Shown in pieces: positions 1 through 64,000 of a DNA stretch of 64,000 bases. The translations under genes were made by a program, and so were the position numbers. This DNA comes from Oleomonas cavernae (GTDB lineage Bacteria; Pseudomonadota; Alphaproteobacteria; Zavarziniales; Zavarziniaceae): assembly GCF_003590945.1 (NCBI RefSeq), contig NZ_QYUK01000011.1, positions 4,062,909 to 4,126,908 on the forward strand, written 5' to 3'. Under the pieces are notes generated by a model that saw only the letters and a list, made by a program, of their open reading frames with translations, was not told the origin of the DNA and ran no database searches. Position 1 is the stretch's first letter. Every line of letters starts with the position of its first letter.

Positions 1-1
1 C

Positions 2-427
2 CCCGATATCGAGATCCTGGAAACCCTGGAAAGTTCGGCGACCGTGCCCCTGGCCGCCGCCGCCCACGGTGTGGCACCGGGCCAGATCGCCAAGACCCTG
101 TCCCTGCGCCTGGGCGAGCAGGTGGTGCTGGTCGTCGCCCGCGGCGATGCCCGCCTGGACAACAAGAAATCCAAGGCTGCCTTCGGCGCCAAGCCGCGCA
201 TGCTCGACGCCCAGGAAGTGGCGGCCCTGACCGGCCATCCGGTGGGCGGCGTCTGCCCCTTCGGCCTGGCCACGCCGCTGCCGGTCTATTGCGACATCTC
301 GCTCAAAGCCTTCGACGAGGTGGTGCCCGCCGCCGGCTCGACCAACAGCGCCCTGCGCATCAATCCCGACCGGCTGGCCGACCTGGTCGAGGCCAAATGG
401 GTCGATGTCTGCCAGGACATCGGCTGA
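2..427 (+). CDS. YbaK/EbsC-type aminoacyl-tRNA deacylase (5'-truncated by window edge)
   Basis: The reading frame is open from the first bases of the window, so the true start lies upstream and only about 141 residues are present. The sequence matches the YbaK/ProX deacylase family: an early Ala-rich segment, a conserved lysine in the QIAKTL stretch, DARLDNKK, a VGGVCPFGL loop and a C-terminal GSTNSALRI segment before the closing helix. Members of this family hydrolyse mischarged tRNA (for example Cys-tRNA-Pro or Ala-tRNA-Pro) in trans in the cytoplasm. It ends 3 bp before truB and is likely co-transcribed with it. The exact tRNA substrate cannot be told from the sequence. Confidence 0.88.
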   Translation, partial: PDIEILETLESSATVPLAAAAHGVAPGQIAKTLSLRLGEQVVLVVARGDARLDNKKSKAAFGAKPRMLDAQEVAALTGHPVGGVCPFGLATPLPVYCDISLKAFDEVVPAAGSTNSALRINPDRLADLVEAKWVDVCQDIG

Positions 428-430
428 GGC

Positions 431-1366
431 ATGGCCGGCAAACGCAGCAAACGCATCGTCAACGGCTGGGTCATCCTGGACAAGCCCCTGGGGCCGACCT
501 CGACCCAGGCCCTGGGCAAGGTCCGCTGGGCCTTGAATGCGGCCAAGGGCGGCCATGGCGGCACCCTCGACCCGCTCGCCTCCGGCATTCTGCCGCTGGC
601 CTTCGGCGAGGCGACCAAGGCCCTGCCCTATGTCGTCGACGCCACCAAGACCTATCGCTTCACCGTCCGCTTCGGCGTGGAAACCACCACGCTGGATGCC
701 GAAGGCACGGTCACCCGGACCAGCGACCAGCGGCCCGAGACCGCGGCGATCGAGGCCGCACTGCCGGCCTTCCACGGCCTGATCGAGCAGGTCCCGCCGG
801 CCTTTTCGGCCATCAAGGTGGATGGCGAGCGCGCCTACGACCTGGCCCGGGCCGGCGAGGCGGTCGAACTGGCCGCCCGCCCGGTCGAAATCCTGGGCCT
901 GCGCATGCTCGACCGGCCCGATGCCGACCATGCCACCTTCGAGGTCGATTGCGGCAAGGGGACCTATGTCCGCTCGCTGGCGCGCGACATTTCGGCGGCG
1001 CTGGGCACGGTCGGCCATGTGGTGATGCTGCGGCGGACCCGGGTCGGGCCATTCGGCGAGGACATGGCGGTGAGCCTGGAGCGGGTCACGAATCTTGTGG
1101 AAAACGAGGGCGTTTTACTTCATACATCGCCCCCTGACGGCATTCTGCTGCCCGTCGTGACTGCGCTGGCCGACATCCCGGCGCTAGCCGTGACGGACGA
1201 AGACGCCCGAGCTCTGAAGGAGGGCCGGTCGATCGGAATGCCGGGCACCGTGCATCAGCGTGGTGAAGACAGCGTGGTTCGCCTGATGGCGCCACGCGGC
1301 CTCATCGCGTTGGGGCGGGTCGACGGCCCGCTTGTTCGCCCGGTGCGCGTTTTCAACCTTGATTGA
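431..1366 (+). CDS. truB: tRNA pseudouridine-55 synthase TruB
   Basis: A 311-residue protein of normal length for TruB. It carries the catalytic block [12 protein letters not shown], with the nucleophilic aspartate at about residue 47, followed by the family segments GEATK and [25 protein letters not shown] and YVRSLARDI come later, and a C-terminal PUA-like region of about 80 residues follows. TruB makes pseudouridine 55 in the T-loop of tRNAs. The ATG is 3 bp after the preceding stop, and the stop overlaps the leader of rpsO by a few bases. The truB-rpsO-pnp order is conserved in many bacteria. Confidence 0.97.
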
Positions 1367-1377
1367 GGAGATCCTCG

Positions 1378-1647
1378 ATGTCGATTGCTGCAGAGCGCAA
1401 AGTCGCTCTTGTCAAAGAGTACGCCACCCACGAGGGCGACACCGGTTCGCCGGAAGTACAGGTCGCGGTCCTGACGGAACGCATCGTCAACCTCACGGAA
1501 CATTTCAAGGCCCACAAGAAGGACAACCACTCGCGTCGTGGCCTTCTGATGATGGTGTCCCAGCGCCGCAGCCTGCTCGACTACCTCAAGCGCAAGGACG
1601 CCAAGCGCTATGAGGCACTGATCGGTCGCCTGGGCCTGCGTAAGTAA
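1378..1647 (+). CDS. rpsO: 30S ribosomal protein S15
   Basis: An 89-residue protein starting MSIAAERK, chosen over an in-frame ATG 15 bp upstream because a GAGGAG ribosome-binding site sits at the right distance before position 1378. It has the S15 hallmarks [32 protein letters not shown] and the C-terminal [20 protein letters not shown]15 binds 16S rRNA helices 20-22 early in 30S assembly. It lies 11 bp after truB and upstream of pnp. Confidence 0.98.
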
Positions 1648-1695
1648 CGATTTCGGGCGGACGATGCGTAACGCGCTCCGCCCAACGGCCAAACG

Positions 1696-1747
1696 GGGCC
1701 CGGACAGGACACCGCTCTTTTAAGCAGCGGTGGCCCGGTCCGGGCCC
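1696..1747 (+). promoter_or_regulatory. rpsO-pnp leader hairpin (candidate PNPase autoregulation/RNase III site)
   Basis: In the 270-bp rpsO-pnp gap, GGGCCCGGAC at 1696-1705 pairs perfectly with GTCCGGGCCC at 1738-1747. Inside it is a second stem, CACCGCT with AGCGGTG. No T-run follows, so it is not a simple terminator. In E. coli a leader hairpin in this position is cut by RNase III and then used by PNPase to repress its own mRNA. The same role here is inference. Confidence 0.55.
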
Positions 1748-1917
1748 TTCGCTCATTCGGGGGGATGCCCGGAACATGCCGCGCGGGGCCTTTGTGGCCC
1801 GGGCGCGGTTCACCGGGTGCGCCGGCCAAGGCCGCCACCCACATGAAGGCGCGGGCGGCAGGGCCGTTCGCGAAGGGGGCCGGCGCAAGGGCGCAGGGCT
1901 CCTTGGAAGGAAGACAA

Positions 1918-4043
1918 ATGTTCACCATTCACCGCAAGGAACTGACCTGGGGTGGCCGCAAGCTGGTCCTGGAGACCGGCCGCATCGCGCGCCAGGCTGA
2001 CGGCGCCGTGCTCGTCCAATATGGCGACACCACCGTGCTGGTCACCGCTGTCGGCGCCAAGAGCCAGAAGCCCGGGATCGATTTCTTCCCGCTGACCGTC
2101 AACTACCAGGAAAAGGCCTATGCCGCGGGCAAGATCCCGGCGGCTTCTTCAAGCGCGAAGGCCGGCCGACCGAGAAGGAGACCCTGGTCTCCCGCCTGAT
2201 CGACCGCCCGATCCGCCCGCTCTTCGTCGAGGGCTTCCGCAACGAGACCCAGGTCGTCGCCACCGTGCTGTGCCACGACCTCGAGAACGATCCCGACATC
2301 GTCGCCATGATCGGCGCCTCGGCCGCCCTGACCATTTCGGGCCTGCCGTTCCTGGGCCCGATCGGCGGTGCCCGCGTGGGTTACATCAACGGCGAATACG
2401 TCCTCAACCCGACGCTCGAGGAAATCGAGAAGACCGATCTCGACCTGGTGGTCGCCGGTACGGGCGACGCCGTGCTGATGGTCGAGTCCGAGGCCAAGCA
2501 GCTCTCGGAAGAGATCATGCTGGGCGCCGTGATGTTCGGCCACCGCGAGATGCAGCCGGTGATCCAGGCGATCATCGAGCTGGCCGAAGCCGCCGCCAAG
2601 GAGCCCTGGGCCCTGCCGGAGGCGCCCGACGAGGCGGCCCTGGTCGCCAAGCTCAAGGACATCGCCGAGGCCGACCTGCGCGCCGCCTATGGCGTGCGCG
2701 AGAAGCAGGTGCGCTACGAGCAGGTGGGCGCGGCCAAGAAGAAGGCCGTCGCCGCCCTGGCCGAGGCAGGCTTCGACGCCGCCCGCGCCACCGAACAGTT
2801 CAAGGCGCTGGAATCGGAAATCGTCCGGGGTAACATCCTCGATCACGGCAGCCGCATCGACGGCCGCGACCTGGTGACCGTGCGCCCGATCCTGGCCGAG
2901 GTGGGCGTGCTGCCCCGCGCCCATGGCTCGGCCCTGTTCACCCGCGGCGAGACCCAGGCCCTGGTCGTGGCGACGCTCGGCACCGGCGACGACGAGCAGA
3001 TGATCGATGCCCTCGAGGGCACCTATCACGAACACTTCATGCTGCACTACAACTTCCCTCCCTACTCGGTGGGCGAAGTCGGCCGCATGGGCGCCACCGG
3101 CCGCCGCGAAGTCGGCCACGGCAAGCTGGCCTGGCGCGCCGTGCGCCCGGTCCTGCCGCCGAAGGACACCTTCCCCTACACCCTGCGCATCGTCTCGGAG
3201 ATCACCGAGTCCAACGGTTCGTCGTCGATGGCGACGGTCTGCGGCTCCTCGCTCGCCCTGATGGACGCGGCCGTGCCGCTGTCGACCCCGGTCGCCGGCA
3301 TCGCCATGGGCCTGATCAAGGAAGGCGAGCGCTTTGCCGTCCTGTCGGACATCCTGGGTGACGAGGATCACCTGGGCGACATGGACTTCAAGGTGGCGGG
3401 TTCGGAAAACGGCGTCACCTCGCTGCAGATGGACATCAAGATCACCGGCATCACCGAGGAGATCATGAAGGTCGCACTCACCCAGGCCAAGGCCGGGCGT
3501 CTGCACATCCTGGGCGAAATGGCCAAGGCGCTGACCGGTGCGCGCACCGAGGTCAACGAGTTCGCCCCGCGGATCGAGACCATCACGATCCCCAAGGACA
3601 AGATCCGCGAAGTGATCGGCACCGGCGGCAAGGTGATCCGCGAGATCGTCGAGAAGACCGGCGCCAAGGTGAACATCGAGGACGACGGCACGATCAAGAT
3701 CGCCGCCTCCGAGGCCAAGGCCATCGAAGCCGCGATCAAGTGGATCAACGGCATCGTCGCCGAGGCCAAGGTCGGCGAAGTCTATGACGGCAAGGTCGTG
3801 AAGGTCGTCGACTTCGGCGCCTTCGTGAACTTCATCGGTGCCAAGGACGGCCTCGTCCACATCTCGGAACTGGCGCCCAAGCGCGTCGCCAAGGTGTCGG
3901 ACGTGGTCAACGAGGGCGACGCCGTGAAGGTGAAGGTGCTGGGCATCGACGAGCGCGGCAAGATCCGCCTCTCCATGAAGGTCGTCGACCAGCAGACCGG
4001 CGCCGACATCAGCGCCCAGAAGGGCGAGGCGGAAGCCTCGTAG
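1918..4043 (+). CDS. pnp: Polyribonucleotide nucleotidyltransferase (PNPase), interrupted by one apparent frameshift
   Basis: PNPase is a phosphorolytic 3'-5' exoribonuclease of the degradosome. The start MFTIHRKEL has a GGAAGG ribosome-binding site. The frame of the first 74 or so codons breaks near 2138. There, AAGATCCCGGCGGCTTC lacks one G compared with the expected [12 protein letters not shown]. The rest continues in the next frame without loss. With one base restored the protein is 708 residues, the normal length. Domains after the break are the first RNase PH core, a helical domain, the second RNase PH core, a KH domain ([20 protein letters not shown], about 3588-3740) and an S1 domain (about 3773-3990). 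A sequencing or consensus error is more likely than a real lesion in this gene. Confidence 0.95.
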
Positions 4044-4064
4044 TTCTTCAGGCTCCACAATCGA

Positions 4065-4090
4065 AGGGCGGCCCTCAGGCCGCCCTTTTT
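4065..4090 (+). terminator. Rho-independent terminator after pnp
   Basis: AGGGCGGCC and GGCCGCCCT form a perfect 9-bp stem with a CTCA loop, followed by five T residues. It lies 22 bp after the pnp stop and closes the truB-rpsO-pnp unit. Confidence 0.9.
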
Positions 4091-4130
4091 GTTTGTGCCG
4101 CAGGCCTCGCACACCGCGAACCCTTCCCGC

Positions 4131-4160
4131 TAGACGAACACGCACGTATACACTTATAAG
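4131..4160 (+). promoter_or_regulatory. Candidate promoter of the four-gene membrane protein cluster
   Basis: TAGACG (4131-4136) and TATAAG (4155-4160) are separated by 18 bp and match the sigma-70 -35 and -10 boxes at 4/6 and 5/6. Transcription from here would begin near 4167. That argues for translation from 4194, which has AGGGGA before it, rather than the ATG at 4161. Confidence 0.4.
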
Positions 4161-4193
4161 ATGTTTTCATCAGGGATCGGGCAGGGGACAGGC

Positions 4194-4991
4194 ATGCAGG
4201 ATGGTTTCTCGGACGTCTTCACGTTTTCGATGCGTCAGATATCGCGCGTGGAGGTCATCGCCGCTGCCTTGTTGCAGGCGCTGACCAGTGCCGTCACGGT
4301 CGGCGTCGCCTGGGCCGTGCTGACCTACCAGGTCTCGCTGGTCGGCCGTCCGGAGCTCGACGTTACGTTGGCCTCCCTGCCCTTCAGCTTTCTCGCCGGC
4401 ATGGCGATGATCGCGCTGTTCTCGCGCCTCAATGGCCGCCTCTTCGGTCGCCCGTTTCCCGCCGGGGTGCTCGGCAGCGCGTGGCGTTACTTCAAGGCGA
4501 TCTTCGCCCTCATGCTGTTGATACTGGCCCTCACGGTGCCGATCGGGGTCATCGTCGTGGTGGCGTGGAAATTGGTACTGGACAGTGTTCCCGAGGGCGT
4601 GCTGGCCGTCCTGCCCGCCGCGTTCGGCTTCGTCCTGGCCTATGTGGTTTTCATCCGCTACATGCTGTTGCCGATCATGGTGATCTACGAAGGCAGGGTC
4701 TCGCTCGGCCGGGCAAAGGCCTTGATCGCCGGGCGGCGCGGGCGGGCCTTCGGCGTCGTGCTGGCAATCGGCCTGATCTCCTTCGCTGCCAACCTGCTGA
4801 CCTTGGCGGTGGCGGGCACCTTCATGCCCCCGGAGTTCGCGGTGCTCTTTGCCGGGCCCGTCGGCGCCCTGGCTTATGGGCCGATGACCGTGGCGGTTTC
4901 CGTTTTCTATTTCACCGGCGTCGAGCGGCTCAACGCGCCGGCATCGGAATCCGGACTGATCGAGTCGCCGGGGCCAGCGGTGACGGCATAA
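4194..4991 (+). CDS. Polytopic membrane protein, copy 1 of 4
   Basis: About 265 residues with around six hydrophobic segments and short charged loops. No enzymatic motif is recognised. A central loop reads PIMVIYEGRVSLGRA followed by ALIAGRRGRA, and this YE..-S..RA..L..G.R.R loop recurs in the next three proteins, marking them as paralogues. Start 4194 is chosen because AGGGGA lies 6 bp upstream. The first gene of the tandem group follows directly on the pnp terminator. The overall look resembles YciC-type or glycerophosphodiesterase-membrane-domain proteins, but that is only a resemblance. Function is unknown. Confidence 0.8.
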   Translation: MQDGFSDVFTFSMRQISRVEVIAAALLQALTSAVTVGVAWAVLTYQVSLVGRPELDVTLASLPFSFLAGMAMIALFSRLNGRLFGRPFPAGVLGSAWRYFKAIFALMLLILALTVPIGVIVVVAWKLVLDSVPEGVLAVLPAAFGFVLAYVVFIRYMLLPIMVIYEGRVSLGRAKALIAGRRGRAFGVVLAIGLISFAANLLTLAVAGTFMPPEFAVLFAGPVGALAYGPMTVAVSVFYFTGVERLNAPASESGLIESPGPAVTA

Positions 4992-5045
4992 CTCTGGGCA
5001 TTACAGGCCTGGACAGGGTTCGTGCCCAGGCCGAGGGAAGCAGGC

Positions 5046-5828
5046 ATGCCGGAAGATTTTTGGGCAGGAGTCGGGTTCGCGTTGCGGCAGGCGTTGCGCT
5101 GGGAAGTCATCGCCATCGCGATGGTGGAACTGCTGTGCACGGCGCTGGTCTATGCCGCCATGGTTGCGCACGGCGAGGAATATGCCTGGCTCGACGGGCG
5201 TGAAAGCGGCGAAGCAAAGCTGCTGGAATTCGGCCTGCGCCTGTCGTTCTCGCCGCTGACCATCGCCCTGCTGTCGCGGCTCAACCGCCGCATTTTCGAC
5301 CGGCCCTTTCCGGTCGGCCCGATACACGGCACGTTCCGGGCGCTGAAGGCCCAGATCCTCTTCGGGCTGGTCATGGCGTTCTGGATCCTGTTGCCGGTGG
5401 CCATCGGGATGCTGCTGATGAGCCGGCTGCCCCAAGGGCCATCGACCGAGACCATCGGTGCCGTGCTGGGGATCGGCGCCGTCGTGGTGGGCTTGTGGCT
5501 CATTCTCTCCAAGCTCTTGTACTTCCCGATGATCGTCTACGAGGGGCGCGGATCCTTCTTCCGGGCGCAGACCCTGCTCGAGGGTCGCCGCCTTCGGCTT
5601 GCGGCGATGATCGTCATTGTCCTGCTTGCCGGTTTCGCCTGGACCGCGGCCGTCGCTTTCGTCGGCTACGGCCCCTTCGGGCCGTTGTCGCTTATCGTGG
5701 CCGGCGGCGCCCTGGTCCTGCTCTACGGGCCGCTCGATGCCTTGTTCGTCGGCTTCTACCTGAACGGCTTGGCCAGGGAGGATGCCGAGAGGACAGTGTC
5801 GGGCGGCATGGTCGAAACGGTCTCTTAG
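5046..5828 (+). CDS. Polytopic membrane protein, copy 2 of 4
   Basis: 260 residues, again about six membrane segments. It shares with copy 1 the LSRLNRRIFDRPFPVGP segment (LFSRLNGRLFGRPFPAG in copy 1) and the loop PMIVYEGRGSFFRAQTLL then EGRRLR. Start ATG 5046 is preferred over the in-frame GTG at 5022 because a purine-rich GAGGGA lies upstream. The gene begins 54 bp after copy 1. Copies 1 and 2 look like the closest pair. Function unknown. Confidence 0.8.
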   Translation: MPEDFWAGVGFALRQALRWEVIAIAMVELLCTALVYAAMVAHGEEYAWLDGRESGEAKLLEFGLRLSFSPLTIALLSRLNRRIFDRPFPVGPIHGTFRALKAQILFGLVMAFWILLPVAIGMLLMSRLPQGPSTETIGAVLGIGAVVVGLWLILSKLLYFPMIVYEGRGSFFRAQTLLEGRRLRLAAMIVIVLLAGFAWTAAVAFVGYGPFGPLSLIVAGGALVLLYGPLDALFVGFYLNGLAREDAERTVSGGMVETVS

Positions 5829-5884
5829 TCATTTCTTCAGCTTTCGGCTGCACTTTCTTCACCGTTTCCCCCGGAGGCGTGGTG

Positions 5885-6679
5885 ATGCGTAAACCGACGA
5901 TTTTTGAACTGGTGGCCAGTGGTTTCCGCGGCGGCTTCAGCCGGAACGGGCTGATCGCGGCCCTGGCCATAACGCTGACATCGGTCCTGTTGCCGGCCCT
6001 CGCCTTCGGTACGGGCCTGGTCCATCAGCCGGCGCTGGGCGTGATCGACCCGGCTGTGATCATCCTCCAGCTCGCCACCGCGGTGCTGACAACGCTCACG
6101 TCGCAGCCGTTCCTGATCGGCATGGTCGAACATGTCTTCCGCCAGCCCTCGCCCATCACCACCCTGCGCGTGATCGCCCGCTACTGGCTCGGCACCTTCG
6201 CCTTGATCTTGACCGGCATCCTGCTCGGGATCGTTGTCGGCTTGGTCTTTCTTGCCTTGGCACAATTAGGGCCGGTCGGCCGCATTACAGGCTCCCTGCT
6301 GATCATCACCGCCTGTTTCTATTTCGGCCCGGGACTGCTGCTGATCTGGCCGATGGCCGTCTACGAGGAGCGATTCTCGCCCTTCCGAGCGTTCCAGGCG
6401 ATGAGGGGTTACCGCTGGCGCGCGTTTGCCAGCATCTTCCTGCTCATGCTGCCATTTTTTGTCCCGCTCTTTGCGACCGTCTTCGCCAACGGGCCGCAGG
6501 GCGCCATCCTGCTGTTTCTGACGCCGCCGCTTGGCTTGACACTGCTGCTCACATTCGCTTTCTCGATCGGGTCCGCCGGCAGCCTAGCCCTGGCCACCCA
6601 TCTCTACCTGTCACAGCGCGGCGACGCTTCGCCGGGCGCGGCGGCAATCCCGGCCTGGGATGCTACAGGGTTGTCCTAA
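5885..6679 (+). CDS. Polytopic membrane protein, copy 3 of 4
   Basis: 264 residues, starting at ATG 5885 behind a clear GGAGG at a 6-bp distance. An in-frame extension upstream overlaps copy 2 and is not coding. The shared loop reads PMAVYEERFSPFRAF then MRGYRWRA. It has about six hydrophobic segments and no catalytic motif. The short N-terminal FELVASGFRGGFSRN stretch before the first helix differs from copies 1 and 2. Function unknown. Confidence 0.78.
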   Translation: MRKPTIFELVASGFRGGFSRNGLIAALAITLTSVLLPALAFGTGLVHQPALGVIDPAVIILQLATAVLTTLTSQPFLIGMVEHVFRQPSPITTLRVIARYWLGTFALILTGILLGIVVGLVFLALAQLGPVGRITGSLLIITACFYFGPGLLLIWPMAVYEERFSPFRAFQAMRGYRWRAFASIFLLMLPFFVPLFATVFANGPQGAILLFLTPPLGLTLLLTFAFSIGSAGSLALATHLYLSQRGDASPGAAAIPAWDATGLS

Positions 6680-6733
6680 CGGGTGATCCGGGGTAGCAGG
6701 GTCGCCAACCCTTTGCACCCAAGCCCCGCCGCC

Positions 6734-7501
6734 ATGCCCCCCGTCACCCTCGCCCAGATGATCCAGGCTGCCTTCCGCGTGACGGGCGAGCGTGAATCGA
6801 TCCGCCTGGCGCTGCTCACCGGGCTGGTGCCCAACTTGGTCGGCTACCTGGGCGGCGTCTTCGGCGTGCAGTTCATCGGCCTGAGCCCGGAGCAGGCAAT
6901 ATTCACGGTCCTGCTGGGCGGCCTCGTCGGGCGCCTGGCCACCCTGCCCGCGACCGTGCGGGCGGGCGGCGACCTGCTGGCCCGGCGGCTGGACCGGGCC
7001 CCCGCCGTCGACCCGGCGGTTGCCATCGGCCGCGCCTTCCGGCTGTACGGCCTGTTTCTGGCCGCTGTTTCCACCACCATGGCCCTGTCGCTGATCGCTG
7101 CCTTGAGCCTGGGCGAGGGCGCCCTCAGCATGCTGGTCCAGCTCGCCCTGGTGGTGGTGACGGTCTATGTGATCCTGGGCTTCACTATGGCGCCCCAGGC
7201 CGTGTTCTACGAGGACGAGGCGACGGTCGCCCGCAGCTTCGCCATCATCAAGGGCGACCGGCCGCGCGTCGCCGCGTTCCTGCTGGTGATCACGCTGCCG
7301 TTTTTCTTCGCCGGCATACTGGTGACCGCCTTGGGCGGCAGCGACCCGGCCGAGCCGGTGGCCCTGGTGCTGTCCCTGGTGACCGGGTTCGTCATGGCCC
7401 TGTCGACCGGGCCCATGCTGGTCGGCCTGACCGTCTTCTACTTCGCCAAGCGCGGCGAGGCCCCGCCAGTCCTTATTGATCCGGCTGGGCCCAGAACTTG
7501 A
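6734..7501 (+). CDS. Polytopic membrane protein, copy 4 of 4
   Basis: 255 residues starting MPPVTLAQMIQAAF; an in-frame GTG at 6683 is a weaker alternative, and neither has a strong ribosome-binding site. It is the most diverged member of the group. It keeps the loop QAVFYEDEATVARSFAIIKG then DRPRVAA, and the same helix layout. Its last 29 bp overlap the 3' end of the TIR gene on the other strand, so the two genes converge. Function unknown. Confidence 0.75.
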   Translation: MPPVTLAQMIQAAFRVTGERESIRLALLTGLVPNLVGYLGGVFGVQFIGLSPEQAIFTVLLGGLVGRLATLPATVRAGGDLLARRLDRAPAVDPAVAIGRAFRLYGLFLAAVSTTMALSLIAALSLGEGALSMLVQLALVVVTVYVILGFTMAPQAVFYEDEATVARSFAIIKGDRPRVAAFLLVITLPFFFAGILVTALGGSDPAEPVALVLSLVTGFVMALSTGPMLVGLTVFYFAKRGEAPPVLIDPAGPRT

Positions 7502-9248
7502 TCACCTTCCAGCCGCCGCCGGATTCGCGCTTCAGCCAGGCCTGCTCGGTCACCCGGGCATCCGTGAAGACCGCATCGAACTGGACATAGGCATAGTCGC
7601 CCCTGGTGCTGTCGACCTCGGTCATGGTGAAGACCGTGGCCACGGTGCGCGACGACAGGTCGCCGCCGCGCATGCTCTGCACCTGATCGAACCAGTCGGT
7701 GGTATCGGGGGCCGGGCTGGCCATCACGCCCTTGTCGACCGTGCCGTTTTCCAGGCCCTGGAACAGGCGCGTGGCAACCCCCACGACCTGGTCGCGTTCC
7801 GCCGCGGTCAGGGCCCTGGCCGCTTCCGCATATTCGACATCGGCCAGCGCGTAACGCCCATCGTCCTGCTGGCGCAGGAAGATGCCGTCGGCCACGACCC
7901 CGCGGGCGGTCGTCGTCTCGGCCCGGATGTAGAGATAGGGGCCGTATTTGCCCGACTGGAACGGCGGTTCGGACAGATGGGCCACGGTCGTGACCACGCG
8001 GCTGCCGCCGCCGCGGCCGAACTGGCCGGTACGGGCATTGAAGACATCGATCACCGATTGGCGTGAAATCGTCTTCTTCAACGCCGGATCGAGCATCTCG
8101 TCATAGATCGCCGCGCCGTTGCCGGCATCGGCCAGGGCGAAGTAGCGCTCGTAGGCGGCGCGCGCATCGGCCGGCACCGTCGGGGCCGGCGCGCTGGGCG
8201 ACAGCGGCGGCGGGGGCGGCAGAACCGGCGGCGGCGGGGGCGAGACCGGGGGCGGCGGCGAGGCCGGCGGCGGTGGCGGCGAGGTCCAGCTCGACGGCGG
8301 CGGCGGGGGCGACGCGGGGGGCGATGCCGGCGGCGAGGCGGGTGGCGGCGGGCTGGCCGGCGTCAGTTCCGGGCCGGCCGCGACGACGGTGCCCGGGGTA
8401 TCGACAACCGGCTTGTCCTCCAGCATGGGCAGGACGACGAAATAGGTCAGCGCGCCGGCGATGCCGGCCAGGCCGACCAGGCCGCCGGCGACCAGGACAC
8501 CGTTGCCGCCGCGCTTGCGCTCGCCATCGGTTGGGGCCGCGGGCTTGACCGGCGTGGCCTTCTCGACCGCCGGCTTTTCCCGGGCAGGCGGGGGCGGCGG
8601 CGAATCGGCGCGCAGCGGCGTATCCGCGGCCGGGCCGATGCGATAGGCGTCGGCCGCGGGCGGCGGGGGCGAGGCCGGCTTGACGACCGGCGGGGGCGGG
8701 GGCGGGGGCGCCGTAACCGGCGGCGGCGGGGCTGCCGTCACCGGGGGCGCGGTCACCGGGGGTGGGGGCACGGGCGGCTGGCTCGTCGGCACCACCGTGC
8801 GGGGCGCGAACACCGTGCGATCGGCTTCCGGCGGCGGCTGCAGCGGCACATTCATGGTCGCCGAAATGCCGACCGCCAGGCGATCGAGATATTGGGTGAT
8901 GGGCGGCCGCCAGGCGTCGATCCACTGTTCCGAGGAAACGAAAAGCTCCAGCGCGCGGGCCGGCGTCACCTCGCGGATGCGCACCGTGAAGACGTTCTTG
9001 CCCTTGGAGACCGAGCGTTCGATCTCCTTGCGCACGAAAATCGACTTGTTCGAGTTCTCCGACAGCAGGAAGACGATGGCGCCGGCGGCGTCCAGCCCGT
9101 CGATGATCTGTTCGGCATATTCAGCGCCGGGACGGATGTCGCGCGGCGCGATGAAGCACTTGATGCCCCGCTGTTCGAGGTAGCTGGTAATCTGCTCCGC
9201 GAACTCCCGATCCTCGGACGCGTGGCTGATGAAGATCGGCGCACTCAT
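7473..9248 (-). CDS. Membrane-anchored TIR-domain protein with proline-rich linkers and two DUF4019-like domains
   Basis: 591 residues. Residues 1-130 form a TIR_2-type domain that begins APIFISHASEDREFA and has IAPRDIRPG, FLLSENSNKS and a glutamate near residue 75 (RKEIERS) at the position of the TIR catalytic Glu. A proline-rich region (about 150-225) follows. One membrane helix (about 250-271) and a second proline-rich linker (about 298-352) come next. The C-terminal 230 residues look like two tandem DUF4019-like units, each ending in Tyr-rich beta strands. With TIR inside, the C-terminus would be periplasmic. Bacterial TIR domains often cleave NAD+ in defence. Here no effector or nuclease partner is adjacent, so a signalling or stress role is equally possible. 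Confidence 0.85.
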   Translation of the reverse strand: MSAPIFISHASEDREFAEQITSYLEQRGIKCFIAPRDIRPGAEYAEQIIDGLDAAGAIVFLLSENSNKSIFVRKEIERSVSKGKNVFTVRIREVTPARALELFVSSEQWIDAWRPPITQYLDRLAVGISATMNVPLQPPPEADRTVFAPRTVVPTSQPPVPPPPVTAPPVTAAPPPPVTAPPPPPPPVVKPASPPPPAADAYRIGPAADTPLRADSPPPPPAREKPAVEKATPVKPAAPTDGERKRGGNGVLVAGGLVGLAGIAGALTYFVVLPMLEDKPVVDTPGTVVAAGPELTPASPPPPASPPASPPASPPPPPSSWTSPPPPPASPPPPVSPPPPPVLPPPPPLSPSAPAPTVPADARAAYERYFALADAGNGAAIYDEMLDPALKKTISRQSVIDVFNARTGQFGRGGGSRVVTTVAHLSEPPFQSGKYGPYLYIRAETTTARGVVADGIFLRQQDDGRYALADVEYAEAARALTAAERDQVVGVATRLFQGLENGTVDKGVMASPAPDTTDWFDQVQSMRGGDLSSRTVATVFTMTEVDSTRGDYAYVQFDAVFTDARVTEQAWLKRESGGGWKVIKFWAQPDQ

Positions 9249-9503
9249 GCCCTTGTCGCCCCACTCGATTCCCTCAAGGCGCGGAGTTTAGCGCCCAAAT
9301 TGCCGCTGCACAGTGACGATCAACCCCTTGAAATGTGAATTTTATCGCACGCAGCGCGAAAATCGTCGCCGTTCTCGCCCCTCGGGGCTTTAGCAACTCT
9401 TTATTGATGGCGGCGATAGGCTATATCTAAGCCTGGATAGGGCGTCATCAGATCGTCACCCGGACGGGATGCACGATGCGCCAGCTTTAAGGTTCGAGAC
9501 GAG
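9249..9503. other. Divergent intergenic region between TIR gene and flavoprotein gene
   Basis: This 255-bp gap must hold promoters for both outward-facing genes. An AT-rich stretch with TTGATG and TATATC/TATCTA near 9400-9430 is a possible plus-strand promoter, but the spacing is poor. No palindrome, hairpin or reading frame stands out. Confidence 0.3.
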
Positions 9504-10901
9504 ATGAAAGCGCTGAACGCGGTTCGCATTCAAGGTGTCGAGGTGTTGCCGCTCCTGGAAGGGGGCAAGGGCGTCTCGGCGACCAATGGCGAATCCTCGG
9601 GCGCGTGGGCCGCGGCCGGCGGCATCGGCACGGTGTCGGCGGTGAATGCCGATTCCTACGACGCCGACGGCAAGGTCATCCCGCAGATCTACCTGGGCAA
9701 GACGAGGCGCGAGCGCCACGACGAGCTGGTCAAATACGGCATTTCCGGCGGCATCACCCAGGTCCAGCGCGCCCATGACGTGGCCAATGGCCAGGGCCGC
9801 CTGCACATCAACGTGCTGTGGGAAATGGGCGGTGCCGAACGGGTGCTGAAAGGCGTGCTGGAAGGCGCCCGCGGCCTGGTCCACGGTGTCACCTGCGGCG
9901 CCGGCATGCCCTACCGCCTGGCCGAGATCGCCGCCAGCTTCGGCATCAACTATTACCCCATCGTCTCGTCGGGCCGCGCCTTCCGCGCCCTGTGGAAGCG
10001 CGCCTACCACAAGTTTTCGAGCTTCCTGGGCGGCGTCGTCTACGAGGATCCCTGGCTGGCCGGCGGCCACAACGGCCTGTCCAATTCCGAAGATCCGCTG
10101 CTGCCCGAGGATCCCTATCCCCGCGTCGTCGCCCTGCGCCGCGACATGAACGAGGCCGGCCTGCACGACACCCCGGTGATCATGGCCGGCGGCGTCTGGT
10201 ACCTGCGCGAATGGCAGCATTTCATCGACAACCCGGAAGTGGGCCCGGTGATCTTCCAGTTCGGCACCAGGCCCCTGCTGACCCAGGAAAGCCCGATCCC
10301 CGAATCCTGGAAGCAGCGCCTGACCCGCATTGCCAAGGGCACCGTCGCCCTGCATCGCTTCTCGCCCACGGGCTTCTATTCCTCGGCCGTGCGCAACCCG
10401 TTCCTGGCGGAACTGGAAGACCGCACCGACCGCCAGATCGCCTATTCGTCCGAGCCGGTGGGCGACCACCAGGCAGCGCTGGCGATCGGCGCCCGCGGCC
10501 GGCTGGTCTATGTCACGCCCCATGACAAGGAGCGGGCGGAAGGCTGGATGGCCCAGGGCTTCAACGAGGCCATGCGCACCCCCGACCACACCCTGGTGTT
10601 CGTGACCCTTGAGAAGGCGCGCGAAATCCACAAGGACCAGATCGACTGCATGGGCTGCCTGTCGGCCTGCAAGTTCTCCAACTGGTCCCAGGGCGAGGAA
10701 GGCACCACCGGCAAGAAGGCCGATCCGCGCAGCTTCTGCATCCAGAAGACCCTGCAGGACATCGCCCATGGCGGCGACGTCGAAAACAATCTGCTGTTCG
10801 CCGGCCACTCGGCCTATCGTTTTGCTTCCGATCCGTTCTATTCGAACGGTTTCGTGCCGACCGTGCGGCAGCTCGTCGACCGTCTCCAGACGGGCGATTG
10901 A
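9504..10901 (+). CDS. NPD/nitronate-monooxygenase-family flavoprotein with a C-terminal Cys cluster
   Basis: 465 residues. The N-terminal two thirds are a TIM-barrel 2-nitropropane-dioxygenase-like domain with the segments VHGVTCGAGMPYRLAEIA, INYYPIVSSGRAF, PVIMAGGVWYLREW and FQFGTRPLLTQESPIPE. The C-terminal part adds CMGCLSACKFSNW, three cysteines that could bind a metal or Fe-S cluster and are not found in simple nitronate monooxygenases. Substrate is unknown; the family uses FMN to oxidise alkyl nitronates. It is followed within 25 bp by irr, which suggests an iron- or redox-linked role. Confidence 0.82.
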   Translation: MKALNAVRIQGVEVLPLLEGGKGVSATNGESSGAWAAAGGIGTVSAVNADSYDADGKVIPQIYLGKTRRERHDELVKYGISGGITQVQRAHDVANGQGRLHINVLWEMGGAERVLKGVLEGARGLVHGVTCGAGMPYRLAEIAASFGINYYPIVSSGRAFRALWKRAYHKFSSFLGGVVYEDPWLAGGHNGLSNSEDPLLPEDPYPRVVALRRDMNEAGLHDTPVIMAGGVWYLREWQHFIDNPEVGPVIFQFGTRPLLTQESPIPESWKQRLTRIAKGTVALHRFSPTGFYSSAVRNPFLAELEDRTDRQIAYSSEPVGDHQAALAIGARGRLVYVTPHDKERAEGWMAQGFNEAMRTPDHTLVFVTLEKAREIHKDQIDCMGCLSACKFSNWSQGEEGTTGKKADPRSFCIQKTLQDIAHGGDVENNLLFAGHSAYRFASDPFYSNGFVPTVRQLVDRLQTGD

Positions 10902-10926
10902 CACGGCGACCCGAGGTAACCAAGCC

Positions 10927-11361
10927 ATGATCCGGCCATCCCCCGAACGCCCCTTCCGCGACGCGCTCCAGCGCCTGAAGGCGGCCGGCCTGCGGCCGAC
11001 GCGCCAGCGCCTGGCGCTGACCCGGATCTTGTTCGAGAACGGCCACCGCCACCTGACCGCCGAAACCCTGCACGGCGAAGCGCGCCTGGCCGGTGTCGAC
11101 GTTTCGCTCGCCACCATCTACAACACGCTGCACCAGTTCACCACCGTGGGCCTGCTGCGCGAGGTGGTGATCGACACCGGCAAGGCCTATTTCGACACCA
11201 ATACCGACGACCACCATCACTTCTTCTTCGAGGAGTCGGGCCGGCTGGTCGACATTCCGGGCATGGATGTCGCCATCACCAACCTGCCCCAGGCGCCCGC
11301 GGGCACGACCGTGGCGCGGGTCGACGTGGTGATCCGCCTGCGCGGTCCGGGTAACCCCTGA
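10927..11361 (+). CDS. irr: Iron response regulator Irr (Fur family)
   Basis: 144 residues. Winged-helix segment RPTRQRLALTRILF, then SLATIYNTLHQFTTVGLLREV and FDTNTDDHHHFFFEESGRLVDIP. This matches Irr, the heme-responsive Fur-family regulator of alphaproteobacteria. The histidine-rich HHH stretch is its heme/metal-binding region. The N-terminal cysteine heme regulatory motif of Bradyrhizobium Irr is absent, as in many other alphaproteobacteria. It represses or activates iron and heme genes through ICE boxes. The position between the flavoprotein and rubrerythrin suggests local control of both. Confidence 0.88.
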   Translation: MIRPSPERPFRDALQRLKAAGLRPTRQRLALTRILFENGHRHLTAETLHGEARLAGVDVSLATIYNTLHQFTTVGLLREVVIDTGKAYFDTNTDDHHHFFFEESGRLVDIPGMDVAITNLPQAPAGTTVARVDVVIRLRGPGNP

Positions 11362-11414
11362 CAGTCGCCGCAGCGCAGCAGAACTGTAAAGCTTTCCCGC
11401 AGCTTGCGAACGTC

Positions 11415-11431
11415 TTTCAACCGATTCTAGA
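11415..11431 (+). promoter_or_regulatory. ICE-box-like (Irr) motif upstream of rubrerythrin
   Basis: TTTCAACCGATTCTAGA matches the remembered Irr/ICE consensus (TTTAGAA-N3-TTCTAAA) at 11 of the 14 specified positions or fewer, best in the right half TTCTAGA. It lies about 155 bp before the rubrerythrin ATG and just after irr. A weak -35 (TTGCGA, 11404) would place it over the -10 region. The left half is poor, so this is tentative. Confidence 0.3.
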
Positions 11432-11586
11432 CTGTTGACGGTGCTCCCCGCAGGCTCCTATAACGGAGTCCGGCGGGGGCGATCGCAAGGCGTTATCGCC
11501 CCATCCGTTACCCGGGGATGCCCCGCGGCGGCCGCTCGGCCGCGTTGCCGGCAGGCATCCCGCCATTGCAGGGAAGGAGTGGCATC

Positions 11587-12003
11587 ATGTCGCTTGCTGG
11601 AACCAAGACCTGGGGCAATCTCAAGGACGCTTTCGCCGGCGAGAGCCAGGCGAACCGCCGTTACCTCTATTTCGCGCAGAAGGCCGACGTTGAAGGTTAC
11701 AACGACGTCGCCGCCGTGTTCCGCTCGACCGCCGAGGGCGAGACGGGCCATGCCCACGGCCACCTCGAATTCCTCGAGGAAGTGGGCGATCCCGCGACCG
11801 GCGAGCCGATCGGCGGCACCGACCTGAACCTCAAGGCCGCCATCGCCGGCGAGACCCACGAATACACCGACATGTATCCGGGCATGGCCAAGACCGCCCG
11901 CGAGGAAGGCTTCGACGAGATCGCCGACTGGTTCGAGACCCTGGCCAAGGCCGAGAAGTCTCATGCCGGCCGCTTCCAGAAGGCGCTCGACACCCTCGCC
12001 TGA
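11587..12003 (+). CDS. Rubrerythrin-type diiron protein
   Basis: 138 residues starting [12 protein letters not shown] behind AAGGAG. It has the ferritin-like four-helix diiron motifs [36 protein letters not shown] and AEKSHAGRF, which supply the E/E..H ligands. The C-terminal rubredoxin domain of classical rubrerythrin is missing, so this is the short form. These proteins reduce H2O2 in the cytoplasm. The next two genes (Fe-S oxidoreductase, DUF3501) are frequent partners and may supply electrons. Confidence 0.9.
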
Positions 12004-12013
12004 GACCGCGCAT

Positions 12014-12104
12014 CCCTCCTCACCCAACCCTCTCCTCCCAGGAGGAGAGGGCTCGAGTGACTCCCCTCTGCCCTTTAGGGCGGAGGGGTCGGGGGAGGGG
12101 GGTC
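12014..12104. repeat. Dispersed intergenic repeat, family A, copy 1
   Basis: The sequence holds CCTCACCCAACCCTCTCC, a small hairpin (CTCCTCC/GGAGGAG) and a C- and then G-rich tail with GGGCGGAGGGG. Three similar elements occur at 18924, 20341 and 42801. It lies between rubrerythrin and the Fe-S protein gene and encodes nothing. Confidence 0.7.
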
Positions 12105-12133
12105 TCTGACCAGAGAAATCCGATGAGGCCGGC

Positions 12134-13483
12134 ATGAGAGAAGGTTCGCTCGAGGCGCCGACGCGCCATCCGCTGGCGTGGAACGACCCCGATTTCTACG
12201 ACGAGGCCAAGCTCGACGCGGAATTGCGCCGGGTCTTCGACATCTGCCACGGCTGCCGCCGCTGCTTCAACCTGTGCGACTCGTTCCCCCGCCTGTTCGA
12301 CCTGGTCGATGCGACCAGCGAAGGCGAGGTGCATGGCGTGAAATCGGAAGACTTCGGTGCGGTCGTCGATGCCTGCACCCTGTGCGACCTGTGCTTCATG
12401 ACCAAGTGCCCCTATGTGCCGCCGCACGAATTCAACCTGGATTTCCCGCACCTGATGCTGCGCTACCGCGCGGTCGAGCATAGCAAGGGCGAGACTCCCT
12501 TCGCGCAGCGGCAGTTGGCGCGCACTGACCGCAACGGCAAGCTGGCCGGCGCCATGGCGGGCCTGTCCAACTGGGCGACCGACGCCGACAACAAGTTCAC
12601 CCGCGGCCTGATGGAGAAGGCCGCCGGCATCGATGCCCATGCGGCCCTGCCGAAATTCCACCGGGCGACCTTCAAGCGCCAGGCCAGGAAATCCCCGATC
12701 GAGGTCAATGCCGCGGCGCCCGCCCATGGCCGCAAGGCGGTGATCTATGCCACCTGCTTTGCCAATTACAACGCGCCCGAGATCGGCATGGCCGCGCGCG
12801 CGGTACTGGCCAGGAACGGCGTCGAAACCGAGGTGGTCTACCCCAGGTGCTGCGGCATGCCGCTGCTGGAACACGGCAATCTCGAAGGGGTGGTGGCCAA
12901 TGCCCAGGCGATCAAGGCCGAATTGCTGCCCTGGGTCGACAAGGGTTACGACATCGTCGCCCTGGTGCCGTCCTGCGCCTTGATGATGAAATTCGAATGG
13001 GGCCTGCTGATGCCGGATGACGCCGACATCAAGCGCCTGGGCGACGCCGTCTACGACATTCCCGAATATGTCGTCGACATCGCCAAGAAGGAAGGCCTGG
13101 CCCCGGGCCTGGCGCCCTTGGAAGGCGGCATCGCCGTGCACATCGCCTGCCATGCCCGGGCCCAGAACATGGGCGCCAAGGCCGCCGAAATGCTGAAGCT
13201 GATCCCCGGCCAGGACCTCCAGGTGATCGAGCGCTGCTCGGGCCACGGCGGTTCCTGGGGCGTGCTCAAGGAGTTCCACGAGGTGGCGCTGAAGGTGGGC
13301 AAGCCGGTGGCGCGAACCGCGGCCAAGGCCGGCAAGGCCCATGTCGCCTCGGAATGCCCGCTGGCGGGGGCCCATATCGTCGAGGGCATGCGCCAGTTGA
13401 ACGGCGACGGCACGGCCAAGGTCCCCGACAAGGCCCCGCACCCGATCGAACTGTTCGCCCGGGCCTACGGCATCGAGGCCTAG
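12134..13483 (+). CDS. Two-cluster Fe-S oxidoreductase with CCG domains (heterodisulfide-reductase/GlpC-like)
   Basis: 449 residues. Two 4Fe-4S motifs near the N-terminus are visible: [15 protein letters not shown] and [13 protein letters not shown]. The rest is the HdrB/GlpC-type CCG module with [30 protein letters not shown] and CSGHGGSWG. Such proteins pass electrons between soluble donors and a disulfide or quinone. It sits between rubrerythrin and DUF3501, a grouping seen in many alpha- and betaproteobacteria. The likely role is to feed electrons to rubrerythrin. That is inference. Confidence 0.9.
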
Positions 13484-13510
13484 ACGCAGGTAATTGTAAG
13501 GATCACTCCC

Positions 13511-14104
13511 ATGCCCAAGGCGGCCCGGCGCATCACCGCAGACGACATCCTGCCGCGCGAGACCTATGGCGCCGAGCGCAAGGCCCGCCGCGCGGCGGTG
13601 GTGGACCTCAAGAAGCGCCGGCGCATGGCCGTCGGCCCCTATGCCACCTTCCATTTCGAGTGTTTCGAGACGATGTGGATGCAGGTGCAGGAAATGCTCT
13701 ACATCGAGAAGGGCGGCGACGCGCAACTGGCCGACGAACTGGCCGCCTACAACCCGATGATCCCGCAAGGCGCCGAGTTGACCGCCACCATCATGTTCGA
13801 GATCGAGGACGCCTACCGCCGCGCCCGCATCCTCCAGCGCCTGGGCGGCGTCGAGGATGCCCTGACCATCAGGGTGGGCGGCCACACCATCCAGGCGGTA
13901 CCCGAGGGCGACGTCGAGCGCACCAAGGAGGACGGCAAGACCTCCGCCGTCCACTTCATGCACTTCCCCTTCAGCGCGGAAGCGATCGCCGCCTTCCAGG
14001 ACCCGGCCAACGAAGCGATCATCGCCTTCGCCCACCCGGAATACGGCCACATGGCCGTGATCCCGCCGGAAATCCGCGCGTCGCTCGCGCAGGATTTCGG
14101 GTGA
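13511..14104 (+). CDS. DUF3501 family protein
   Basis: 197 residues, acidic and soluble, beginning RRITADDILPRETYG after an AAGGA ribosome-binding site. FECFETMWMQVQEMLYIEKGG and a closing FAHPEYGHMAVIP are typical of DUF3501. It has no known enzymatic motif. The family nearly always follows the CCG-domain Fe-S protein and rubrerythrin, as here, which suggests a shared complex or chaperone role in peroxide defence. Confidence 0.85.
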   Translation: MPKAARRITADDILPRETYGAERKARRAAVVDLKKRRRMAVGPYATFHFECFETMWMQVQEMLYIEKGGDAQLADELAAYNPMIPQGAELTATIMFEIEDAYRRARILQRLGGVEDALTIRVGGHTIQAVPEGDVERTKEDGKTSAVHFMHFPFSAEAIAAFQDPANEAIIAFAHPEYGHMAVIPPEIRASLAQDFG

Positions 14105-14230
14105 GGCGCGGGCGACTGTGTCGGTTCAGCCACAGCGCGAGATTCTGTCGCCAGACCGCTAGCGTGGGTTGATTTCTCTCGGCTAAGCTCCCGCCCGCAA
14201 TAAGCGTATGCGCGGTTGTGGGAGGCACGT

Positions 14231-15184
14231 TTGCGGGTAGATTTTCGTTGGGCGCTCATCCTTGCGGGGAGCTTGGCCCTTGCTGCCTGCGCCACGCCGG
14301 CCCCGGTGCCGACCGAAGTCAGCGCACCGGCCCCCTCTCTTGCCGCCGCCCCGGCCCCGGACATGCCGACGCTGAAGCGCAAGGTCGCCATCGGCCGCTT
14401 CTCCAACAGCACCAACTATGGCCGCGCCCTGCTGCTGGCGACCGAGCGCGATCCGCTGGCCGATCAGGCGGCCGACATGCTGTCGGCACGGCTGGTCGAA
14501 TCCGGCAAGTTCATGGTCTTCGAGCGTTCAGACCTCGACGTGGTGCGCGCCGAACAGGCCCTGCAAGGCAGCGGTTCGGCCCAGCTTGTCGGCGTCGACG
14601 CCCTGATCATCGGCTCGGTGACCGAATTCGGCCGCAAGACCGACGGCCAGACCGGCTTCCTGTCGTCGACCAAGCGCCAGACCGCCAGCGCCACGGTCGA
14701 GGTTCGGCTGGTCGACGTCCACACCGGCCGGGCCTTCTTCTCGACCAGCGGCCATGGCGATGCCGTGGTCGAGGCGGGCGAGATCGCCGGCTTCGGCTCC
14801 AATGCCTCCTACGACGGCACCTTGAACGACCGGGCCATCGCGGCCGCGGTCGCCGACCTGATGACCGGCGTCATGCAGAAACTGCAGGAACGCAGCTGGT
14901 CGACCGATATCCTCCAGGTCAAGGGCGGCGACGTGCTGATCAGCGGCGGCCCCGCGCAAGGCCTGAAGATCGGCGACCGGCTGCGCGTCGAACGGCCGGG
15001 CCAGACCGTGACCAGCGGGCAGACCGGGCTGCCCATCGCCCTGCCGGGCGATTATGTCGCCACACTCGAGATCGTCTCCTTCTTCGGCGACCAGCCCGAG
15101 GCGCAAGGCGCGGTGACCCGCGTGGTCGAAGGCAAGGTGAATGCCGCCCAGGCGAAATCCCTGATCGTGACGGAGATCCGCTGA
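14231..15184 (+). CDS. CsgG-family outer-membrane lipoprotein
   Basis: About 317 residues from a TTG start at 14231, picked because GGGAGG lies just upstream; an in-frame GTG at 14216 would overlap that site. The signal peptide ends in the lipobox LALAAC. The core has KVAIGRFSNSTNYG, MLSARLVESGKFMVFER and GVDALIIGSVTEFGR, as in CsgG/curli-assembly proteins, plus a beta-rich C-terminal extension. CsgG forms secretion pores for curli; this relative is in a lipoprotein operon with DUF4810 and DUF799, not with curli subunits. The stop overlaps the next ATG. Confidence 0.9.
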   Translation: MRVDFRWALILAGSLALAACATPAPVPTEVSAPAPSLAAAPAPDMPTLKRKVAIGRFSNSTNYGRALLLATERDPLADQAADMLSARLVESGKFMVFERSDLDVVRAEQALQGSGSAQLVGVDALIIGSVTEFGRKTDGQTGFLSSTKRQTASATVEVRLVDVHTGRAFFSTSGHGDAVVEAGEIAGFGSNASYDGTLNDRAIAAAVADLMTGVMQKLQERSWSTDILQVKGGDVLISGGPAQGLKIGDRLRVERPGQTVTSGQTGLPIALPGDYVATLEIVSFFGDQPEAQGAVTRVVEGKVNAAQAKSLIVTEIR

Positions 15185-15489
15185 TGCGCGCCATTGCGAC
15201 GGTGGCCCTCGCCGCCACGCTCCTGCTGGGGGCCTGCGCCTATCCCGATACCACGGTGCAGCAGGGTGCCGCCAGCAGCGGCCTGTACTTCACCGCCGCC
15301 GCCGCGGGCACGCGGGTGTTCGTCGACGGCAGCGATGCCGGCGATGCCACCCTCTACAACGGCAAGCAGGCCGTTCTGGTGGTCCCGCCGGGGCCGCATC
15401 AGGTCACCCTGAAGCTCGGCCAGAGCGTGCTCTACGACAAGCCGGTGTTCGTCGGCGCCGGTTCCCAGGTCGAGATCAAGGGTCAGTAA
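15184..15489 (+). CDS. Small PEGA-like lipoprotein
   Basis: 101 residues. A signal peptide with lipobox LLLGAC is followed by about 75 residues resembling a PEGA domain: GTRVFVDGSDAGDATLYNGK, then VVPPGPHQVTLKLGQ. It starts with a 1-bp overlap at the CsgG stop, so is translationally coupled. The three-gene CsgG/DUF4810/DUF799 set found elsewhere does not usually include this protein. Its PEGA-like fold suggests peptidoglycan or surface binding, but that is inference. Confidence 0.75.
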   Translation: MRAIATVALAATLLLGACAYPDTTVQQGAASSGLYFTAAAAGTRVFVDGSDAGDATLYNGKQAVLVVPPGPHQVTLKLGQSVLYDKPVFVGAGSQVEIKGQ

Positions 15490-15490
15490 C

Positions 15491-15871
15491 ATGAAACATC
15501 TCGTCTCCCTCGCCCTGGGCGCGGCCCTCCTGGCCGGCTGCGCGCCGCAGACGCGCTTCGAATGGGGCAGCTATCAGGAATCGCTCTATCTCTACGCCAA
15601 GGCGCCGGACCAGCGCGACGCCTATCGCAAGTCGCTGCAGGACGCGATCGACAAGGGCAAGCAAACCAATCGCCTGGCACCCGGCCTGCAGGCCGAACTC
15701 GGCTACCTCTACCTGGAAGAGGGTGACAAGGGCCGTGCCATTCAGCTCTTCGAGGACGAGATGGCCCAGTTTCCCGAATCCAGGCCCTTCCTGACCGATA
15801 TGATCAAGCGCCTCCAGGGCGCTCCCGTGCCCGCGCCGACCGCTGCCGCCGCGCCGGAGGTGCAGTCATGA
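15491..15871 (+). CDS. DUF4810 lipoprotein
   Basis: 126 residues with lipobox LLAGC. It carries the DUF4810 signature RFEWGSYQESLYLYAK, followed by a helical TPR-like section (AELGYLYLEEGDKGRAIQL). It starts one base after the previous stop and overlaps the next gene by 4 bp. In Neisseria and Acinetobacter the same neighbours encode CsgG, this protein and GNA1162. A structural role in an outer-membrane complex is likely. Confidence 0.85.
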   Translation: MKHLVSLALGAALLAGCAPQTRFEWGSYQESLYLYAKAPDQRDAYRKSLQDAIDKGKQTNRLAPGLQAELGYLYLEEGDKGRAIQLFEDEMAQFPESRPFLTDMIKRLQGAPVPAPTAAAAPEVQS

Positions 15872-16566
15872 TCCTGGGTTCCAAGCTTCGCACCGTCGCC
15901 GCCCTGGCCCTCCTGCCGCTGGTCGCCGCCTGCGTGCAGCCGCCGACGCCGAAGGACTACACCCCGTTCCGCGCCGAAGGGCCGCGCAGCATTCTGGTCG
16001 TCCCCGCGATCAACAATTCGCAGACCGTCGAAGCGGCGGACTATTTCGTCTCGACCATCGCCCCGCCGTTCGCCGAACGGGGCTATTATGTCTTCCCGTC
16101 GTTCATGGTGAAGCGGGTGATGGAGGAGAACGGCCTCTCCGATCCCGGGCTCGTCCACAATGCCGATGCCCGCCGGATCAGTAACCTGTTCGGTTGCGAC
16201 GCGGTGCTGTTCGTGATCATCGAGAACTGGGAAAGCGAGTACGCGGTCCTGGCGACGGCGACCAAGGTCGGCTTCACCTACGAATTGCGCAGCTGCAAGA
16301 CCAACGCCGTGCTGTGGCAGGACAAGCGCACCGTCGTCTATTCGCCCCAGGCCAATTCCAGCGGCAACATCTTCGCCGACCTGATCGTCATGGCGATCGT
16401 CGCCGCCGTGGAAAAGGCCGCGCCCAACTATATCCCGCTGGCCAAGCAGGCCAACCTCCTCGCCTCCGCCACGGCCGGCCAGGGCCTGCCCGCCGGCCCC
16501 TACCTCGCGGACCAGTACCAGAAGGACGGCTCGACCTTCCCGTCGACGCCCACAGCGCCGAAGTAG
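15868..16566 (+). CDS. DUF799 (GNA1162-like) lipoprotein
   Basis: 232 residues with lipobox LVAAC and the DUF799 core: RSILVVPAINNSQTVEAADYF, FPSFMVKRVMEENGL and FGCDAVLFVIIENWES. The GNA1162 structure resembles TolB-type N-terminal domains. The last gene of the four-lipoprotein operon, it starts with a 4-bp overlap (ATGA). The substrate or partner of the set is unknown. Confidence 0.87.
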   Translation: MILGSKLRTVAALALLPLVAACVQPPTPKDYTPFRAEGPRSILVVPAINNSQTVEAADYFVSTIAPPFAERGYYVFPSFMVKRVMEENGLSDPGLVHNADARRISNLFGCDAVLFVIIENWESEYAVLATATKVGFTYELRSCKTNAVLWQDKRTVVYSPQANSSGNIFADLIVMAIVAAVEKAAPNYIPLAKQANLLASATAGQGLPAGPYLADQYQKDGSTFPSTPTAPK

Positions 16567-16687
16567 ACCCGGCCCGGGCATTGCCCGGCATTCAGGCGGC
16601 CGCGAATCGACCGTCGCGTGAGCGCGATCACAGAACGGTCGCGCGGCGGTGCTAGCCTTGGCCTCTCGATTTTCTTGGGAGGACATC

Positions 16688-17296
16688 ATGGCGGGCAACC
16701 TGAATCCCGGGCTGTTGATCTGTCAGTGCGAATCCTGGTCCGGGCGCCCGATCCTGGGGGCCACGGCGCAGCTGAACTTCGTCGAGGTCGATGCGGCCTT
16801 CGGCGGGCGGCTGAAGCTCTTCAACCCCAAGGGCGAAGAGGCCGAGAGCGTCACGGCCGACACCGCGCGATCCGGCGTCGCCTTCCTGCAATTCTTCTGG
16901 GACCCCACGCACATCGGCTATTTCACCAGCAACACGCCCAAATTCCGCGCCGTCGCCTATGGCGTGCCGGGCTTTTCCAAGGAAATCGTGCCGGGCGAAT
17001 GGTACGGCACCAACGAGGTGCCGCACGGGTTTGAGACCGATCGCGTCTCTGGCCGCATGGGCCTGTGCGTGAACCTGGGCCAGATCTGGTCCGAGGGCAA
17101 AGGCGAATTCCAGTTCAAGGAAGGCGCCGGCCTCGCCATCGACATCATGAAGAAGATCAAGGAGGCGCTGGAATTCCACGCCAAGGTGACAGGCCAGAAG
17201 ACGCCCAAGGTTCCGTTCCTGAAACCCATGCGGCCGACGCCGGAAATGGTCTCCCTGCTGGGCTATGCCTCGTTCCGCCTGAAGGCCTACGATTGA
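16688..17296 (+). CDS. Conserved-looking protein of unknown function
   Basis: 202 residues, starting MAGNLNPGLLICQCE after GGGAGG at a good distance. It has no signal peptide or membrane helix. The middle is Phe/Gly/Trp rich (FLQFFWDPTHIGYF, GEWYGTNEVPHGFE) and the end is helical. No family is recognised. It converges on the acyltransferase gene with a 10-bp overlap of the 3' ends. Codon use is like the neighbours, so it is a real gene. Confidence 0.6.
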   Translation: MAGNLNPGLLICQCESWSGRPILGATAQLNFVEVDAAFGGRLKLFNPKGEEAESVTADTARSGVAFLQFFWDPTHIGYFTSNTPKFRAVAYGVPGFSKEIVPGEWYGTNEVPHGFETDRVSGRMGLCVNLGQIWSEGKGEFQFKEGAGLAIDIMKKIKEALEFHAKVTGQKTPKVPFLKPMRPTPEMVSLLGYASFRLKAYD

Positions 17297-18147
17297 AGCC
17301 TGCGGGCCAGCCGCCCGGCGAGCGGCAGCAGGCGGTTGCGGAACTTGCGCTTGGGGTCGTTCTCGCGCTGCGCCAGTAGCAGGTCGAGACCGTCCCCGAT
17401 CGCGGCTTCCACCTCGCGGCGCAGGGCCCAGGCATTGTCGTCGTTGACCTCGCCATGCCAGCGGCTGGTGTCGATCGCCGGGGCAAAGCGGAAGTAATAG
17501 CGCTCGGGCCGCGGCAGGGCGGTTAGCCCTAAGCCGCGGTAAAGGCCCAGGTAGTCGGGCTTCAGGCCCAGGCGCCGGGTCAGCGACGCGACGCCGGGCA
17601 CCTTCATGATCTCGTCCGAGCCCAGCAGGATCGAATAGCTGTCGTCGGCGCCCACCGCCGAGAAGGGAATGACCGGGCAGCCCGCCTCGATCGCCAGGCG
17701 GGCAAAGCCCAGCCGTTCCTTCCAGCGCAGCTTGTACTGCTCGCCCTTGCGCTTGAAGACCTCGCCGACCCCGCCGGGGAAGACGATGACATGGGCGCCC
17801 AGCGCCATCAGGGCGCGGAAATTGTCGGGATTGCCGGCAACGGCACCCGAGCCTAAGAACAGCTCGCGCCAGTAGGGCACCTTGAAGTGGACATTGTCGG
17901 CCAGGCCGCGCAGCCAGACACCGGTACGCTCCTTCAGGCCGAAGGTCATGACCGAGGCATCGAGCGTGCCCATCAGGGTGTGATTGCCGATGAACAGAGC
18001 GGGGCCTTGCAGGGGCACGTTTTCCAGCCCCTCGAACACCGGATCGGTCAGGGCCGTCCAGCTGTCGATCGCCGGGCCCAGCCGCTTGCGGAGTTTGGCG
18101 TAGTCCTCGTCGGTGAAGGGGGCGACAGGCGGGGCGGCGTCGGTCAT
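17287..18147 (-). CDS. PlsC-like acyltransferase
   Basis: 286 residues. Catalytic motif GNHTLMGTLD fits H-X4-D of the glycerolipid acyltransferase family. A FPGGVGEVFKRKGE segment follows, the third block typical of bacterial diacylglycerol/lysophospholipid acyltransferase-like proteins. It has no strong transmembrane helix, so it is probably membrane-peripheral. It could acylate lysophospholipid, monoacylglycerol or wax-type acceptors; the substrate is unclear. Transcribed with moeB, 8 bp upstream. Confidence 0.82.
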   Translation of the reverse strand: MTDAAPPVAPFTDEDYAKLRKRLGPAIDSWTALTDPVFEGLENVPLQGPALFIGNHTLMGTLDASVMTFGLKERTGVWLRGLADNVHFKVPYWRELFLGSGAVAGNPDNFRALMALGAHVIVFPGGVGEVFKRKGEQYKLRWKERLGFARLAIEAGCPVIPFSAVGADDSYSILLGSDEIMKVPGVASLTRRLGLKPDYLGLYRGLGLTALPRPERYYFRFAPAIDTSRWHGEVNDDNAWALRREVEAAIGDGLDLLLAQRENDPKRKFRNRLLPLAGRLARRLQS

Positions 18148-18155
18148 GGCGGGTC

Positions 18156-18908
18156 CTAACCCCCGCTACAAACCGTGCAGGCAGGGTCTCGATGCAGGCG
18201 GAGGGTGCGGAAGCGGGTACTCAACGCATCGTACAAAACCAGCCGGCCGGCGAGCGTGTCGCCGATACCGGTCAATTCCTTCAGCGCCTCGACCGCCATC
18301 AGGCTGCCGACCACGCCGGTGACGGCGCCGAGGATGCCCTGGCCCGCGCAATTGGCGGCTTCGGTCGTCCCCTCGGGCACGAAGCAGTGATAACAGGGCT
18401 GGTCACCCTTCAAGTGGCCCTTGAAGGTCGCGACCTGTCCCTCGAACTGGGCAACAGCCCCCGATACCAGCGCTTTGCCGACCGCCACGCAGGCACGGTT
18501 GACCGCGTGCCTGGTGGCGAAATTGTCGGTGCCGTCCAGCACCAGGTCGTAACCAGACACCAGGCTGCGCGCGGCCGCATCATCCAAATGCAGGGCATGG
18601 GTGACGACCCGCACGTTGGGGTCCAGCCGGTTCAGCGCCGCCGCCGCCGCCGCCACCTTGGGCCGGCCGACATCGGCGGTCTGATAGATCACCTGGCGCT
18701 GGAGATTGGACAGGGCCACCGTGTCATCGTCGACCAAGCCGATGGTGCCCACCCCCGCCGCCGCCAGATAGAGCGCCACCGGCGCGCCCAGGCCGCCGGC
18801 GCCGACGATCAGCACCTTGGAGGCCAGCAGGCGCGCCTGGCCGGCCCCGCCGACCTGACGCAGGATGATGTGACGGGCATAGCGGTCGAGTTGGTCGTCG
18901 GTGAGCAT
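18156..18908 (-). CDS. moeB: MoeB/ThiF/HesA-type adenylyltransferase
   Basis: 250 residues. It has the nucleotide-binding GAGGLGAPVALYL, the DDDTVALSNLQRQ loop and LDGTDNFATR. Zinc cysteines occur as CYHC and CTVC, and NCAGQG carries the candidate thioester cysteine. This fits MoeB, which adenylates the MoaD C-terminus in molybdopterin synthesis, although ThiF-like roles cannot be excluded without a paired MoaD or ThiS. No rhodanese domain is attached. It is 8 bp upstream of the acyltransferase. Confidence 0.82.
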   Translation of the reverse strand: MLTDDQLDRYARHIILRQVGGAGQARLLASKVLIVGAGGLGAPVALYLAAAGVGTIGLVDDDTVALSNLQRQVIYQTADVGRPKVAAAAAALNRLDPNVRVVTHALHLDDAAARSLVSGYDLVLDGTDNFATRHAVNRACVAVGKALVSGAVAQFEGQVATFKGHLKGDQPCYHCFVPEGTTEAANCAGQGILGAVTGVVGSLMAVEALKELTGIGDTLAGRLVLYDALSTRFRTLRLHRDPACTVCSGG

Positions 18909-18923
18909 TGCCGACCTGAGACT

Positions 18924-19045
18924 CCCTCGCCCCGCTTGCGGGGAGAGGGCCGGGGTGAGGGGTGTTAGGGCCGATCCTTGTCTTAGCCGACAAAGCAGCC
19001 TCGAGACCCCTCACCCTAACCCTCTCCCCGCAAGCGGGGCGAGGG
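18924..19045. repeat. Family A intergenic repeat, copy 2 (long inverted repeat)
   Basis: The left arm starts CCCTCGCCCCGCTTGCGGGG and the right arm ends CCCCGCAAGCGGGGCGAGGG, so the ends pair almost perfectly over about 40 bp. The arms also hold GGGTGAGGGG and CCCCTCACCC. It fills most of the gap between moeB and the acyl-CoA dehydrogenase, both on the minus strand. Confidence 0.75.
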
Positions 19046-19052
19046 AAAATTG

Positions 19053-20267
19053 TCAGCGCAGCAATTCGCCGGCGATGATCAGCTTGCGGATCTCGGAGGT
19101 GCCGGCGCCGATCTCCAGCAGCTTGGAGGCGCGGTAGAGGCGGTTGATCTCGGTCTCGCGCATATAGCCCGCACCGCCGAAGATCTGCACCGCGTCCGAC
19201 ACCACCCTGGTGCAGCCTTCGGCCGCATAGAGGATGCACGAGGCGGTCAGCTTGTGGATGTCGCCGCGGCCGCCGGCGCCCTCCTCCAGGTCGTTCGCCT
19301 CGGCCAGGGTGCGGTAGCAATAGGTTTTCATGGTCTCGATGGTCGTCCACATTTCGGCGAGCTTCGCCTGGACCATCTGGAATTCGCCGATCTTCTTGCC
19401 GAACTGGGTGCGGGTCTTGGCATAGTCCAGCGCCAGTTCGAAGGCCCGCTCCGCCATGCCGAGGTTGATCATGGCGACGATGGCGCGTTCGAGATCCAGG
19501 CCGGACATGACCACCGCCACGCCCTTGTTCTCGACGCCGACCAGGTTTTCAGCCGGGACCTTGCAGTCCTCGAACACCAGTTCCGCCGTGGTCGAACCGC
19601 GGAAGCCCATCTTGTCCAGCTTCTGGGCGACCTTGAAGCCCGGGAAGCCCTTCTCGACGATGAAGGCGGAGATGCCCTTGGCGCCCGCGGCCTTGTCCGT
19701 CTTGGCATAGACCAGGATGACGTCGGCCACGGGGCCGTTGGTGATGAACAGCTTGGCGCCGTTGAGGATGTAATGGTCGCCCTCGCGCCGCGCCGTCGTC
19801 GCCATCGAGCCCAGGGCATCCGAGCCGGCGCCCGGTTCGGTCAGGCCCAGGGCGCCGATCTTGGTGCCGTCCAGCAGGCCGGGGAGATAGCGCTCGCGCA
19901 AGGCGGGGCTGGCATTGCGGGCGATATTGTTCACGCACAGGTTCTCGTGCGCGACATAGGACAGGGCCACCGCATGGTTCCAGCGCGCCAGGCCCTGGGT
20001 GATCAGGCCTGAGGTGAAGAAGTCGCTGCCCGCCCCGCCCAGTTCCGGCTCGACGGTCACGCCCAGGAAGCCCATGCGGGCCAGCGCCGGCATGGCCTGG
20101 GGCGGCCACCATTCCTCGTTGTCCATCCTGGGGCACAGGTCGTGGAGTTCGCCGCGGCCGAACTTGTCGGCCTGGTCGAGAATCTCCTGCTGGTCCGGGG
20201 TCAGCCGAAAGCCGTTGGTGGCGTAGCTGTTCGCCCGCAGGTCGGCCGCCGCCGCTGTCGCACTCAT
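19053..20267 (-). CDS. Acyl-CoA dehydrogenase, isovaleryl-CoA dehydrogenase type
   Basis: 404 residues, FAD-dependent. GLTEPGAGSDALGSM and FITNGPVADVILVYAKTD are typical. The position that holds the catalytic Glu in most acyl-CoA dehydrogenases reads EIGAGTSEIR here, with Ala in place of that Glu. The segment SGLDLERAIVA keeps the alternative Glu used by isovaleryl-CoA dehydrogenase. Start ATG has GGGGAGG upstream. It is divergent from the TetR gene and next to an acyl-CoA carboxylase, which fits leucine catabolism. A citronellyl-CoA-type role is the main alternative. Confidence 0.85.
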   Translation of the reverse strand: MSATAAAADLRANSYATNGFRLTPDQQEILDQADKFGRGELHDLCPRMDNEEWWPPQAMPALARMGFLGVTVEPELGGAGSDFFTSGLITQGLARWNHAVALSYVAHENLCVNNIARNASPALRERYLPGLLDGTKIGALGLTEPGAGSDALGSMATTARREGDHYILNGAKLFITNGPVADVILVYAKTDKAAGAKGISAFIVEKGFPGFKVAQKLDKMGFRGSTTAELVFEDCKVPAENLVGVENKGVAVVMSGLDLERAIVAMINLGMAERAFELALDYAKTRTQFGKKIGEFQMVQAKLAEMWTTIETMKTYCYRTLAEANDLEEGAGGRGDIHKLTASCILYAAEGCTRVVSDAVQIFGGAGYMRETEINRLYRASKLLEIGAGTSEIRKLIIAGELLR

Positions 20268-20291
20268 CCTGGTTCCTCCCCATGTCTCCGG

Positions 20292-20324
20292 TTGACATGT
20301 CTAAAATGAAGCATATTCAATATG
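20292..20324 (+). promoter_or_regulatory. Divergent promoter/operator: TTGACA plus CATATTCAATATG palindrome
   Basis: TTGACA at 20292-20297 could be the -35 of the TetR/carboxylase operon with the -10 near 20314. A perfect 13-bp inverted repeat, CATATT-C-AATATG (20312-20324), overlaps that -10. It is a natural site for a local repressor such as the TetR protein encoded next to it. Confidence 0.5.
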
Positions 20325-20340
20325 GCCCGAGAAGCAAGAG

Positions 20341-20450
20341 CCCCCTCTCCTCTCGAGAGGAGAGGGTTGGGGTGAGGAGGGGGACGCCGGCTGCCGGCGC
20401 AAGCCCCCCTCCCCCAACCCCCTCCCCCAATGGGCGGAGGGGGCTTACAG
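20341..20450. repeat. Family A intergenic repeat, copy 3
   Basis: CCCTCTCCTC and GAGGAGAGGG make a 10-bp hairpin, followed by TTGGGGTGAGGAGGGGG, CCCCCAACCCCCTCCCCC and GGGCGGAGGGGGC. It lies between the divergent promoter and the TetR ATG, so it would be transcribed in the TetR leader. Confidence 0.7.
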
Positions 20451-20467
20451 GGGGAAGCCAGCTCTAG

Positions 20468-21076
20468 ATGCCGGTGATCAGCGCCAAGCGGATGCAGGAC
20501 CGGATCGACGCCATCGTCGAGGCCGCCTCCGTCACCTTTTCGACCAAGGGCTTCGAGGCCGCCTCGATCGCCGAGATCGCGCGCGCCGCCCAGGTCTCGG
20601 ACGGGCTGATCTATCGCTATTTCGCCAACAAGCGCGACCTGCTCTACCGCGTGCTCCAGGCCTTCTATGAACGGCTGCTGCCGCAGGTCGAGGCGCAGGT
20701 GGCCCAGGGGGTCGGCTTCGAGGACAAGCTGCACCGCCTGGTGCGCCGCCATGTCGAGGTCTTCGTCGCCGATCGCGGCCTGTGCCGCCTGTTCCTGACC
20801 GAGGTGCGCGTCGCCAGCGACTATCAGGGCTCGGCCATCCAGGACCTGAACCGCCGCTATACCAAGGTGCTGACCGCCCTGATCGAGGATGGCATCGCCA
20901 AGGGCGAGGTGAAGCCCGACGTTTCGCCGCGCCTGGTGCGCGATATCCTGTTCGGCGCCATCGAACATCTTGCCTGGCCCCATGTGAACGGCGACGCCCG
21001 TCTCGACGTGAAGGCCAGCGCCGCCGCCGTCACCGCCCTGTTCTGTGGCGGCGTCTGCCTGCCCGTGAAGGCTTGA
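20468..21076 (+). CDS. TetR-family transcriptional regulator
   Basis: 202 residues. N-terminal TetR helix-turn-helix: FSTKGFEAASIAEIARAAQVS then DGLIYRYFANKRDLLYRVL. The C-terminal domain is all-helical, as in ligand-binding TetR regulators. It is divergent from the acyl-CoA dehydrogenase and begins the carboxylase operon. It probably represses both in the absence of an acyl-CoA or related ligand, through the palindrome at 20312. Confidence 0.87.
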   Translation: MPVISAKRMQDRIDAIVEAASVTFSTKGFEAASIAEIARAAQVSDGLIYRYFANKRDLLYRVLQAFYERLLPQVEAQVAQGVGFEDKLHRLVRRHVEVFVADRGLCRLFLTEVRVASDYQGSAIQDLNRRYTKVLTALIEDGIAKGEVKPDVSPRLVRDILFGAIEHLAWPHVNGDARLDVKASAAAVTALFCGGVCLPVKA

Positions 21077-21081
21077 GGTCC

Positions 21082-22560
<1,479 letters not shown>

Positions 22561-22580
22561 TGGTTCATCCTTCCATTTGT

Positions 22581-22658
22581 GTCATCCCGGCGCAGGCCGG
22601 GATCCATCGCCGTCCAGCGCGCGATGTCCCAATGGTTCCCGGCCTGCGCCGGGATGAC
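22581..22658. repeat. Family B palindromic element, copy 1
   Basis: GTCATCCCGGCGCAGGCC at 22581-22598 and its exact reverse complement at 22641-22658 form an 18-bp stem around a 42-bp middle. It sits between the biotin carboxylase and the biotin carrier genes of one operon. A relative is at 57510. Confidence 0.85.
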
Positions 22659-22687
22659 AAAAATAACAAAGGTCCGGGAAACGCCCC

Positions 22688-23176
22688 ATGCGCCACCTGT
22701 TTCTGATCGACGAGCAAGAGGTCGAGGCCGGGCTCCTCCCCGCCGACACCGGCTACCGCCTGCTGCTGGGCGACGCGGACATTCCCGTGGCGCTGGCCGA
22801 CGGCCGCCTGACCGTGGCCGGGCGCAGCGAGCCGGTCGCCGTCGCGCTGGAGGGCGATGTCGCCCACGTCCATCTCGACGGGCGGGCCTGGCGGGTCGAA
22901 TTCGTCGACGCGGTCGAGCGCTATGCCCATACCGGCCATGCCGGCGCCGACGACGTGATCATCGCGCCCATGCCGGGCTCGGTCGTCGCGGTCAATGTCG
23001 CCGCGGGCGACAGCGTCGCCGCCGGCCAGGTGCTGCTGGTGATCGAGAGCATGAAGCTGGAGACCGCCATCAAGGCGCCGCGCGCCGGCACCATCGACAT
23101 GGTTCACGTCGCCGCCGCCGCGACCTTCAACAAGGGGGCGCCGCTGGTCGCCCTCGCCCCCGCGACCGAGGGCTGA
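22688..23176 (+). CDS. Biotin carboxyl carrier protein subunit of acyl-CoA carboxylase
   Basis: 162 residues. The first 80 match the linker between biotin carboxylase and BCCP in MccA-type alpha subunits, ending in GRAWRVEFVDAVERY. The lipoyl-like biotinyl domain follows: MPGSVVAVNVAAGDSVAAGQ and then ESMKLE, with the biotin-accepting Lys in MKLE. This is a stand-alone piece of what is normally a single alpha chain. It is followed at 23182 by the carboxyltransferase gene. Confidence 0.9.
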   Translation: MRHLFLIDEQEVEAGLLPADTGYRLLLGDADIPVALADGRLTVAGRSEPVAVALEGDVAHVHLDGRAWRVEFVDAVERYAHTGHAGADDVIIAPMPGSVVAVNVAAGDSVAAGQVLLVIESMKLETAIKAPRAGTIDMVHVAAAATFNKGAPLVALAPATEG

Positions 23177-23181
23177 GAGAC

Positions 23182-24789
23182 ATGCGCCAGATCCAATCGT
23201 CCATCGACGTCAATTCGGCCGAGTTCCAGGCCAACGCCGCCCACAATCAGGGCCTGGCCGCCGCCTTGCGCGAACGCCACCACAAGGCCCGCTTCGTCCG
23301 GCCCCAGCGTGACATGGACCGTCTCGCCCGCCAGGAGAAGCTGTTCGTGCGCGAGCGTATCGAGGCCCTGCTCGATCCCGGCACGCCGTTCATGGAACTC
23401 TCGACGCTGGCCGCCAACATGGCCTATGGCGGCGAGGCGCCCGGCGCCGCGATCGTCACCGGCATCGGCATCGTCGCCGGCCAGGAAGTGGTGATCCATG
23501 CCGACGACGCCAGCGTGAAGGGCGGCGCCTGGTATCCCCTCTCCGTGAAGAAGATCGTCCGGGCGCTCGACATCGCCATCGAGAACCGCTTGCCGGTGGT
23601 GCACCTGTGCGATTCCGCCGGCGGCTTCCTGCCCCTGCAGGCCGATACTTTCGCCGACCGCTATTACGCCGGGCGCATCTTCCGCAACCAGGCGATCCTC
23701 TCCAAGCTGGGCGTGCCCCAGGTCTCGCTGGTGATGGGCCATTGCACGGCGGGCGGCGCCTATATTCCCGCCCTGTCGGAATACAATGTGATCGTGCGCG
23801 GCACAGGCGCCATCTTCCTCGGCGGCCCGCCCCTGGTGAAGGCGGCGACGGGCGAGATCGTCTCGGTCGAGGAACTGGGCGGCTGCGACACCCACACCCA
23901 GATCTCCGGCACCGCCGATTATCCCGCCAACAGCGAGCGCCACGCCATCGCCATCGCGCGCGAGATCGTCGGCACCTGGAAACGGGCGGAGAAGCTGAAG
24001 ATCGAGCGCATCGCGCCGGAAGCCCCGCACTACGATCCCGCCGAGCTCTACGGCGTCATCCCGCGCGACATCAAGGTGCAGTTCGACATGCGCGAGGTAA
24101 TCGCCCGCGTGGTCGATGGCAGCCGCTTCCACGAATACCAGCCGGCCTATGGCACCACCCTGGTCTGCGGCTTCGCCCATATCTTCGGCATGCGGGTGGG
24201 CATCATCGGCAACAACGGCGTGCTGTTCAACGACAGCTCGCTCAAGGGCGCCCACTTCATGCAGTTGTGCGACCAGAACCGCACGCCGATCCTGTTCCTG
24301 CAAAACATCACCGGTTACATGGTGGGCAAGGAATACGAGCACCGGGGCATCACCAAGGACGGCGCCAAGATGATCATGGCGGTGTCGGGCCTCGAGGTGC
24401 CCAAGATCACCGTGATCGTCAACGGCTCGTTCGGGGCGGGCAACTACGGCATGTCGGGCCGCGCCTTCGACCCGCGCTTCCTGTTCATGTGGCCGCAGAG
24501 CCAGATCTCGGTCATGGGCGCCGAACAGGCGGCCAACGTGCTGAGCGAGGTGAAGATCCGCCAGTTGTCGCGCAACGGCGAGACCCTGTCCCCGGAGCAG
24601 ATCGCCGCCATCCGCGAACCGGTGATCGACGACTACAAGCGCATGTCCAGCGCCTACTACTCGACCTCCGAACTCTGGGACGACGGCATCCTCGACCCCG
24701 TCGATACCCGCAATGCCCTGGGCCTGGCGCTGAGCTGCACCCTGAACAGGCCGATCGACCGGCCCCATTTCGGCGTCTTCCGGATGTAG
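23182..24789 (+). CDS. Acyl-CoA carboxylase carboxyltransferase subunit (MccB/AtuC-type)
   Basis: 535 residues, two crotonase-fold halves. Signatures are KLFVRERIEALLDPGTPF, HCTAGGAYIPALSEY, IFLGGPPLVKAATGE, ISGTADYPAN and FGAGNYGMSGRAFDPRFL. It transfers CO2 from biotin to a branched unsaturated acyl-CoA. MccB and the geranyl-CoA carboxylase subunit AtuC are close relatives, and I cannot separate them by eye. The start is 5 bp after the BCCP stop. With the isovaleryl-CoA-type dehydrogenase nearby, methylcrotonyl-CoA is the more likely substrate. Confidence 0.9.
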   Translation: MRQIQSSIDVNSAEFQANAAHNQGLAAALRERHHKARFVRPQRDMDRLARQEKLFVRERIEALLDPGTPFMELSTLAANMAYGGEAPGAAIVTGIGIVAGQEVVIHADDASVKGGAWYPLSVKKIVRALDIAIENRLPVVHLCDSAGGFLPLQADTFADRYYAGRIFRNQAILSKLGVPQVSLVMGHCTAGGAYIPALSEYNVIVRGTGAIFLGGPPLVKAATGEIVSVEELGGCDTHTQISGTADYPANSERHAIAIAREIVGTWKRAEKLKIERIAPEAPHYDPAELYGVIPRDIKVQFDMREVIARVVDGSRFHEYQPAYGTTLVCGFAHIFGMRVGIIGNNGVLFNDSSLKGAHFMQLCDQNRTPILFLQNITGYMVGKEYEHRGITKDGAKMIMAVSGLEVPKITVIVNGSFGAGNYGMSGRAFDPRFLFMWPQSQISVMGAEQAANVLSEVKIRQLSRNGETLSPEQIAAIREPVIDDYKRMSSAYYSTSELWDDGILDPVDTRNALGLALSCTLNRPIDRPHFGVFRM

Positions 24790-24807
24790 CGTGCGGCCAG
24801 TCATCCC

Positions 24808-24835
24808 TTGCCGGCCCAGGGCAAATCTATATATT
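24808..24835 (+). promoter_or_regulatory. Candidate higBA promoter
   Basis: TTGCCG (24808-24813) and TATATT (24830-24835) with a 16-bp spacer. Predicted transcription would begin near 24842, about 20 bp before the toxin start. The run after the -10 (GTGCGTATAACGTATG) repeats CGTAT twice and may be the antitoxin binding site. Confidence 0.4.
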
Positions 24836-24861
24836 GTGCGTATAACGTATGAGGCGAATGC

Positions 24862-25143
24862 GTGATCGCTGGCTTCAAGTGCCGAGACACGGAAGCCCTT
24901 TGGCATGGCAAAGCCATCCGGCGATTTTCGGCGATCGCGGTGCAGGCGAGGCGAAAGCCGGACTATCTCGATGCGGCCCAAGCCCTCCTGGACTTGCGCG
25001 CGCCGCCGGGCAACCGGCTGGAAGCCTTGGCCGGCAATCGCAAAGGGCAGCACAGTATTCGGGTGAACGATCAGTGGCGGATCTGCTTCGTCTGGCGGGA
25101 CAAATCGGGAGCCCATGATGTCGAAATCGTCGACTACCACTAA
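24862..25143 (+). CDS. higB: HigB-type toxin (RelE/ParE superfamily)
   Basis: 93 residues from a GTG start. The fold markers are ALWHGKAIRRFSAI, ARRKPDYLDAAQ, LRAPPGNRLEALAG and WRICFVWRD, typical of HigB/GraT ribosome-dependent mRNA interferases. It is followed by an antitoxin gene that overlaps its end by 29 bp. Toxin-first order is characteristic of higBA loci. Expression is usually autorepressed by the antitoxin. Confidence 0.92.
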   Translation: MIAGFKCRDTEALWHGKAIRRFSAIAVQARRKPDYLDAAQALLDLRAPPGNRLEALAGNRKGQHSIRVNDQWRICFVWRDKSGAHDVEIVDYH

Positions 25144-25447
25144 GCTGTCGCGGCCAACGGGGCGGATCGCCACCCATCCCGGCGAGATGCTGCTTGAAGA
25201 ATTCATGAAGCCGCTCGGGCTCAGTGCGAATGCCTTGGCCGGCCTTCTAAAGGTGCCGGCGAACCGGATCTCCGACCTGGTTCGCGGTCGCCGTCAGGTC
25301 ACCGCCGACACGGCCCTGCGCCTTGCCCGCTATTTCGGCACCACACCCGAGCTCTGGCTCAATCTCCAGACCAATCACGATCTTTCCAAGGCGCGGGCCG
25401 AGATCGGGCACGCCATTGTCGAAGAGATCCGCCCTCGGGCTGCCTGA
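25115..25447 (+). CDS. higA: HigA-type antitoxin (XRE family)
   Basis: 110 residues. HPGEMLLEEFMKPLGLSANALAG followed by VPANRISDLVRGRRQVTADTALRLA is the HigA helix-turn-helix signature, then FGTTPELWLNLQTNHDL. It neutralises HigB and represses the shared promoter. The overlap with higB and normal sizes of both suggest a working module. Confidence 0.94.
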   Translation: MMSKSSTTTKLSRPTGRIATHPGEMLLEEFMKPLGLSANALAGLLKVPANRISDLVRGRRQVTADTALRLARYFGTTPELWLNLQTNHDLSKARAEIGHAIVEEIRPRAA

Positions 25448-25575
25448 TACACTTCGGCCGGCCGCGACAAGGCTACGCTTGCCAATCGCCCGTAACGCGA
25501 CTATCCCCTGCCCTGTTCCGGTAATTGCGTATTTCATGCGAATAGAAGGCGGCAGCGCCTTTGGCGGGGAAAGTC

Positions 25576-26727
25576 ATGGTCCTGAACCGGCTGGTCGAAA
25601 TGTCGAGCTTCGCGGGCGAGCGGGCGATCCAATGGATCAGCAACGCGGTCGAAAGCACGCTCTTCGCCGAGAATTTCGATATCTCGGAGCAGACCCCCTA
25701 TGAGGTGGTGGTGAAGGGCGGGCTGATGACCCTGCGCTATTATCCGCCGCTGAAGCAGAGCGAGATCGAGATCGGCGCGGAGACCATGCCGGTCGCCACC
25801 ATCACCCACCCGGTGCCGATCCTGCTGGTGCCGCCCCTGGCGGCCGACCCGCTGAACTTCGACCTGCTGCCCAACCGCAGCCTGGTGCGCTTCCTCCTGG
25901 CCAAGGGCTTCAAGGTCTACCTGGTCGATTTCGGCAGCCCCAAGGCCCGCCATGCCGACTATAACCTCGCCGACTATGCCGCCCGCATGCTGCCCGATGC
26001 CCTCGCGGCCTTGCGCGCGCATCACGGCGACCGGGAAATCTCGCTGCTGGGCTACTGCATGGGCGGGCTGTTCGCCCTGGTCTATCAGGGCTGGGCGGTC
26101 GATCCCAATATCCGCAACATCGTCACCATCGCCAGCCCGATCGATTCCCGCGCCGTGGGCATGGCCGGCTGGATGGTGGAGGCGATGGAGATCCCGACCC
26201 GCCTGATCCGGCGGCTGACCCCGTTCCGCATCGACAAGATCAGCGCCCAGCGCCTGATGATGCCGGGCTGGGCCGCCTCGGCCTTGTTCAAGCTGACCAA
26301 TCCCACGGGCGTGGTCCAAGGCTATGCCGACCTGCTGATGAACCTGTGGGACCGGGAATACCTGGTCGAGAACCGCACGGTGGCCAAATGGTTCAACGAC
26401 ATGCACGCCTATCCCGGCGGCATCGTGAAGGACTTCCTGGTCCGCGTCGGCCTCGACAACGCCCTGTCCAAGGGCAAGATCGACTTAGGCGAAAAGGCCG
26501 TCAGCAATTTCGGCGCCATCAACTGCCCCTATCTCGCCATCGCCGGCAAGACCGACCAGATCGTGACCCTCGACTCCGCCCGCAAGGTGATGGACGTGGT
26601 GCCGTCGGCCGACAAGCAGTTCGCCGAGGCGCCGGGCGGCCATGCCGGGGTCTTCGCCGGCTCGAAAGCCCCGCGCACCACCTGGACCATCGCCGCCGAC
26701 TGGCTGGCCCTGCGCTCGGCGGCATAA
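25576..26727 (+). CDS. PhaC-like alpha/beta hydrolase (poly-3-hydroxyalkanoate synthase family)
   Basis: 383 residues from ATG 25576 behind GGGGAA; the in-frame TTG at 25561 has no site. It has LLVPPLAADPLNFDLLPNRS and FKVYLVDFGSP. The lipase box GYCMGG carries a Cys nucleophile as in PHA synthases, and KTDQIVTLDSARKV with a late PGGHAG supply Asp and His. The length is closer to class III PhaC than to class I (about 590). No PhaE is next to it, so the polymerase role is not certain; a depolymerising or transacylase role is the alternative. Confidence 0.82.
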   Translation: MVLNRLVEMSSFAGERAIQWISNAVESTLFAENFDISEQTPYEVVVKGGLMTLRYYPPLKQSEIEIGAETMPVATITHPVPILLVPPLAADPLNFDLLPNRSLVRFLLAKGFKVYLVDFGSPKARHADYNLADYAARMLPDALAALRAHHGDREISLLGYCMGGLFALVYQGWAVDPNIRNIVTIASPIDSRAVGMAGWMVEAMEIPTRLIRRLTPFRIDKISAQRLMMPGWAASALFKLTNPTGVVQGYADLLMNLWDREYLVENRTVAKWFNDMHAYPGGIVKDFLVRVGLDNALSKGKIDLGEKAVSNFGAINCPYLAIAGKTDQIVTLDSARKVMDVVPSADKQFAEAPGGHAGVFAGSKAPRTTWTIAADWLALRSAA

Positions 26728-26799
26728 CGTCACGGTTGCGGCAACACTACTACCCATGATGGAATAAGGCACCGAGACGCCGCCGCGTCAGGAGGTGCC

Positions 26800-27615
26800 T
26801 TGCGAGGGTTTGCCCGAACCGTCCGCCAATGCCTGTGGGGCCTGCTGCTGGCGGCCGCGGCCTGGCCGGCGCATGCCGCCTGGACCGAGCCCGAGGGCCA
26901 CGGCCTGGTCATCAATACTGTAACCATTACCTTCTCGCGCGCCAATTTCGACGCGAACGGCGAACTCTATGTCGCCCCGGTGAAGCGGCGGATCGAGTTC
27001 AGCCCCTATCTGCAATACGGCGTCTTCGACGGCTGGACCGCGATCGTCCAGCCGACCTATGCCCAGGCCCGCACGACGCAGCCCGAGGCGACAAGCGAGC
27101 AAGGTTTCTCCAAAGTTTTCCTCGGCCTGCGCCATCGCCTGTTCCAGGACGAGAGCGATGTCCTCTCGGTCCAGCCCGGCATCACCTTCAGCCCCGGCGA
27201 CCGTGTGCGCGCGCAATTGCTGGGCGGGGGTGACGCCATCGCCGAATTGCGCCTGCTGTGGGGGCACAATTTCACCATCCCCGACCCGTTCAGCGACGAC
27301 GACGAAATGCCGGCCTTCTGCGTGCTCGAACTGGCGCCGCGCCTGCCCGAAGGCAGCGGGCCGCCGGTCGAGCTGGAGATCGATGCCACCCTGGGCTATT
27401 CGATGCGCGAGGATACCCAGTTGCTGCTGCAGTCGATCAACAAGCTGCCGCTCGACTCCGAACTGGGCAGCTATGCCAAGTATCAGTTGCAGTCGTCCAC
27501 CGTGACCGAGCTTGGCTGGGGCACGTCCCTCCAGGTCGGCGGGATCTATACCTTCGCCGGCACCAATGTCGACCAGGAGACCGCCGCCTTCCTGGCCCTG
27601 TGGGTCAGGTTCTGA
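26800..27615 (+). CDS. Outer-membrane beta-barrel-like exported protein
   Basis: 271 residues from a TTG start with GGAGG 5 bp upstream. It has a clear Sec signal ending AWPAHAA. The mature part alternates polar and hydrophobic residues and ends in WVRF with a terminal Phe, as in outer-membrane barrels. No specific family is recognised; the arrangement recalls cellular-metabolism-independent transporters of the MetA-pathway type only loosely. Its stop overlaps the convergent response regulator gene by 11 bp. Confidence 0.65.
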   Translation: MRGFARTVRQCLWGLLLAAAAWPAHAAWTEPEGHGLVINTVTITFSRANFDANGELYVAPVKRRIEFSPYLQYGVFDGWTAIVQPTYAQARTTQPEATSEQGFSKVFLGLRHRLFQDESDVLSVQPGITFSPGDRVRAQLLGGGDAIAELRLLWGHNFTIPDPFSDDDEMPAFCVLELAPRLPEGSGPPVELEIDATLGYSMREDTQLLLQSINKLPLDSELGSYAKYQLQSSTVTELGWGTSLQVGGIYTFAGTNVDQETAAFLALWVRF

Positions 27616-27988
27616 GCGGCGGCGCAGCGATCAGGTGCAGCAAGTCGTCGAGATCGAACGGCTTGGCCAGCACCGGGACGCTGCCACCCAGCAGGTCACG
27701 CGCGGCCGTGCGCAGATAGCCGTGCCCGCTCATGATCACCAGCCGGGTGGCGGGGGCCACGGCGCTCAGCACCTGGGCCAGGCGCAGGCCGTCCAGGCTG
27801 GGCATCTCAAGGTCCAGCAAGACCACGTCATGACGGTCGTCGGTCGCCGCGCGGGCGCCCAGGGCGCCGTCGCCGGCAGCGGTCACCTGGAAGCCACGAG
27901 CGACAAACCCGGTCATCAATTCATCGCGCAGGTCGTGGTTGTCCTCGACCACCAGGATGCGCCGCCCTGCCCTGCCCCCATCCTCCAT
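27605..27988 (-). CDS. Single-domain response regulator (CheY-like receiver)
   Basis: 127 residues made of one receiver domain. Acidic pair in VVEDNHD, phospho-acceptor Asp at about residue 59 in LLDLEMP, MSGHG and the LAKPF lysine all fit. There is no output domain. It is divergent from the glycan-synthesis genes, and no histidine kinase is in the window, so the partner is unknown. Confidence 0.9.
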   Translation of the reverse strand: MEDGGRAGRRILVVEDNHDLRDELMTGFVARGFQVTAAGDGALGARAATDDRHDVVLLDLEMPSLDGLRLAQVLSAVAPATRLVIMSGHGYLRTAARDLLGGSVPVLAKPFDLDDLLHLIAAPPLRT

Positions 27989-28040
27989 GAACTACCCCGC
28001 CAGATCGTGCCCCGGCATTCAACTTCATCTCATTGTTGCC

Positions 28041-28060
28041 TATGGGCATGATATGGGCAT
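28041..28060 (+). promoter_or_regulatory. Tandem 11-bp-spaced TATGGGCAT repeat upstream of glycan genes
   Basis: TATGGGCAT occurs at 28041-28049 and again at 28052-28060, an 11-bp period close to one helical turn. A weak TTGCCT lies just before. The pair is about 60 bp ahead of the first gene and could be a regulator-binding site. Confidence 0.3.
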
Positions 28061-28118
28061 CATAACGAGAACCCAAGGCCGATTGAGCCGGATCGACGGA
28101 TTGTGAAAGGCGGGCTGC

Positions 28119-28226
28119 ATGATTTCGGCGATCGGCTGGGCGCCGCTGCTGTCAATCGGCTGGATCGGCCTTACCGCCGCACTGGCGCTGGCGCGCCGCC
28201 ACCGCCATCGCCGCCGTGACCGATGA
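28119..28226 (+). CDS. 35-residue predicted single-pass membrane protein
   Basis: ATG 28119 follows GAAAGG and encodes a single hydrophobic stretch (residues about 3-25, APLLSIGWIGLTAALALA) followed by a basic RRHRHRRRDR tail. The stop overlaps the start of the GT2 synthase by 4 bp (ATGA), which argues for translational coupling. No homologue is recognised. It could be a small subunit of the synthase or only a leader ORF. Confidence 0.55.
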   Translation: MISAIGWAPLLSIGWIGLTAALALARRHRHRRRDR

Positions 28227-30109
28227 CGGGGTTCGATTGGGGCGGCGCCCTCGCCGGCCCCGCCGGCGATGCCCTGATCGCCCGCGGCATCGTCCGGGCG
28301 CCGGCGCGGGAGGCGGCCATCGACGAGGCCCGGCGCTGGCGCGCCGATCCCACCACGATCCTGCTGGCACAGACCGGGGCGGATGCCGCCAGGATCGCGG
28401 ACGCCTATGCCCAGGGCCTGGGCCTGCGCCGGATCGATCTGGCGGCCGCACCACCCGATCCTGCCCGGCTCGACTTCTCGCGGCTGGCCGATTACGGCCG
28501 CTTCCTGCTGCTGCCCTGGCGGCGCGAAGGCGATTTTACCGTCGTTGCCTGCGTCTCGCCCTCGATCGCGTTGCTCGCCATGGCCGAGGCCATGGTCGGC
28601 GGGCCGGCGATCCTGGCCGTGACGACGCGGGCAGCCCTGATCACCGCCATGACCGCGGCCTTTGCGCCCAGGCTGAGCGATGAGGCCATCAATCTGCTGG
28701 CCCGGGCCGATCCTGAAAATTCGGCCGGCCGGCCCAAAGGTCTCGCGACCGCCTGGCCTTGGTGGCTGGGGCTGGCGGCGGTATCAGCGGCGGCGGCCTT
28801 GGCGCCGTGGATCGCCTTGACCATCGCCAACGCCCTGATCGCCGTCTTCTATCTGGGCAATCTGTTGCTGCGCGGGGTGCTGGTGATCGCCGGCGGGGCC
28901 AGGCAGCCGCCGGCCCCGGCAGCACAGGCCATGGCCGATGGCGAACTGCCCCGTTACACGGTCCTGGTGCCGCTGCATGACGAGCCGGCGATCCTGCCGA
29001 TCCTGGCGGGCGCGCTCGACCGGCTCGACTATCCCAGGCCCCTGCTCGACATCAAGCTGATCATGGAGGCCGACGACCAGGCGACGCTGGCCGCGGCACA
29101 GGCCTTGAACCTGGCCGATCGCTACGACGTCGTGCTGGTGCCGCCATCCCATCCCCGCACCAAGCCCAAGGCCTGCAACTATGCCCTGCCCCTGGCGCGC
29201 GGCGACCTGCTGGTCATCTTCGATGCCGAGGACAAGCCGGAATCGGACCAGTTGCGCAAGGCCGCCGCGATCTTCCGCGATGCCCCGCCCGATCTCGCCT
29301 GTATCCAGGCGCGTCTCAATTTCTACAATGCCGAGGAGAACTGGCTGACCCGGATGTTCGCCCTCGACTATGCGCTGTGGTTCGATTTCCTGCTGCCGGG
29401 CCTGGAGCGGTTGAGCATTCCCCTGCCCCTGGGCGGCACCTCCAATCATTTCAGAACCCCCATTTTGCGAGAGGTTCTGGCCTGGGACCCGTACAATGTA
29501 ACCGAAGACGCCGATCTGGGGATTCGCCTGCGCCGCCGCGGCTACCGGGTGGGCACGGTCGACTCGACCACGTTCGAGGAAGCCACCTGCCAGGCCCACA
29601 ACTGGCTGCGCCAGCGCACGCGCTGGCTGAAGGGCTATATCCAGACCTGGGCCGTGCATATGCGGGCGCCGCGTGACCTCTGGCGGCGCCTGGGGCCGGT
29701 CGGCTTCCTGGGTTTTCAGTTCTTCATCGGCGGCACCGTGCTCTCCGGCCTGCTCAATCCCGTGGTCTGGGCCACCTGCGCCTGGTGGCTGGCGACGGGG
29801 AGCGGTGCGCTGGATGCCTTGTTCCCGTCCTTCGTGCTGGCGGCCAGCCTGCTGGCCTGGCTGGTCGGCAATTTCATCTTCCTCTACCTTGCCATGATCG
29901 CGCCGTTCCGGCGTAACTGGTACGATCTCGCGCCCTGGGCCCTGACCGCGACGCCCTACTGGGCACTGATCTCGCTCGCCGGCTACCGGGCCCTGTGGCA
30001 GTACTTCTCGCGCCCCTTCCTGTGGGAAAAGACCCGCCACGGCAACAGCCGCAAGGTCAGGGCGACCCTGGCCGGCCATGCCGCCGCCGTGGCGGAGCGG
30101 GGGCCATGA
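28223..30109 (+). CDS. Processive GT2 family glycosyltransferase with N-terminal MshEN/T2SSE-N-like domain
   Basis: 628 residues. Residues 1-170 resemble the N-terminal region of type II secretion ATPases and NfrB, which in related proteins can bind c-di-GMP. Two helices follow, then the GT2 core with LVPLHDEPAILP, EADD, FDAEDKPE, TEDADLG and QRTRWLKGYIQTW, the D,D,D,Q(Q/R)XRW set of processive synthases. The C-terminus has four or five more helices. It should make or export an envelope polysaccharide. It overlaps the previous and next genes by 4 bp. Confidence 0.87.
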   Translation: MTGFDWGGALAGPAGDALIARGIVRAPAREAAIDEARRWRADPTTILLAQTGADAARIADAYAQGLGLRRIDLAAAPPDPARLDFSRLADYGRFLLLPWRREGDFTVVACVSPSIALLAMAEAMVGGPAILAVTTRAALITAMTAAFAPRLSDEAINLLARADPENSAGRPKGLATAWPWWLGLAAVSAAAALAPWIALTIANALIAVFYLGNLLLRGVLVIAGGARQPPAPAAQAMADGELPRYTVLVPLHDEPAILPILAGALDRLDYPRPLLDIKLIMEADDQATLAAAQALNLADRYDVVLVPPSHPRTKPKACNYALPLARGDLLVIFDAEDKPESDQLRKAAAIFRDAPPDLACIQARLNFYNAEENWLTRMFALDYALWFDFLLPGLERLSIPLPLGGTSNHFRTPILREVLAWDPYNVTEDADLGIRLRRRGYRVGTVDSTTFEEATCQAHNWLRQRTRWLKGYIQTWAVHMRAPRDLWRRLGPVGFLGFQFFIGGTVLSGLLNPVVWATCAWWLATGSGALDALFPSFVLAASLLAWLVGNFIFLYLAMIAPFRRNWYDLAPWALTATPYWALISLAGYRALWQYFSRPFLWEKTRHGNSRKVRATLAGHAAAVAERGP

Positions 30110-31058
30110 CCACGCCACCGCGATGGCGGGCCTTCGTGTTCACGGCGACCATGGCGGCGCTGCTGCTGGCACTCGCCCGTCGCTTCGGCATAGAGGGCCA
30201 TGAGGCCAGCGTGATCGACCTGGCCGCCCGGGCAATCGACCGCCAGGTCGCCGCCTATCCACCCCTTCCCGTCCTGCTGACCGCCCTGCTCGACAACCTG
30301 ACCGCCGGTCTTCTGCCCTCGGCCGCCGATGTCCTGTCGGTCCTGATCGCCGGCACCGCGGGGCCGTTGTCCGCGGCCGGGCAGCGGTCTGGGCACCGGG
30401 GCTGGCCCTGGCCCTGGTCGAGGGGCCCGGCGTCGTGCTGCTTTGCCTGCTCATGCTATGCCTTGGGCTGGCCTTGCAGCAGTTTCGGGCGGGAGACGGC
30501 CCCCTGCCACTGATCGGGGCCGGCATTGCCGCCGGTATGATGCCCTTCGCCCACGCCGGTGGCGCCGCCCTCGCCCTGATCTGTGCGCCGCTGGGCATCG
30601 CGGCCCTGTCCCCCGCCCTGATCGCCGGGCGCGGCTTTACCGGCACCCTGTTGCTGGGCCTGTTTCCCTTAGGCGCCCTGACCGCCGCCTATGGCGCCCT
30701 CGCCGCGATCTATGGCGGCGATCCGACACAGCCTTTCGCGGGCCTGCTGGGGAGCGCCGGTATCGACCCCGCCTTGGGCTTGACCTGGGTTGCCCTGGCC
30801 CCGGTGACGGTGCCGTTGCTCTGGCGGGCGGTGACCATGCCGAGCCCCGACCGCCTGATCCTGGCGGGCCTGCTGGCGGCCCCCGCCCTGGCCGCGCTGC
30901 TGCACGGCCTTGGCGGCGGCACCGTAACGCCGGGCCAGATCGCTGGACCGGCCGCCGTCGTTGCCGGTCTCGCGCATCATCGCTCGCCGACCTTGCTGGT
31001 CCTGTCCTGGGGGTTGCTCCTGCTCGCCGGCTCCAGCCCGGGGACCGCGCCATGCTGA
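30106..31058 (+). CDS. GT39/ArnT-like polytopic membrane protein, with one apparent frameshift
   Basis: If one base is restored the product is about 317 residues with eight or so membrane helices. The first part runs MTTPPRWRAFVFTATMAAL to VLSVLIAGTAGP. Near 30381 the frame moves by one; adding a G to the GGG run gives a smooth AAGAAVWAP junction, and the second part continues LALALVEGPGVVLL. Topology and the early D.AARAIDRQVAAYPPLP loop recall PMT/ArnT lipid-linked sugar transferases, but it lacks their large periplasmic domain. It overlaps the GT2 gene by 4 bp and the next gene by 7 bp. Confidence 0.65.
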
Positions 31059-31937
31059 TCGCCGTGCTCGATGATGACGGCACGCGCGCGCCCGGCTATT
31101 GGGACGCCTGGCGGCACTTGGCTACGAGGCCCTACCGTTTGGCGAAGATCGAGAGCCATCCGCCGGCCTGGTCATCGTCGGCGGGCCTTTCGCGGAACCG
31201 GCCGGGGCGCTGCTGGCGCGCCTGAGTCCCGACGGCGCCGTCGTCCTGGTGATCGCCGAGGAAGTCCCTCCCGGCTTGCAGGCCGCCGCGGCCCTGTGCG
31301 GGGCCGAGATCCTGCCCGAGTCCGTGTCGGATGCCGCGTTCGCCGGCCACTTGCGCACCGCCGCCCGCCTGTGGGGCGAGGCCGCGAGGCGGCGCGTCAT
31401 GGAGGCCGAGAGGGCCCAGGTCCTGGCCGAGCGTGATGCCTTGCGTGTCCTGGCCCGTTCGAGCGCGGCGGCCTGATCCTCTCTCCCGCCACCGGCCGCT
31501 ACCAGGCGCAACTGCTGCTCGAGCACCGGGCGGCAACCATCATGATGATCGCGATCGACGACCTCGCGGCTTTGCGCGCCGGCGCCGGCATCGACGCGGC
31601 GCAGGACGCCGAACGCGCCACCGCTGCCCTGCTCGTCCGCTGCCCGGCGCGCCTGGGCGACATACTGCACGTCAGGGGGCCGGGCCAGGGCTGGGGCCTG
31701 TGGTCCGCCGATATCGACCGGCCGGCCGCGGCCGCCCAGGCCCGGCAGATCCTGGACCTGGTCGAGGCCCGCCGCCTGCCCCACGACTTCGCCCGCGGCG
31801 CCGACAGCCTGACCATTTCCATCGGCATCGCCACAACCGGCCTCAAGACCGCCGCCGGCGCGGCCGAGGCGCGCGCCCTGGAGGCCCTCGGCCGTGCCGC
31901 CAGCCTGGGCGGCAACCGCATCCGCTGGGCGGATTGA
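31052..31937 (+). CDS. Receiver-like/degenerate GGDEF protein, with two apparent frameshifts
   Basis: Restoring one base near 31104 and one near 31456 gives a 295-residue protein. Residues 1-115 look like a receiver-type alpha/beta domain (LIAVLDDD, then ILPESVSDAAF), a coiled segment follows, and the last 160 are GGDEF-like: PFERGGLILSPATGRYQAQL, MMIAID, and closing TISIGIATT with GRAASLGGNRIRW. The catalytic GG(D/E)EF loop is replaced by GPGQGWGLW, so it should not make c-di-GMP. Last gene of the glycan operon, it may act as a c-di-GMP sensor for the GT2 synthase. Confidence 0.6.
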
Positions 31938-31940
31938 CCC

Positions 31941-32477
31941 TCAGAACCCGGCAAGCCAGAGGGCGGCGGCCATCAGGTTGTTGGCGACCGGCATCCGGCC
32001 GGCGCCGATCGCGGCGCGCAGTTCGTCGCGCGTCATCAGGCGCAGCTCGGCCTCCTCGAGATCGCCCGAGTCCGCCGCCTGCACGAAGCGGGCACCAGTC
32101 GCATGGAAGACATGGCCCCAAGCGCCGTGCATGTTGGCCATGGTCACCACCGACTGCACCGGGCGCCAGTTTTCCGCGGTGTAACCCGTCTCTTCCCGCA
32201 GTTCGCGGCGCGCGGCGGCCTCGGGCGCCTCGCCCGGATCGATCATGCCGCCGGGCAGGCACAGGCAGGCAGCACCCAGCCCATGGCGGTACTGGTGGAA
32301 CAGCAGGAGTTCGCCGGCCGGCGTCTCCGCCAGGACGACGACATAGGGCGGCATCTCCAGGCGGTGGAAGCCTTCGACGATGCGGCCGTCGGGCAGTTCG
32401 ACCGTGTCGACATGGACGGCCAGGAATGGCGGGCGTTGGTAGACCGTGCGGCGGGCCAGTCGCTTCCAGGGCTTCAT
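31941..32477 (-). CDS. Nudix hydrolase (ADP-ribose pyrophosphatase-like)
   Basis: 178 residues. A complete Nudix box, GGMIDPGEAPEAAARRELRE followed by ETGY, supports Mg-dependent hydrolysis of nucleoside diphosphate-X. FHRLEMPPYVVVLAETPAG is typical of the ADP-ribose group. It begins 3 bp after the sugar-dehydrogenase stop on the same strand. Exact substrate unknown. Confidence 0.88.
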   Translation of the reverse strand: MKPWKRLARRTVYQRPPFLAVHVDTVELPDGRIVEGFHRLEMPPYVVVLAETPAGELLLFHQYRHGLGAACLCLPGGMIDPGEAPEAAARRELREETGYTAENWRPVQSVVTMANMHGAWGHVFHATGARFVQAADSGDLEEAELRLMTRDELRAAIGAGRMPVANNLMAAALWLAGF

Positions 32478-32480
32478 CGC

Positions 32481-33701
32481 TCAAAGGCTCCCGCGGTAGG
32501 AGATGCGCCAGATGACATTGGCGACATCGTCGGCCACCAGCAAGGCGCCGTCCCTGGCCACCGCCAGGCCGCAGGGCCGGCCCCAGACCGACGCCCGGTC
32601 GCGGCCCGCCTGCCAGAAGCCGCTGGCGAAGACCTCGTAGGCGTCGGCCGCCGGGCGGCCATGGTCGAACTTCACCCGCACCACCTGATAGCCGCGCGGG
32701 CGCCCGGCGTTCCAACTGCCGTGCAGGGCGACGAAGGCATCGCCCTTGAAGTCGGCCGGGAATTGCCCGCCGTCGTAGAACACCAGGCCCAGCGGCGCCG
32801 AGTGGCTGCGGAACAGGACCTCGCCCCGGCGCATGGCCGCCGCCAGCTCCGGACGGCGCCCGCCCAGGCGCGGGTCGGGCCGCCCCAGATAGGCATAGGG
32901 CCAGCCGTAGAAGGCGCCTTCGATCACCTGCGCCAGATAATCGGGCACCAACTCGTCGCCCAGGCCGTCACGCTCGTTGACCACGGTCCACAGGGCGCCG
33001 GTTTGCGGGTGCACGGCGAGGCCCACCGGGTTGCGCAGGCCGGTGGCGAAGCTGTGCCCGGCACCGCCCCCGGCCGCGAAACGCTGGATGGTGGCACGGG
33101 GTAGAGCCTCCTCGGCGATATTGCCCTGGCTGCCGATGGCAACGAACAGGTCCGCCCCATCGCGCGAGAAGGCGATGTTGCGGGTCCAGTGACCGCCGGG
33201 GTCGCCGAAGGCCCCGTCGTCGGTGATCCGCACGGGGGCCGCTGCCCTTTCGCCACCATCATAGGCGACCCGCCACACCCCATAGGCGTCGCCGATGTAA
33301 AGCTGGCCGTCGTGCAGGGCCAGGCCGTGCGGCAGGTTGAGGCCGGTGACAAAGTCGCTGCGCCCTTCGGCGATGCCGTCGCCGTCGGCGTCGATCAGCC
33401 GCGTCACCGTCCCGGCCTGCGGCTGGGCCAGGAACACCGCCCCGTCCGGGGCCACGGCCAGCCAGCGGGCGTGCTCGAAACCTTCGGCGAACAGCTGGAC
33501 GGCAAAGCCGGGCGGCACGGCCGGCAGCACCCCGGCCGGCCGGGCGACTTCGCGCGGGCTGTTGGAAGCGCTATCGGTGGCATAGGGGGCGGGCAGGGCG
33601 GCGGGATCGACCGACAGGCGGGTGCCGACCGGTTCGGTCTGGGCGCCCGCCATGGCGGGGCAGAGCAGGGCGAGGGCCGCCAGCGGCAAAAATCTGGTCA
33701 T
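32481..33701 (-). CDS. PQQ-dependent sugar/sorbosone dehydrogenase-like exported protein
   Basis: About 406 residues from ATG 33701, chosen because a Sec signal peptide (TRFLPLAALALLCPAMAGA) starts there and AAGGG lies upstream; a longer in-frame start at 33731 adds nothing. The body is a six-bladed beta-propeller of the GDH-B/sorbosone type: FARWLAVAPDGAVFLAQ-like repeats, LNLPHGLALHDGQLYIGD, IEGAFYGWPYAY, HSAPLGLVFYDGGQFP and FVALHGSWN. It would act in the periplasm. Substrate unknown. Confidence 0.84.
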   Translation of the reverse strand: MTRFLPLAALALLCPAMAGAQTEPVGTRLSVDPAALPAPYATDSASNSPREVARPAGVLPAVPPGFAVQLFAEGFEHARWLAVAPDGAVFLAQPQAGTVTRLIDADGDGIAEGRSDFVTGLNLPHGLALHDGQLYIGDAYGVWRVAYDGGERAAAPVRITDDGAFGDPGGHWTRNIAFSRDGADLFVAIGSQGNIAEEALPRATIQRFAAGGGAGHSFATGLRNPVGLAVHPQTGALWTVVNERDGLGDELVPDYLAQVIEGAFYGWPYAYLGRPDPRLGGRRPELAAAMRRGEVLFRSHSAPLGLVFYDGGQFPADFKGDAFVALHGSWNAGRPRGYQVVRVKFDHGRPAADAYEVFASGFWQAGRDRASVWGRPCGLAVARDGALLVADDVANVIWRISYRGSL

Positions 33702-33752
33702 GACGCGGGCCCTTTGCGGAGAGTTAACCATTGCCCGCTAGTCTGCCTCCTC

Positions 33753-34178
33753 ATGACCATGATCGCCAGCCGACGCCACTTCCTGGGCCTTCTCGCCTTC
33801 GCCGCCATGGGCCTGCCCGCCGCCGCGGCCCGGGCCGAAGCCGCGCGGGACGGGCTCGACATTGTCGGCGATATCGTTGTGCTGGCGCCGATCTATATGT
33901 CGGTGGTGCGGCGGGGCAAGGTGCGCGCGATCATGACCATCGCGTCCAATCTGGATGTCACCGATCTCGACATACGCGAACGGATCGCGCGCGAACTGCC
34001 CCGGCTGCGCGACGCCTATCTGCGTGCGCTCGACCCCTATCTGGACCGGATCGACCTGAAAACCGCGCCCAATGTCATGCACATGACCGGGCTGCTGCAG
34101 AAGGCGACGGACGGGCTGTTCGGCACGGGCAAGACCACGGTGCTGATCACCCATGCCACCATTCGCCGCATGACCTGA
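33753..34178 (+). CDS. Small Tat-exported protein, FliL-like
   Basis: 141 residues from ATG 33753. The N-terminus SRRHFLGLLAFAAMGLPAAA is a twin-arginine-type signal. The mature 110 residues (VVLAPIYMSVVRRGKVRAIM, NLDVTDLDIRERIARELPRLRDAY) recall FliL and similar periplasmic proteins, but there is no FliL transmembrane anchor or motility gene nearby. Function is uncertain. It is divergent from the sugar dehydrogenase. Confidence 0.6.
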   Translation: MTMIASRRHFLGLLAFAAMGLPAAAARAEAARDGLDIVGDIVVLAPIYMSVVRRGKVRAIMTIASNLDVTDLDIRERIARELPRLRDAYLRALDPYLDRIDLKTAPNVMHMTGLLQKATDGLFGTGKTTVLITHATIRRMT

Positions 34179-34195
34179 ACCCAGGCCGGGCCGGG

Positions 34196-34954
34196 TCACA
34201 TCGCGCTGATGCCGCCGTCGACGAACAGTTCGGCACCCGTGACGAATTTCGCTTCGTCGCTGGCCAGATAGAGCACGGCATAGGCGACGTCGTCGGGCTC
34301 GCCCACGCGCCCCAGCGGCACCTGGCGCCCCAGCTTGGCCAGGCCCTCGTCGCGGCCGATCGCCTTGGTCAGATTGTCGAGGATGGGCGTGTCGATGAAG
34401 GTCGGGTGGACCGAATTGCAGCGGATGCCATAGCCCTTGCGCGCGCAATGCAGGGCGACCGACTTGGACAGATGCCGGACCCCGGCCTTGGCCGAATTAT
34501 AGGCCGCCATGTTGTGGCCGGCGATGACACCGGCAATCGACGATATATTGACGATCGAGCCGCCGCCCGACCTGGCGATCAGCGAAATGGCGTATTTGCA
34601 GCCCAGGAAGACGCTGTCCAGGTCGACGGCGTGGACCAGCCGCCACAGCTCCAGGCTGGTCTCCTCGACCGTGCCCGAGGGGCCGATCCCAGCATTGTTG
34701 ACCAGGATGTTGAGCCCACCGAAATGATCGTCCGCCGCGGCCAGGACTCGTTGCCAGTCCTCGGCTTGGGTCACGTCATGGGCAAGCGGCAGGGCGGCCG
34801 GGCCGATCTCGGCCGCGACCTTGCCCACACCGTCGACATTGATGTCGGTAACCACCACCCTGGCGCCTTCGCGCGCCAGCATGCGGGCGGTCGCCCGGCC
34901 CAGTCCCGATGCCGCCCCGGTCACCAGGGCGATCTTGCCGTCCACGCGTCCCAC
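34196..34954 (-). CDS. Short-chain dehydrogenase/reductase
   Basis: 252 residues from a GTG start. TGAASGLG cofactor motif, NNAGIG, catalytic SS and YNSAK, and PTFIDTPIL are all in place for a classical SDR. ITDINVDG after beta-2 favours NAD(H). Such enzymes act on steroids, cyclohexanols and 3-hydroxyacyl compounds. It follows the YCF48-like gene on the same strand at 27 bp, so it belongs to the DUF1302 array's downstream part. Confidence 0.88.
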   Translation of the reverse strand: MGRVDGKIALVTGAASGLGRATARMLAREGARVVVTDINVDGVGKVAAEIGPAALPLAHDVTQAEDWQRVLAAADDHFGGLNILVNNAGIGPSGTVEETSLELWRLVHAVDLDSVFLGCKYAISLIARSGGGSIVNISSIAGVIAGHNMAAYNSAKAGVRHLSKSVALHCARKGYGIRCNSVHPTFIDTPILDNLTKAIGRDEGLAKLGRQVPLGRVGEPDDVAYAVLYLASDEAKFVTGAELFVDGGISAM

Positions 34955-34981
34955 GCCAAAACCCCCCTGAGAAAACCGGGC

Positions 34982-36103
34982 TCAGTTGGTCAGGGTGGCA
35001 CCAGCGCCGCCTTCGCCGAACAGCAGTACCGTGCCGTCCGAGGTCTGGTAGGCCGTGGTCAGCGAGGCGCGCTCCTTGCGCGACACCGGCGTGAAGCTCT
35101 TGCCGCGATCGGCCGAGACCAGGACGGTCCCCTCCAGGCCGACCAGGATGATACGGCCATCGCGCAGTTCGACACCCGATTGCAGCGAGGCGATGGTGCT
35201 GGTCGGCACCTGGGACCAGGTGGCGCCGCTGTCGGTGGTGTGCCAGACGTTGCCCCGCAGGCCGAAGGCCAGGATGGAACCGTCCTTCAGCGCCAGCACG
35301 TTCCAGTACGAACCGGAATAGGGCGTCTCGATATCCTGGATCTGGCTCAAGGTGGCATCGGTCACGAAGATGTGGCCCATTTCGCCGGCGATCCACAGAC
35401 GACCGTCGGGCGCCTTGGCGATGCCGTTCATGTGGAAATCGAGGTCGCCCAGGTCCTTGCGGGTCCAGGTCTTGCCGCCATCGGCCGTGGTCACCACGTG
35501 GCTGTAGGCGCCGACCGCAAAGCCGGTGGTGGCGTCCTTCATGTAGAGATCGAACAGCGGCGATTCCGCCGCCGGATCGAAATGGACCAGGGCCCAGGTC
35601 TGGCCGCCGTCTTCCGTGCGCAGGATGACCGCGTCATGGCCGGTGGCAAAGCCCAGCTTCTCGTCGACGAAATGGACCGAGGTCAGGCTGACGTCGACCG
35701 GGGTCGCAATCTGGGTCCAGGTCTTGCCTTCGTCGGGCGAGAGCAGCACATGGCCCCAGGCACCGACCGCGACGAGATTGGGGCCGGCCTTGGTGACCGC
35801 GGTGATCAGGGTCTGGGCCGAAAGCGGCTCCATGACCGAGGGGATCGGCTTGGCATCCTCGGCGCCCTTGCTGCCCATCTGGTTGAGCAGGCTGGTAAGG
35901 CCGTCGCCTGACGCCGGCGGGGCTGCATCCGCTGCCGGGGCAGGGGGCGCCGCATCCACGGCAGGAGCGGGCGGGGTGGCTTCGGCCGCAGGCGGGGCCG
36001 CCGCGGGCTGCCCATCCTGCGCCCACACCGGCACCACCGCGATTGTGGCCGCGACCAGGGCGGCGGACGAAACGCGACGTGCAAGGGCTGTAAGGACGGA
36101 CAT
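34982..36103 (-). CDS. YCF48/BNR-repeat periplasmic protein
   Basis: 373 residues with a Sec signal (VAATIAVVPVWA), an Ala/Pro-rich linker of about 60 residues and a beta-propeller of repeated SxDxGxTW motifs: SPDEGKTW, TEDGGQTW, TADGGKTW, TDSGATW and SADRGKSF. This is the YCF48-like (Hcf136) type. Such proteins regularly accompany DUF1302, DUF1329 and RND/MMPL genes in proteobacteria. It probably works in the periplasm with the barrels upstream, perhaps in assembly. Confidence 0.85.
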   Translation of the reverse strand: MSVLTALARRVSSAALVAATIAVVPVWAQDGQPAAAPPAAEATPPAPAVDAAPPAPAADAAPPASGDGLTSLLNQMGSKGAEDAKPIPSVMEPLSAQTLITAVTKAGPNLVAVGAWGHVLLSPDEGKTWTQIATPVDVSLTSVHFVDEKLGFATGHDAVILRTEDGGQTWALVHFDPAAESPLFDLYMKDATTGFAVGAYSHVVTTADGGKTWTRKDLGDLDFHMNGIAKAPDGRLWIAGEMGHIFVTDATLSQIQDIETPYSGSYWNVLALKDGSILAFGLRGNVWHTTDSGATWSQVPTSTIASLQSGVELRDGRIILVGLEGTVLVSADRGKSFTPVSRKERASLTTAYQTSDGTVLLFGEGGAGATLTN

Positions 36104-36247
36104 CAGGCACTCTCCCCGGAATTTTATTGTGGTCTGCCACCGTTATAAGTGGCTTCTAGCGTGACTGCGCCGCCAATTCAATGCGGGAGAAGCGCAGAGA
36201 CCCGCTCGCCGGCCAAATCCCGGCAAACGGACCCTCACGCCCCCCGA

Positions 36248-38503
36248 TCAGAAGGTGTAGGAGACGCTGAAGCCGACGTAGTCGCGGTCGAGATAGGGGT
36301 TGCGCGAACCGCCGTTGCCGCCGCCGCCGCCAAAGCTCTTGAAATAGTTGAAGTTGGCTGCCCAGTTCTCAAGGTAATTGATCTTGAGGCCGAAGTTCAG
36401 CGAGGTGACGCTCTTGGTGAAGCCGGGGTTGGGTGCCGGGGTGGTGCCGAACAGGCCGTGGGCGAAGCCGATCGACGGGGTCAGGGTCACGCCGTCCATG
36501 ACGTTGGGATAGTCCCAGAAAAACAGGCCTTGCACGCCGCCGGACCAGCGGGTGGGCGGCTTCCAGGTCGGCGGGAACTGCTCGCCCAGCGAGGTTGCCT
36601 CGATCGGCGGCAGGATCTCGATCGGGCCGGCCGCGAGCGGCCGGGTCTGGAACCCGGTGAAGCCGTTCTGACCGTAGGAGGCGTACTGGAAGCCGTCCTT
36701 CAGGTCGATATAGATGCCGCCGAACTCGACCAGGGCGAAGAGCTGGTTGGCGCCCAGGATGCTGGTAACGATATTGGTGCCACCCAGGATCTTGGTGAAA
36801 CGGATCGCAGCCTGCCAGACATCGTGCTTGAGGTCGAGGCGCAGGCTGCGGTTCGGCGTGTAGTCGTTATCGAACTGCTGGAAGCTGGTATCCAGGATCG
36901 GCGCGATGCCCGGGTTGTTGACCCCGAGCGGCGTGGGTGCCTTGGTCGCCTGGTCGATCGGCACGCCGCCGGCACCGTCGTAGGATCCGGCCAGGAAGGC
37001 CGGCTCGGAGATCCACACCGGCGCATTGTGCTTGTAGCTGATCTCGGCGTTGATCGCCACGGCCAGCGGGTCGTAGGTCGTGTTGAAGGCAAAGCCGATC
37101 ATGCTGATACCCTTGGGGTAATACATGACCAGGCGGCCGTTCTCGAGATTCTCCAGGACCGTCGAGCGCGGCGCGGTGCCGTAAGGCGGGTCGATCAAGG
37201 CGCTGGTGACCGGGCCGGTGAGGGCACCGATGATATCCTGTACCGGGCCGCCGAGCAGACCGGCCAGCGCGGAGCTCAAGCCGTTCAGCGCATCGGTCGG
37301 AAGCTGGTCCAGCAGGCTTTGCACCAGCGGCGCCGGCAGCGCCGCGAGGTTCAACTCGCCTGTACCAGGTGCATACTGCGCCGGCCCTTCGGCCCGCAGC
37401 GACGGCAGGCGCGAGGTATAGTTGACGTAGTAGAGCTGGAATTCGGTGTTGTTGAGATCCGGCGAGAAGTAACGCAGCGCGGCACCCCAGTCGTGAATGT
37501 CGGGGTCGTCTTCCTGCACGATCGGGGCATTGGCCGCCAGCATCACGCTGTTGGGATCGTCATAATCCGCCGGGTTGAGGCCGGTCCCGGTCGTATAGGA
37601 CCGGGTATCCTTGGGATCGGTGAAACTCGACGAGTATTTCACGCCGTCGCAGAAATTGTCGGTGAAGGAGAAGAAGCTGCCGCAGGGGTCGAGCTTGTAG
37701 CCCTGGAAATCGAGCTGGTAGAACGCCTCCGCCGACAGGCCCTCTGCCACTTCCAAGGTCGCAGAAATCATCGGCACCGGGATCAGGGCGTCCTTCAGTT
37801 CGGCGCCGGGCGTACGGATCTTGCTGGCATCGATCGGGTTGATGACCGAAATGCCGTTGATGGTGAACAGCGCCTCGCCCCAGTTCAGGATCTGGCTGCC
37901 GACCTTCACCGTCAGGTTGCGGTCGAACACCGTGAAGCTGCCGCCGACGTAATAGTCGAGGATCGTGGCGTCCCAGTCCGCCTTGTTGTCGGCACCGTCG
38001 GGATAGCGGCCGCTGGTGAAGACGCGCTGCTCGGGATTCCAGTCCGCCAGGTCGTTATTGGCGGCGATCGAATCGTAGAAGGCGACACCGCGCACGAAGG
38101 TGAAGAAGTTCCGCCATTTCAGGCTGAGTTCGGCCGAGGCGGTGGAGACCTGGCTGATGACGTCATATTTGTCGAAGTTCAGGTTGCCGTCGTCATTGCC
38201 GGCGGAAATCAGCTTGCCGCCGTTGTAGGTGCCGTCGCCGCTGGGGTCGGGCGTGCCGTTGTAGTAGCCGATCTGGCGCGGATCGCGGTCGCTGACGCGC
38301 ATCTGCGCGCCGGTCGACAGCGACACCAGCACCGAACCGCTGATCTCGTCGGTGAGATCGAATTCAAAAGCCGAGGCCGACGCGGCCAGGCCGAACGCGC
38401 AGGCAGCGGTCATCATCAGCCCGATGGCTCGGCGGCCGGTGGTTGCCTTGGCGAGCCGGTGTGCAACCGACTTCGCGCCAGCGCCGTTCTGCGCAATTTC
38501 CAT
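36248..38503 (-). CDS. DUF1302 outer-membrane protein, copy 1
   Basis: 751 residues. Signal peptide, then FELTDEISGS-type opening, NWGEALFTINGISVINPI, a GTAPRSTVLENLENGRL segment, FGTTPAPNPGFTKSV and the end SRNPYLDRDYVGFSVSYTF with terminal Phe, all DUF1302 features. A Leu/Gly-rich stretch of about 55 residues before GTAPRS (LSSALAGLLGG and so on) is shared only with copy 2. DUF1302 proteins are predicted beta-barrels that handle hydrophobic compounds. It has its own upstream region and leads into the YCF48-like gene. Confidence 0.9.
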   Translation of the reverse strand: MEIAQNGAGAKSVAHRLAKATTGRRAIGLMMTAACAFGLAASASAFEFDLTDEISGSVLVSLSTGAQMRVSDRDPRQIGYYNGTPDPSGDGTYNGGKLISAGNDDGNLNFDKYDVISQVSTASAELSLKWRNFFTFVRGVAFYDSIAANNDLADWNPEQRVFTSGRYPDGADNKADWDATILDYYVGGSFTVFDRNLTVKVGSQILNWGEALFTINGISVINPIDASKIRTPGAELKDALIPVPMISATLEVAEGLSAEAFYQLDFQGYKLDPCGSFFSFTDNFCDGVKYSSSFTDPKDTRSYTTGTGLNPADYDDPNSVMLAANAPIVQEDDPDIHDWGAALRYFSPDLNNTEFQLYYVNYTSRLPSLRAEGPAQYAPGTGELNLAALPAPLVQSLLDQLPTDALNGLSSALAGLLGGPVQDIIGALTGPVTSALIDPPYGTAPRSTVLENLENGRLVMYYPKGISMIGFAFNTTYDPLAVAINAEISYKHNAPVWISEPAFLAGSYDGAGGVPIDQATKAPTPLGVNNPGIAPILDTSFQQFDNDYTPNRSLRLDLKHDVWQAAIRFTKILGGTNIVTSILGANQLFALVEFGGIYIDLKDGFQYASYGQNGFTGFQTRPLAAGPIEILPPIEATSLGEQFPPTWKPPTRWSGGVQGLFFWDYPNVMDGVTLTPSIGFAHGLFGTTPAPNPGFTKSVTSLNFGLKINYLENWAANFNYFKSFGGGGGNGGSRNPYLDRDYVGFSVSYTF

Positions 38504-38811
38504 AATCGATCCCCCGGTCGGGCGCGCTGCCGCAGCTACTCGCGGCGCGTACCTCGTATAATCCCTACCCTTACTGCCGGACTTGCCGCGTTGCCGCGGT
38601 CTCAGGTGTCCGATTCTTTGTCAGTTAAATAAAATCCTGGACGGGCGCCAAGGGAAAGGCGCCTTTCTGCCCAAAACGGATGCAATTGGCTGTGATGGCC
38701 CCGGTCTCCCACACGACCGGCGCGACCCGGCCCGACGGCGCCCACGGGGGCACGGAAGCGACGAAGGGCGCGACCTGCGCCGCGCCCTTCTTGTTGCGGT
38801 GCCCGATCGGC
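38504..38811. other. Intergenic region between DUF1302 copy 1 and DUF1329 copy 1
   Basis: The 308 bp hold the leader of DUF1302 copy 1 (GATTATACG on the minus strand near 38560-38570 is a possible -10), an AT-rich TTTATTTAAC stretch near 38620-38635 and the hairpin at 38763-38790. No reading frame with coding character was seen. Confidence 0.5.
38763..38790 (-). terminator. Hairpin after DUF1329 copy 1
   Basis: GAAGGGCGCG (38763-38772) pairs exactly with CGCGCCCTTC (38781-38790), loop of eight bases. It follows the DUF1329 stop by 22 bp. There is no T-run on the minus strand, so termination would be partial or Rho-assisted. Confidence 0.45.
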
Positions 38812-40185
38812 TCAGCGGGTGCCGAGGCGGCGGATGGCGTCCGGCGTGAACTGCGACGGGTCAACATCCTGGGCGTTCAGGTTGAACTGCTTTTCCTCGT
38901 TCTTCAGGGCGAAGACGATGTAGCGGCCCGACTGCAGGTCATAGGTGACTTCCAGGGCCGAGGAGCACAGCGGCAGTTCGTAGGCGTTGGAGATCGGGCC
39001 TTCCTGGAAGCGCCAGAGCTGCTGGCGGGTGTCATAGAGGTCGACCTGGGCGATGTTCCAGCTGTCCTCGTCCATGTAGAAGACGCGGCGGCCGAAGACG
39101 TGGCGGGTGCCCTCCTTCAGCTTGGCATCGACCACCCAGGTCCGGTGCAGTTCGTAGCGGCCGAATTCCGGGTTGAGATGGCTGGGGGTCAGCAGCTCGG
39201 CATACTTAGCGTTCACCGCGTAGTTGTTATAGCCGATATAGGTTTCCTGCTTGGGCTTCAGCTCGAAATTGTAGCGGTCGGTGGCACCGTTGTACATGTC
39301 GAACTGGTCGGTGGTGGCGAGACCGTCGGTGTTATACAACGGGTTGTCGTAGGCCAGTTCCGGCGCGCGCAGGACGCGACGGGTGCCGGGATTGTAGACC
39401 CAGGCCTGGCGCGGCAGTTCCTTGGCGTTGATGGTGTCATGCACCAGCACCACGCTGCCTGCCAGGCGGGCCGGCGAGGTGGTGATGTTGATGTAGGAAA
39501 TGCCGATGTTGTTGAGCTGCTTGATATCGGTGACGTCGCCCACCGTCTTCAGGCCGGGGCCGTTGTAGTGGAGGATGCCGAAATCCTCGTTCTTGAAGAT
39601 GGTGTAGGAGCCGTCGCGGTTCACCGCGGCCGAGGCGAAATAGCGGCGGAACTTGAAGCCGCGATAGCGCAGGCGGTGGTTCCAGATCGCCTCGACGCCG
39701 TTGCTGGGGATCACGAAGGGGTTGCCCAGCAGCGCGTCGTTGAGGCCGTTCTGGTCCTCGGTCAGGGTCGCGGTGGCGGCATTCTTCTTGTTGGCCTCAT
39801 AGAGCCGCTCGGGCAGCGAGCAGGTGCGGCGGGTCTGGAAGACGCGCAGCTTGGCCGTCGGATAGGTCTTCAAGAACGCGATCTGGCCCGGCGACAGGTT
39901 GGCCTTGTACTGGTCGAGGTTCTTGCCATCGATAGTGAACTTGACCTGGTCGCTGGGGAACGGATCGACATATTTGCCGCCCGGCTTGTAGCCGGCCGGC
40001 GGTGTGGTGAGCCCGCCTTCCCAGGCCGGGATGGTGCCGTCGGCATTGCCGGCCTTGATCGCCCCCATGGGCGTCAAGTCCTTGCCCAGCCGGTCGACTT
40101 CGGCCTGCGGCGCCTTGGCGAGAGCCGCCGTACCGGCGACGCTGGCCATCATCAGGCCCGCAAGCGCGGCCATCTTGAGTGTCAT
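38812..40185 (-). CDS. DUF1329 periplasmic protein, copy 1
   Basis: 457 residues with a Sec signal (ALAGLMMASVAGTAALA) and a good AGGAGGAG site. DUF1329 markers: LTPMGAIKAGNADGTIPAWEGG, DQYKANLSPGQIAFLKTYP, NHRLRYRGFKFRR, RQAWVYNPGTRRVLRAPE, DEDSWNIAQVDLYD and the end YTPDAIRRLGTR-like FTPDAIRRLGTR. The family has a LolB/outer-membrane-lipoprotein-sorting-like fold. It lies 40 bp downstream of DUF1302 copy 2 and is co-transcribed with it. Confidence 0.92.
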   Translation of the reverse strand: MTLKMAALAGLMMASVAGTAALAKAPQAEVDRLGKDLTPMGAIKAGNADGTIPAWEGGLTTPPAGYKPGGKYVDPFPSDQVKFTIDGKNLDQYKANLSPGQIAFLKTYPTAKLRVFQTRRTCSLPERLYEANKKNAATATLTEDQNGLNDALLGNPFVIPSNGVEAIWNHRLRYRGFKFRRYFASAAVNRDGSYTIFKNEDFGILHYNGPGLKTVGDVTDIKQLNNIGISYINITTSPARLAGSVVLVHDTINAKELPRQAWVYNPGTRRVLRAPELAYDNPLYNTDGLATTDQFDMYNGATDRYNFELKPKQETYIGYNNYAVNAKYAELLTPSHLNPEFGRYELHRTWVVDAKLKEGTRHVFGRRVFYMDEDSWNIAQVDLYDTRQQLWRFQEGPISNAYELPLCSSALEVTYDLQSGRYIVFALKNEEKQFNLNAQDVDPSQFTPDAIRRLGTR

Positions 40186-40224
40186 CTTCTGTCTCCTCCT
40201 GAGTACCCTGACCCGATTTTTTCT

Positions 40225-42540
40225 TCAGAACTGATAGCTAAAGGTTACACCCATGAAGTCGCGGTCGATGTACGGGTTGCGCGAGCCGCCTTCGCCGCCG
40301 CCACCGCCCCAACTTTTGTAGTAGTTGACGATCACCGCCGTGTTGGACAGATATTCCGCCTTGAGCTGCAAATTGATCGAGTTGACGCCTTTGGTAAAGC
40401 CGGGGTGCGGCGCCGGCGTGGTACCGAACAAGCCCGCCGAAAAACCGATGGCGGGGGTAAGCGTCACGCCTGACAGAATGTCGGGGTAATCCCAGAAGAT
40501 CAAGCCCTGGACGCCCCCAGACCAGCGCGTAGGTGCTTTCCCGGTGGCGGGGAAATAGAAATCATAGTCCCCATATGGGGGTAATCCGGTGGCCATCAGG
40601 GGCGGCACCACGGTCAGGCCGCCGACGGTGAGCGGCGCGGTGCCGAAGCCGCTGTAACCGAACTGGCCGTAGGAGGCATATTTCAGATCGTCGGCCAAAT
40701 CGAAGTACAGCGCGCCGAATTCGACCAGCGCCGTCACCGAGGATGCGCCCAGCACGCTGGTGATATTGTCGGTGGAAGCGAACAGCTTGGTGAAGCGCAT
40801 GGACGCCAGCCACATGTCCTGGCGCTTGTCGAGATAGACCGTGTTGGGGCTGGCCCCCGACAGGCTGGGCGTGTCAGTTCCAGGCACGTTGACGATCGGG
40901 GCAATGCCGGGATTGGTCGCCGGCAGGCCCAGCGCCGTAATGGGTGCATTTGTCACCGGATCGACGGGTACCCCGCCCGCCGCATTGTAGGTGGTGACGA
41001 GGAAATTGGTCTCGGCGACATAGACCGGCACGTCGTGCTTGTAGGACAGCTCGAAATTGATCGCGATACCGGTCCATTCCTCCATCGTGTTGAAGGCAAA
41101 GCCCAGCATGTCGATGCCGGAGGGGTAGTATTTGTGCAGGATCGTGTTGTCGAGGTTCTCGAGCACGGCCGAGCGCGGATAGGTGCCGTAGATCCCGCCC
41201 GAACCGTTGCCGACCAGGGCGTCGACCAGCGGCTGGGCCAGCGGATCGGCCAGGGCCGCGACAATGTCCGTGACGCTGTTGCCCACCGGCGAATTGAGCA
41301 GGCCGGCGAGGGCCGAGACCAGGCCGTCGAGCTCATTCACGCCCAGGCCGTTGAGCACGCCGCCCAGCAGGGCCGGGGCGTTGGTGACCAGTTCGGTGCC
41401 GCTGACGTGGCCGGTGCCGGGCGCATCGTGCGGCACCACCGCCTTGATCGAGGGCAGGCGGCTGGTATAGCGCATGTAGTAGAACTGGAACTCGGTATTG
41501 TTGAGTTCCGGCACCAGCGCGCGGATCGCCACGCCCCAGTCGTTGACGGAGGAGGGCTCGTCGTCCTGCAGCCGCATGTTGGCCGAGACCAGTTGCGGCC
41601 CGCCCACCGAGGCCGGAAAGTCGAAATCGCTCGGATCCTGCCCGCTGCCGGCGTTGAAGGCGCGGGAATCGCCATAGTCGGTCAGGCTGGGCACGCCGGT
41701 GGCGCCGTCGCACAACGTGTCGGTGAAGGAGAAATAGCTGCCGCAGGCCTCCAGCTTGAAAGGCTCAAAGCCCCATTGATAGAAGGCTTCCAGCGAGACG
41801 CCCTGGAACAGGTCGATCGAGTTCGAGATCATGGGCACCGGGATCAGCGCGTCGCGCAGCTCGGCGCCGGGCACGCGGATCTTGCTGACGTTGATCGGGT
41901 TGATCACCGAAATGCCACCGATGGTGAACAGGGCCTCGCCCCAGTTCAGCACCTGGTTGCCGATCTTCACCAGGCCGAAATGGTCGCCGATGCTGTAATT
42001 GTAGCCGACGACGTAGTCGAGCATTTCGGCGTCGTAGCGCGCCCGGTCCTGGGCATAGGGGTTGTACTGCCCCCGGTACGGCCGCTCCTGCGGCCCGTTC
42101 ACCGCCAGGTCGTTGTTGTCGGCGATCGAATCGTAGAATGCCGTGCCCCGGGCATAGACGAAGAAATCCTGCCATTTCAGGCTGATTTCCGAGGTCACCG
42201 TGGTGATCTGGCTGATGATATCGTACTTGTCGAAATTCAGGTTGCCGTCGTCGGTGCTGCTGGCGTGGTGGGTGCCACCGTTGTAGAGGCCGACATTGCG
42301 CGGGTCGCGGTCGGCCAGGCGCATCTGGAAGCCGGTCGACAGCGAGGTGATGATCTGGCCTTCGACCTCGTCGCCAATAGTGAATTCGGCGCCGAGGGCG
42401 GGCAGGGCCAGGCACAGGGCAACCGCCGCCGTCGCCATGATGCCGCCGCGAAGCATCGGGCGCGAAAATGGCGTCATTTTTTTCGGGGCCAATTTCACCG
42501 CTGCTGCGATCCTCGGCCCACGGGCCTGTGCCTCTTCCAT
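40225..42540 (-). CDS. DUF1302 outer-membrane protein, copy 2
   Basis: 771 residues from ATG 42540, with GGAGGGG upstream; the in-frame TTG at 42558 overlaps that site. Signal peptide ends LPALGA. Motifs are FTIGDEVEGQIITSLSTGFQ, NWGEALFTIGGISVINPI, GTYPRSAVLENLDN, FGTTPAPHPGFTKGV and SRNPYIDRDFMGVTFSYQF. It shares the extra Leu/Gly-rich segment (DGLVSALAGLLNSP) with copy 1. It pairs with DUF1329 copy 1 in an operon. Confidence 0.9.
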   Translation of the reverse strand: MEEAQARGPRIAAAVKLAPKKMTPFSRPMLRGGIMATAAVALCLALPALGAEFTIGDEVEGQIITSLSTGFQMRLADRDPRNVGLYNGGTHHASSTDDGNLNFDKYDIISQITTVTSEISLKWQDFFVYARGTAFYDSIADNNDLAVNGPQERPYRGQYNPYAQDRARYDAEMLDYVVGYNYSIGDHFGLVKIGNQVLNWGEALFTIGGISVINPINVSKIRVPGAELRDALIPVPMISNSIDLFQGVSLEAFYQWGFEPFKLEACGSYFSFTDTLCDGATGVPSLTDYGDSRAFNAGSGQDPSDFDFPASVGGPQLVSANMRLQDDEPSSVNDWGVAIRALVPELNNTEFQFYYMRYTSRLPSIKAVVPHDAPGTGHVSGTELVTNAPALLGGVLNGLGVNELDGLVSALAGLLNSPVGNSVTDIVAALADPLAQPLVDALVGNGSGGIYGTYPRSAVLENLDNTILHKYYPSGIDMLGFAFNTMEEWTGIAINFELSYKHDVPVYVAETNFLVTTYNAAGGVPVDPVTNAPITALGLPATNPGIAPIVNVPGTDTPSLSGASPNTVYLDKRQDMWLASMRFTKLFASTDNITSVLGASSVTALVEFGALYFDLADDLKYASYGQFGYSGFGTAPLTVGGLTVVPPLMATGLPPYGDYDFYFPATGKAPTRWSGGVQGLIFWDYPDILSGVTLTPAIGFSAGLFGTTPAPHPGFTKGVNSINLQLKAEYLSNTAVIVNYYKSWGGGGGEGGSRNPYIDRDFMGVTFSYQF

Positions 42541-42940
42541 TCCCTGATTCCCCTCCAACGCAACCCTTTTACGGCAGGCATTTTCCGCCGGCGACGCCGG
42601 CAGGCCTGCGACTACGCCCGTACCGTCAAGAGGGGCGCGCCTTTTTTAAGGCACAACAGGGGGCGGCTGTCCCGATCAATTGAAACCGGGGCTTTCGGGA
42701 ATTGGCCCAATGCGGGGTCATCTTGCTGCGCTGCAACTGAAAAAACCCGCCGCAGAAACATGAACCAGAATCGGCGTCATCTTTTTGGGGGGTGCAAAGC
42801 CCTCTCCTCCACGGGAGGAGAGGGTGGGGTGAGGAGGTTGTAGGGCAGGGCGTCCTGCATCTCGGAGCGGCCCGGCCCACCTCCCCCAGCCCCTCCCCCC
42901 GCACGCGGGCGGAGGGGAGCAACAGCCTCAGACCCCGTCC
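42541..42940. other. Intergenic region between DUF1302 copies 2 and 3
   Basis: About 400 bp. The half next to copy 2 (42541-42780) is leader sequence with GCCGGCG-type small hairpins near 42585-42605 and no clear promoter. The other half is the family A repeat at 42801-42918. No coding frame was seen. Confidence 0.5.
42801..42918. repeat. Family A intergenic repeat, copy 4
   Basis: CCCTCTCCTCC and GGAGGAGAGGG give an 11-bp hairpin, followed by TGGGGTGAGGAGG, then CCACCTCCCCCAGCCCCTCC and GGGCGGAGGGG. The order of blocks matches copies 1 and 3. It lies 22 bp after the stop of DUF1302 copy 3 and could act as a transcription end. Confidence 0.7.
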
Positions 42941-44968
42941 TCAGAAGACATAGGAGACGGTCAGGCCGATGAAATCGCGGTCGAGCGCCGGGTTGCGCGA
43001 ACCGCCCAGGCCACCGCCGGCGCCCCAGCTCTTGAAGTACGAAATCTGCGCGGAATAGGAGCCGAGGTAGTCCGCCTTCAAGGCCAGGTACATGGAATTC
43101 ATGCTCTTGGTGAAGCCGGGATTGGGGGCGGGGGTGGAGCCGAACAGGCCGGTCTGGAAGGCGACGATCGGGGTGAGGTTGATGGGCGTGCCAAAGGCGG
43201 CGGGATAGTCGAGGATGAACAGGGTGGTGAAGCCGCCCGACCATTGGGTCGGCGGCTTCCAGGTCGCCTTCACGCGGGCGTCGCCCTGTTCGGGCAGGGA
43301 CAGGGCGGGTACCGCGGGCGCCCCGATATCGACCAGGGGATTCAGCGGCCGGGTCGAGAAGCCGGAAAAGCCGTTCTGGCCATAGGCGGCGTAATCGTAA
43401 GGCCCGTCGGGATCGATATCGACATAGATCGTCGCCGCCTCGAGCAGGGCGATGATCGAATTGGCCCCCAGGGCCGAGACGATCCAGTGGGTGGTCGGCA
43501 GGATCTTGGTGAAGCGCAGATTGGCGTTCCACAGATCGTGCGGCTCGTCGAGGTTGAGGTCGAGCGGGGGCGGCGCATCGGGGTCGAAGGGCTGGCCGTT
43601 CTCGACATAGGGCGCGATGCCGAAGGCCTGGTTAGCCAGCAGCGGGTTGCCGCCGGCGTTGTTGTAGACGGTGAAGGTCAGGACGGGTTCGGAGACCCAG
43701 ACCGGGGCATTGGTTTTCAGCGAGATTTCGCCGTTGATGGCGAGGCCAAGGCTGTCCACCGTCGTGTTGAAGCTCATGCCGTAGAGCTCGACATCGTCGG
43801 GGTAGTAGATCGTCAGCTTGCCGTGATCGAGATTGTCGAGCACGACCGAGCGGGGCGCGGTGCCAAAGCCGGGATCGGTCAGGCCGGGGATGCCGAAGAG
43901 CGTGCCCGTCGCCGGATTCTTGTAGTCGCCGAAGGCGTTGATCGACGGCAGCCGGCTTTGATAGTTGATGTAGTAGAAGCCGAATTCAGTATTGTTCAAC
44001 TCGGGCGAATAGTAGCGCAGGGCGATACCCCAGTCGTTACCTTCGGCATCGTCGTCGATGGTGGTGTCGGCCGAGATGCCGTCGTAGTTGCGGGCATTGT
44101 CCTGCGGGTTGTCGCGGCCCTTGTAGTAGGAGCGGGTGTCCTTGAAATCGGTGCCGACGCCGACGCCGCGGGTGCCGTCGCAGAACGAATCCGTGGCCGA
44201 CATGAAGGCGCCGCAGGCCTCGAGCTTGAACGGCTCGAAGCCGAAGGTGACGAAGCCTTCCAGCGACAGGCCGTCGGCCAGTTCGTAGGAGGCCCAGGCC
44301 ATGGGCACCGGGATAAGGGCATCGCGCAATTCAGCGCCGGGCACGCGGATGCGCCCGACATCGATCGGGTTGATCACCGAAATCGCGTTGATGGTGAACA
44401 GCGCCTCGCCCCAGTTCAGCACCTGGCTGCCGATCCGGACGCTGAGGTTGCGGTCGAGCACCTGGAAATTGCCCGAGACGAAATAGTCCTGCATATAGGC
44501 GTCGTAGCGGGCCTTTTCCTGGCCATCCATGGTGTAGACGCCGCGTTCGCCGCGCTCGGGCGGGCCGTTCACCGCCAGCTCGTTGTTGTCGGCGATATAG
44601 TCGTAGAAGGCCGTGCCCCGGATATAGAGCCCCAGGTTCTGCCATTTGAGATTGATCTCGCTGGTGGCGGTGCCGATCAGCGTCGTCAGGTCGTATTTGT
44701 CGAAGTTCAGGTTGCCGTCGTCATTGCCGGCGGAGGGAAAATTGCCGCCGTTGCTGATGCCGACGTTGCGCGGGTCGCGGTCCGCCATGCGGATCTGGGT
44801 GCTGACCGACAGCGAGGTGATGATGCTGCCGCTGACCTCGCCCCATTCGATGTCCAGGGCCTGCGCCGACTGTACCCCAAGGCCGGCCCCCGCGCCCAAG
44901 CCCAGGCCGACAAACAATGCCGCCAACGCGGTCGACCCGCGCGGCCCCAAGACATGACGCGACCTCAT
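42941..44968 (-). CDS. DUF1302 outer-membrane protein, copy 3
   Basis: 675 residues with GGGAGGGG upstream of the ATG. N-terminal signal ends VQSAQA. It has ISTSLSVSTQIRMADRDPRN-type opening, NWGEALFTINAISVINPI, GTAPRSVVLDNLDHGKLT, FGSTPAPNPGFTKSM and SRNPALDRDFIGLTVSYVF. The Leu/Gly-rich insert of copies 1 and 2 is missing, which explains its shorter length. It has its own palindrome and promoter (45059-45098), so it is a separate unit. Confidence 0.9.
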   Translation of the reverse strand: MRSRHVLGPRGSTALAALFVGLGLGAGAGLGVQSAQALDIEWGEVSGSIITSLSVSTQIRMADRDPRNVGISNGGNFPSAGNDDGNLNFDKYDLTTLIGTATSEINLKWQNLGLYIRGTAFYDYIADNNELAVNGPPERGERGVYTMDGQEKARYDAYMQDYFVSGNFQVLDRNLSVRIGSQVLNWGEALFTINAISVINPIDVGRIRVPGAELRDALIPVPMAWASYELADGLSLEGFVTFGFEPFKLEACGAFMSATDSFCDGTRGVGVGTDFKDTRSYYKGRDNPQDNARNYDGISADTTIDDDAEGNDWGIALRYYSPELNNTEFGFYYINYQSRLPSINAFGDYKNPATGTLFGIPGLTDPGFGTAPRSVVLDNLDHGKLTIYYPDDVELYGMSFNTTVDSLGLAINGEISLKTNAPVWVSEPVLTFTVYNNAGGNPLLANQAFGIAPYVENGQPFDPDAPPPLDLNLDEPHDLWNANLRFTKILPTTHWIVSALGANSIIALLEAATIYVDIDPDGPYDYAAYGQNGFSGFSTRPLNPLVDIGAPAVPALSLPEQGDARVKATWKPPTQWSGGFTTLFILDYPAAFGTPINLTPIVAFQTGLFGSTPAPNPGFTKSMNSMYLALKADYLGSYSAQISYFKSWGAGGGLGGSRNPALDRDFIGLTVSYVF

Positions 44969-45058
44969 GCGGACGCCCCTCCCCCCTGATCAACGCCGCG
45001 CCGATCAGTCCCGATCGGTCACGCCTGTTGAGATGCGAGTTTTCTCGCTTGTGCTGCG

Positions 45059-45098
45059 AATTTTCGGGCATGGGGGAGGATTGTCAATATTATTGACA
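45059..45098 (-). promoter_or_regulatory. Promoter and perfect palindrome upstream of DUF1302 copy 3
   Basis: TGTCAATATTATTGACA (45082-45098) is a perfect 17-bp inverted repeat. Read on the minus strand its last six bases are TTGACA, a consensus -35, with AAAATT at 45064-45059 after 17 bp as -10. A repressor bound to the palindrome would block polymerase directly. It lies about 114 bp before the ATG at 44968. Confidence 0.6.
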
Positions 45099-45171
45099 GA
45101 AGACTTGGGGGCAATTTCCGGCTATTGGCCCCGATGCGACGGCATCATGCGCCAGTGTGGCGCAGGCCTGC

Positions 45172-45206
45172 CCCAAAAGAAAACGGGCGGCCGAAGCCGC
45201 CCGTTT
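45172..45206 (-). terminator. Rho-independent terminator after DUF1329 copy 2
   Basis: On the minus strand AAACGGGCGGC and GCCGCCCGTTT form an 11-bp stem with a TTCG loop, followed by TCTTTT. It is 21 bp after the stop and cleanly ends this unit before DUF1302 copy 3. Confidence 0.88.
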
Positions 45207-45226
45207 CGTCATGACCGCGGTGACAC

Positions 45227-46606
45227 TCAGCGGGTGCCGAGGCGGCGGATCGCGTCGGGGGTGTAGCGCTCGGGCTGCAGTTCCTCGACGTTCCACTCCA
45301 GCGGCTTCTCTTCCATGTTCATGGTCTGGGCGAGATAGCGGCCGGACTGGAGGTCGTAGTCGACCTCGAAGATCTGGTTGCAGGACTGGGCGTCGTAGTA
45401 CTGGATGATCGGCGCATCCTGGACCCGCCAGAGCGAGCCGCGGGTGTCGAACAGCGAGACGTTGGTGAAGGTCCAGCTGTCCTCGTCCTGGAAGATCACG
45501 CGCTTGGAATAGATGTGACGCGCGCCTTCCCGCAGGTTGGCCTCGACATTATGCACCCGGTGCAGTTCGTAGCGCATGACATCCTGATTGGGATGCTGGC
45601 CGGTCAGGAACTCCTTGTAGGGCGTGTTGTTCGCCTTGTAGGCGTTGTAACCGATATAGGCCTCCTGGAGGCCGTTGTACTTCCAGGTATAGCGCTCGGG
45701 CGAGCCGTTCATGATATCGAACTGGTCGATCGTGGTCAGGCCGTCCGAATTGGTGCCCGGGTTGTCGAAGGACAGGTCGGGCGCGCGCAGCACCCGGCGG
45801 GTGCCGGGGTTGTACTGCCAAGCCTGCCGCGGGCCTTGGCTGTCGTTGATATTGTCCAGCACCAGGATGATCGAGCCGGCGATACGCGCCGGCGCCGTGG
45901 TCATCGAGAGATAGGTGATCCAGACGTTGTTGAGCTGGCTGAGCTGGGTGACGTCGCCCACCGCGCGCACACCCGGGCCCATGTAGTGCAGGATGCCTTC
46001 GTCCTGGGCCTTCACGATGGTGTAGTCGCCGGTGCGGGTGACCGCGGCCAGCGCGAAGGCGCGGCGGAACTTGAAGCCCAGACGCGGGCGGAAGCGGTGG
46101 TTCCAGAAGAACTCGACGCCTTCGGTGGCCAGCGGGAAGGGCACGCCGACCAGGCCTTCCGCCAGGCCGTTGCCGTCGGGCGTCAGCTTGGCGACCTCGG
46201 CATTCTTCTTGTTGGCGTCATAGACCGCCTGCTTGTAGGCGCAGCTGCGATGGGTCTTGTAGACGTTGAGCTTGTAGGTCGGGTAGGTCTTCAGCAGGGC
46301 GAGCTGGCCGGGCGACAGCTTGGCCGCGTACTGGTCGGCATTGGCGCCGGTGATGGTGAACAGCACGGGATCGCTGGCAAAGGGATCGACCAGGCGCTGG
46401 CCCGGGGCATAGCCCGCCGGTGCGGTCTTGATGCCGCCGTCCCAGGCCGGGATCGAGCCATCGGCATTGCCGGCCTTGGTGGAGCCCATGGGGGTGAGAT
46501 CGGCGCCCAGCCGGGCGATCTGGTCGGGGCCGCCCTTGGCAAGGGCCGTGCCGCCCAGCAGGGCCGCCAGGCCGAGGGTCAGACCAAGATACGCAATACG
46601 TTTCAT
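45227..46606 (-). CDS. DUF1329 periplasmic protein, copy 2
   Basis: 459 residues from ATG 46606, which has GGAGG 7 bp upstream; a longer in-frame start at 46732 runs into the next gene. Signal peptide ends GTALA. DUF1329 markers are as in copy 1: LTPMGSTKAGNADGSIPAWD, LSPGQLALLKTYPTYKLNVY, FWNHRFRPRLGFKFRR, YNPGTRRVLRAPDLSFDNP, FQDEDSWTFTNVSLFD and the end YTPDAIRRLGTR. It has its own promoter element (46653-46680) and a terminator. Confidence 0.92.
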   Translation of the reverse strand: MKRIAYLGLTLGLAALLGGTALAKGGPDQIARLGADLTPMGSTKAGNADGSIPAWDGGIKTAPAGYAPGQRLVDPFASDPVLFTITGANADQYAAKLSPGQLALLKTYPTYKLNVYKTHRSCAYKQAVYDANKKNAEVAKLTPDGNGLAEGLVGVPFPLATEGVEFFWNHRFRPRLGFKFRRAFALAAVTRTGDYTIVKAQDEGILHYMGPGVRAVGDVTQLSQLNNVWITYLSMTTAPARIAGSIILVLDNINDSQGPRQAWQYNPGTRRVLRAPDLSFDNPGTNSDGLTTIDQFDIMNGSPERYTWKYNGLQEAYIGYNAYKANNTPYKEFLTGQHPNQDVMRYELHRVHNVEANLREGARHIYSKRVIFQDEDSWTFTNVSLFDTRGSLWRVQDAPIIQYYDAQSCNQIFEVDYDLQSGRYLAQTMNMEEKPLEWNVEELQPERYTPDAIRRLGTR

Positions 46607-46652
46607 CAGGAGCCTCCCGGAGGGACCGCGCCACCCTGGCGCGGCCCGACAT

Positions 46653-46680
46653 GTTTTTCTTATGTTATGTTTAATGTTAC
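46653..46680 (-). promoter_or_regulatory. AT-rich promoter element shared with DUF1302 copy 4
   Basis: On the minus strand this contains AAACATAACATAAGAAAAAC. It matches the element at 48584-48610 at 20 of 28 ungapped positions and lies at the same distance (about 47 bp) before its gene. It probably holds a -10 and an activator or repressor site. See also the matching entry. Confidence 0.5.
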
Positions 46681-46694
46681 GTAAACAGCGGACA

Positions 46695-48542
46695 TCAGAA
46701 CGTGTAGCTGATCGAGGCCGAGAAGAAGTCACGATCGTTCAACGGATTCTGACGGCCGCCGAAGTAGGTGGTGTAACCAATCGAGCCGCGCCATGCGAGC
46801 AGGTAGTCCGCATCGAGCTGGAAGCTCAACGCGCTGGCTCGCTCGATATAGCCGGCGGCAACCGGGGAGTTGCCGTAGAGGCCGGTGGCATAGCGGAGAC
46901 TCGGCGTCAGATTCACCCCGGCGAAGGCGTCGGGATAGCTTGCCGAGGCCACCGCCGTAACGCCAACCGAGAAATCGGTCGCCGCCTCGTACTTGCCGGT
47001 CAACGGATCGGTGAACGCCCCACTGCCGGGAGTGCCGTTGCCGAAGACGTCGAAGGCCAGGATTTTTTCGTTGGGCAGGTCGGCGTAGACGCCGCCGAAC
47101 TCGGCGATCAGGCTGATGCTGTTGGCGCCGATCGCCGACGTCGGAAAGTCGGAGCCGCCCAGCGTCTTGATGCCGCGCAGCATGAAGGTATAGATGTCGT
47201 CGCGGACAAAGCCCTCGATGCGCTGCCCGGGCATGCCGGCGGTCAAACCGTTCTGCGTGCTCACCTGGTTGGGGAAACCAACCGCGCTGCAAGGCGCGCC
47301 GGGGGCGGGAATCAATGCGCAGATGTAGGCTGTCGCAAAAGACTCGCCGTCGATCAGCAGCGGGTAGTCATGCATCCAGGCGACTTCGCCGGCGAGCGAG
47401 ACACCGAGCGCGTCGATCGACGTGTTGAAGCTGGTGCCCAGCATCTTCACGTCCTCGAGGTAGGTGACCTCGAGCCGGCCGTTGTTGGCGTTGACAAACG
47501 GGCTCGCTGTCAGCACTGCCGGGGTGACAAAGGTCGGTACCGGCAGGCGTGCGGTGATGTTGGCGTAATAGAGGCCGAATTCCGTGTTGTTGAGTTCCGG
47601 CGAGAAATAGCGCATGGCCACGCCATAATTCTTACCGTCGTTGTTCTCGTCGTCTTGAACATAGACCGGTGAAGAGAAGCCGCCGACGTTGGGGAAAATC
47701 ACGTCGTAGTCCTGGCCGGCGCCAAAGCCGGTGCCACCCTGTCCGACGATATCGCTGGTCGAAAAGAAGCTGCCCGAAGCGTCGGCAATGGTCGGGCGGA
47801 ATTCGAACTGGTAAAACGCCTCGACGCTCAGGCCGCTGCCGACTTCGTAGGTCAGCAGCGCTGCGGGCATCGAACGCACAGCGTCGCGCAGTTCGGCGCC
47901 GGGCTGGCGCAACTTGGAGATATCGAAGGAGTTGACCTGGGCAAAGCTCAAAGGCGTGAACAGCGCCTCGCCCCAGGAAATCGACTGCTGGCCAATCTTG
48001 GCGATCAACTGATTGTCGCCGATATCAAACTTCCCGCGCACCCACAAATCCATGATTTCATAGCCATGGGATGCCGTGTTTTGCCCCGCTTCGGTCTGGC
48101 GGCCTGCCAGATCGCGGTAGTTGGCAGCCCCACCCATAAAGGCGAGATCACCGTTGTCGTAGATGTAGTCGTAGAAGGCTTGGCCACGAGCATAGACGGT
48201 GAAGTTCTGCCAGCTCGCCTCAACCTCACCCTGTACCCGAACCGGCGCATTGACGAAATCGCCGCTGTCGAAATTCAGGTTGCCATTGTCGCCGTTGCAG
48301 GTAGTCGACGTACCAACCCCGGGCAAGTTCGCCGGGCAGATCAGCCGACCGTCCCGGCCTTCGGTACGAATCCCGAAGCCCGCCGAAATTGACACCTGCG
48401 TGTTGATCGTGACTTCGCCGACCTCGAAATTGGCGGCCTGCGCCGTGCCGGCCCCCAGCAGCCCGAACGCGACGGCGAGTGAGCCCGCGCCAAGCGCGGT
48501 CGCCCGCGTCAAACGGGTACGAACAGAACTATCTTTCCTCAA
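46695..48542 (-). CDS. DUF1302 outer-membrane protein, copy 4
   Basis: 615 residues from a TTG start with GGGAGG upstream. It is the most diverged copy: NWGEALFT becomes SWGEALFTPLSFAQVNSFD, but QPGAELRDAV, FSPELNNTEFGLYYANI and the ending GRQNPLNDRDFFSASISYTF are clear. The signal peptide ends GTAQAA. The long loop of copies 1-3 is shorter. It opens the array and is preceded by a 23-bp palindrome (48652) and the AT-rich element. Confidence 0.88.
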   Translation of the reverse strand: MRKDSSVRTRLTRATALGAGSLAVAFGLLGAGTAQAANFEVGEVTINTQVSISAGFGIRTEGRDGRLICPANLPGVGTSTTCNGDNGNLNFDSGDFVNAPVRVQGEVEASWQNFTVYARGQAFYDYIYDNGDLAFMGGAANYRDLAGRQTEAGQNTASHGYEIMDLWVRGKFDIGDNQLIAKIGQQSISWGEALFTPLSFAQVNSFDISKLRQPGAELRDAVRSMPAALLTYEVGSGLSVEAFYQFEFRPTIADASGSFFSTSDIVGQGGTGFGAGQDYDVIFPNVGGFSSPVYVQDDENNDGKNYGVAMRYFSPELNNTEFGLYYANITARLPVPTFVTPAVLTASPFVNANNGRLEVTYLEDVKMLGTSFNTSIDALGVSLAGEVAWMHDYPLLIDGESFATAYICALIPAPGAPCSAVGFPNQVSTQNGLTAGMPGQRIEGFVRDDIYTFMLRGIKTLGGSDFPTSAIGANSISLIAEFGGVYADLPNEKILAFDVFGNGTPGSGAFTDPLTGKYEAATDFSVGVTAVASASYPDAFAGVNLTPSLRYATGLYGNSPVAAGYIERASALSFQLDADYLLAWRGSIGYTTYFGGRQNPLNDRDFFSASISYTF

Positions 48543-48583
48543 CGTGACCTCCCACCCTTTAAGCCCCGGCGCCCTGACCGGGC

Positions 48584-48610
48584 GTTTTCGTTATTTATGT
48601 TTTATCGTTA
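48584..48610 (-). promoter_or_regulatory. AT-rich promoter element shared with DUF1329 copy 2
   Basis: On the minus strand this contains AAAACATAAATAACGAAAAC. CTGCAA and ATAAAT about 17 bp apart give a possible -35/-10. It is about 42 bp before the TTG start of copy 4 and matches the element at 46653. Confidence 0.5.
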
Positions 48611-48651
48611 TTGCATTGCAGCGCTGCGAGAGCCGCATGACCGATCTACCC

Positions 48652-48674
48652 GACACCGTTCCCAAAACGGTGTC
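48652..48674. promoter_or_regulatory. 23-bp perfect palindrome, probable operator
   Basis: GACACCGTT (48652-48660) and AACGGTGTC (48666-48674) are exact reverse complements around CCCAA. It lies about 110 bp ahead of DUF1302 copy 4. No T-run follows and there is no neighbouring gene end, so an operator is more likely than a terminator. Confidence 0.6.
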
Positions 48675-48930
48675 AAGTCTCGACCGGCGCGCGAGGTGCT
48701 TTCTCGCATTGCAACAGTTGCAGAATCGCCACACCAGAAAAAGCCACGCGATGGCAATGACTTACGGTGACATTTTGTCACTTTGGGGCTTTTCCGCGAC
48801 AAATCGGCACAACCGGCCACCCCGATTCAGTTGCCGCCATTATGGGTGTTTTTTCGGTTTTCGTCGCGTCATGAAGGCATTTCGGGCACCACTGAAAGTA
48901 GTGCCCGAAAGACCGGAATGCCGGCGTGCC

Positions 48931-49848
48931 CTATTGGTGATGAAGGCGCAGGCCGGGCCGGGGCCAGTCGCAGGCGATCAGCCTGCCGGTGCCCGACAGG
49001 GTGATGAAGGCGGTACGCAGGGCCGGGCCGCCGAAGCAGATATTGGTCGTCAACGGATCGGGGAAGGGGATGTGCTCCACCTTGGCGCCGTCGGGGGAGA
49101 TCGCGGTGATGCCCCCGTTGAGCAGGGTCGCGACGCAGACATGGCCTTCGCCGTCGACGCCGAGGCTGTCGTAGAGGTTGAGCCCGCCGGGGCCGGCCAG
49201 CAACTGCCCGGGGTGCCCGAGCAGGCCGTTGGCGCCGCCGATCTTGCCCGGCCCCGCCACCGCGAAGGACCAGACCCGGCCGGTGAAGGTCTCGGCCACG
49301 TAGAGCACCTTGCCGTCGGGCGACAGGCCGATGCCGTTGGGCGCCTGGAGCGGGAAGATGACTTCCTCGATGAAGCTGCCGTCGGCCTTGGCATAGAACA
49401 CGCCGGTGGTATCGCGTTCGCGCGCCCGCGACTTGCCGTGGTCGGTGAACCAGAAGCCGCCGGTGCCGTCGAACACCAGGTCGTTAGGGCCCCGCAGGCG
49501 GACGTCGCCCGCCCCGGTGTAGAGCGTTTCGGCCTTGCCGGTCGACAGGTCCACCCGCTGGATCGAGCCGCCGGCATAGTCGTGCGCCTGGTGGCCGGGG
49601 ACCAGAATCCCTCCCAGATCGGTGAATTCGAAGCCGCCGTTGTTGCAGATATAGACATGGCCGTCCGGCCCGATGGCGGCGCCGTTGGGCCCGCCGCCCA
49701 GGCTGGCGACCACGGTCAGGCGGCCGTCCGGGGCCACGCGGGTCAAGGTGCCCCGCGCGATTTCGACGACCAGGACATCCCCGTCGGGCAGGGCCACCGG
49801 CCCTTCCGGAAACCGAAGCCCCGAGGCTATTTCACGAAACGCAATCAC
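48931..49848 (-). CDS. SMP-30/gluconolactonase family protein
   Basis: 305 residues from GTG 49848, where GGGAGGGG lies 6 bp upstream; an in-frame start at 50004 overlaps the next gene's leader. Six-bladed propeller: LRFPEGPVALPDGDVLVVEI, GPNGAAIGPDGHVYICNNGG, GPNDLVFDGTGGFWFTDHGK and APNGIGLSPDGKVLYVAET contain the usual metal ligands (Glu, Asn, Asp). It hydrolyses lactones in the cytoplasm. It is not linked to obvious sugar genes here. Confidence 0.88.
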   Translation of the reverse strand: MIAFREIASGLRFPEGPVALPDGDVLVVEIARGTLTRVAPDGRLTVVASLGGGPNGAAIGPDGHVYICNNGGFEFTDLGGILVPGHQAHDYAGGSIQRVDLSTGKAETLYTGAGDVRLRGPNDLVFDGTGGFWFTDHGKSRARERDTTGVFYAKADGSFIEEVIFPLQAPNGIGLSPDGKVLYVAETFTGRVWSFAVAGPGKIGGANGLLGHPGQLLAGPGGLNLYDSLGVDGEGHVCVATLLNGGITAISPDGAKVEHIPFPDPLTTNICFGGPALRTAFITLSGTGRLIACDWPRPGLRLHHQ

Positions 49849-49961
49849 ATTCCCCTCCCATCTGGCGACGACGCGGGCATTTTTGTCTTTCCCCGCGCGA
49901 ATCGGACGGTAACTTGGCGCAAGCCGCCACCTCAAGCCGGCTGATTCATGGTTTTGCCCGA

Positions 49962-50896
49962 ATGATGCGTCCCTGCTGCCTGTCGCCCTCACGCCCCGCC
50001 CCATCGCCCCTGGCCTGGGCGCTGGTCGCCGGCCTGACCGCCGTCGCCGGGTCCGCCACGGCCGAGCAGGTGCCGACCGCGCCAGGGCAGACCATGGAGG
50101 TCGCCCCCATCGACGGCTACTGTGTGCTCGACGAGAGCCGCCCGGCCGAGGCCGAGTTCCTCAAGACCATCCGCGCCACCGTGGGCAGCGCCATGCGCGT
50201 GGCCCTGGCCTTCGGCGACTGCACCGAACTGGTCGAACTGCGGGCGGGCGAGCGCCAGATCCTGGACAATTTCGGGCAGATCCTGCTGCTGGCGAATGCC
50301 GAAGGCGTGGTGCAGCAGAGCGACGACTCCAAGGCGACCTACCTCGACTCGATCGCCAAGCAACTGACGTTTCCCCCGGCCGGATCGAGGATATCGCCGC
50401 CAACGGCGAGGCGCAGATGAAGGCCGCCGGCAAGGATGCCCCCGCGCCAATCGTCGCCGTCCTCGACCACGACGACCAGGCCTTCTATATCGGCACGGCA
50501 AAGCTCCAGGTCGACGGCAAGCGGCGCACGGTCATCGCGGGCCTGGCCGCCATCACCCTGATCCGCCACACCTCGGTCACGGTCAACCTGTTCAGTGCCT
50601 ATGACGGCAGCCAGAAGACTGGCGTCGCGGTGCTGAGCAACCTGACCCGGCGCCTGAAGGCCGGCATCGAGGATCTGCAATTCGTCAACGAGGACCCGGC
50701 CGCCCCGCCGGCGCCCCTGCCGGTGCCCAGCCGTAACGAATGGCAGGCCATGGGCTCGACCGCGCTGATCGGCGCGGTGATCGGCGGCGGCATCGGCGGC
50801 ATCGGCGCCCTATTCGTGGTCTGGCGCCGCCGGCGCCGCCTTGCCCGGCTCGATGCCCTCGCCACCCCCGCGGCCGAGTTGGCGCCGGGCGACTGA
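49962..50896 (+). CDS. Exported/tail-anchored protein of unknown function, with one apparent frameshift
   Basis: A signal peptide (LAWALVAGLTAVAGSATA) starts the first part, which runs to LTFPP. Near 50382 one base is missing: CCCCCGGCCGG should give PPGRIEDIAANGEAQM. The second part continues to a C-terminal membrane helix (LIGAVIGGGIGGIGALFVV) and a basic RRRRRL tail. With one base restored it is about 311 residues. The mature domain (EFLKTIRATVGSAMRVALAF, AVLDHDDQAFYIGTAKL) matches no family I know. Outward-facing domain with a cytoplasmic tail is the simple reading. Confidence 0.6.
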
Positions 50897-50977
50897 TTCC
50901 GCGCCGCGCTTGGCGCTTGATCTCCTCCGACAGGCGCGCGACGCTGATATCCTCCGCAACGCATGGGGGATGAAATC

Positions 50978-51775
50978 ATGTTGTTTGGTAAACGCGCGCG
51001 GTTCGGCCTGCGCTTCGTCGCGGCTGCCGCGGCCGCAGTGGCCCTGGCCGGCCTGACGCCGGCCTCCGCCGCCGAGAAGGTCGTCAAGATCGGCACCGAG
51101 GGCGCCTATCCGCCGTTCAACGCCATCGATGCCGGCGGCCAGCTCTATGGCTTCGACGTCGATATCGCCAAGGCGCTGTGCGAGAAGATGAAGGTGAAGT
51201 GCGAGTTCGTCACCCAGGACTGGGACGGCATCATTCCCGCCCTGCAGGCCAAGAAGTTCGATGCCATCGTCGCCTCGATGGCGATCACCGACGAGCGCAA
51301 GAAGGTCGTCGACTTCTCGGACAAATACTACGACACGCCCACCCAGTTCGTGTCCGTGAAGTCGGCCGGCATCACCGAAACCACTCCCGCCGCCCTCAAG
51401 GGCAAGGCCCTGGGCGCCCAGAGCGCGACCATCCAGGCCGACCTGCTCGAAGCCCTCTACAAGGAATCGACGATCAAGCTCTACGCCACCGTCGACGAGC
51501 TCTACGCCGACCTGGCGTCGGGCCGGGTCGATGCCGGCCTGGTCGACAAGACCGTGACCTACACCTGGCTCGAGACCCCGCCGGGCGCCTGTTGCGCCTT
51601 CGCCGGACCGGAGATGTTCGAGCCCAAGTCGATCCTGGGCAACGGTGTCGGCATCGCCGTGCGCAAGGGCGATACCGAGCTGTTGACCGCGCTCAACAAG
51701 GCGATCGCCGAAATCCTGGCCGACGGCACCTACAAGACCATCAACGACAAGTATTTCCCGTTCTCGATCTACTGA
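50978..51775 (+). CDS. Amino-acid ABC transporter substrate-binding protein
   Basis: About 265 residues from ATG 50978 (GGGGGA upstream); an in-frame ATG at 50963 has no site. Sec signal ends TPASA. SBP family 3: VKIGTEGAYPPFNAIDAGG, LYGFDVDIAKALCEKMKVKC, DWDGIIPALQAKKFDAIVASM, and GSGRVDAGLVDK-like ASGRVDAGLVD. It binds a polar or basic amino acid. No permease or ATPase lies nearby, so it must share components made elsewhere. A terminator follows at once. Confidence 0.88.
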   Translation: MLFGKRARFGLRFVAAAAAAVALAGLTPASAAEKVVKIGTEGAYPPFNAIDAGGQLYGFDVDIAKALCEKMKVKCEFVTQDWDGIIPALQAKKFDAIVASMAITDERKKVVDFSDKYYDTPTQFVSVKSAGITETTPAALKGKALGAQSATIQADLLEALYKESTIKLYATVDELYADLASGRVDAGLVDKTVTYTWLETPPGACCAFAGPEMFEPKSILGNGVGIAVRKGDTELLTALNKAIAEILADGTYKTINDKYFPFSIY

Positions 51776-51792
51776 TCGGGTAACACCATCGA

Positions 51793-51821
51793 GGGCGCCC
51801 CGCCGGCGGGGCGCCCTTTTT
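51793..51821 (+). terminator. Rho-independent terminator after the amino-acid binding protein gene
   Basis: GGGCGCCCCGCC and GGCGGGGCGCCC pair fully, followed by five T residues. It ends about 17 bp before the next ATG, so the next gene needs its own promoter or read-through. Confidence 0.9.
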
Positions 51822-51837
51822 GCTGCAAAGAAGACCG

Positions 51838-52881
51838 ATGCCCCAGCGCTTTGCCGATGTCGTCGCCCGCAACGGCGCCGTTCCCCTGATCTGGGCGGCG
51901 GCGACCGAGGCCCAGAACTACCTGAACCTGGGCGATGCCTTGAGCCCGGTGATGGTCGCGGCCTTCAGCGGCCTGGCCGTCGACCGCCGGCCGATGGCGT
52001 CCAAGTCCGTGCGCATGTCCTGCGTCGGCACCATCGCCCACGGCTTCGAGGGCGGCGACGTCTTCGTCTGGGGCACGGGGATGAGCGAGGCGAGGCGCCC
52101 CGGCCAGGCCGACGCCGGCAAGTGGGCACCGCCGCCCGACACCCGCTTCACCGTCTGCGCCACCCGCGGCCCTGTGACCGCCAGGATCCTGAGCGCCGCC
52201 ACCGGGAGCACGACCCGGGCCTATGGCGACCCGGTGGCCCATCTGCCGCAGTTCTACAAGGCCCCCGTGGCCAAGCGCCACGAACTCGGTGTCATCCTGC
52301 ACCTGTCCGAACTCGACGGCCGCGCGCTGACCGCCGGGCCCAAGCAGGAACTGGCGCGTTACCATGTCCCGCCCGACCTCGCCGGCGAGGTGCGCCTGAT
52401 CAACACCCTGACGCCGATCGGCGCCGACGGGCTGGAGGCCAAGATGGCCGAGATCCTGTCGTGCCGGCGCATCGTCTCGACCAGCCTGCACGGCATGGTC
52501 ATCGCCGAGACCTTCGGCATTCCATGCCTCTATTTCTCGCCGCGCGGGGCGGCCGGGCTGACCCAGGTCGACCTGACGGCCAAGCCCCGCATCGACAAGC
52601 GCATGGTGGATTTCTACCTGGGCGCGGGCCGGCAGCGCCTGAGCCATTACGAATGGCCGCACGATACGCCCGGCGACTGGCCCCGCCTGATCCGCGCGAT
52701 CGACGAGGCCTGGGTGCCGCTGGCCATCGACCACAGCCAGTTGATCGACAGCTTCCCGCTGCCCTATCGCCCGCTCGAAACCGACAACCTGTTCCGCCTG
52801 GCCCCGATCCGCAATATCCCCTACCAGCACGCCGTCGGCGCCCTGCTGAAGAAGGACCAGGCCGCCCCGGTGCGCTGGTGA
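51838..52881 (+). CDS. Polysaccharide pyruvyl-transferase-like protein
   Basis: 347 residues from ATG 51838. LIWAAATEAQNYLNLGDALSP and VWGTGMSEAR match the N-terminal part of the PS_pyruv_trans/CsaB family, and SLHGMVIAETFGIPCLYFSPR its C-terminal part. CsaB-type enzymes transfer pyruvate ketals to cell-wall or capsular glycans. There is no CMP-sugar or capsule locus here, and the substrate is unclear. It may modify the product of the 28-kb glycan operon. Confidence 0.78.
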   Translation: MPQRFADVVARNGAVPLIWAAATEAQNYLNLGDALSPVMVAAFSGLAVDRRPMASKSVRMSCVGTIAHGFEGGDVFVWGTGMSEARRPGQADAGKWAPPPDTRFTVCATRGPVTARILSAATGSTTRAYGDPVAHLPQFYKAPVAKRHELGVILHLSELDGRALTAGPKQELARYHVPPDLAGEVRLINTLTPIGADGLEAKMAEILSCRRIVSTSLHGMVIAETFGIPCLYFSPRGAAGLTQVDLTAKPRIDKRMVDFYLGAGRQRLSHYEWPHDTPGDWPRLIRAIDEAWVPLAIDHSQLIDSFPLPYRPLETDNLFRLAPIRNIPYQHAVGALLKKDQAAPVRW

Positions 52882-52955
52882 GGCGCCCTTGGGCAGGCGG
52901 AAGCGAGCGGCTGAACCGCTTTCGCCGGTTCGGCGGGCCTATATCCCGGTTTTGA

Positions 52956-52985
52956 TTGACCCTGCGCGTGCCCCACGGTTCTAAT
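52956..52985 (+). promoter_or_regulatory. Promoter of potF
   Basis: TTGACC (52956-52961) and TCTAAT (52980-52985) with an 18-bp spacer, each 5/6 to consensus. Transcription would start near 52992, about 41 bp before the first ATG. Confidence 0.6.
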
Positions 52986-53032
52986 TCGGCGGGTGCAATG
53001 AGGCGGGGGCTCCACTCGCCCAAAGGCGGAGA

Positions 53033-54139
53033 ATGATGATGAGGGGTTCGTTGAAACAGTATTTCCTGGGGGCCTGTATGGCCGCCGCGGCCTTCGCGGG
53101 CCCGGCCTGGGCCGAGGAAAAGGTCGTCAACGTCTACAACTGGGAAGAATATATCGACGACACCACTCTGGCCGATTTCGAGAAGGAAACCGGCATCAAG
53201 GTGGTCTATTCCACCTTCGATTCCAACGACACGCTGGAAGCCAAGATCCTGGCCGGCAAGTCGGGCTATGACGTGGTCTTCCCCTCGGGCGCCTTCCTGC
53301 AGCGCCAGATCGCGGCCGGCGCCTACCAGAAGCTGGACAAGTCCAAGCTGCCCAACATCACCAACATGGACCCGGCGATCATGGAGAAGCTTGGCGTCTT
53401 CGACCCGGGCAATGAATACGCCGTCGATTACATGTGGGGCGTCACCGGCGTCGCCTACAACGTCAAGAAGATCAAGGAACTGATGCCGGATGCCCCGGTC
53501 GATTCCTGGAAGCTGGTATTCGATCCCAAGGTGGTGGCGAAGTTCAAGGGCTGCGGCGTCACCCTGCTGAACGCGCCCGACGAAGTGATCCCGGCGGTGC
53601 TGAAATACATCGGCGAGGATCCCAATTCCAAGGACCCGGAGGTGCTGAAGAAGGCGCTGCCGGTGCTCAAGGCCATCCGCCCCTTCATCCAGCGCTTCGA
53701 ATCCTCGTCGATGATCGACAAGATGGCGACCGGCGACATCTGCCTCGGCATCATGTGGAACGGCGACCTGTTCCAGGCCAAGGCGGCGGCGGAAGCGGCC
53801 AAGAACGGCGTCGAGCTGGCCTTCTATGTGCCCAAGGAAGGGGCGCAGCTGTGGTTCGATTCGATGGTGATCCTGGCCGATGCGCCGCACCCCGATGCGG
53901 CCCATGCCTTCATCAACTACATGATGAAGCCCGAGGTGATCGCGCGTAACTCGGCCGCGACCCAGTACGCCAACGGCAATGCCGGGGCCAAGCCGCTGAT
54001 GGATGCCTCAGTCGTCAACAACCCGGGGATCTATCCGACGCCCGACACGATGAAGATCCTCTACCTGATCACCGCCTACTCCCAGAAAGAGCAGCGGATC
54101 CTGAACAAGGTCTGGGAAACCATCAAACTGGGCGAGTGA
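53033..54139 (+). CDS. potF: Putrescine ABC transporter substrate-binding protein
   Basis: 368 residues. Three ATGs at 53033, 53036 and 53039 follow GGCGGAG; the last gives the best spacing to GGAG. Sec signal ends AGPAWA. KVVNVYNWEEYIDDTTLADFE, TGIKVVYSTFDSNDTLEAKI, YDVVFPSGAFLQRQIAAGAY and DYMWGVTGVAYNV are PotF/SpuD features that bind putrescine. It begins the potFGHI set but a terminator lies between it and potG. Confidence 0.9.
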   Translation: MMMRGSLKQYFLGACMAAAAFAGPAWAEEKVVNVYNWEEYIDDTTLADFEKETGIKVVYSTFDSNDTLEAKILAGKSGYDVVFPSGAFLQRQIAAGAYQKLDKSKLPNITNMDPAIMEKLGVFDPGNEYAVDYMWGVTGVAYNVKKIKELMPDAPVDSWKLVFDPKVVAKFKGCGVTLLNAPDEVIPAVLKYIGEDPNSKDPEVLKKALPVLKAIRPFIQRFESSSMIDKMATGDICLGIMWNGDLFQAKAAAEAAKNGVELAFYVPKEGAQLWFDSMVILADAPHPDAAHAFINYMMKPEVIARNSAATQYANGNAGAKPLMDASVVNNPGIYPTPDTMKILYLITAYSQKEQRILNKVWETIKLGE

Positions 54140-54151
54140 TCGCCCGACCAG

Positions 54152-54184
54152 CGGCCGGCTCCTCCCAAAGGTGCCGGCCGTTTT
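54152..54184 (+). terminator. Terminator between potF and potG
   Basis: CGGCCGGC (54152-54159) pairs with GCCGGCCG (54173-54180), followed by TTTTCGTT. It lies 12 bp after the potF stop. It should lower expression of the transporter core relative to the binding protein. Confidence 0.75.
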
Positions 54185-54226
54185 CGTTGTGATCTTAAGC
54201 GTTTTCAGCACTAGGGGGATCAGGGG

Positions 54227-55372
54227 ATGAGTGTGGCCAGCGCCTCGCGGGTGCCGTTCGAGCCGTGGAAAGATCCGCAGGCCAAGCCCTATATCCGCAT
54301 CGTCAACGTCACCAAGACCTTCGGCGACTTCGTCGCGGTCGACAACATCAGCCTGGACATCTATCAGCGGGAATTCTTCTCCCTGCTCGGGCCCTCGGGC
54401 TGCGGCAAGACCACGCTTTTGCGCATGCTGGCCGGCTTCGAGCGGCCGACCTCGGGCCGCATCGAACTGGACGGGGTCGACATGTCGGCGGTGCCGCCCT
54501 ACGAGCGGCCGGTGAACATGATGTTCCAGTCCTATGCCCTGTTCCCGCACATGACGGTCGAGGACAACATCGCCTTCGGCCTGCGCCAGGACGGCGTGCC
54601 CAAGGCCGAGCGCAACAAGCGCGTCGAGGAAATGCTGGGCCTGGTCCAGCTCAGCAAATTCGGCAAGCGCAAGCCGCACCAGCTCTCGGGCGGCCAGCGC
54701 CAGCGCGTGGCCCTGGCCCGCAGCCTGATCAAGAAGCCCAAGATGCTGCTGCTGGACGAGCCTTTGGGCGCGCTCGACAAGAAACTGCGCGAGCAGACCC
54801 AGTTCGAGCTGATGAACATCCAGGAACAGGTCGGCATCACCTTCGTCATCGTCACCCACGACCAGGAGGAGGCGATGACCGTCTCCTCGCGCATCGCGGT
54901 GATGAACCACGGCCGCATCGCCCAGGTCGCGACTCCGACCGAACTCTACGAATTCCCCAACAGCCGCTACGTCGCCGAGTTCATCGGCGACGTGAACATG
55001 TTCGAGGGCCGCCTGACCGAGGCCCAACCCGATCATGTGCTGATCCATTCGGCCGAGGCCGACGCATATATCTATGTCGACCGCAGCACCTCGGCGGCGC
55101 CGGGCGCCACCGTGTGGGTCGCGGTGCGGCCGGAAAAGATCGACGTGGGCCTGACCCCGCCCGACGATCCGACCTATAATTGCGTCACCGGCAAGGTCTG
55201 GGATATCGGCTACCTCGGCAATCTCACGATCTATCACGTGCGCCTCGCCAACGGCAAAAAGGTGACGGCAGCGGTCGCCAACCGGACGCGCCTGCGCGAC
55301 CGCCCGATCACCTGGGACGACCAGGTCTATTTCACCTGGATGCCCGACAGCGCCGTGGTGCTGGTATCATGA
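54227..55372 (+). CDS. potG: Putrescine ABC transporter ATP-binding protein
   Basis: 381 residues with an RBS AGGGGA. Walker A GPSGCGKTT, LSGGQRQRVALARSL signature, Walker B LLLDEPLGALD, and HDQEEAMTVS are all intact. The C-terminal TOBE-type domain (VWVAVRPEKIDV) is typical of the PotA/PotG group. It sits at the inner membrane and powers uptake. It overlaps potH by 4 bp. Confidence 0.94.
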   Translation: MSVASASRVPFEPWKDPQAKPYIRIVNVTKTFGDFVAVDNISLDIYQREFFSLLGPSGCGKTTLLRMLAGFERPTSGRIELDGVDMSAVPPYERPVNMMFQSYALFPHMTVEDNIAFGLRQDGVPKAERNKRVEEMLGLVQLSKFGKRKPHQLSGGQRQRVALARSLIKKPKMLLLDEPLGALDKKLREQTQFELMNIQEQVGITFVIVTHDQEEAMTVSSRIAVMNHGRIAQVATPTELYEFPNSRYVAEFIGDVNMFEGRLTEAQPDHVLIHSAEADAYIYVDRSTSAAPGATVWVAVRPEKIDVGLTPPDDPTYNCVTGKVWDIGYLGNLTIYHVRLANGKKVTAAVANRTRLRDRPITWDDQVYFTWMPDSAVVLVS

Positions 55373-56415
55373 GCGCGGGCAACGGCCACCACGACGACCG
55401 CCCGCCTTCCGCCTATCTGGCGGGCGAGGTCCATTCCCAGCTCGAACTGCTGCACCGCCGCCTGCTCGGCTTTCCGCCCTATCGCTGGGCGCTGGTGTTG
55501 GCGCAGAGGCTGGGCATCACCGGCCGCGGCCTGGTCGTCGCGATCCCCTTCACCTTCCTGCTGTTCTTCTTCGTGGTGCCGTTCCTGATCGTGCTGAAGA
55601 TCAGCTTTTCGGAAACGGCGGTGGCGATTCCGCCCTATACCGACCTGATCGAGGTGGTCGACGACGGCTTCGAATATTTCCTGAACCTGAAGCTGAACCT
55701 GGGCAACTACTGGACCATCTTCTCGGAAGATACCTATGTCCGGGCCTATCTGAACTCGGCCAAGATCGCGGCGATCTCGACCCTGCTGTGCCTAGGGATC
55801 GGCTTCCCCATGGCCTATGCCATGGCGCGGGCCGACGAAGGGGTGCGGCCGACCCTGCTGATGCTGGTGATCCTGCCGTTCTGGACCTCGTTCCTGATCC
55901 GCGTCTATGCCTGGATCGTGATTCTGAAGCCTGAGGGCGGCGTGCTGAACGGGCTGCTGATGTACCTGGGGATCCTGGGGCCGGACGAGCCGCTGCACAT
56001 CCTCAACACCGAATGGGCCATGTATATCGGCATCGTCTATTCCTACCTGCCGTTCATGGTCCTGCCGCTCTATGCCAATCTCGAGCGCATGGACATGACC
56101 CTGCTCGAGGCCGCGGCCGACCTCGGCTGCCGGCCGATCAAGGCGTTCTGGGTGGTGACCGTGCCGCTGGCGATCCCCGGCATCATCGCCGGCTGCTTCC
56201 TGGTCTTCATCCCGGCGGTGGGCGAATACGTGATCCCGGAACTGCTGGCCGGCGACAATGTCCGCGTCATCGGCCGCAAGCTGTTCACCGACTTCTCCAG
56301 CGAGCGCAACTGGCCCCTGGCGGCGGCGGTCTCCGTCGTGCTGCTGCTGATCCTGATCGTGCCGATCATGCTGTTCCAGCGCCAGCAGGCACGGCTGCAG
56401 GAGGCCGGGCAATGA
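55369..56415 (+). CDS. potH: Putrescine ABC transporter permease
   Basis: 348 residues with about six helices. A long hydrophilic N-terminus precedes the first helix (VAIPFTFLLFFFVVPFLIVL). The EAA loop reads EAAADLGCRPIKAFWVVTVPLA, where the ATPase docks. FPMAYAMARADEGVRP fits the PotB/PotH group. It overlaps potI by 4 bp. Confidence 0.93.
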   Translation: MSAGNGHHDDRPPSAYLAGEVHSQLELLHRRLLGFPPYRWALVLAQRLGITGRGLVVAIPFTFLLFFFVVPFLIVLKISFSETAVAIPPYTDLIEVVDDGFEYFLNLKLNLGNYWTIFSEDTYVRAYLNSAKIAAISTLLCLGIGFPMAYAMARADEGVRPTLLMLVILPFWTSFLIRVYAWIVILKPEGGVLNGLLMYLGILGPDEPLHILNTEWAMYIGIVYSYLPFMVLPLYANLERMDMTLLEAAADLGCRPIKAFWVVTVPLAIPGIIAGCFLVFIPAVGEYVIPELLAGDNVRVIGRKLFTDFSSERNWPLAAAVSVVLLLILIVPIMLFQRQQARLQEAGQ

Positions 56416-57236
56416 AGAAGGGGCTGACCGGCATCAACCTGGCGGCGCTGACCTTCGGCTTCGCCTTCCTCTATGTCCCCATCCTCATCCTGATCTTCTT
56501 CTCGTTCAACGAGTCGCGGATCGTGAACGTCTGGGGCGGCTTTTCGCTGAAATGGTATGGCGAGCTGTTCCAGAACGAAGACCTGCTCGCCGCCGCCTGG
56601 GTCTCGCTGGTGCTGGCCACCGCGACCTCGACCCTGTCGGTGATCCTGGGCACCATCGCCGGCTTCGTCATGGCACGCTTCACCAGCTTCCGCGGCCGCA
56701 CCCTGTTCTCCGGCATGGTCTATGCGCCGCTGGTCATGCCCGAGGTGATCACCGGCCTGTCGCTGCTGCTCCTGTTCGTGGCGATCGAATGGAGCCGGGG
56801 TCTGGGCACCATGATCATCGCCCATACCTCGTTCTGCATGTCCTATGTCGCGGTGGTGGTGCAGTCGCGCCTGGTCTCGTTCGACCGCTCGATCGAGGAG
56901 GCGGCCCAGGACCTGGGCGCCACCCCCCTGAAGACCTTCTTCGTCATCACCCTGCCGGTGATCGCGCCCGCCCTGGTCTCGGGCTGGCTGCTGTCCTTCA
57001 CCTTGAGCCTGGACAATGTGGTGATCTCGTCCTTCACCAGCGGGCCGGGCTGGGACACCCTGCCGATCAAGATCTTCTCGGCCGTGAAGCTGGGGGTGAA
57101 GCCCGAGATCAATGCCCTGTCCACGATCATGATCACGATCGTGGCGGTGGGCGTCATCTTCGCCTCGATCCTGCAGAAACGGGCGACGGTCGAACGACAA
57201 CGGGCTGAACGCATGGCGGCCGCGGCGAACGACTAA
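56412..57236 (+). CDS. potI: Putrescine ABC transporter permease
   Basis: 274 residues, six helices. The first helix FGFAFLYVPILILIFFSFN is followed by an EAA loop, EEAAQDLGATPLKTFFVIT, and LSLDNVVISSFTSGPGW, as in PotC/PotI. It is the last gene of the transporter. A possible terminator follows only after about 210 bp. Confidence 0.93.
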   Translation: MKKGLTGINLAALTFGFAFLYVPILILIFFSFNESRIVNVWGGFSLKWYGELFQNEDLLAAAWVSLVLATATSTLSVILGTIAGFVMARFTSFRGRTLFSGMVYAPLVMPEVITGLSLLLLFVAIEWSRGLGTMIIAHTSFCMSYVAVVVQSRLVSFDRSIEEAAQDLGATPLKTFFVITLPVIAPALVSGWLLSFTLSLDNVVISSFTSGPGWDTLPIKIFSAVKLGVKPEINALSTIMITIVAVGVIFASILQKRATVERQRAERMAAAAND

Positions 57237-57444
57237 GGGTTGAAAAATTATTATCGAACCCTGTCGCCGATGTGCATCACAGGGGTGCATCCGCTGCATG
57301 AAGTGAGGCGTTGAACAATCGCATGGTTAACCCCATCTTGGGTTCAACAGGATGGTTGCCGTATGGGCGATCCCCCCGATGACCCGGGCGACCATCCCCA
57401 GCGGCATTACCCCCTCGATGCCGCTTCGCGTGACAAACGCGACT

Positions 57445-57483
57445 GCGCCCGGCCGATCCCCCTCGGCCGGGCGCTTTGTTTTT
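57445..57483 (+). terminator. Strong Rho-independent terminator, 210 bp after potI
   Basis: GCGCCCGGCCGA and TCGGCCGGGCGC make a 12-bp perfect stem around TCCCCC, followed by TTTGTTTTT. It is too far from potI for a normal operon end, so it may close a long 3' UTR or an independent small RNA. Confidence 0.85.
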
Positions 57484-57509
57484 GGCCTCAATAGCCTGTC
57501 TTACAAGGC

Positions 57510-57605
57510 GTCATCCCGGCCTTGAGCCGGGATCTCGTGACGCCCGGACGCCCGAAACACTGGTCCCAAGATCCCGGATCTGCGCTGCGCTTCGTCCGGG
57601 ATGAC
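57510..57605. repeat. Family B palindromic element, copy 2
   Basis: GTCATCCCGG at 57510-57519 and CCGGGATGAC at 57596-57605 are inverted, with GCCGGGATC and GATCCCGG inside. It has the same outer sequence as the element at 22581 but a longer centre. Confidence 0.75.
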
Positions 57606-57702
57606 GGATCTGTGTGGTGCGCAACCGGGGAACCGCTTTCTCTTTGACGCGGCCTGACCCCTTCCCTAGTTTCGCGGCCTGCGCTGATCCCGGGGAAGAG
57701 CG

Positions 57703-58731
57703 ATGACGTTCACGGTCAAGGTCCGCCAGTTCGACAGGCCGATCGAGGTTGCCCCGCGCCAGACCATCCTGGAGGCGGCGCTCGAGGAGGACTACGACTA
57801 TCCCTTCATCTGCCGGGGCGGCACCTGCGGCACCTGCCGGACGGTACTGATCGCCGGCAAGGTCGAGCTGAAGCCCTATGCCGCCTTCGCCCTGTCCGAC
57901 GAGGAACGCGAGCAGGGCCTGATCCTGGCCTGCCGGGCGCTGCCGCTGTCTGACTGCGAAGTCGCCTTCGTCGACCTGGACGAGCCGGCGGAATACCGCC
58001 TGCGCAGCCTCGAAGGGGCCATTGCCGCGATCGATCGCGTGACCCACGACACGGCGATCCTGCGCATCGAAACGACGGGGGCGCCGCTCGATTTCGCCGC
58101 CGGCCAGTTCGCCAGACTGGCGCTGCCCGGCCTGCCGCCGCGCGACTATTCCTTCGCCAACCGGCCGGGCAGCGCCACCCTGGAATTCCATGTCCGGGTC
58201 AGCGCCACCGGCGCCGTCAGCCGCCATGTCTATGATCACGCCAAGGTGGGCGACCCGGTGACGGTGAAGGGGCCCTACGGTGCCTCCTATCTGCGCAAGC
58301 TGCATCGCGGGCCGATCTACCTGCTGGCCGGCGGCTCGGGCCTGGCGCCGATCAAATCGATCCTGGATGAAGCCTTGGCGGCCGGCCTCCGCCAGCCGAT
58401 CCGGCTCTATTTCGGGGTCAGGGCGCAGCGCGACCTCTACCTTGACGACTACCTGGCGGATCTGGCGGCCAGGTCGCCGAACCTGACCGTGATCCAGGTC
58501 CTCTCGGAGCCCGGCGGCCCGACCGGCCTGCGCACCGGCAACCTGGCCGATGCCTTGCGCGCGGATATCGCCGACGGCGCGGCCGATGGTACCAAGGCCT
58601 ATCTGTGCGGCCCGCCGGTAATGGTCGAGACCTGTCGCGCGGTATTGATCGACAAGGGCATCCGGCCGGAAGACTGCCACGCCGACGCCTTCTATACCCA
58701 GGCCGAACTCGACGCCCTCACTGCCGGCTGA
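57703..58731 (+). CDS. 2Fe-2S ferredoxin-NAD(P)H/flavin reductase
   Basis: 342 residues. The N-terminal plant-type ferredoxin domain has CRGGTCGTCRTVL and a later LACR for the 2Fe-2S ligands. The FAD domain has RDYSFANRPG, and the NAD domain GGSGLAPIKSIL, with YLCGPPVMVE near the end. It resembles phenol-hydroxylase or CDP-6-deoxyglucoseen reductase components. It passes electrons from NAD(P)H to a partner oxygenase or dehydratase, which is not in the window. Confidence 0.87.
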   Translation: MTFTVKVRQFDRPIEVAPRQTILEAALEEDYDYPFICRGGTCGTCRTVLIAGKVELKPYAAFALSDEEREQGLILACRALPLSDCEVAFVDLDEPAEYRLRSLEGAIAAIDRVTHDTAILRIETTGAPLDFAAGQFARLALPGLPPRDYSFANRPGSATLEFHVRVSATGAVSRHVYDHAKVGDPVTVKGPYGASYLRKLHRGPIYLLAGGSGLAPIKSILDEALAAGLRQPIRLYFGVRAQRDLYLDDYLADLAARSPNLTVIQVLSEPGGPTGLRTGNLADALRADIADGAADGTKAYLCGPPVMVETCRAVLIDKGIRPEDCHADAFYTQAELDALTAG

Positions 58732-58746
58732 CTGGAACCTGTCCCC

Positions 58747-59544
58747 ATGCCCTTTACCATCGCCACCTGGAACATCAACTCCGTGCGCCTGCGCATCGGC
58801 CTGGTCGAGCAATTCCTGGGCGCCCACGCCCCCGACGTGCTGTGCCTGCAGGAGACCAAGACGCTCGACGACGCCTTCCCGCGCAAGGCGCTGGAAGCGG
58901 CGGGCTATGCCCATATCGCGATTGCCGGGCAGAAGGGCTATCACGGCGTCGCCATCGCCTCGAAGCACCCGTTCAAGACCGTCGAGCGTGATGACTGGTG
59001 TGCCATGGGCGATGCCCGCCACCTGCGGGTCAGCTTCGAGGACGACCTGATCGTCGACAATTTCTACGTCCCCGCCGGCGGCGACGAGCCCGACCCCGCG
59101 ATCAACCCGAAGTTCGCCCACAAGCTCAAGTTCCTGCGCGAGCTGGCGCAATGGGGCGACCGGCGCCGGCGCTCGGACACCCGCGCCATCATGGTCGGCG
59201 ACCTCAACGTCGCCCCTCACGAACACGATGTCTGGAACCACAAGCAGCTCTTGAAGATCGTCAGCCACACGCCGGTCGAGACCGACCTGCTGGGCCAGGT
59301 CTTCGCCGCCCACGACTGGGTCGACGCGGTGCGCCACTTCGTGCCGCTACGGCAAAAGCTCTATTCCTGGTGGTCCTACCGCGCCGCCGACTGGGACGCC
59401 GCCGATCGCGGCCGGCGCCTGGACCACGTCTGGGTGACGCCGGCGCTGAAAGACGGGCTGGTCTCGACCTCGACCCTGCGCGAGGCCCGCGGCTGGGACC
59501 GGCCATCGGATCACGTGCCGGTCCTGGTGACCTTGGAGCGCTGA
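58747..59544 (+). CDS. xthA: Exodeoxyribonuclease III
   Basis: 265 residues. TIATWNINSVRLR, CLQETK, GYHGVAIASK, FYVPAGGDEP, MVGDLNVAP, DHVWVTP and the closing SDHVPV are the catalytic blocks of the AP endonuclease/ExoIII family. The enzyme removes 3' blocks and cuts AP sites in base excision repair. It starts 15 bp after the reductase gene. Confidence 0.95.
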   Translation: MPFTIATWNINSVRLRIGLVEQFLGAHAPDVLCLQETKTLDDAFPRKALEAAGYAHIAIAGQKGYHGVAIASKHPFKTVERDDWCAMGDARHLRVSFEDDLIVDNFYVPAGGDEPDPAINPKFAHKLKFLRELAQWGDRRRRSDTRAIMVGDLNVAPHEHDVWNHKQLLKIVSHTPVETDLLGQVFAAHDWVDAVRHFVPLRQKLYSWWSYRAADWDAADRGRRLDHVWVTPALKDGLVSTSTLREARGWDRPSDHVPVLVTLER

Positions 59545-59553
59545 TCCGTCCCG

Positions 59554-60747
59554 TCAAACCTCGGGAAACAGGCGCGGAAAGAGGCTGTCGAGGGTGTCGA
59601 CAGGAAAGCGCAGCGACACCGGACCCTTTGGCGTATCCGATGCCAGCAGGCCGCTGGCGAGGACATCGTTGAAAACGCGCCGGGCCGAGCGCTCTGGCAG
59701 GCCGGTGATGCGCGGCACCTCGCCCCGCTCGAATTCGCCGCGGATCAGCGCTTCCTCGAGCAGGCCTGCCGCCTGCGGCTTGAAACTCTCATGCCGCTCT
59801 ACGTGGGTACGAAGCCGTCGCGCGAGCGTGTTCATTTCGAAGAGACCGGCCATGAAGGTAACCTGGTCGATGCAGACCCGCAGGAACCACCGGATGAAGT
59901 CGACGAGGGCGCGTTGTGAGAGGTTGCCGCGACCGTCGAGATCGCCCTGGCGGGGCATATCGGCGTGATCCATCATGCGCTTGTATTCGCCGCGGCCTTC
60001 GAGCCCTCGGGCGAGCCCACGCGATATCGACCATAGACCCTGGGCCCCGACGCCGGCCTGATGGGCCATCGCGTGGCTCATGAGCCGGCTCACCCGGCCG
60101 TTGCCGTCAGGAAACGGGTGAATGTAATTGAACCGGTGGTGGGCAGCGGGAATCGCCAGAATGCGAGCGGCCTTGCCCATGCGATCGAACCGATAGCGAT
60201 CCTCGAAATACTGCATGAAGTCGCCGACGCGGGCGCTTGATGGTGGCTGGTGCCGCCCGACCACGACCTCGTGCTCGGGCGAGGAGCGCCATGCGCCGGG
60301 GACCATGACGAACTCATGGCCGGCGCCCCGAAGGCGCAGCATGGCGGCCGGGGCATCGCGATAGAATTCACGATGGAGCCATCGCAGGAACGCGGCGCCC
60401 GCCGGTTCCGGCAGGTTCCCTTCCACGGCCTGGCGATCCAGCTCGGCCTGGACGCGCGCGTGGGCAGCGGCTTCGACCTGAAGGTCGCGGCGCCCCTGAT
60501 CGCTATCGAATTCCCCCGCCAAGGCGCGCTCGATATCCCGCGGGCGGGTATTGTGCCCCTCGATCAGGTTGCTGTAGTAGGTGTTCATGATCCGGACGAG
60601 GCCCGCGAGGCTGGCCGCGGTTCGCGGGTGCAATGCGCGCCCGAGTGTCGCCGAGGCCGCCGCAAGTTCGGCAACGGCATCAGCAATGGCTTCCGGGGTG
60701 TCGTCCAGGCGCGCAGGCTCGATGCGCTGAACGCTTTCTTCAGTCAC
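59554..60747 (-). CDS. Fic-domain AMP transferase with N-terminal inhibitory motif and C-terminal HTH
   Basis: 397 residues from a GTG start. The core motif HPFPDGNGR at about residues 210-218 has the catalytic His and phosphate-binding loop. The segment SNLIEG at about 59-64 is the inhibitory S/T-X3-E-(G/N) type found before the Fic core, so the enzyme should be autoinhibited. The last 70 residues (RITGLPERSARRVFNDVLAS) look like a winged helix-turn-helix. It is divergent from the cNMP protein across a 24-bp palindrome it might bind. Confidence 0.92.
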   Translation of the reverse strand: MTEESVQRIEPARLDDTPEAIADAVAELAAASATLGRALHPRTAASLAGLVRIMNTYYSNLIEGHNTRPRDIERALAGEFDSDQGRRDLQVEAAAHARVQAELDRQAVEGNLPEPAGAAFLRWLHREFYRDAPAAMLRLRGAGHEFVMVPGAWRSSPEHEVVVGRHQPPSSARVGDFMQYFEDRYRFDRMGKAARILAIPAAHHRFNYIHPFPDGNGRVSRLMSHAMAHQAGVGAQGLWSISRGLARGLEGRGEYKRMMDHADMPRQGDLDGRGNLSQRALVDFIRWFLRVCIDQVTFMAGLFEMNTLARRLRTHVERHESFKPQAAGLLEEALIRGEFERGEVPRITGLPERSARRVFNDVLASGLLASDTPKGPVSLRFPVDTLDSLFPRLFPEV

Positions 60748-60759
60748 CCGATTGGCCGA

Positions 60760-60783
60760 TCATGTGTTTTCATAAACGCATGA
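60760..60783. promoter_or_regulatory. 24-bp near-perfect palindrome in the Fic promoter region
   Basis: The left half TCATGTGTTT (60760-60769) and right half AAACGCATGA (60774-60783) are inverted repeats with one mismatch pair, around TCAT. It is 13 bp upstream of the Fic start. It looks like a homodimer operator and probably serves Fic autoregulation. Confidence 0.6.
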
Positions 60784-60839
60784 TATCAGGGCGAAAGTCG
60801 ATTTGAGCAAGGGAAATTGGCCGATCCTTTGGCCGATCC

Positions 60840-61283
60840 CTATCCCCGTTTCTGGAGCAGCGTGGTCGAGCGGTCGAGGCGGCGGGCCAGTTCGCGCATC
60901 ACGGCGACGCCCACCGCGGGGAATTCGTTCATCAGCTCGAAGAACAGGTCGGCGCCCAGGCGCAGCACGATCATCTCGGTGGTGGCCTTCACCGTCGCGG
61001 TGCGCGGCACGTCGGCCAGCAGGGCGACCTCGCCGAACAAGGTGCCGGCCGGGATGCCGCCGACCCTGATGGTCGAGCCGTCCGCCGTGGTGACCAGGGC
61101 ATCGGCCTCGCCCGAGAGCACGACATAGACGGCGTCGCCGGCCTCGCCCTGGGCGACCAGCACGCTGCCGGCCGGAACGGTCTGCCGCTCGGCGGCGAAG
61201 GCGATCAGCTTCAATCGAGCGGGGTCGACACCTTGAAACAACGGCACGGTGGCAAGTGTCGCGGCATCTTCGTTCAGGCTCAT
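60840..61283 (-). CDS. Cyclic-nucleotide-binding-domain protein
   Basis: 147 residues from ATG 61283 (GAGGGA upstream). One cNMP-binding fold: LFQGVDPARLKLIAFAAERQ, AGDAVYVVLSGEADAL, and FGEVALLADVPRTATVKA, the phosphate-binding cassette with the Arg. There is no DNA-binding domain or kinase domain. A regulatory subunit or sensor is likely. It is upstream of the Fic gene on the same strand. Confidence 0.85.
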   Translation of the reverse strand: MSLNEDAATLATVPLFQGVDPARLKLIAFAAERQTVPAGSVLVAQGEAGDAVYVVLSGEADALVTTADGSTIRVGGIPAGTLFGEVALLADVPRTATVKATTEMIVLRLGADLFFELMNEFPAVGVAVMRELARRLDRSTTLLQKRG

Positions 61284-61354
61284 GACATTCCCTCTTTGGT
61301 CGTTGCGCCGTGCGGCGCGGCGCCATGCCGATATGAAGTCCCCGATCGCATGCC

Positions 61355-62727
61355 CTAGGCGATCTTGCCGACGCTGGCGGCGGCCAGGGTGCCGTCGGCC
61401 GGCAGGGCGGGCGGCGGCAGGATTTCGGCAGCGGCGCCGGGTGCCCGCCATTCCAGGGTATCGAAGGAACGGCAGGCGGGGCAATGCGGCGTCCATTGCG
61501 GCGGCGTGTGATTGCAGGCATCGCAGTACCAGCGCGGCTCGGCCTCGCCGGTATTGGCCTTCTCGTGCCATTCGGCGGCGCGGCGCTCATCGCCCTTCTC
61601 GCGGCGTTCCAGCTCGGCCAGCAGGTCGAAGGTGCGCCTCGTGGCCTCGCCCGCGTCGATCATCGCGGTCAGGGCGGTACGGGCCGCGTGCCAGTCGCGC
61701 CGGACCAGGGCTTGCTCGGCCTTGAGCAGGCGGCTTTCCCGGCTATCGCCGTTGGCCGCCAGGCGTTCCAGCCGCCGGGCCTTGTCCTCGGGCGCCTCCT
61801 CGGCGACGAGGTCGCCGTAGGCGGCCGCCAGTTCGGGATGGGGCGCCTCGCCCCAGGCCGCCTCGATCAGCTTCTCGGCCCGCCGGACCTTGCCGCTGCC
61901 GGCCAGCAGGCGGGCCAGGCGGGCGGTGGCAGGCGCGAAATCGGGGCCAGCGTGTGGGCGGTTTCCATCAGGCCCAGGGCCTCGCGATTGTCGCCCTTGG
62001 CCAGGGCTTCGTCGGCCCGGCCGATCAGCACGACCGCCCGGTTGTGCCTGCCCTGGGCATGGTCGATCAGCTTGTGGCGCACCGCGCCGACCAGGGTCTC
62101 CTCGGCCGCGTGCCATTCGCCCAGGGCCGCCTGCAGGCCGAACAGCTCGCTCGCCACCCAGGGCGCGCCCGGGCGCAGGGCCTGGGCCTCACGCGCCAGG
62201 CTCAGGGCGGTGGTGCTGTCGCCCTGGCGCTGGGCCAGCACGATCAGGCCGCGCAGGCCCAGGAAGCGGGTCTCGTCGTCGGTCAGCATCAGATTGTAGG
62301 CGCGCTCGGCGGCGGCGGTGTCGCCGTTCAACTGCGCCGCCTGGGCCGCCAGCAGGAGGGCGAGGGGCGAGCCGTCGGTCAAGCCCTCGGCGGCGATGGC
62401 CTGGCGCTTGGCATCCTTGGCGTCGCCCGCGGCGACGGCGACGAGGCCGCGCACCAGGGACAGTTCGCCCTGGCGCCGCTTGCGCCGCCGGCGCAGTTCG
62501 GCGAACAGGCGGGGGCCGCGCAGGGCCATCACGATCAGGCGCGCCAGGGCCGCCAGGATGGCCCCCAGCAGCACCAGCGCCGCGATCAGCACCCCGACCG
62601 TGGTCTCGATCCGGTAGCCCAGCCAGTCGACCGCGATGGTGCCCGGCCGATCCGCCAGCCAGGCGGCGAGCCCGGCGACGACGGCGATGGCGACGAACCA
62701 GAGGGCAACGCGAAGGGTGGCGCGCAT
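61355..62727 (-). CDS. hemY: HemY-like tetratricopeptide membrane protein, with one apparent frameshift
   Basis: Two N-terminal helices (VALWFVAIAVVAGLAAWLA and LIAALVLLGAILAALA) are followed by TPR repeats of the HemY_N family. Near 61952 one base is missing: GGCCCCGATTTCG should read on as APDFAPATARLAR, and the second part continues for about 200 residues to KIA. The total is then 457 residues. The C-terminus carries WYCDAC and HCPAC, a zinc-ribbon pair known in alphaproteobacterial HemY. The protein is named for its place beside heme genes; it is not the protoporphyrinogen oxidase. Confidence 0.85.
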
Positions 62728-62730
62728 CGC

Positions 62731-64000
62731 TCAGTTCGCCTCGGCAAAGCGGGCGGAAACCTCGCCATCCAGCAGTTCCACGGCACTCTCGGCGGCGAGG
62801 CGCGCCTCGGCCTGGACGCGCCAGGGTGCCAGGGCCGCGGCCGCGCCGCCCTCCAGCGCCTTGACCTCGCCCAGCGCCCCGTCGAGATCGCCGCGGGCCA
62901 GGCGCAGCTCGGCCGGGCGACGCGGGCGGCGACGTCGTTGCCTTGAACGTCACCGACCGGGCGCACCGTGACCAGGTTGCCGGCTTCGGCCAGCAGGCGG
63001 TCGACCAGATCGCCGTCGGCCGGCACGTTGCTGGCCTGGACCGCGGCCCGGGCCAGCGGGCCAAAGCCGGCGGCAAGGTCGGCGCGGGTCGGCAGGCCCT
63101 CCTTGGCATGGGCGCCCAAGGTTTCCAGCGCCTTGCCGATAGCCGGTTCGCGCAGCAGGTCCAAGGCCTCGAAATGGCCGCGCACGGTGTCCAGCGCCCC
63201 GGCATAGGGGACGCTGCCGGCGACGGCGCCGCGCAGCCGGCCGATGGCATAGACCAGCGACACGCCGCGGCCCACGGCCTTCAGGCGATCGATCTCAGCA
63301 CTGACGCGCTGGGCGGTTTCGGCGCCTTGGGCCTTCAGCGCGGCCATCTCGCGCTGCAGGGCGGCGAATTCGGCCGGATCGACGGCCGGGACCGCGGGCG
63401 AAAGCTCGGCCAGTTTCGCTTCCAGCGAGGCCAAGCGGGAGGACAGGGCAGCTTCGCCGATGGTGCCGCCGCCCGGCGCCGGGGCGGGTTCGGCCGTATC
63501 GGGCGGCTGGTCGACGGCGGCGAAGGATTCTTCCAGCACGCCCTGGCGCTCGCGCAGTTCGGCGATGGCAGTGCGCAGTTCCTCGAGGGCCTCGTCCACC
63601 GGGGCGGCGGCTTCGCTCGGCAATTCGGCAACACGGCCTTCCAGGGCTTCGAGCTTGCGGTCGAGGCCGGCCACGGCACGTTCGACCGCCGACAGGCGGG
63701 TATCGTCCGCAGCGGCGGGGGCCGGGATGCTGGGGGCGGCGATCGGGGCGGTGACGGTGCCGCTGACCGCGTCGCCGTAACGGTGCCACAGGACGGCGCC
63801 GGCGCCGATCAGAACGATGGCGCCGACCCCCAGCCACAGGCTGCGGCGGAAGCCGCGGGCGGGCGGCGGGGCGACATAGGGCGCATCCAGCCGCGGCGGA
63901 TCCTCCAGGGGCTTGTCGACAATCGGCGGCTCGGACCCCTCGGGCCGAGCCTGGGCGGCCGCCGGGTCCACTTCAACCTCGAGATCGACCGGATCCGGCC
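62731..64000 (-). CDS. Mitofilin/COG4223-like membrane protein (cut by window edge, one apparent frameshift)
   Basis: The frame is open to the right-hand end of the window, so the true start may lie beyond 64000. It has one membrane helix (LWLGVGAIVLIGAGAVLW), a long coiled coil (residues about 95-235) and a C-terminal Mitofilin-like helical domain (GVSLVYAIGRLRGAVAGSVP, FEALDLLREPAI). Near 62915 GCCCGGCCGAG lacks one base for the expected ARAELRLARGDLDGA. The protein ends FAEAN, 3 bp before hemY. This order, normally after hemD, is typical of alphaproteobacteria. It may organise inner-membrane structure. Confidence 0.87.

Follow-up and report, generated by a model that had tools for sequence, protein, structure and literature searches.

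The xagBCD-like and sfz/sfb clusters encode MshEN-GT2-type synthases together with BcsB-like neighbours, according to the descriptions given in PMC8669469, PMC4643136 and PMC8250860; the stalk genes among them were termed xagBCD-like by Kato in 2015, and the product of sfz5 is listed in PMC8250860 as a protein of unknown function. In Xanthomonas, an rpfG mutant forms elevated biofilm, for which the xagABC(D) EPS operon is described as required (PMC3609779). NfrB is presented as a GT2-MshEN synthase that binds c-di-GMP and is controlled by it (PMC8669469). According to PMC11470070, BcsE of E. coli combines degenerate REC and GGDEF domains in tandem, binds c-di-GMP through an RxxD motif (RTGD) and is recruited by BcsF, a single-pass peptide, and BcsA with the tail anchor of BcsB is enough for in vitro cellulose synthesis.

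Here we analyse a locus of Oleomonas cavernae contained in a window of 64,000 nucleotides, the whole stretch of DNA under study. The locus is probably a reduced exopolysaccharide machine of the xag/sfz type, with a decayed c-di-GMP switch, a 35-residue anchor and a barrel for export. The initial annotation had considered it a possible new kind of unit, a view that has to be given up since MshEN-GT2 synthases with BcsB-like and other neighbours are already published.

Gene content and relation to described clusters

The genes of the locus are tightly packed (Table 1). An ATGA overlap joins the micro-ORF to the GT2 ORF and, at 30106-30109, the GT2 ORF to gene 3; genes 3 and 4 overlap at 31052-31058. 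These overlaps, the 35-residue membrane ORF and the divergent CheY-like regulator had all been correctly recognised. The CheY-like gene is divergent from the synthase and tail-to-tail with a barrel-like gene, which had been overlooked.

Table 1. Features of the locus (positions in the window)
Feature	Position	Strand	Remarks
Barrel-like gene	26800..27615	+	271 aa; signal-peptide-like N-terminus; C-terminal ...ALWVRF
CheY-like response regulator, single-domain	27605..27988	-	Pfam Response_reg E 7e-19
35-aa single-TM microprotein	28119..28226	+	basic C-terminal tail RRHRHRRRDR
MshEN-GT2 polysaccharide synthase, XagB/Sfz2-type	28223..30109	+	628 aa; Pfam MshEN + GT2
MshEN-like N-terminal domain, c-di-GMP motif eroded	28253..28672	+	1/12 contact residues
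Gene 3, polytopic membrane protein, XagC/Sfz3-like position	30106..31058	+	frame-broken near 30360-30400
Gene 4, degenerate REC + degenerate GGDEF	31052..31937	+	frame-broken near 31108-31115, 31440-31475

By its domains and motifs, the GT2 ORF belongs with the MshEN-GT2 polymer synthases of xagBCD and sfz/sfb and, in reversed domain order, with NfrB. Pfam places the GT2 domain within residues 243-529, and the GT2 profile matches BcsA structures at an E-value of about 1e-20. The motifs TED (427-429) and QRTRW (464-468, QxxRW) are invariant at their defining letters in 8 alignment rows, and the DxD position reads DAED. The MshEN-like N-terminus and the membrane polysaccharide synthase claimed by the initial annotation are well supported at the sequence level. 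The GT2 was found in 5 genomes of the genus; no match was obtained in genus genome G005, which is 75% complete. In the glycosyltransferase tree, the 5 rows of the genus group together (SH-aLRT 100) and are sister to a clade of 11 rows (support 95, with 84 for the fork); L101, L058, L103 and L082, in which the anchor motif is absent, were left out. AlphaFold models built from single sequences were unusable for both the GT2 (mean pLDDT 42) and the barrel-like protein (mean pLDDT 32).

We compared 28 loci, 24 from outside the genus and 4 from within it, picked among the better matches rather than randomly; L028 and L030 are excluded from counts over this set. Gene calls on these loci are crude and served for neighbourhood reading only. 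In some genome scans no more than 3 or 4 candidates were scored for each genome, and their counts may be low. A single-protein scan of named genomes yielded one locus, and in a plasmid search, whose top match was CP131057.1, 39 of 40 records had a query coverage below 80%.

The sfz/sfb stalk clusters of Zeta- and Betaproteobacteria, as described in PMC8250860 and PMC4643136, share with the window an MshEN-GT2 gene followed by an sfz3-like membrane protein gene. L088 and L089, which appear to be sfz clusters from their gene order and lengths, carry at the presumed sfz5 position a protein homologous to the barrel family (E 1.6e-12 and 1.8e-14, with a broader profile). In contrast to these clusters, the window lacks the BcsB-like sfz1 and the GH113 gene of the presumed sfz4 position, its barrel-like gene lies upstream rather than downstream, gene 3 is shorter, a REC/dead-GGDEF gene is added, the CheY-like gene lies in between and the MshEN motif is eroded. 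Pfam detects GH113 in L087 and L088; no PF22612 match at E <= 0.001 was found in the whole genome of O. cavernae. The likeness to xagABC(D) is that of a glycosyltransferase-centred EPS operon, drawn from published descriptions of the operon. With NfrB/NfrA of E. coli the locus has in common a GT2 fused to MshEN and a gene for an outer-membrane protein, NfrA being by description a large TPR/outer-membrane pore protein; however, the MshEN domain of NfrB is C-terminal, keeps 10 of the 12 contact residues and binds c-di-GMP, whereas that of the window is N-terminal and eroded (PMC8669469 for NfrA and NfrB). With the Bcs system, as presented in PMC11470070, it shares a synthase with a single-helix partner segment, a degenerate REC-GGDEF protein with RxxD and a single-pass peptide. 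Unlike BcsE, gene 4 has no NTPase-like domain; MshEN stands in place of PilZ, and the peptide is only a candidate BcsB homologue.

The product of the barrel-like gene is likely to be an outer-membrane barrel-like protein, judging from its sequence pattern; Pfam assigns it to no family. ORFs of this family lie near the GT2 in 6 of the 24 non-genus loci (L096, L093, L094, L090, L087 and L100), and none was found in the regions of L024, a genus member, or L026. The CheY-like gene is present in the regions of 3 of the 4 genus relatives and absent from that of L024. By reading, it seems to keep every residue of what we take to be the receiver motif, namely the acidic pair, phospho-Asp, Ser and Lys.

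Gene 3 homologues follow the GT2 in the genus and in L087, L088, L089, L093 and L094; they measure about 297-334 residues in the genus relatives (single open frames in L022, L023 and L024) and about 500 in the outgroups. The GT39-like identity initially given to gene 3 finds no support: a Pfam scan of the window pieces and of six homologues (L022-L024, L026, L088 and L093) returned no family, and comparison with PDB profiles gave no meaningful match. The GT39/PMT assignment was rejected on these grounds.

Erosion of the putative c-di-GMP switch

The initial annotation had proposed two possible c-di-GMP sensors, the MshEN and dead GGDEF domains. Membership of the MshEN family holds: Pfam MshEN (PF05157) matches residues 66-150 of the GT2 ORF above the cut-off (E 9.6e-6; 31.3 bits in the own-genome search), and the profile of the N-terminal region matches the structures of PilF, PilB and MshE (5htl, E 4.5e-12). 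The contact motif does not hold. The 12 c-di-GMP contact positions read PAGRIA/DPTIYG in the window, where a single contact residue is retained, and they are largely lost in all five genus members examined (1-3 left), against 7 of 12 in Hyphomicrobiales bacterium UR115, 10 in NfrB and 11 in L091. Low or middling counts also occur in L029 (6), L093 and L094 (5), L087 and L096 (4) and L101-L106 (1-4, depending on a doubtful alignment), so that these residues have eroded outside the genus as well. The two 24-residue motifs RLGxx(LVI)(LVI)xxG(LVI)(LVI)xxxxLxxxLxxQ are not found in the window MshEN; a free scan reached a best score of 5, and 500 shuffles of the first 150 residues span 3-7. As one contact residue of the 12 is left, we no longer take c-di-GMP sensing by the window MshEN as the default reading. 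Because the tandem RLG...L...L..Q motif is gone, control of the synthase by c-di-GMP through MshEN is unlikely in the genus. NfrB binds c-di-GMP although it keeps 10 of the 12 residues and not all of them, and a single change seems insufficient to abolish binding, as reported in PMC8669469. The missing residues are therefore a prediction of lost binding rather than a proof. We infer that c-di-GMP binding has been lost from this MshEN.

Gene 4 does encode a dead GGDEF domain, as claimed, its active-site stretch being RGPGQGW and not GG(D/E)EF; the Pfam GGDEF match (E 0.0011) is below the cut-off. The active site is also degenerate in L022-L024, L026, L087, L093 and L094. The protein has 291-302 residues in L022-L024, homologues range from 291 to about 320 residues, and the open frame of L093 has 339. 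Weak opposite-strand matches about 4 kb away in L029 and L103 were left uncounted. We placed the I-site register from known cyclases, a register that we assume to apply to gene 4. At this position the window, L022 and L024 read RLGD, and L093 and L094 read RIGD; the motif is lost in L023, a member of the genus (SLGD), and in the outgroups L026 (QLGD) and L087 (ALDI). Since the I-site position is occupied by RxxD, as it is in BcsE of E. coli, the dead GGDEF may still have a role connected with c-di-GMP. For this proposed sensor, the RLGD site counts in favour; its loss in three homologues and the broken frame of the window gene count against.

Frame breaks, the micro-ORF and alternative readings

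No single ORF spans gene 3 or gene 4 in the window. Coding passes from one frame to another near 30360-30400, 31108-31115 and 31440-31475, three breaks within 1.8 kb, and the two proteins first described are therefore not intact here. Their single open frames in L022, L023 and L024 show that both genes are real and broken in this assembly. It is quite possible that they are intact in the organism, the breaks being assembly or read errors in a complete, ordinary xag/sfz relative. The high third-position GC of the gene pieces (0.85-0.93) agrees with this, as does the assembly, which has 29 contigs and places the window on one of 4.37 Mb, so that long reads with indel errors are possible. However, all three breaks fall close together, nearly every other coding stretch of the window keeps to a single ORF (no comparable break is evident elsewhere in it, the last 7 kb being less clear), and the genus relatives also have shortened or degenerate genes 3 and 4. 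The breaks in two genes and the dead REC/GGDEF, together with the lack of a BcsB-like gene in the window and of GH113 in the genome, would also fit a decaying, non-functional remnant. We regard this as distinctly improbable, as the GT2 is intact with its catalytic motifs kept and 59% identity to the G004 orthologue, and the barrel and micro-ORF are open and conserved. Continued c-di-GMP control, with the dead GGDEF acting as a BcsE-like RxxD sensor tethered near the synthase by the 35-residue peptide in the manner of BcsF, is unlikely. The RLGD and RIGD sites would allow it, the BcsE/BcsF pair described in PMC11470070 offers a precedent, and the genome does encode GGDEF proteins (13 PF00990 matches in 12 ORFs). 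Against it, the site is lost in L023, L026 and L087, visual inspection of the receiver part showed no RxxD, gene 4 carries two frame breaks in this genome, and the NTPase-like N-terminal domain, which is the part of BcsE gripped by BcsF, is absent from the gene 4 homologues, which consist of receiver and GGDEF parts only.

The micro-ORF lies directly before the GT2 in all 5 genus genomes that have one; its start codon is unclear in L024. BcsB-like proteins lie directly upstream of the GT2 in 7 of the 24 non-genus loci and in none of the 4 genus loci. No BcsB-like gene was found in any of the six frames of the window, and the single PF03170 match of the genome is the canonical BcsB, away from this locus. 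In some outgroups the place of the micro-ORF is taken by the C-terminal TM of a BcsB-like protein, and an upstream BcsB-like gene or tail is seen in 7 of the 11 rows of the sister clade. The other 4 rows were unflagged by a tail test that reads 45 residues, one version of which also missed the tail of L088. On this tree a single BcsB gain in the sister clade and a single loss in the genus cost the same. Sequence comparison of the peptides with BcsB tails is weak. The window peptide scored 7.0 bits; 5 of 365 natural TM-plus-basic segments and 65 of 400 shuffles did at least as well. The other peptides scored 10.4 bits (L022; natural segments 0, shuffles 23), 2.4 (L023; 28 and 14), 2.8 (L025; 25 and 78) and 0.9 (L024; 52 and 183), and profile-profile alignment with hhalign gave a probability of 49%. 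The micro-ORF may be what survives of a BcsB tail anchor, or its functional equivalent, an argument carried by position, the sequence evidence being weak. The ORF could instead, though this is less likely than not, encode a small membrane protein unrelated to BcsB, or be open by chance and non-coding, without a role in synthesis: its likeness to BcsB tails does not stand out significantly from shuffles, basic tails are common after a TM helix, and the L024 start is uncertain. Its constant place in the five genomes, its conserved basic tail, the bias of change towards third codon positions (60 of 85 pairwise differences in the 9-codon tail) and the ATGA coupling in the window argue otherwise. 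We put forward only tentatively, as a rather doubtful proposal, that a BcsB-type co-polymerase has shrunk to a free-standing 35-residue tail anchor while the c-di-GMP switch decayed, leaving a minimal synthase made of catalytic subunit, helix and pore.

Proposed working of the locus and its significance

In the reduced xag/sfz-type machine that we favour, the GT2 would polymerise a nucleotide sugar in the cytoplasm and pass the growing chain between membrane helices of its own. Packed on these helices, the 35-residue peptide would be a minimal tail anchor replacing a full BcsB-like co-polymerase, and the polymer would leave across the outer membrane by way of the barrel-like protein. Post-translational control in the ancestor may have come from c-di-GMP acting on the tandem MshEN motif, with the REC/dead-GGDEF partner, a switch that would since have decayed. 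Remaining control could be constitutive, or transcriptional and perhaps involve the divergent CheY-like protein; where gene 4 is intact, it could operate by proxy via the RxxD site. Of the c-di-GMP-controlled polymer synthesis first proposed, the polymer-synthase locus stands and the MshEN motif does not, while the RxxD of the GGDEF domain is kept but in a frame-broken gene.

The locus suggests that c-di-GMP control has been lost from an MshEN-type synthase. In the barrel-like family, stalk-type clusters gain a candidate export pore that can be tested. If only a BcsB-type helix has been kept, the locus would be a natural counterpart of the in vitro result with BcsA and the tail anchor reported in PMC11470070, and the lineage would, if this is true, show the purpose of the large periplasmic co-polymerase.

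The synthase locus and its gene content

The locus is an MshEN-GT2 synthase locus of the type found in the known xag (Xanthomonas) and sfz (stalk) exopolysaccharide clusters, from which it differs by lacking a BcsB-like body and the cluster hydrolase and by the erosion of its MshEN c-di-GMP contacts. The glycan synthesis unit of the initial annotation is real, but its novelty was overstated. The overlap of the micro-ORF with the synthase, the MshEN-like N-terminus of the latter and the divergent CheY-like regulator were all recovered. In a profile of eight synthases (the window and seven relatives), the N-terminal part matches PilF, MshE and PilB structures and the GT part matches BcsA structures. 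Genes 3 and 4, annotated as overlapping members of the unit, are present but not open: their coding frame is broken near 30360-30400, 31108-31115 and 31440-31475. Elsewhere in the window nearly all coding stretches are single ORFs, the last 7 kb being less clear. Both genes are single open frames in three genus relatives (L022, L023, L024).

Features of the synthase locus (window coordinates)
Feature	Position	Strand	Remarks
Barrel-family gene	26800-27615	+	Directly upstream; absent from the initial annotation
CheY-like gene	27605-27988	-	Divergent
Micro-ORF	28119-28226	+	35 aa; overlaps GT2 start by ATGA
GT2 synthase	28223-30109	+	628 aa; Pfam MshEN aa 66-150, GT2 within aa 243-529
Gene 3	30106-31058		Polytopic membrane protein
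Gene 4	31052-31937		Degenerate receiver and GGDEF

In the genus relatives L022, L023 and L025 the order, read to the contig limits, is PhaC, barrel, CheY (reverse), micro-ORF, GT2, gene 3, gene 4; the L025 contig stops inside gene 3. L024 retains the last four, and its fetched stretch contains no match to barrel, CheY or PhaC. No GT2 match was found in genus genome G005 (75% complete). In L023 (11277-12792), a tandem array lies at the CheY-like gene (326-bp unit, 4.7 copies, 93% matches); its unit duplicates CheY's C-terminal half together with spacer, later copies matching only CheY residues about 55-120. In L022-L025 a short near-palindrome like GCATACTATTCTATGC, which may be a regulator site, recurs in front of the micro-ORF, in the intergenic region towards CheY; the window shows no more than a looser form of it, near 28035-28070.

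The barrel-family gene belongs to the synthase system. Its product has a signal-like N-terminus and, as in genus relatives and L096, ends in ...W.RF or WYRF; these features suggest an outer-membrane barrel. A broader profile extends the family to the L088/L089 proteins at the position presumed to be that of sfz5 (E 1.6e-12 and 1.8e-14; by hhalign a probability of 97%, against 0.1-0.2% for five shuffled controls), which the narrower genus profile alone fails to reach (E 0.07 and 0.04). The sfz paper lists Sfz5 as a protein of unknown function (PMC8250860). In the same paper the sfz4 product is predicted to be a glycosyl hydrolase of family 10, whereas the hydrolase of L087 (608-1618) and L088 (3103-4209) matches GH113 (E 4e-38 and 6e-47).

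The GT2 synthase family is widespread: at E <= 1e-60 the GT profile has matches in 88 of 398 phylum and 37 of 289 class genomes, two sets that share members. Among the 90 phylum matches listed, 23 start past profile position 120 and are without most of the MshEN part. In another genus of the same family (L028), the GT2 match spans query residues 154-622 only, so that MshEN is missing, but next to this match there remains a stretch related to the barrel gene (26% identity, E 7e-7). We compared 28 loci in detail, 4 from the genus and 24 others. In these 24, a BcsB-like gene lies immediately upstream of GT2 in seven (L026, L087, L088, L089, L093, L094, L096), four of which trained the profile; Pfam BcsB exceeds its cut-off in four of five tested proteins, L026 falling below. 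A six-frame search of the window gave no BcsB-like match. Barrel-family ORFs occur in six (L087, L090, L093, L094, L096, L100), the broader profile adding L088 and L089; gene 3 in six (L087, L088, L089, L093, L094 and the training-set member L026); and gene 4 close downstream in four (L087, L093, L094 and, again from the training set, L026).

Candidate c-di-GMP sensors

MshEN domains bind c-di-GMP through a pair of 24-residue motifs, each of which contributes six key residues (PMC5013675). Of these 12 contact residues the window, with PAGRIA/DPTIYG at the corresponding positions, retains one; genus relatives retain 1-3. A free motif scan of the window N-terminal part gave a best score of 5, within the 3-7 of 500 shuffles of the first 150 residues. 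The c-di-GMP control through MshEN suggested in the initial annotation is unlikely. NfrB, the E. coli synthase reported to bind c-di-GMP, has 10 of 12, as do L090 and L099; L091 has 11 and UR115 has 7. Erosion is not limited to the genus, since counts are low or middling in L029 (6), L093/L094 (5), L087 and L096 (4) and L101-L106 (1-4).

In the sfz2-like synthases of L088 and L089 there are two MshEN-type motif pairs in tandem, and the first of them has 10 of 12 contact residues. The consulted portion of the sfz paper treats the T2SS-type part and the RxxD/RxxxR motifs of Sfz2, and the word MshEN is absent from it (PMC8250860). The MshEN part of stalk-cluster synthases is thus a likely c-di-GMP sensor, which may not have been named before.

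Gene 4 combines a receiver and a GGDEF domain. Judged by reading, the receiver appears intact in L026, L087, L093 and L094, with phospho-Asp and Lys in place, but the GGDEF next to it is already dead; genus members have both domains degenerate. With the register taken from known cyclases, the I-site position reads RLGD in the window, L022 and L024 and RIGD in L093/L094; RxxD is not found there in L023, L026 or L087. The dead GGDEF of the initial annotation holds, and c-di-GMP may act through it, but the gene is frame-broken in the window. As E. coli BcsE, a similar degenerate tandem, binds c-di-GMP via RxxD (PMC11470070), gene 4 could possibly serve as a proxy sensor in species where it is intact. 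The O. cavernae genome holds 13 GGDEF matches in 12 ORFs, suggesting that c-di-GMP signalling as such is probably present.

The 35-residue peptide and the lack of a BcsB-like gene in the window

The GT tree places the genus (support 100) as the sister group of an 11-row clade (support 95), the fork between them having support 84. An upstream BcsB-like gene or tail is seen in seven of these rows; the other four were not flagged by a test on the last 45 residues, a reach with which another such test missed the L088 tail. Loss of BcsB in the genus and gain in the sister clade cost the same on this tree. We lean towards loss, because gene 3 and the REC/GGDEF gene are common to both groups.

BcsB-like proteins of relatives end in one membrane helix and a tail, right before GT2. 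At this position, the five genus genomes having GT2 yielded nothing but a short ORF that encodes one helix and a basic tail; its start codon is ambiguous in L024. Third codon positions take 60 of 85 pairwise differences in its nine-codon tail (pairs not independent), a bias that favours a coding gene. Likeness to BcsB-like tails is weak: the profile-profile probability is 49%, and scores are 7.0 bits for the window (reached by 5/365 natural segments and 65/400 shuffles), 10.4 for L022 (0/365, 23/400), 2.4 for L023 (28/365, 14/400), 0.9 for L024 (52/365, 183/400) and 2.8 for L025 (25/365, 78/400). W-x-x-(L/V/I)-(T/S) is common to these tails and the window peptide; the exact motif is absent from the other four genus peptides. 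BcsA with the BcsB tail anchor is stated to be enough for cellulose synthesis in vitro (PMC11470070). Given this sufficiency together with position and topology, the most interesting reading, though not proven, is that the peptide would be a minimal tail anchor.
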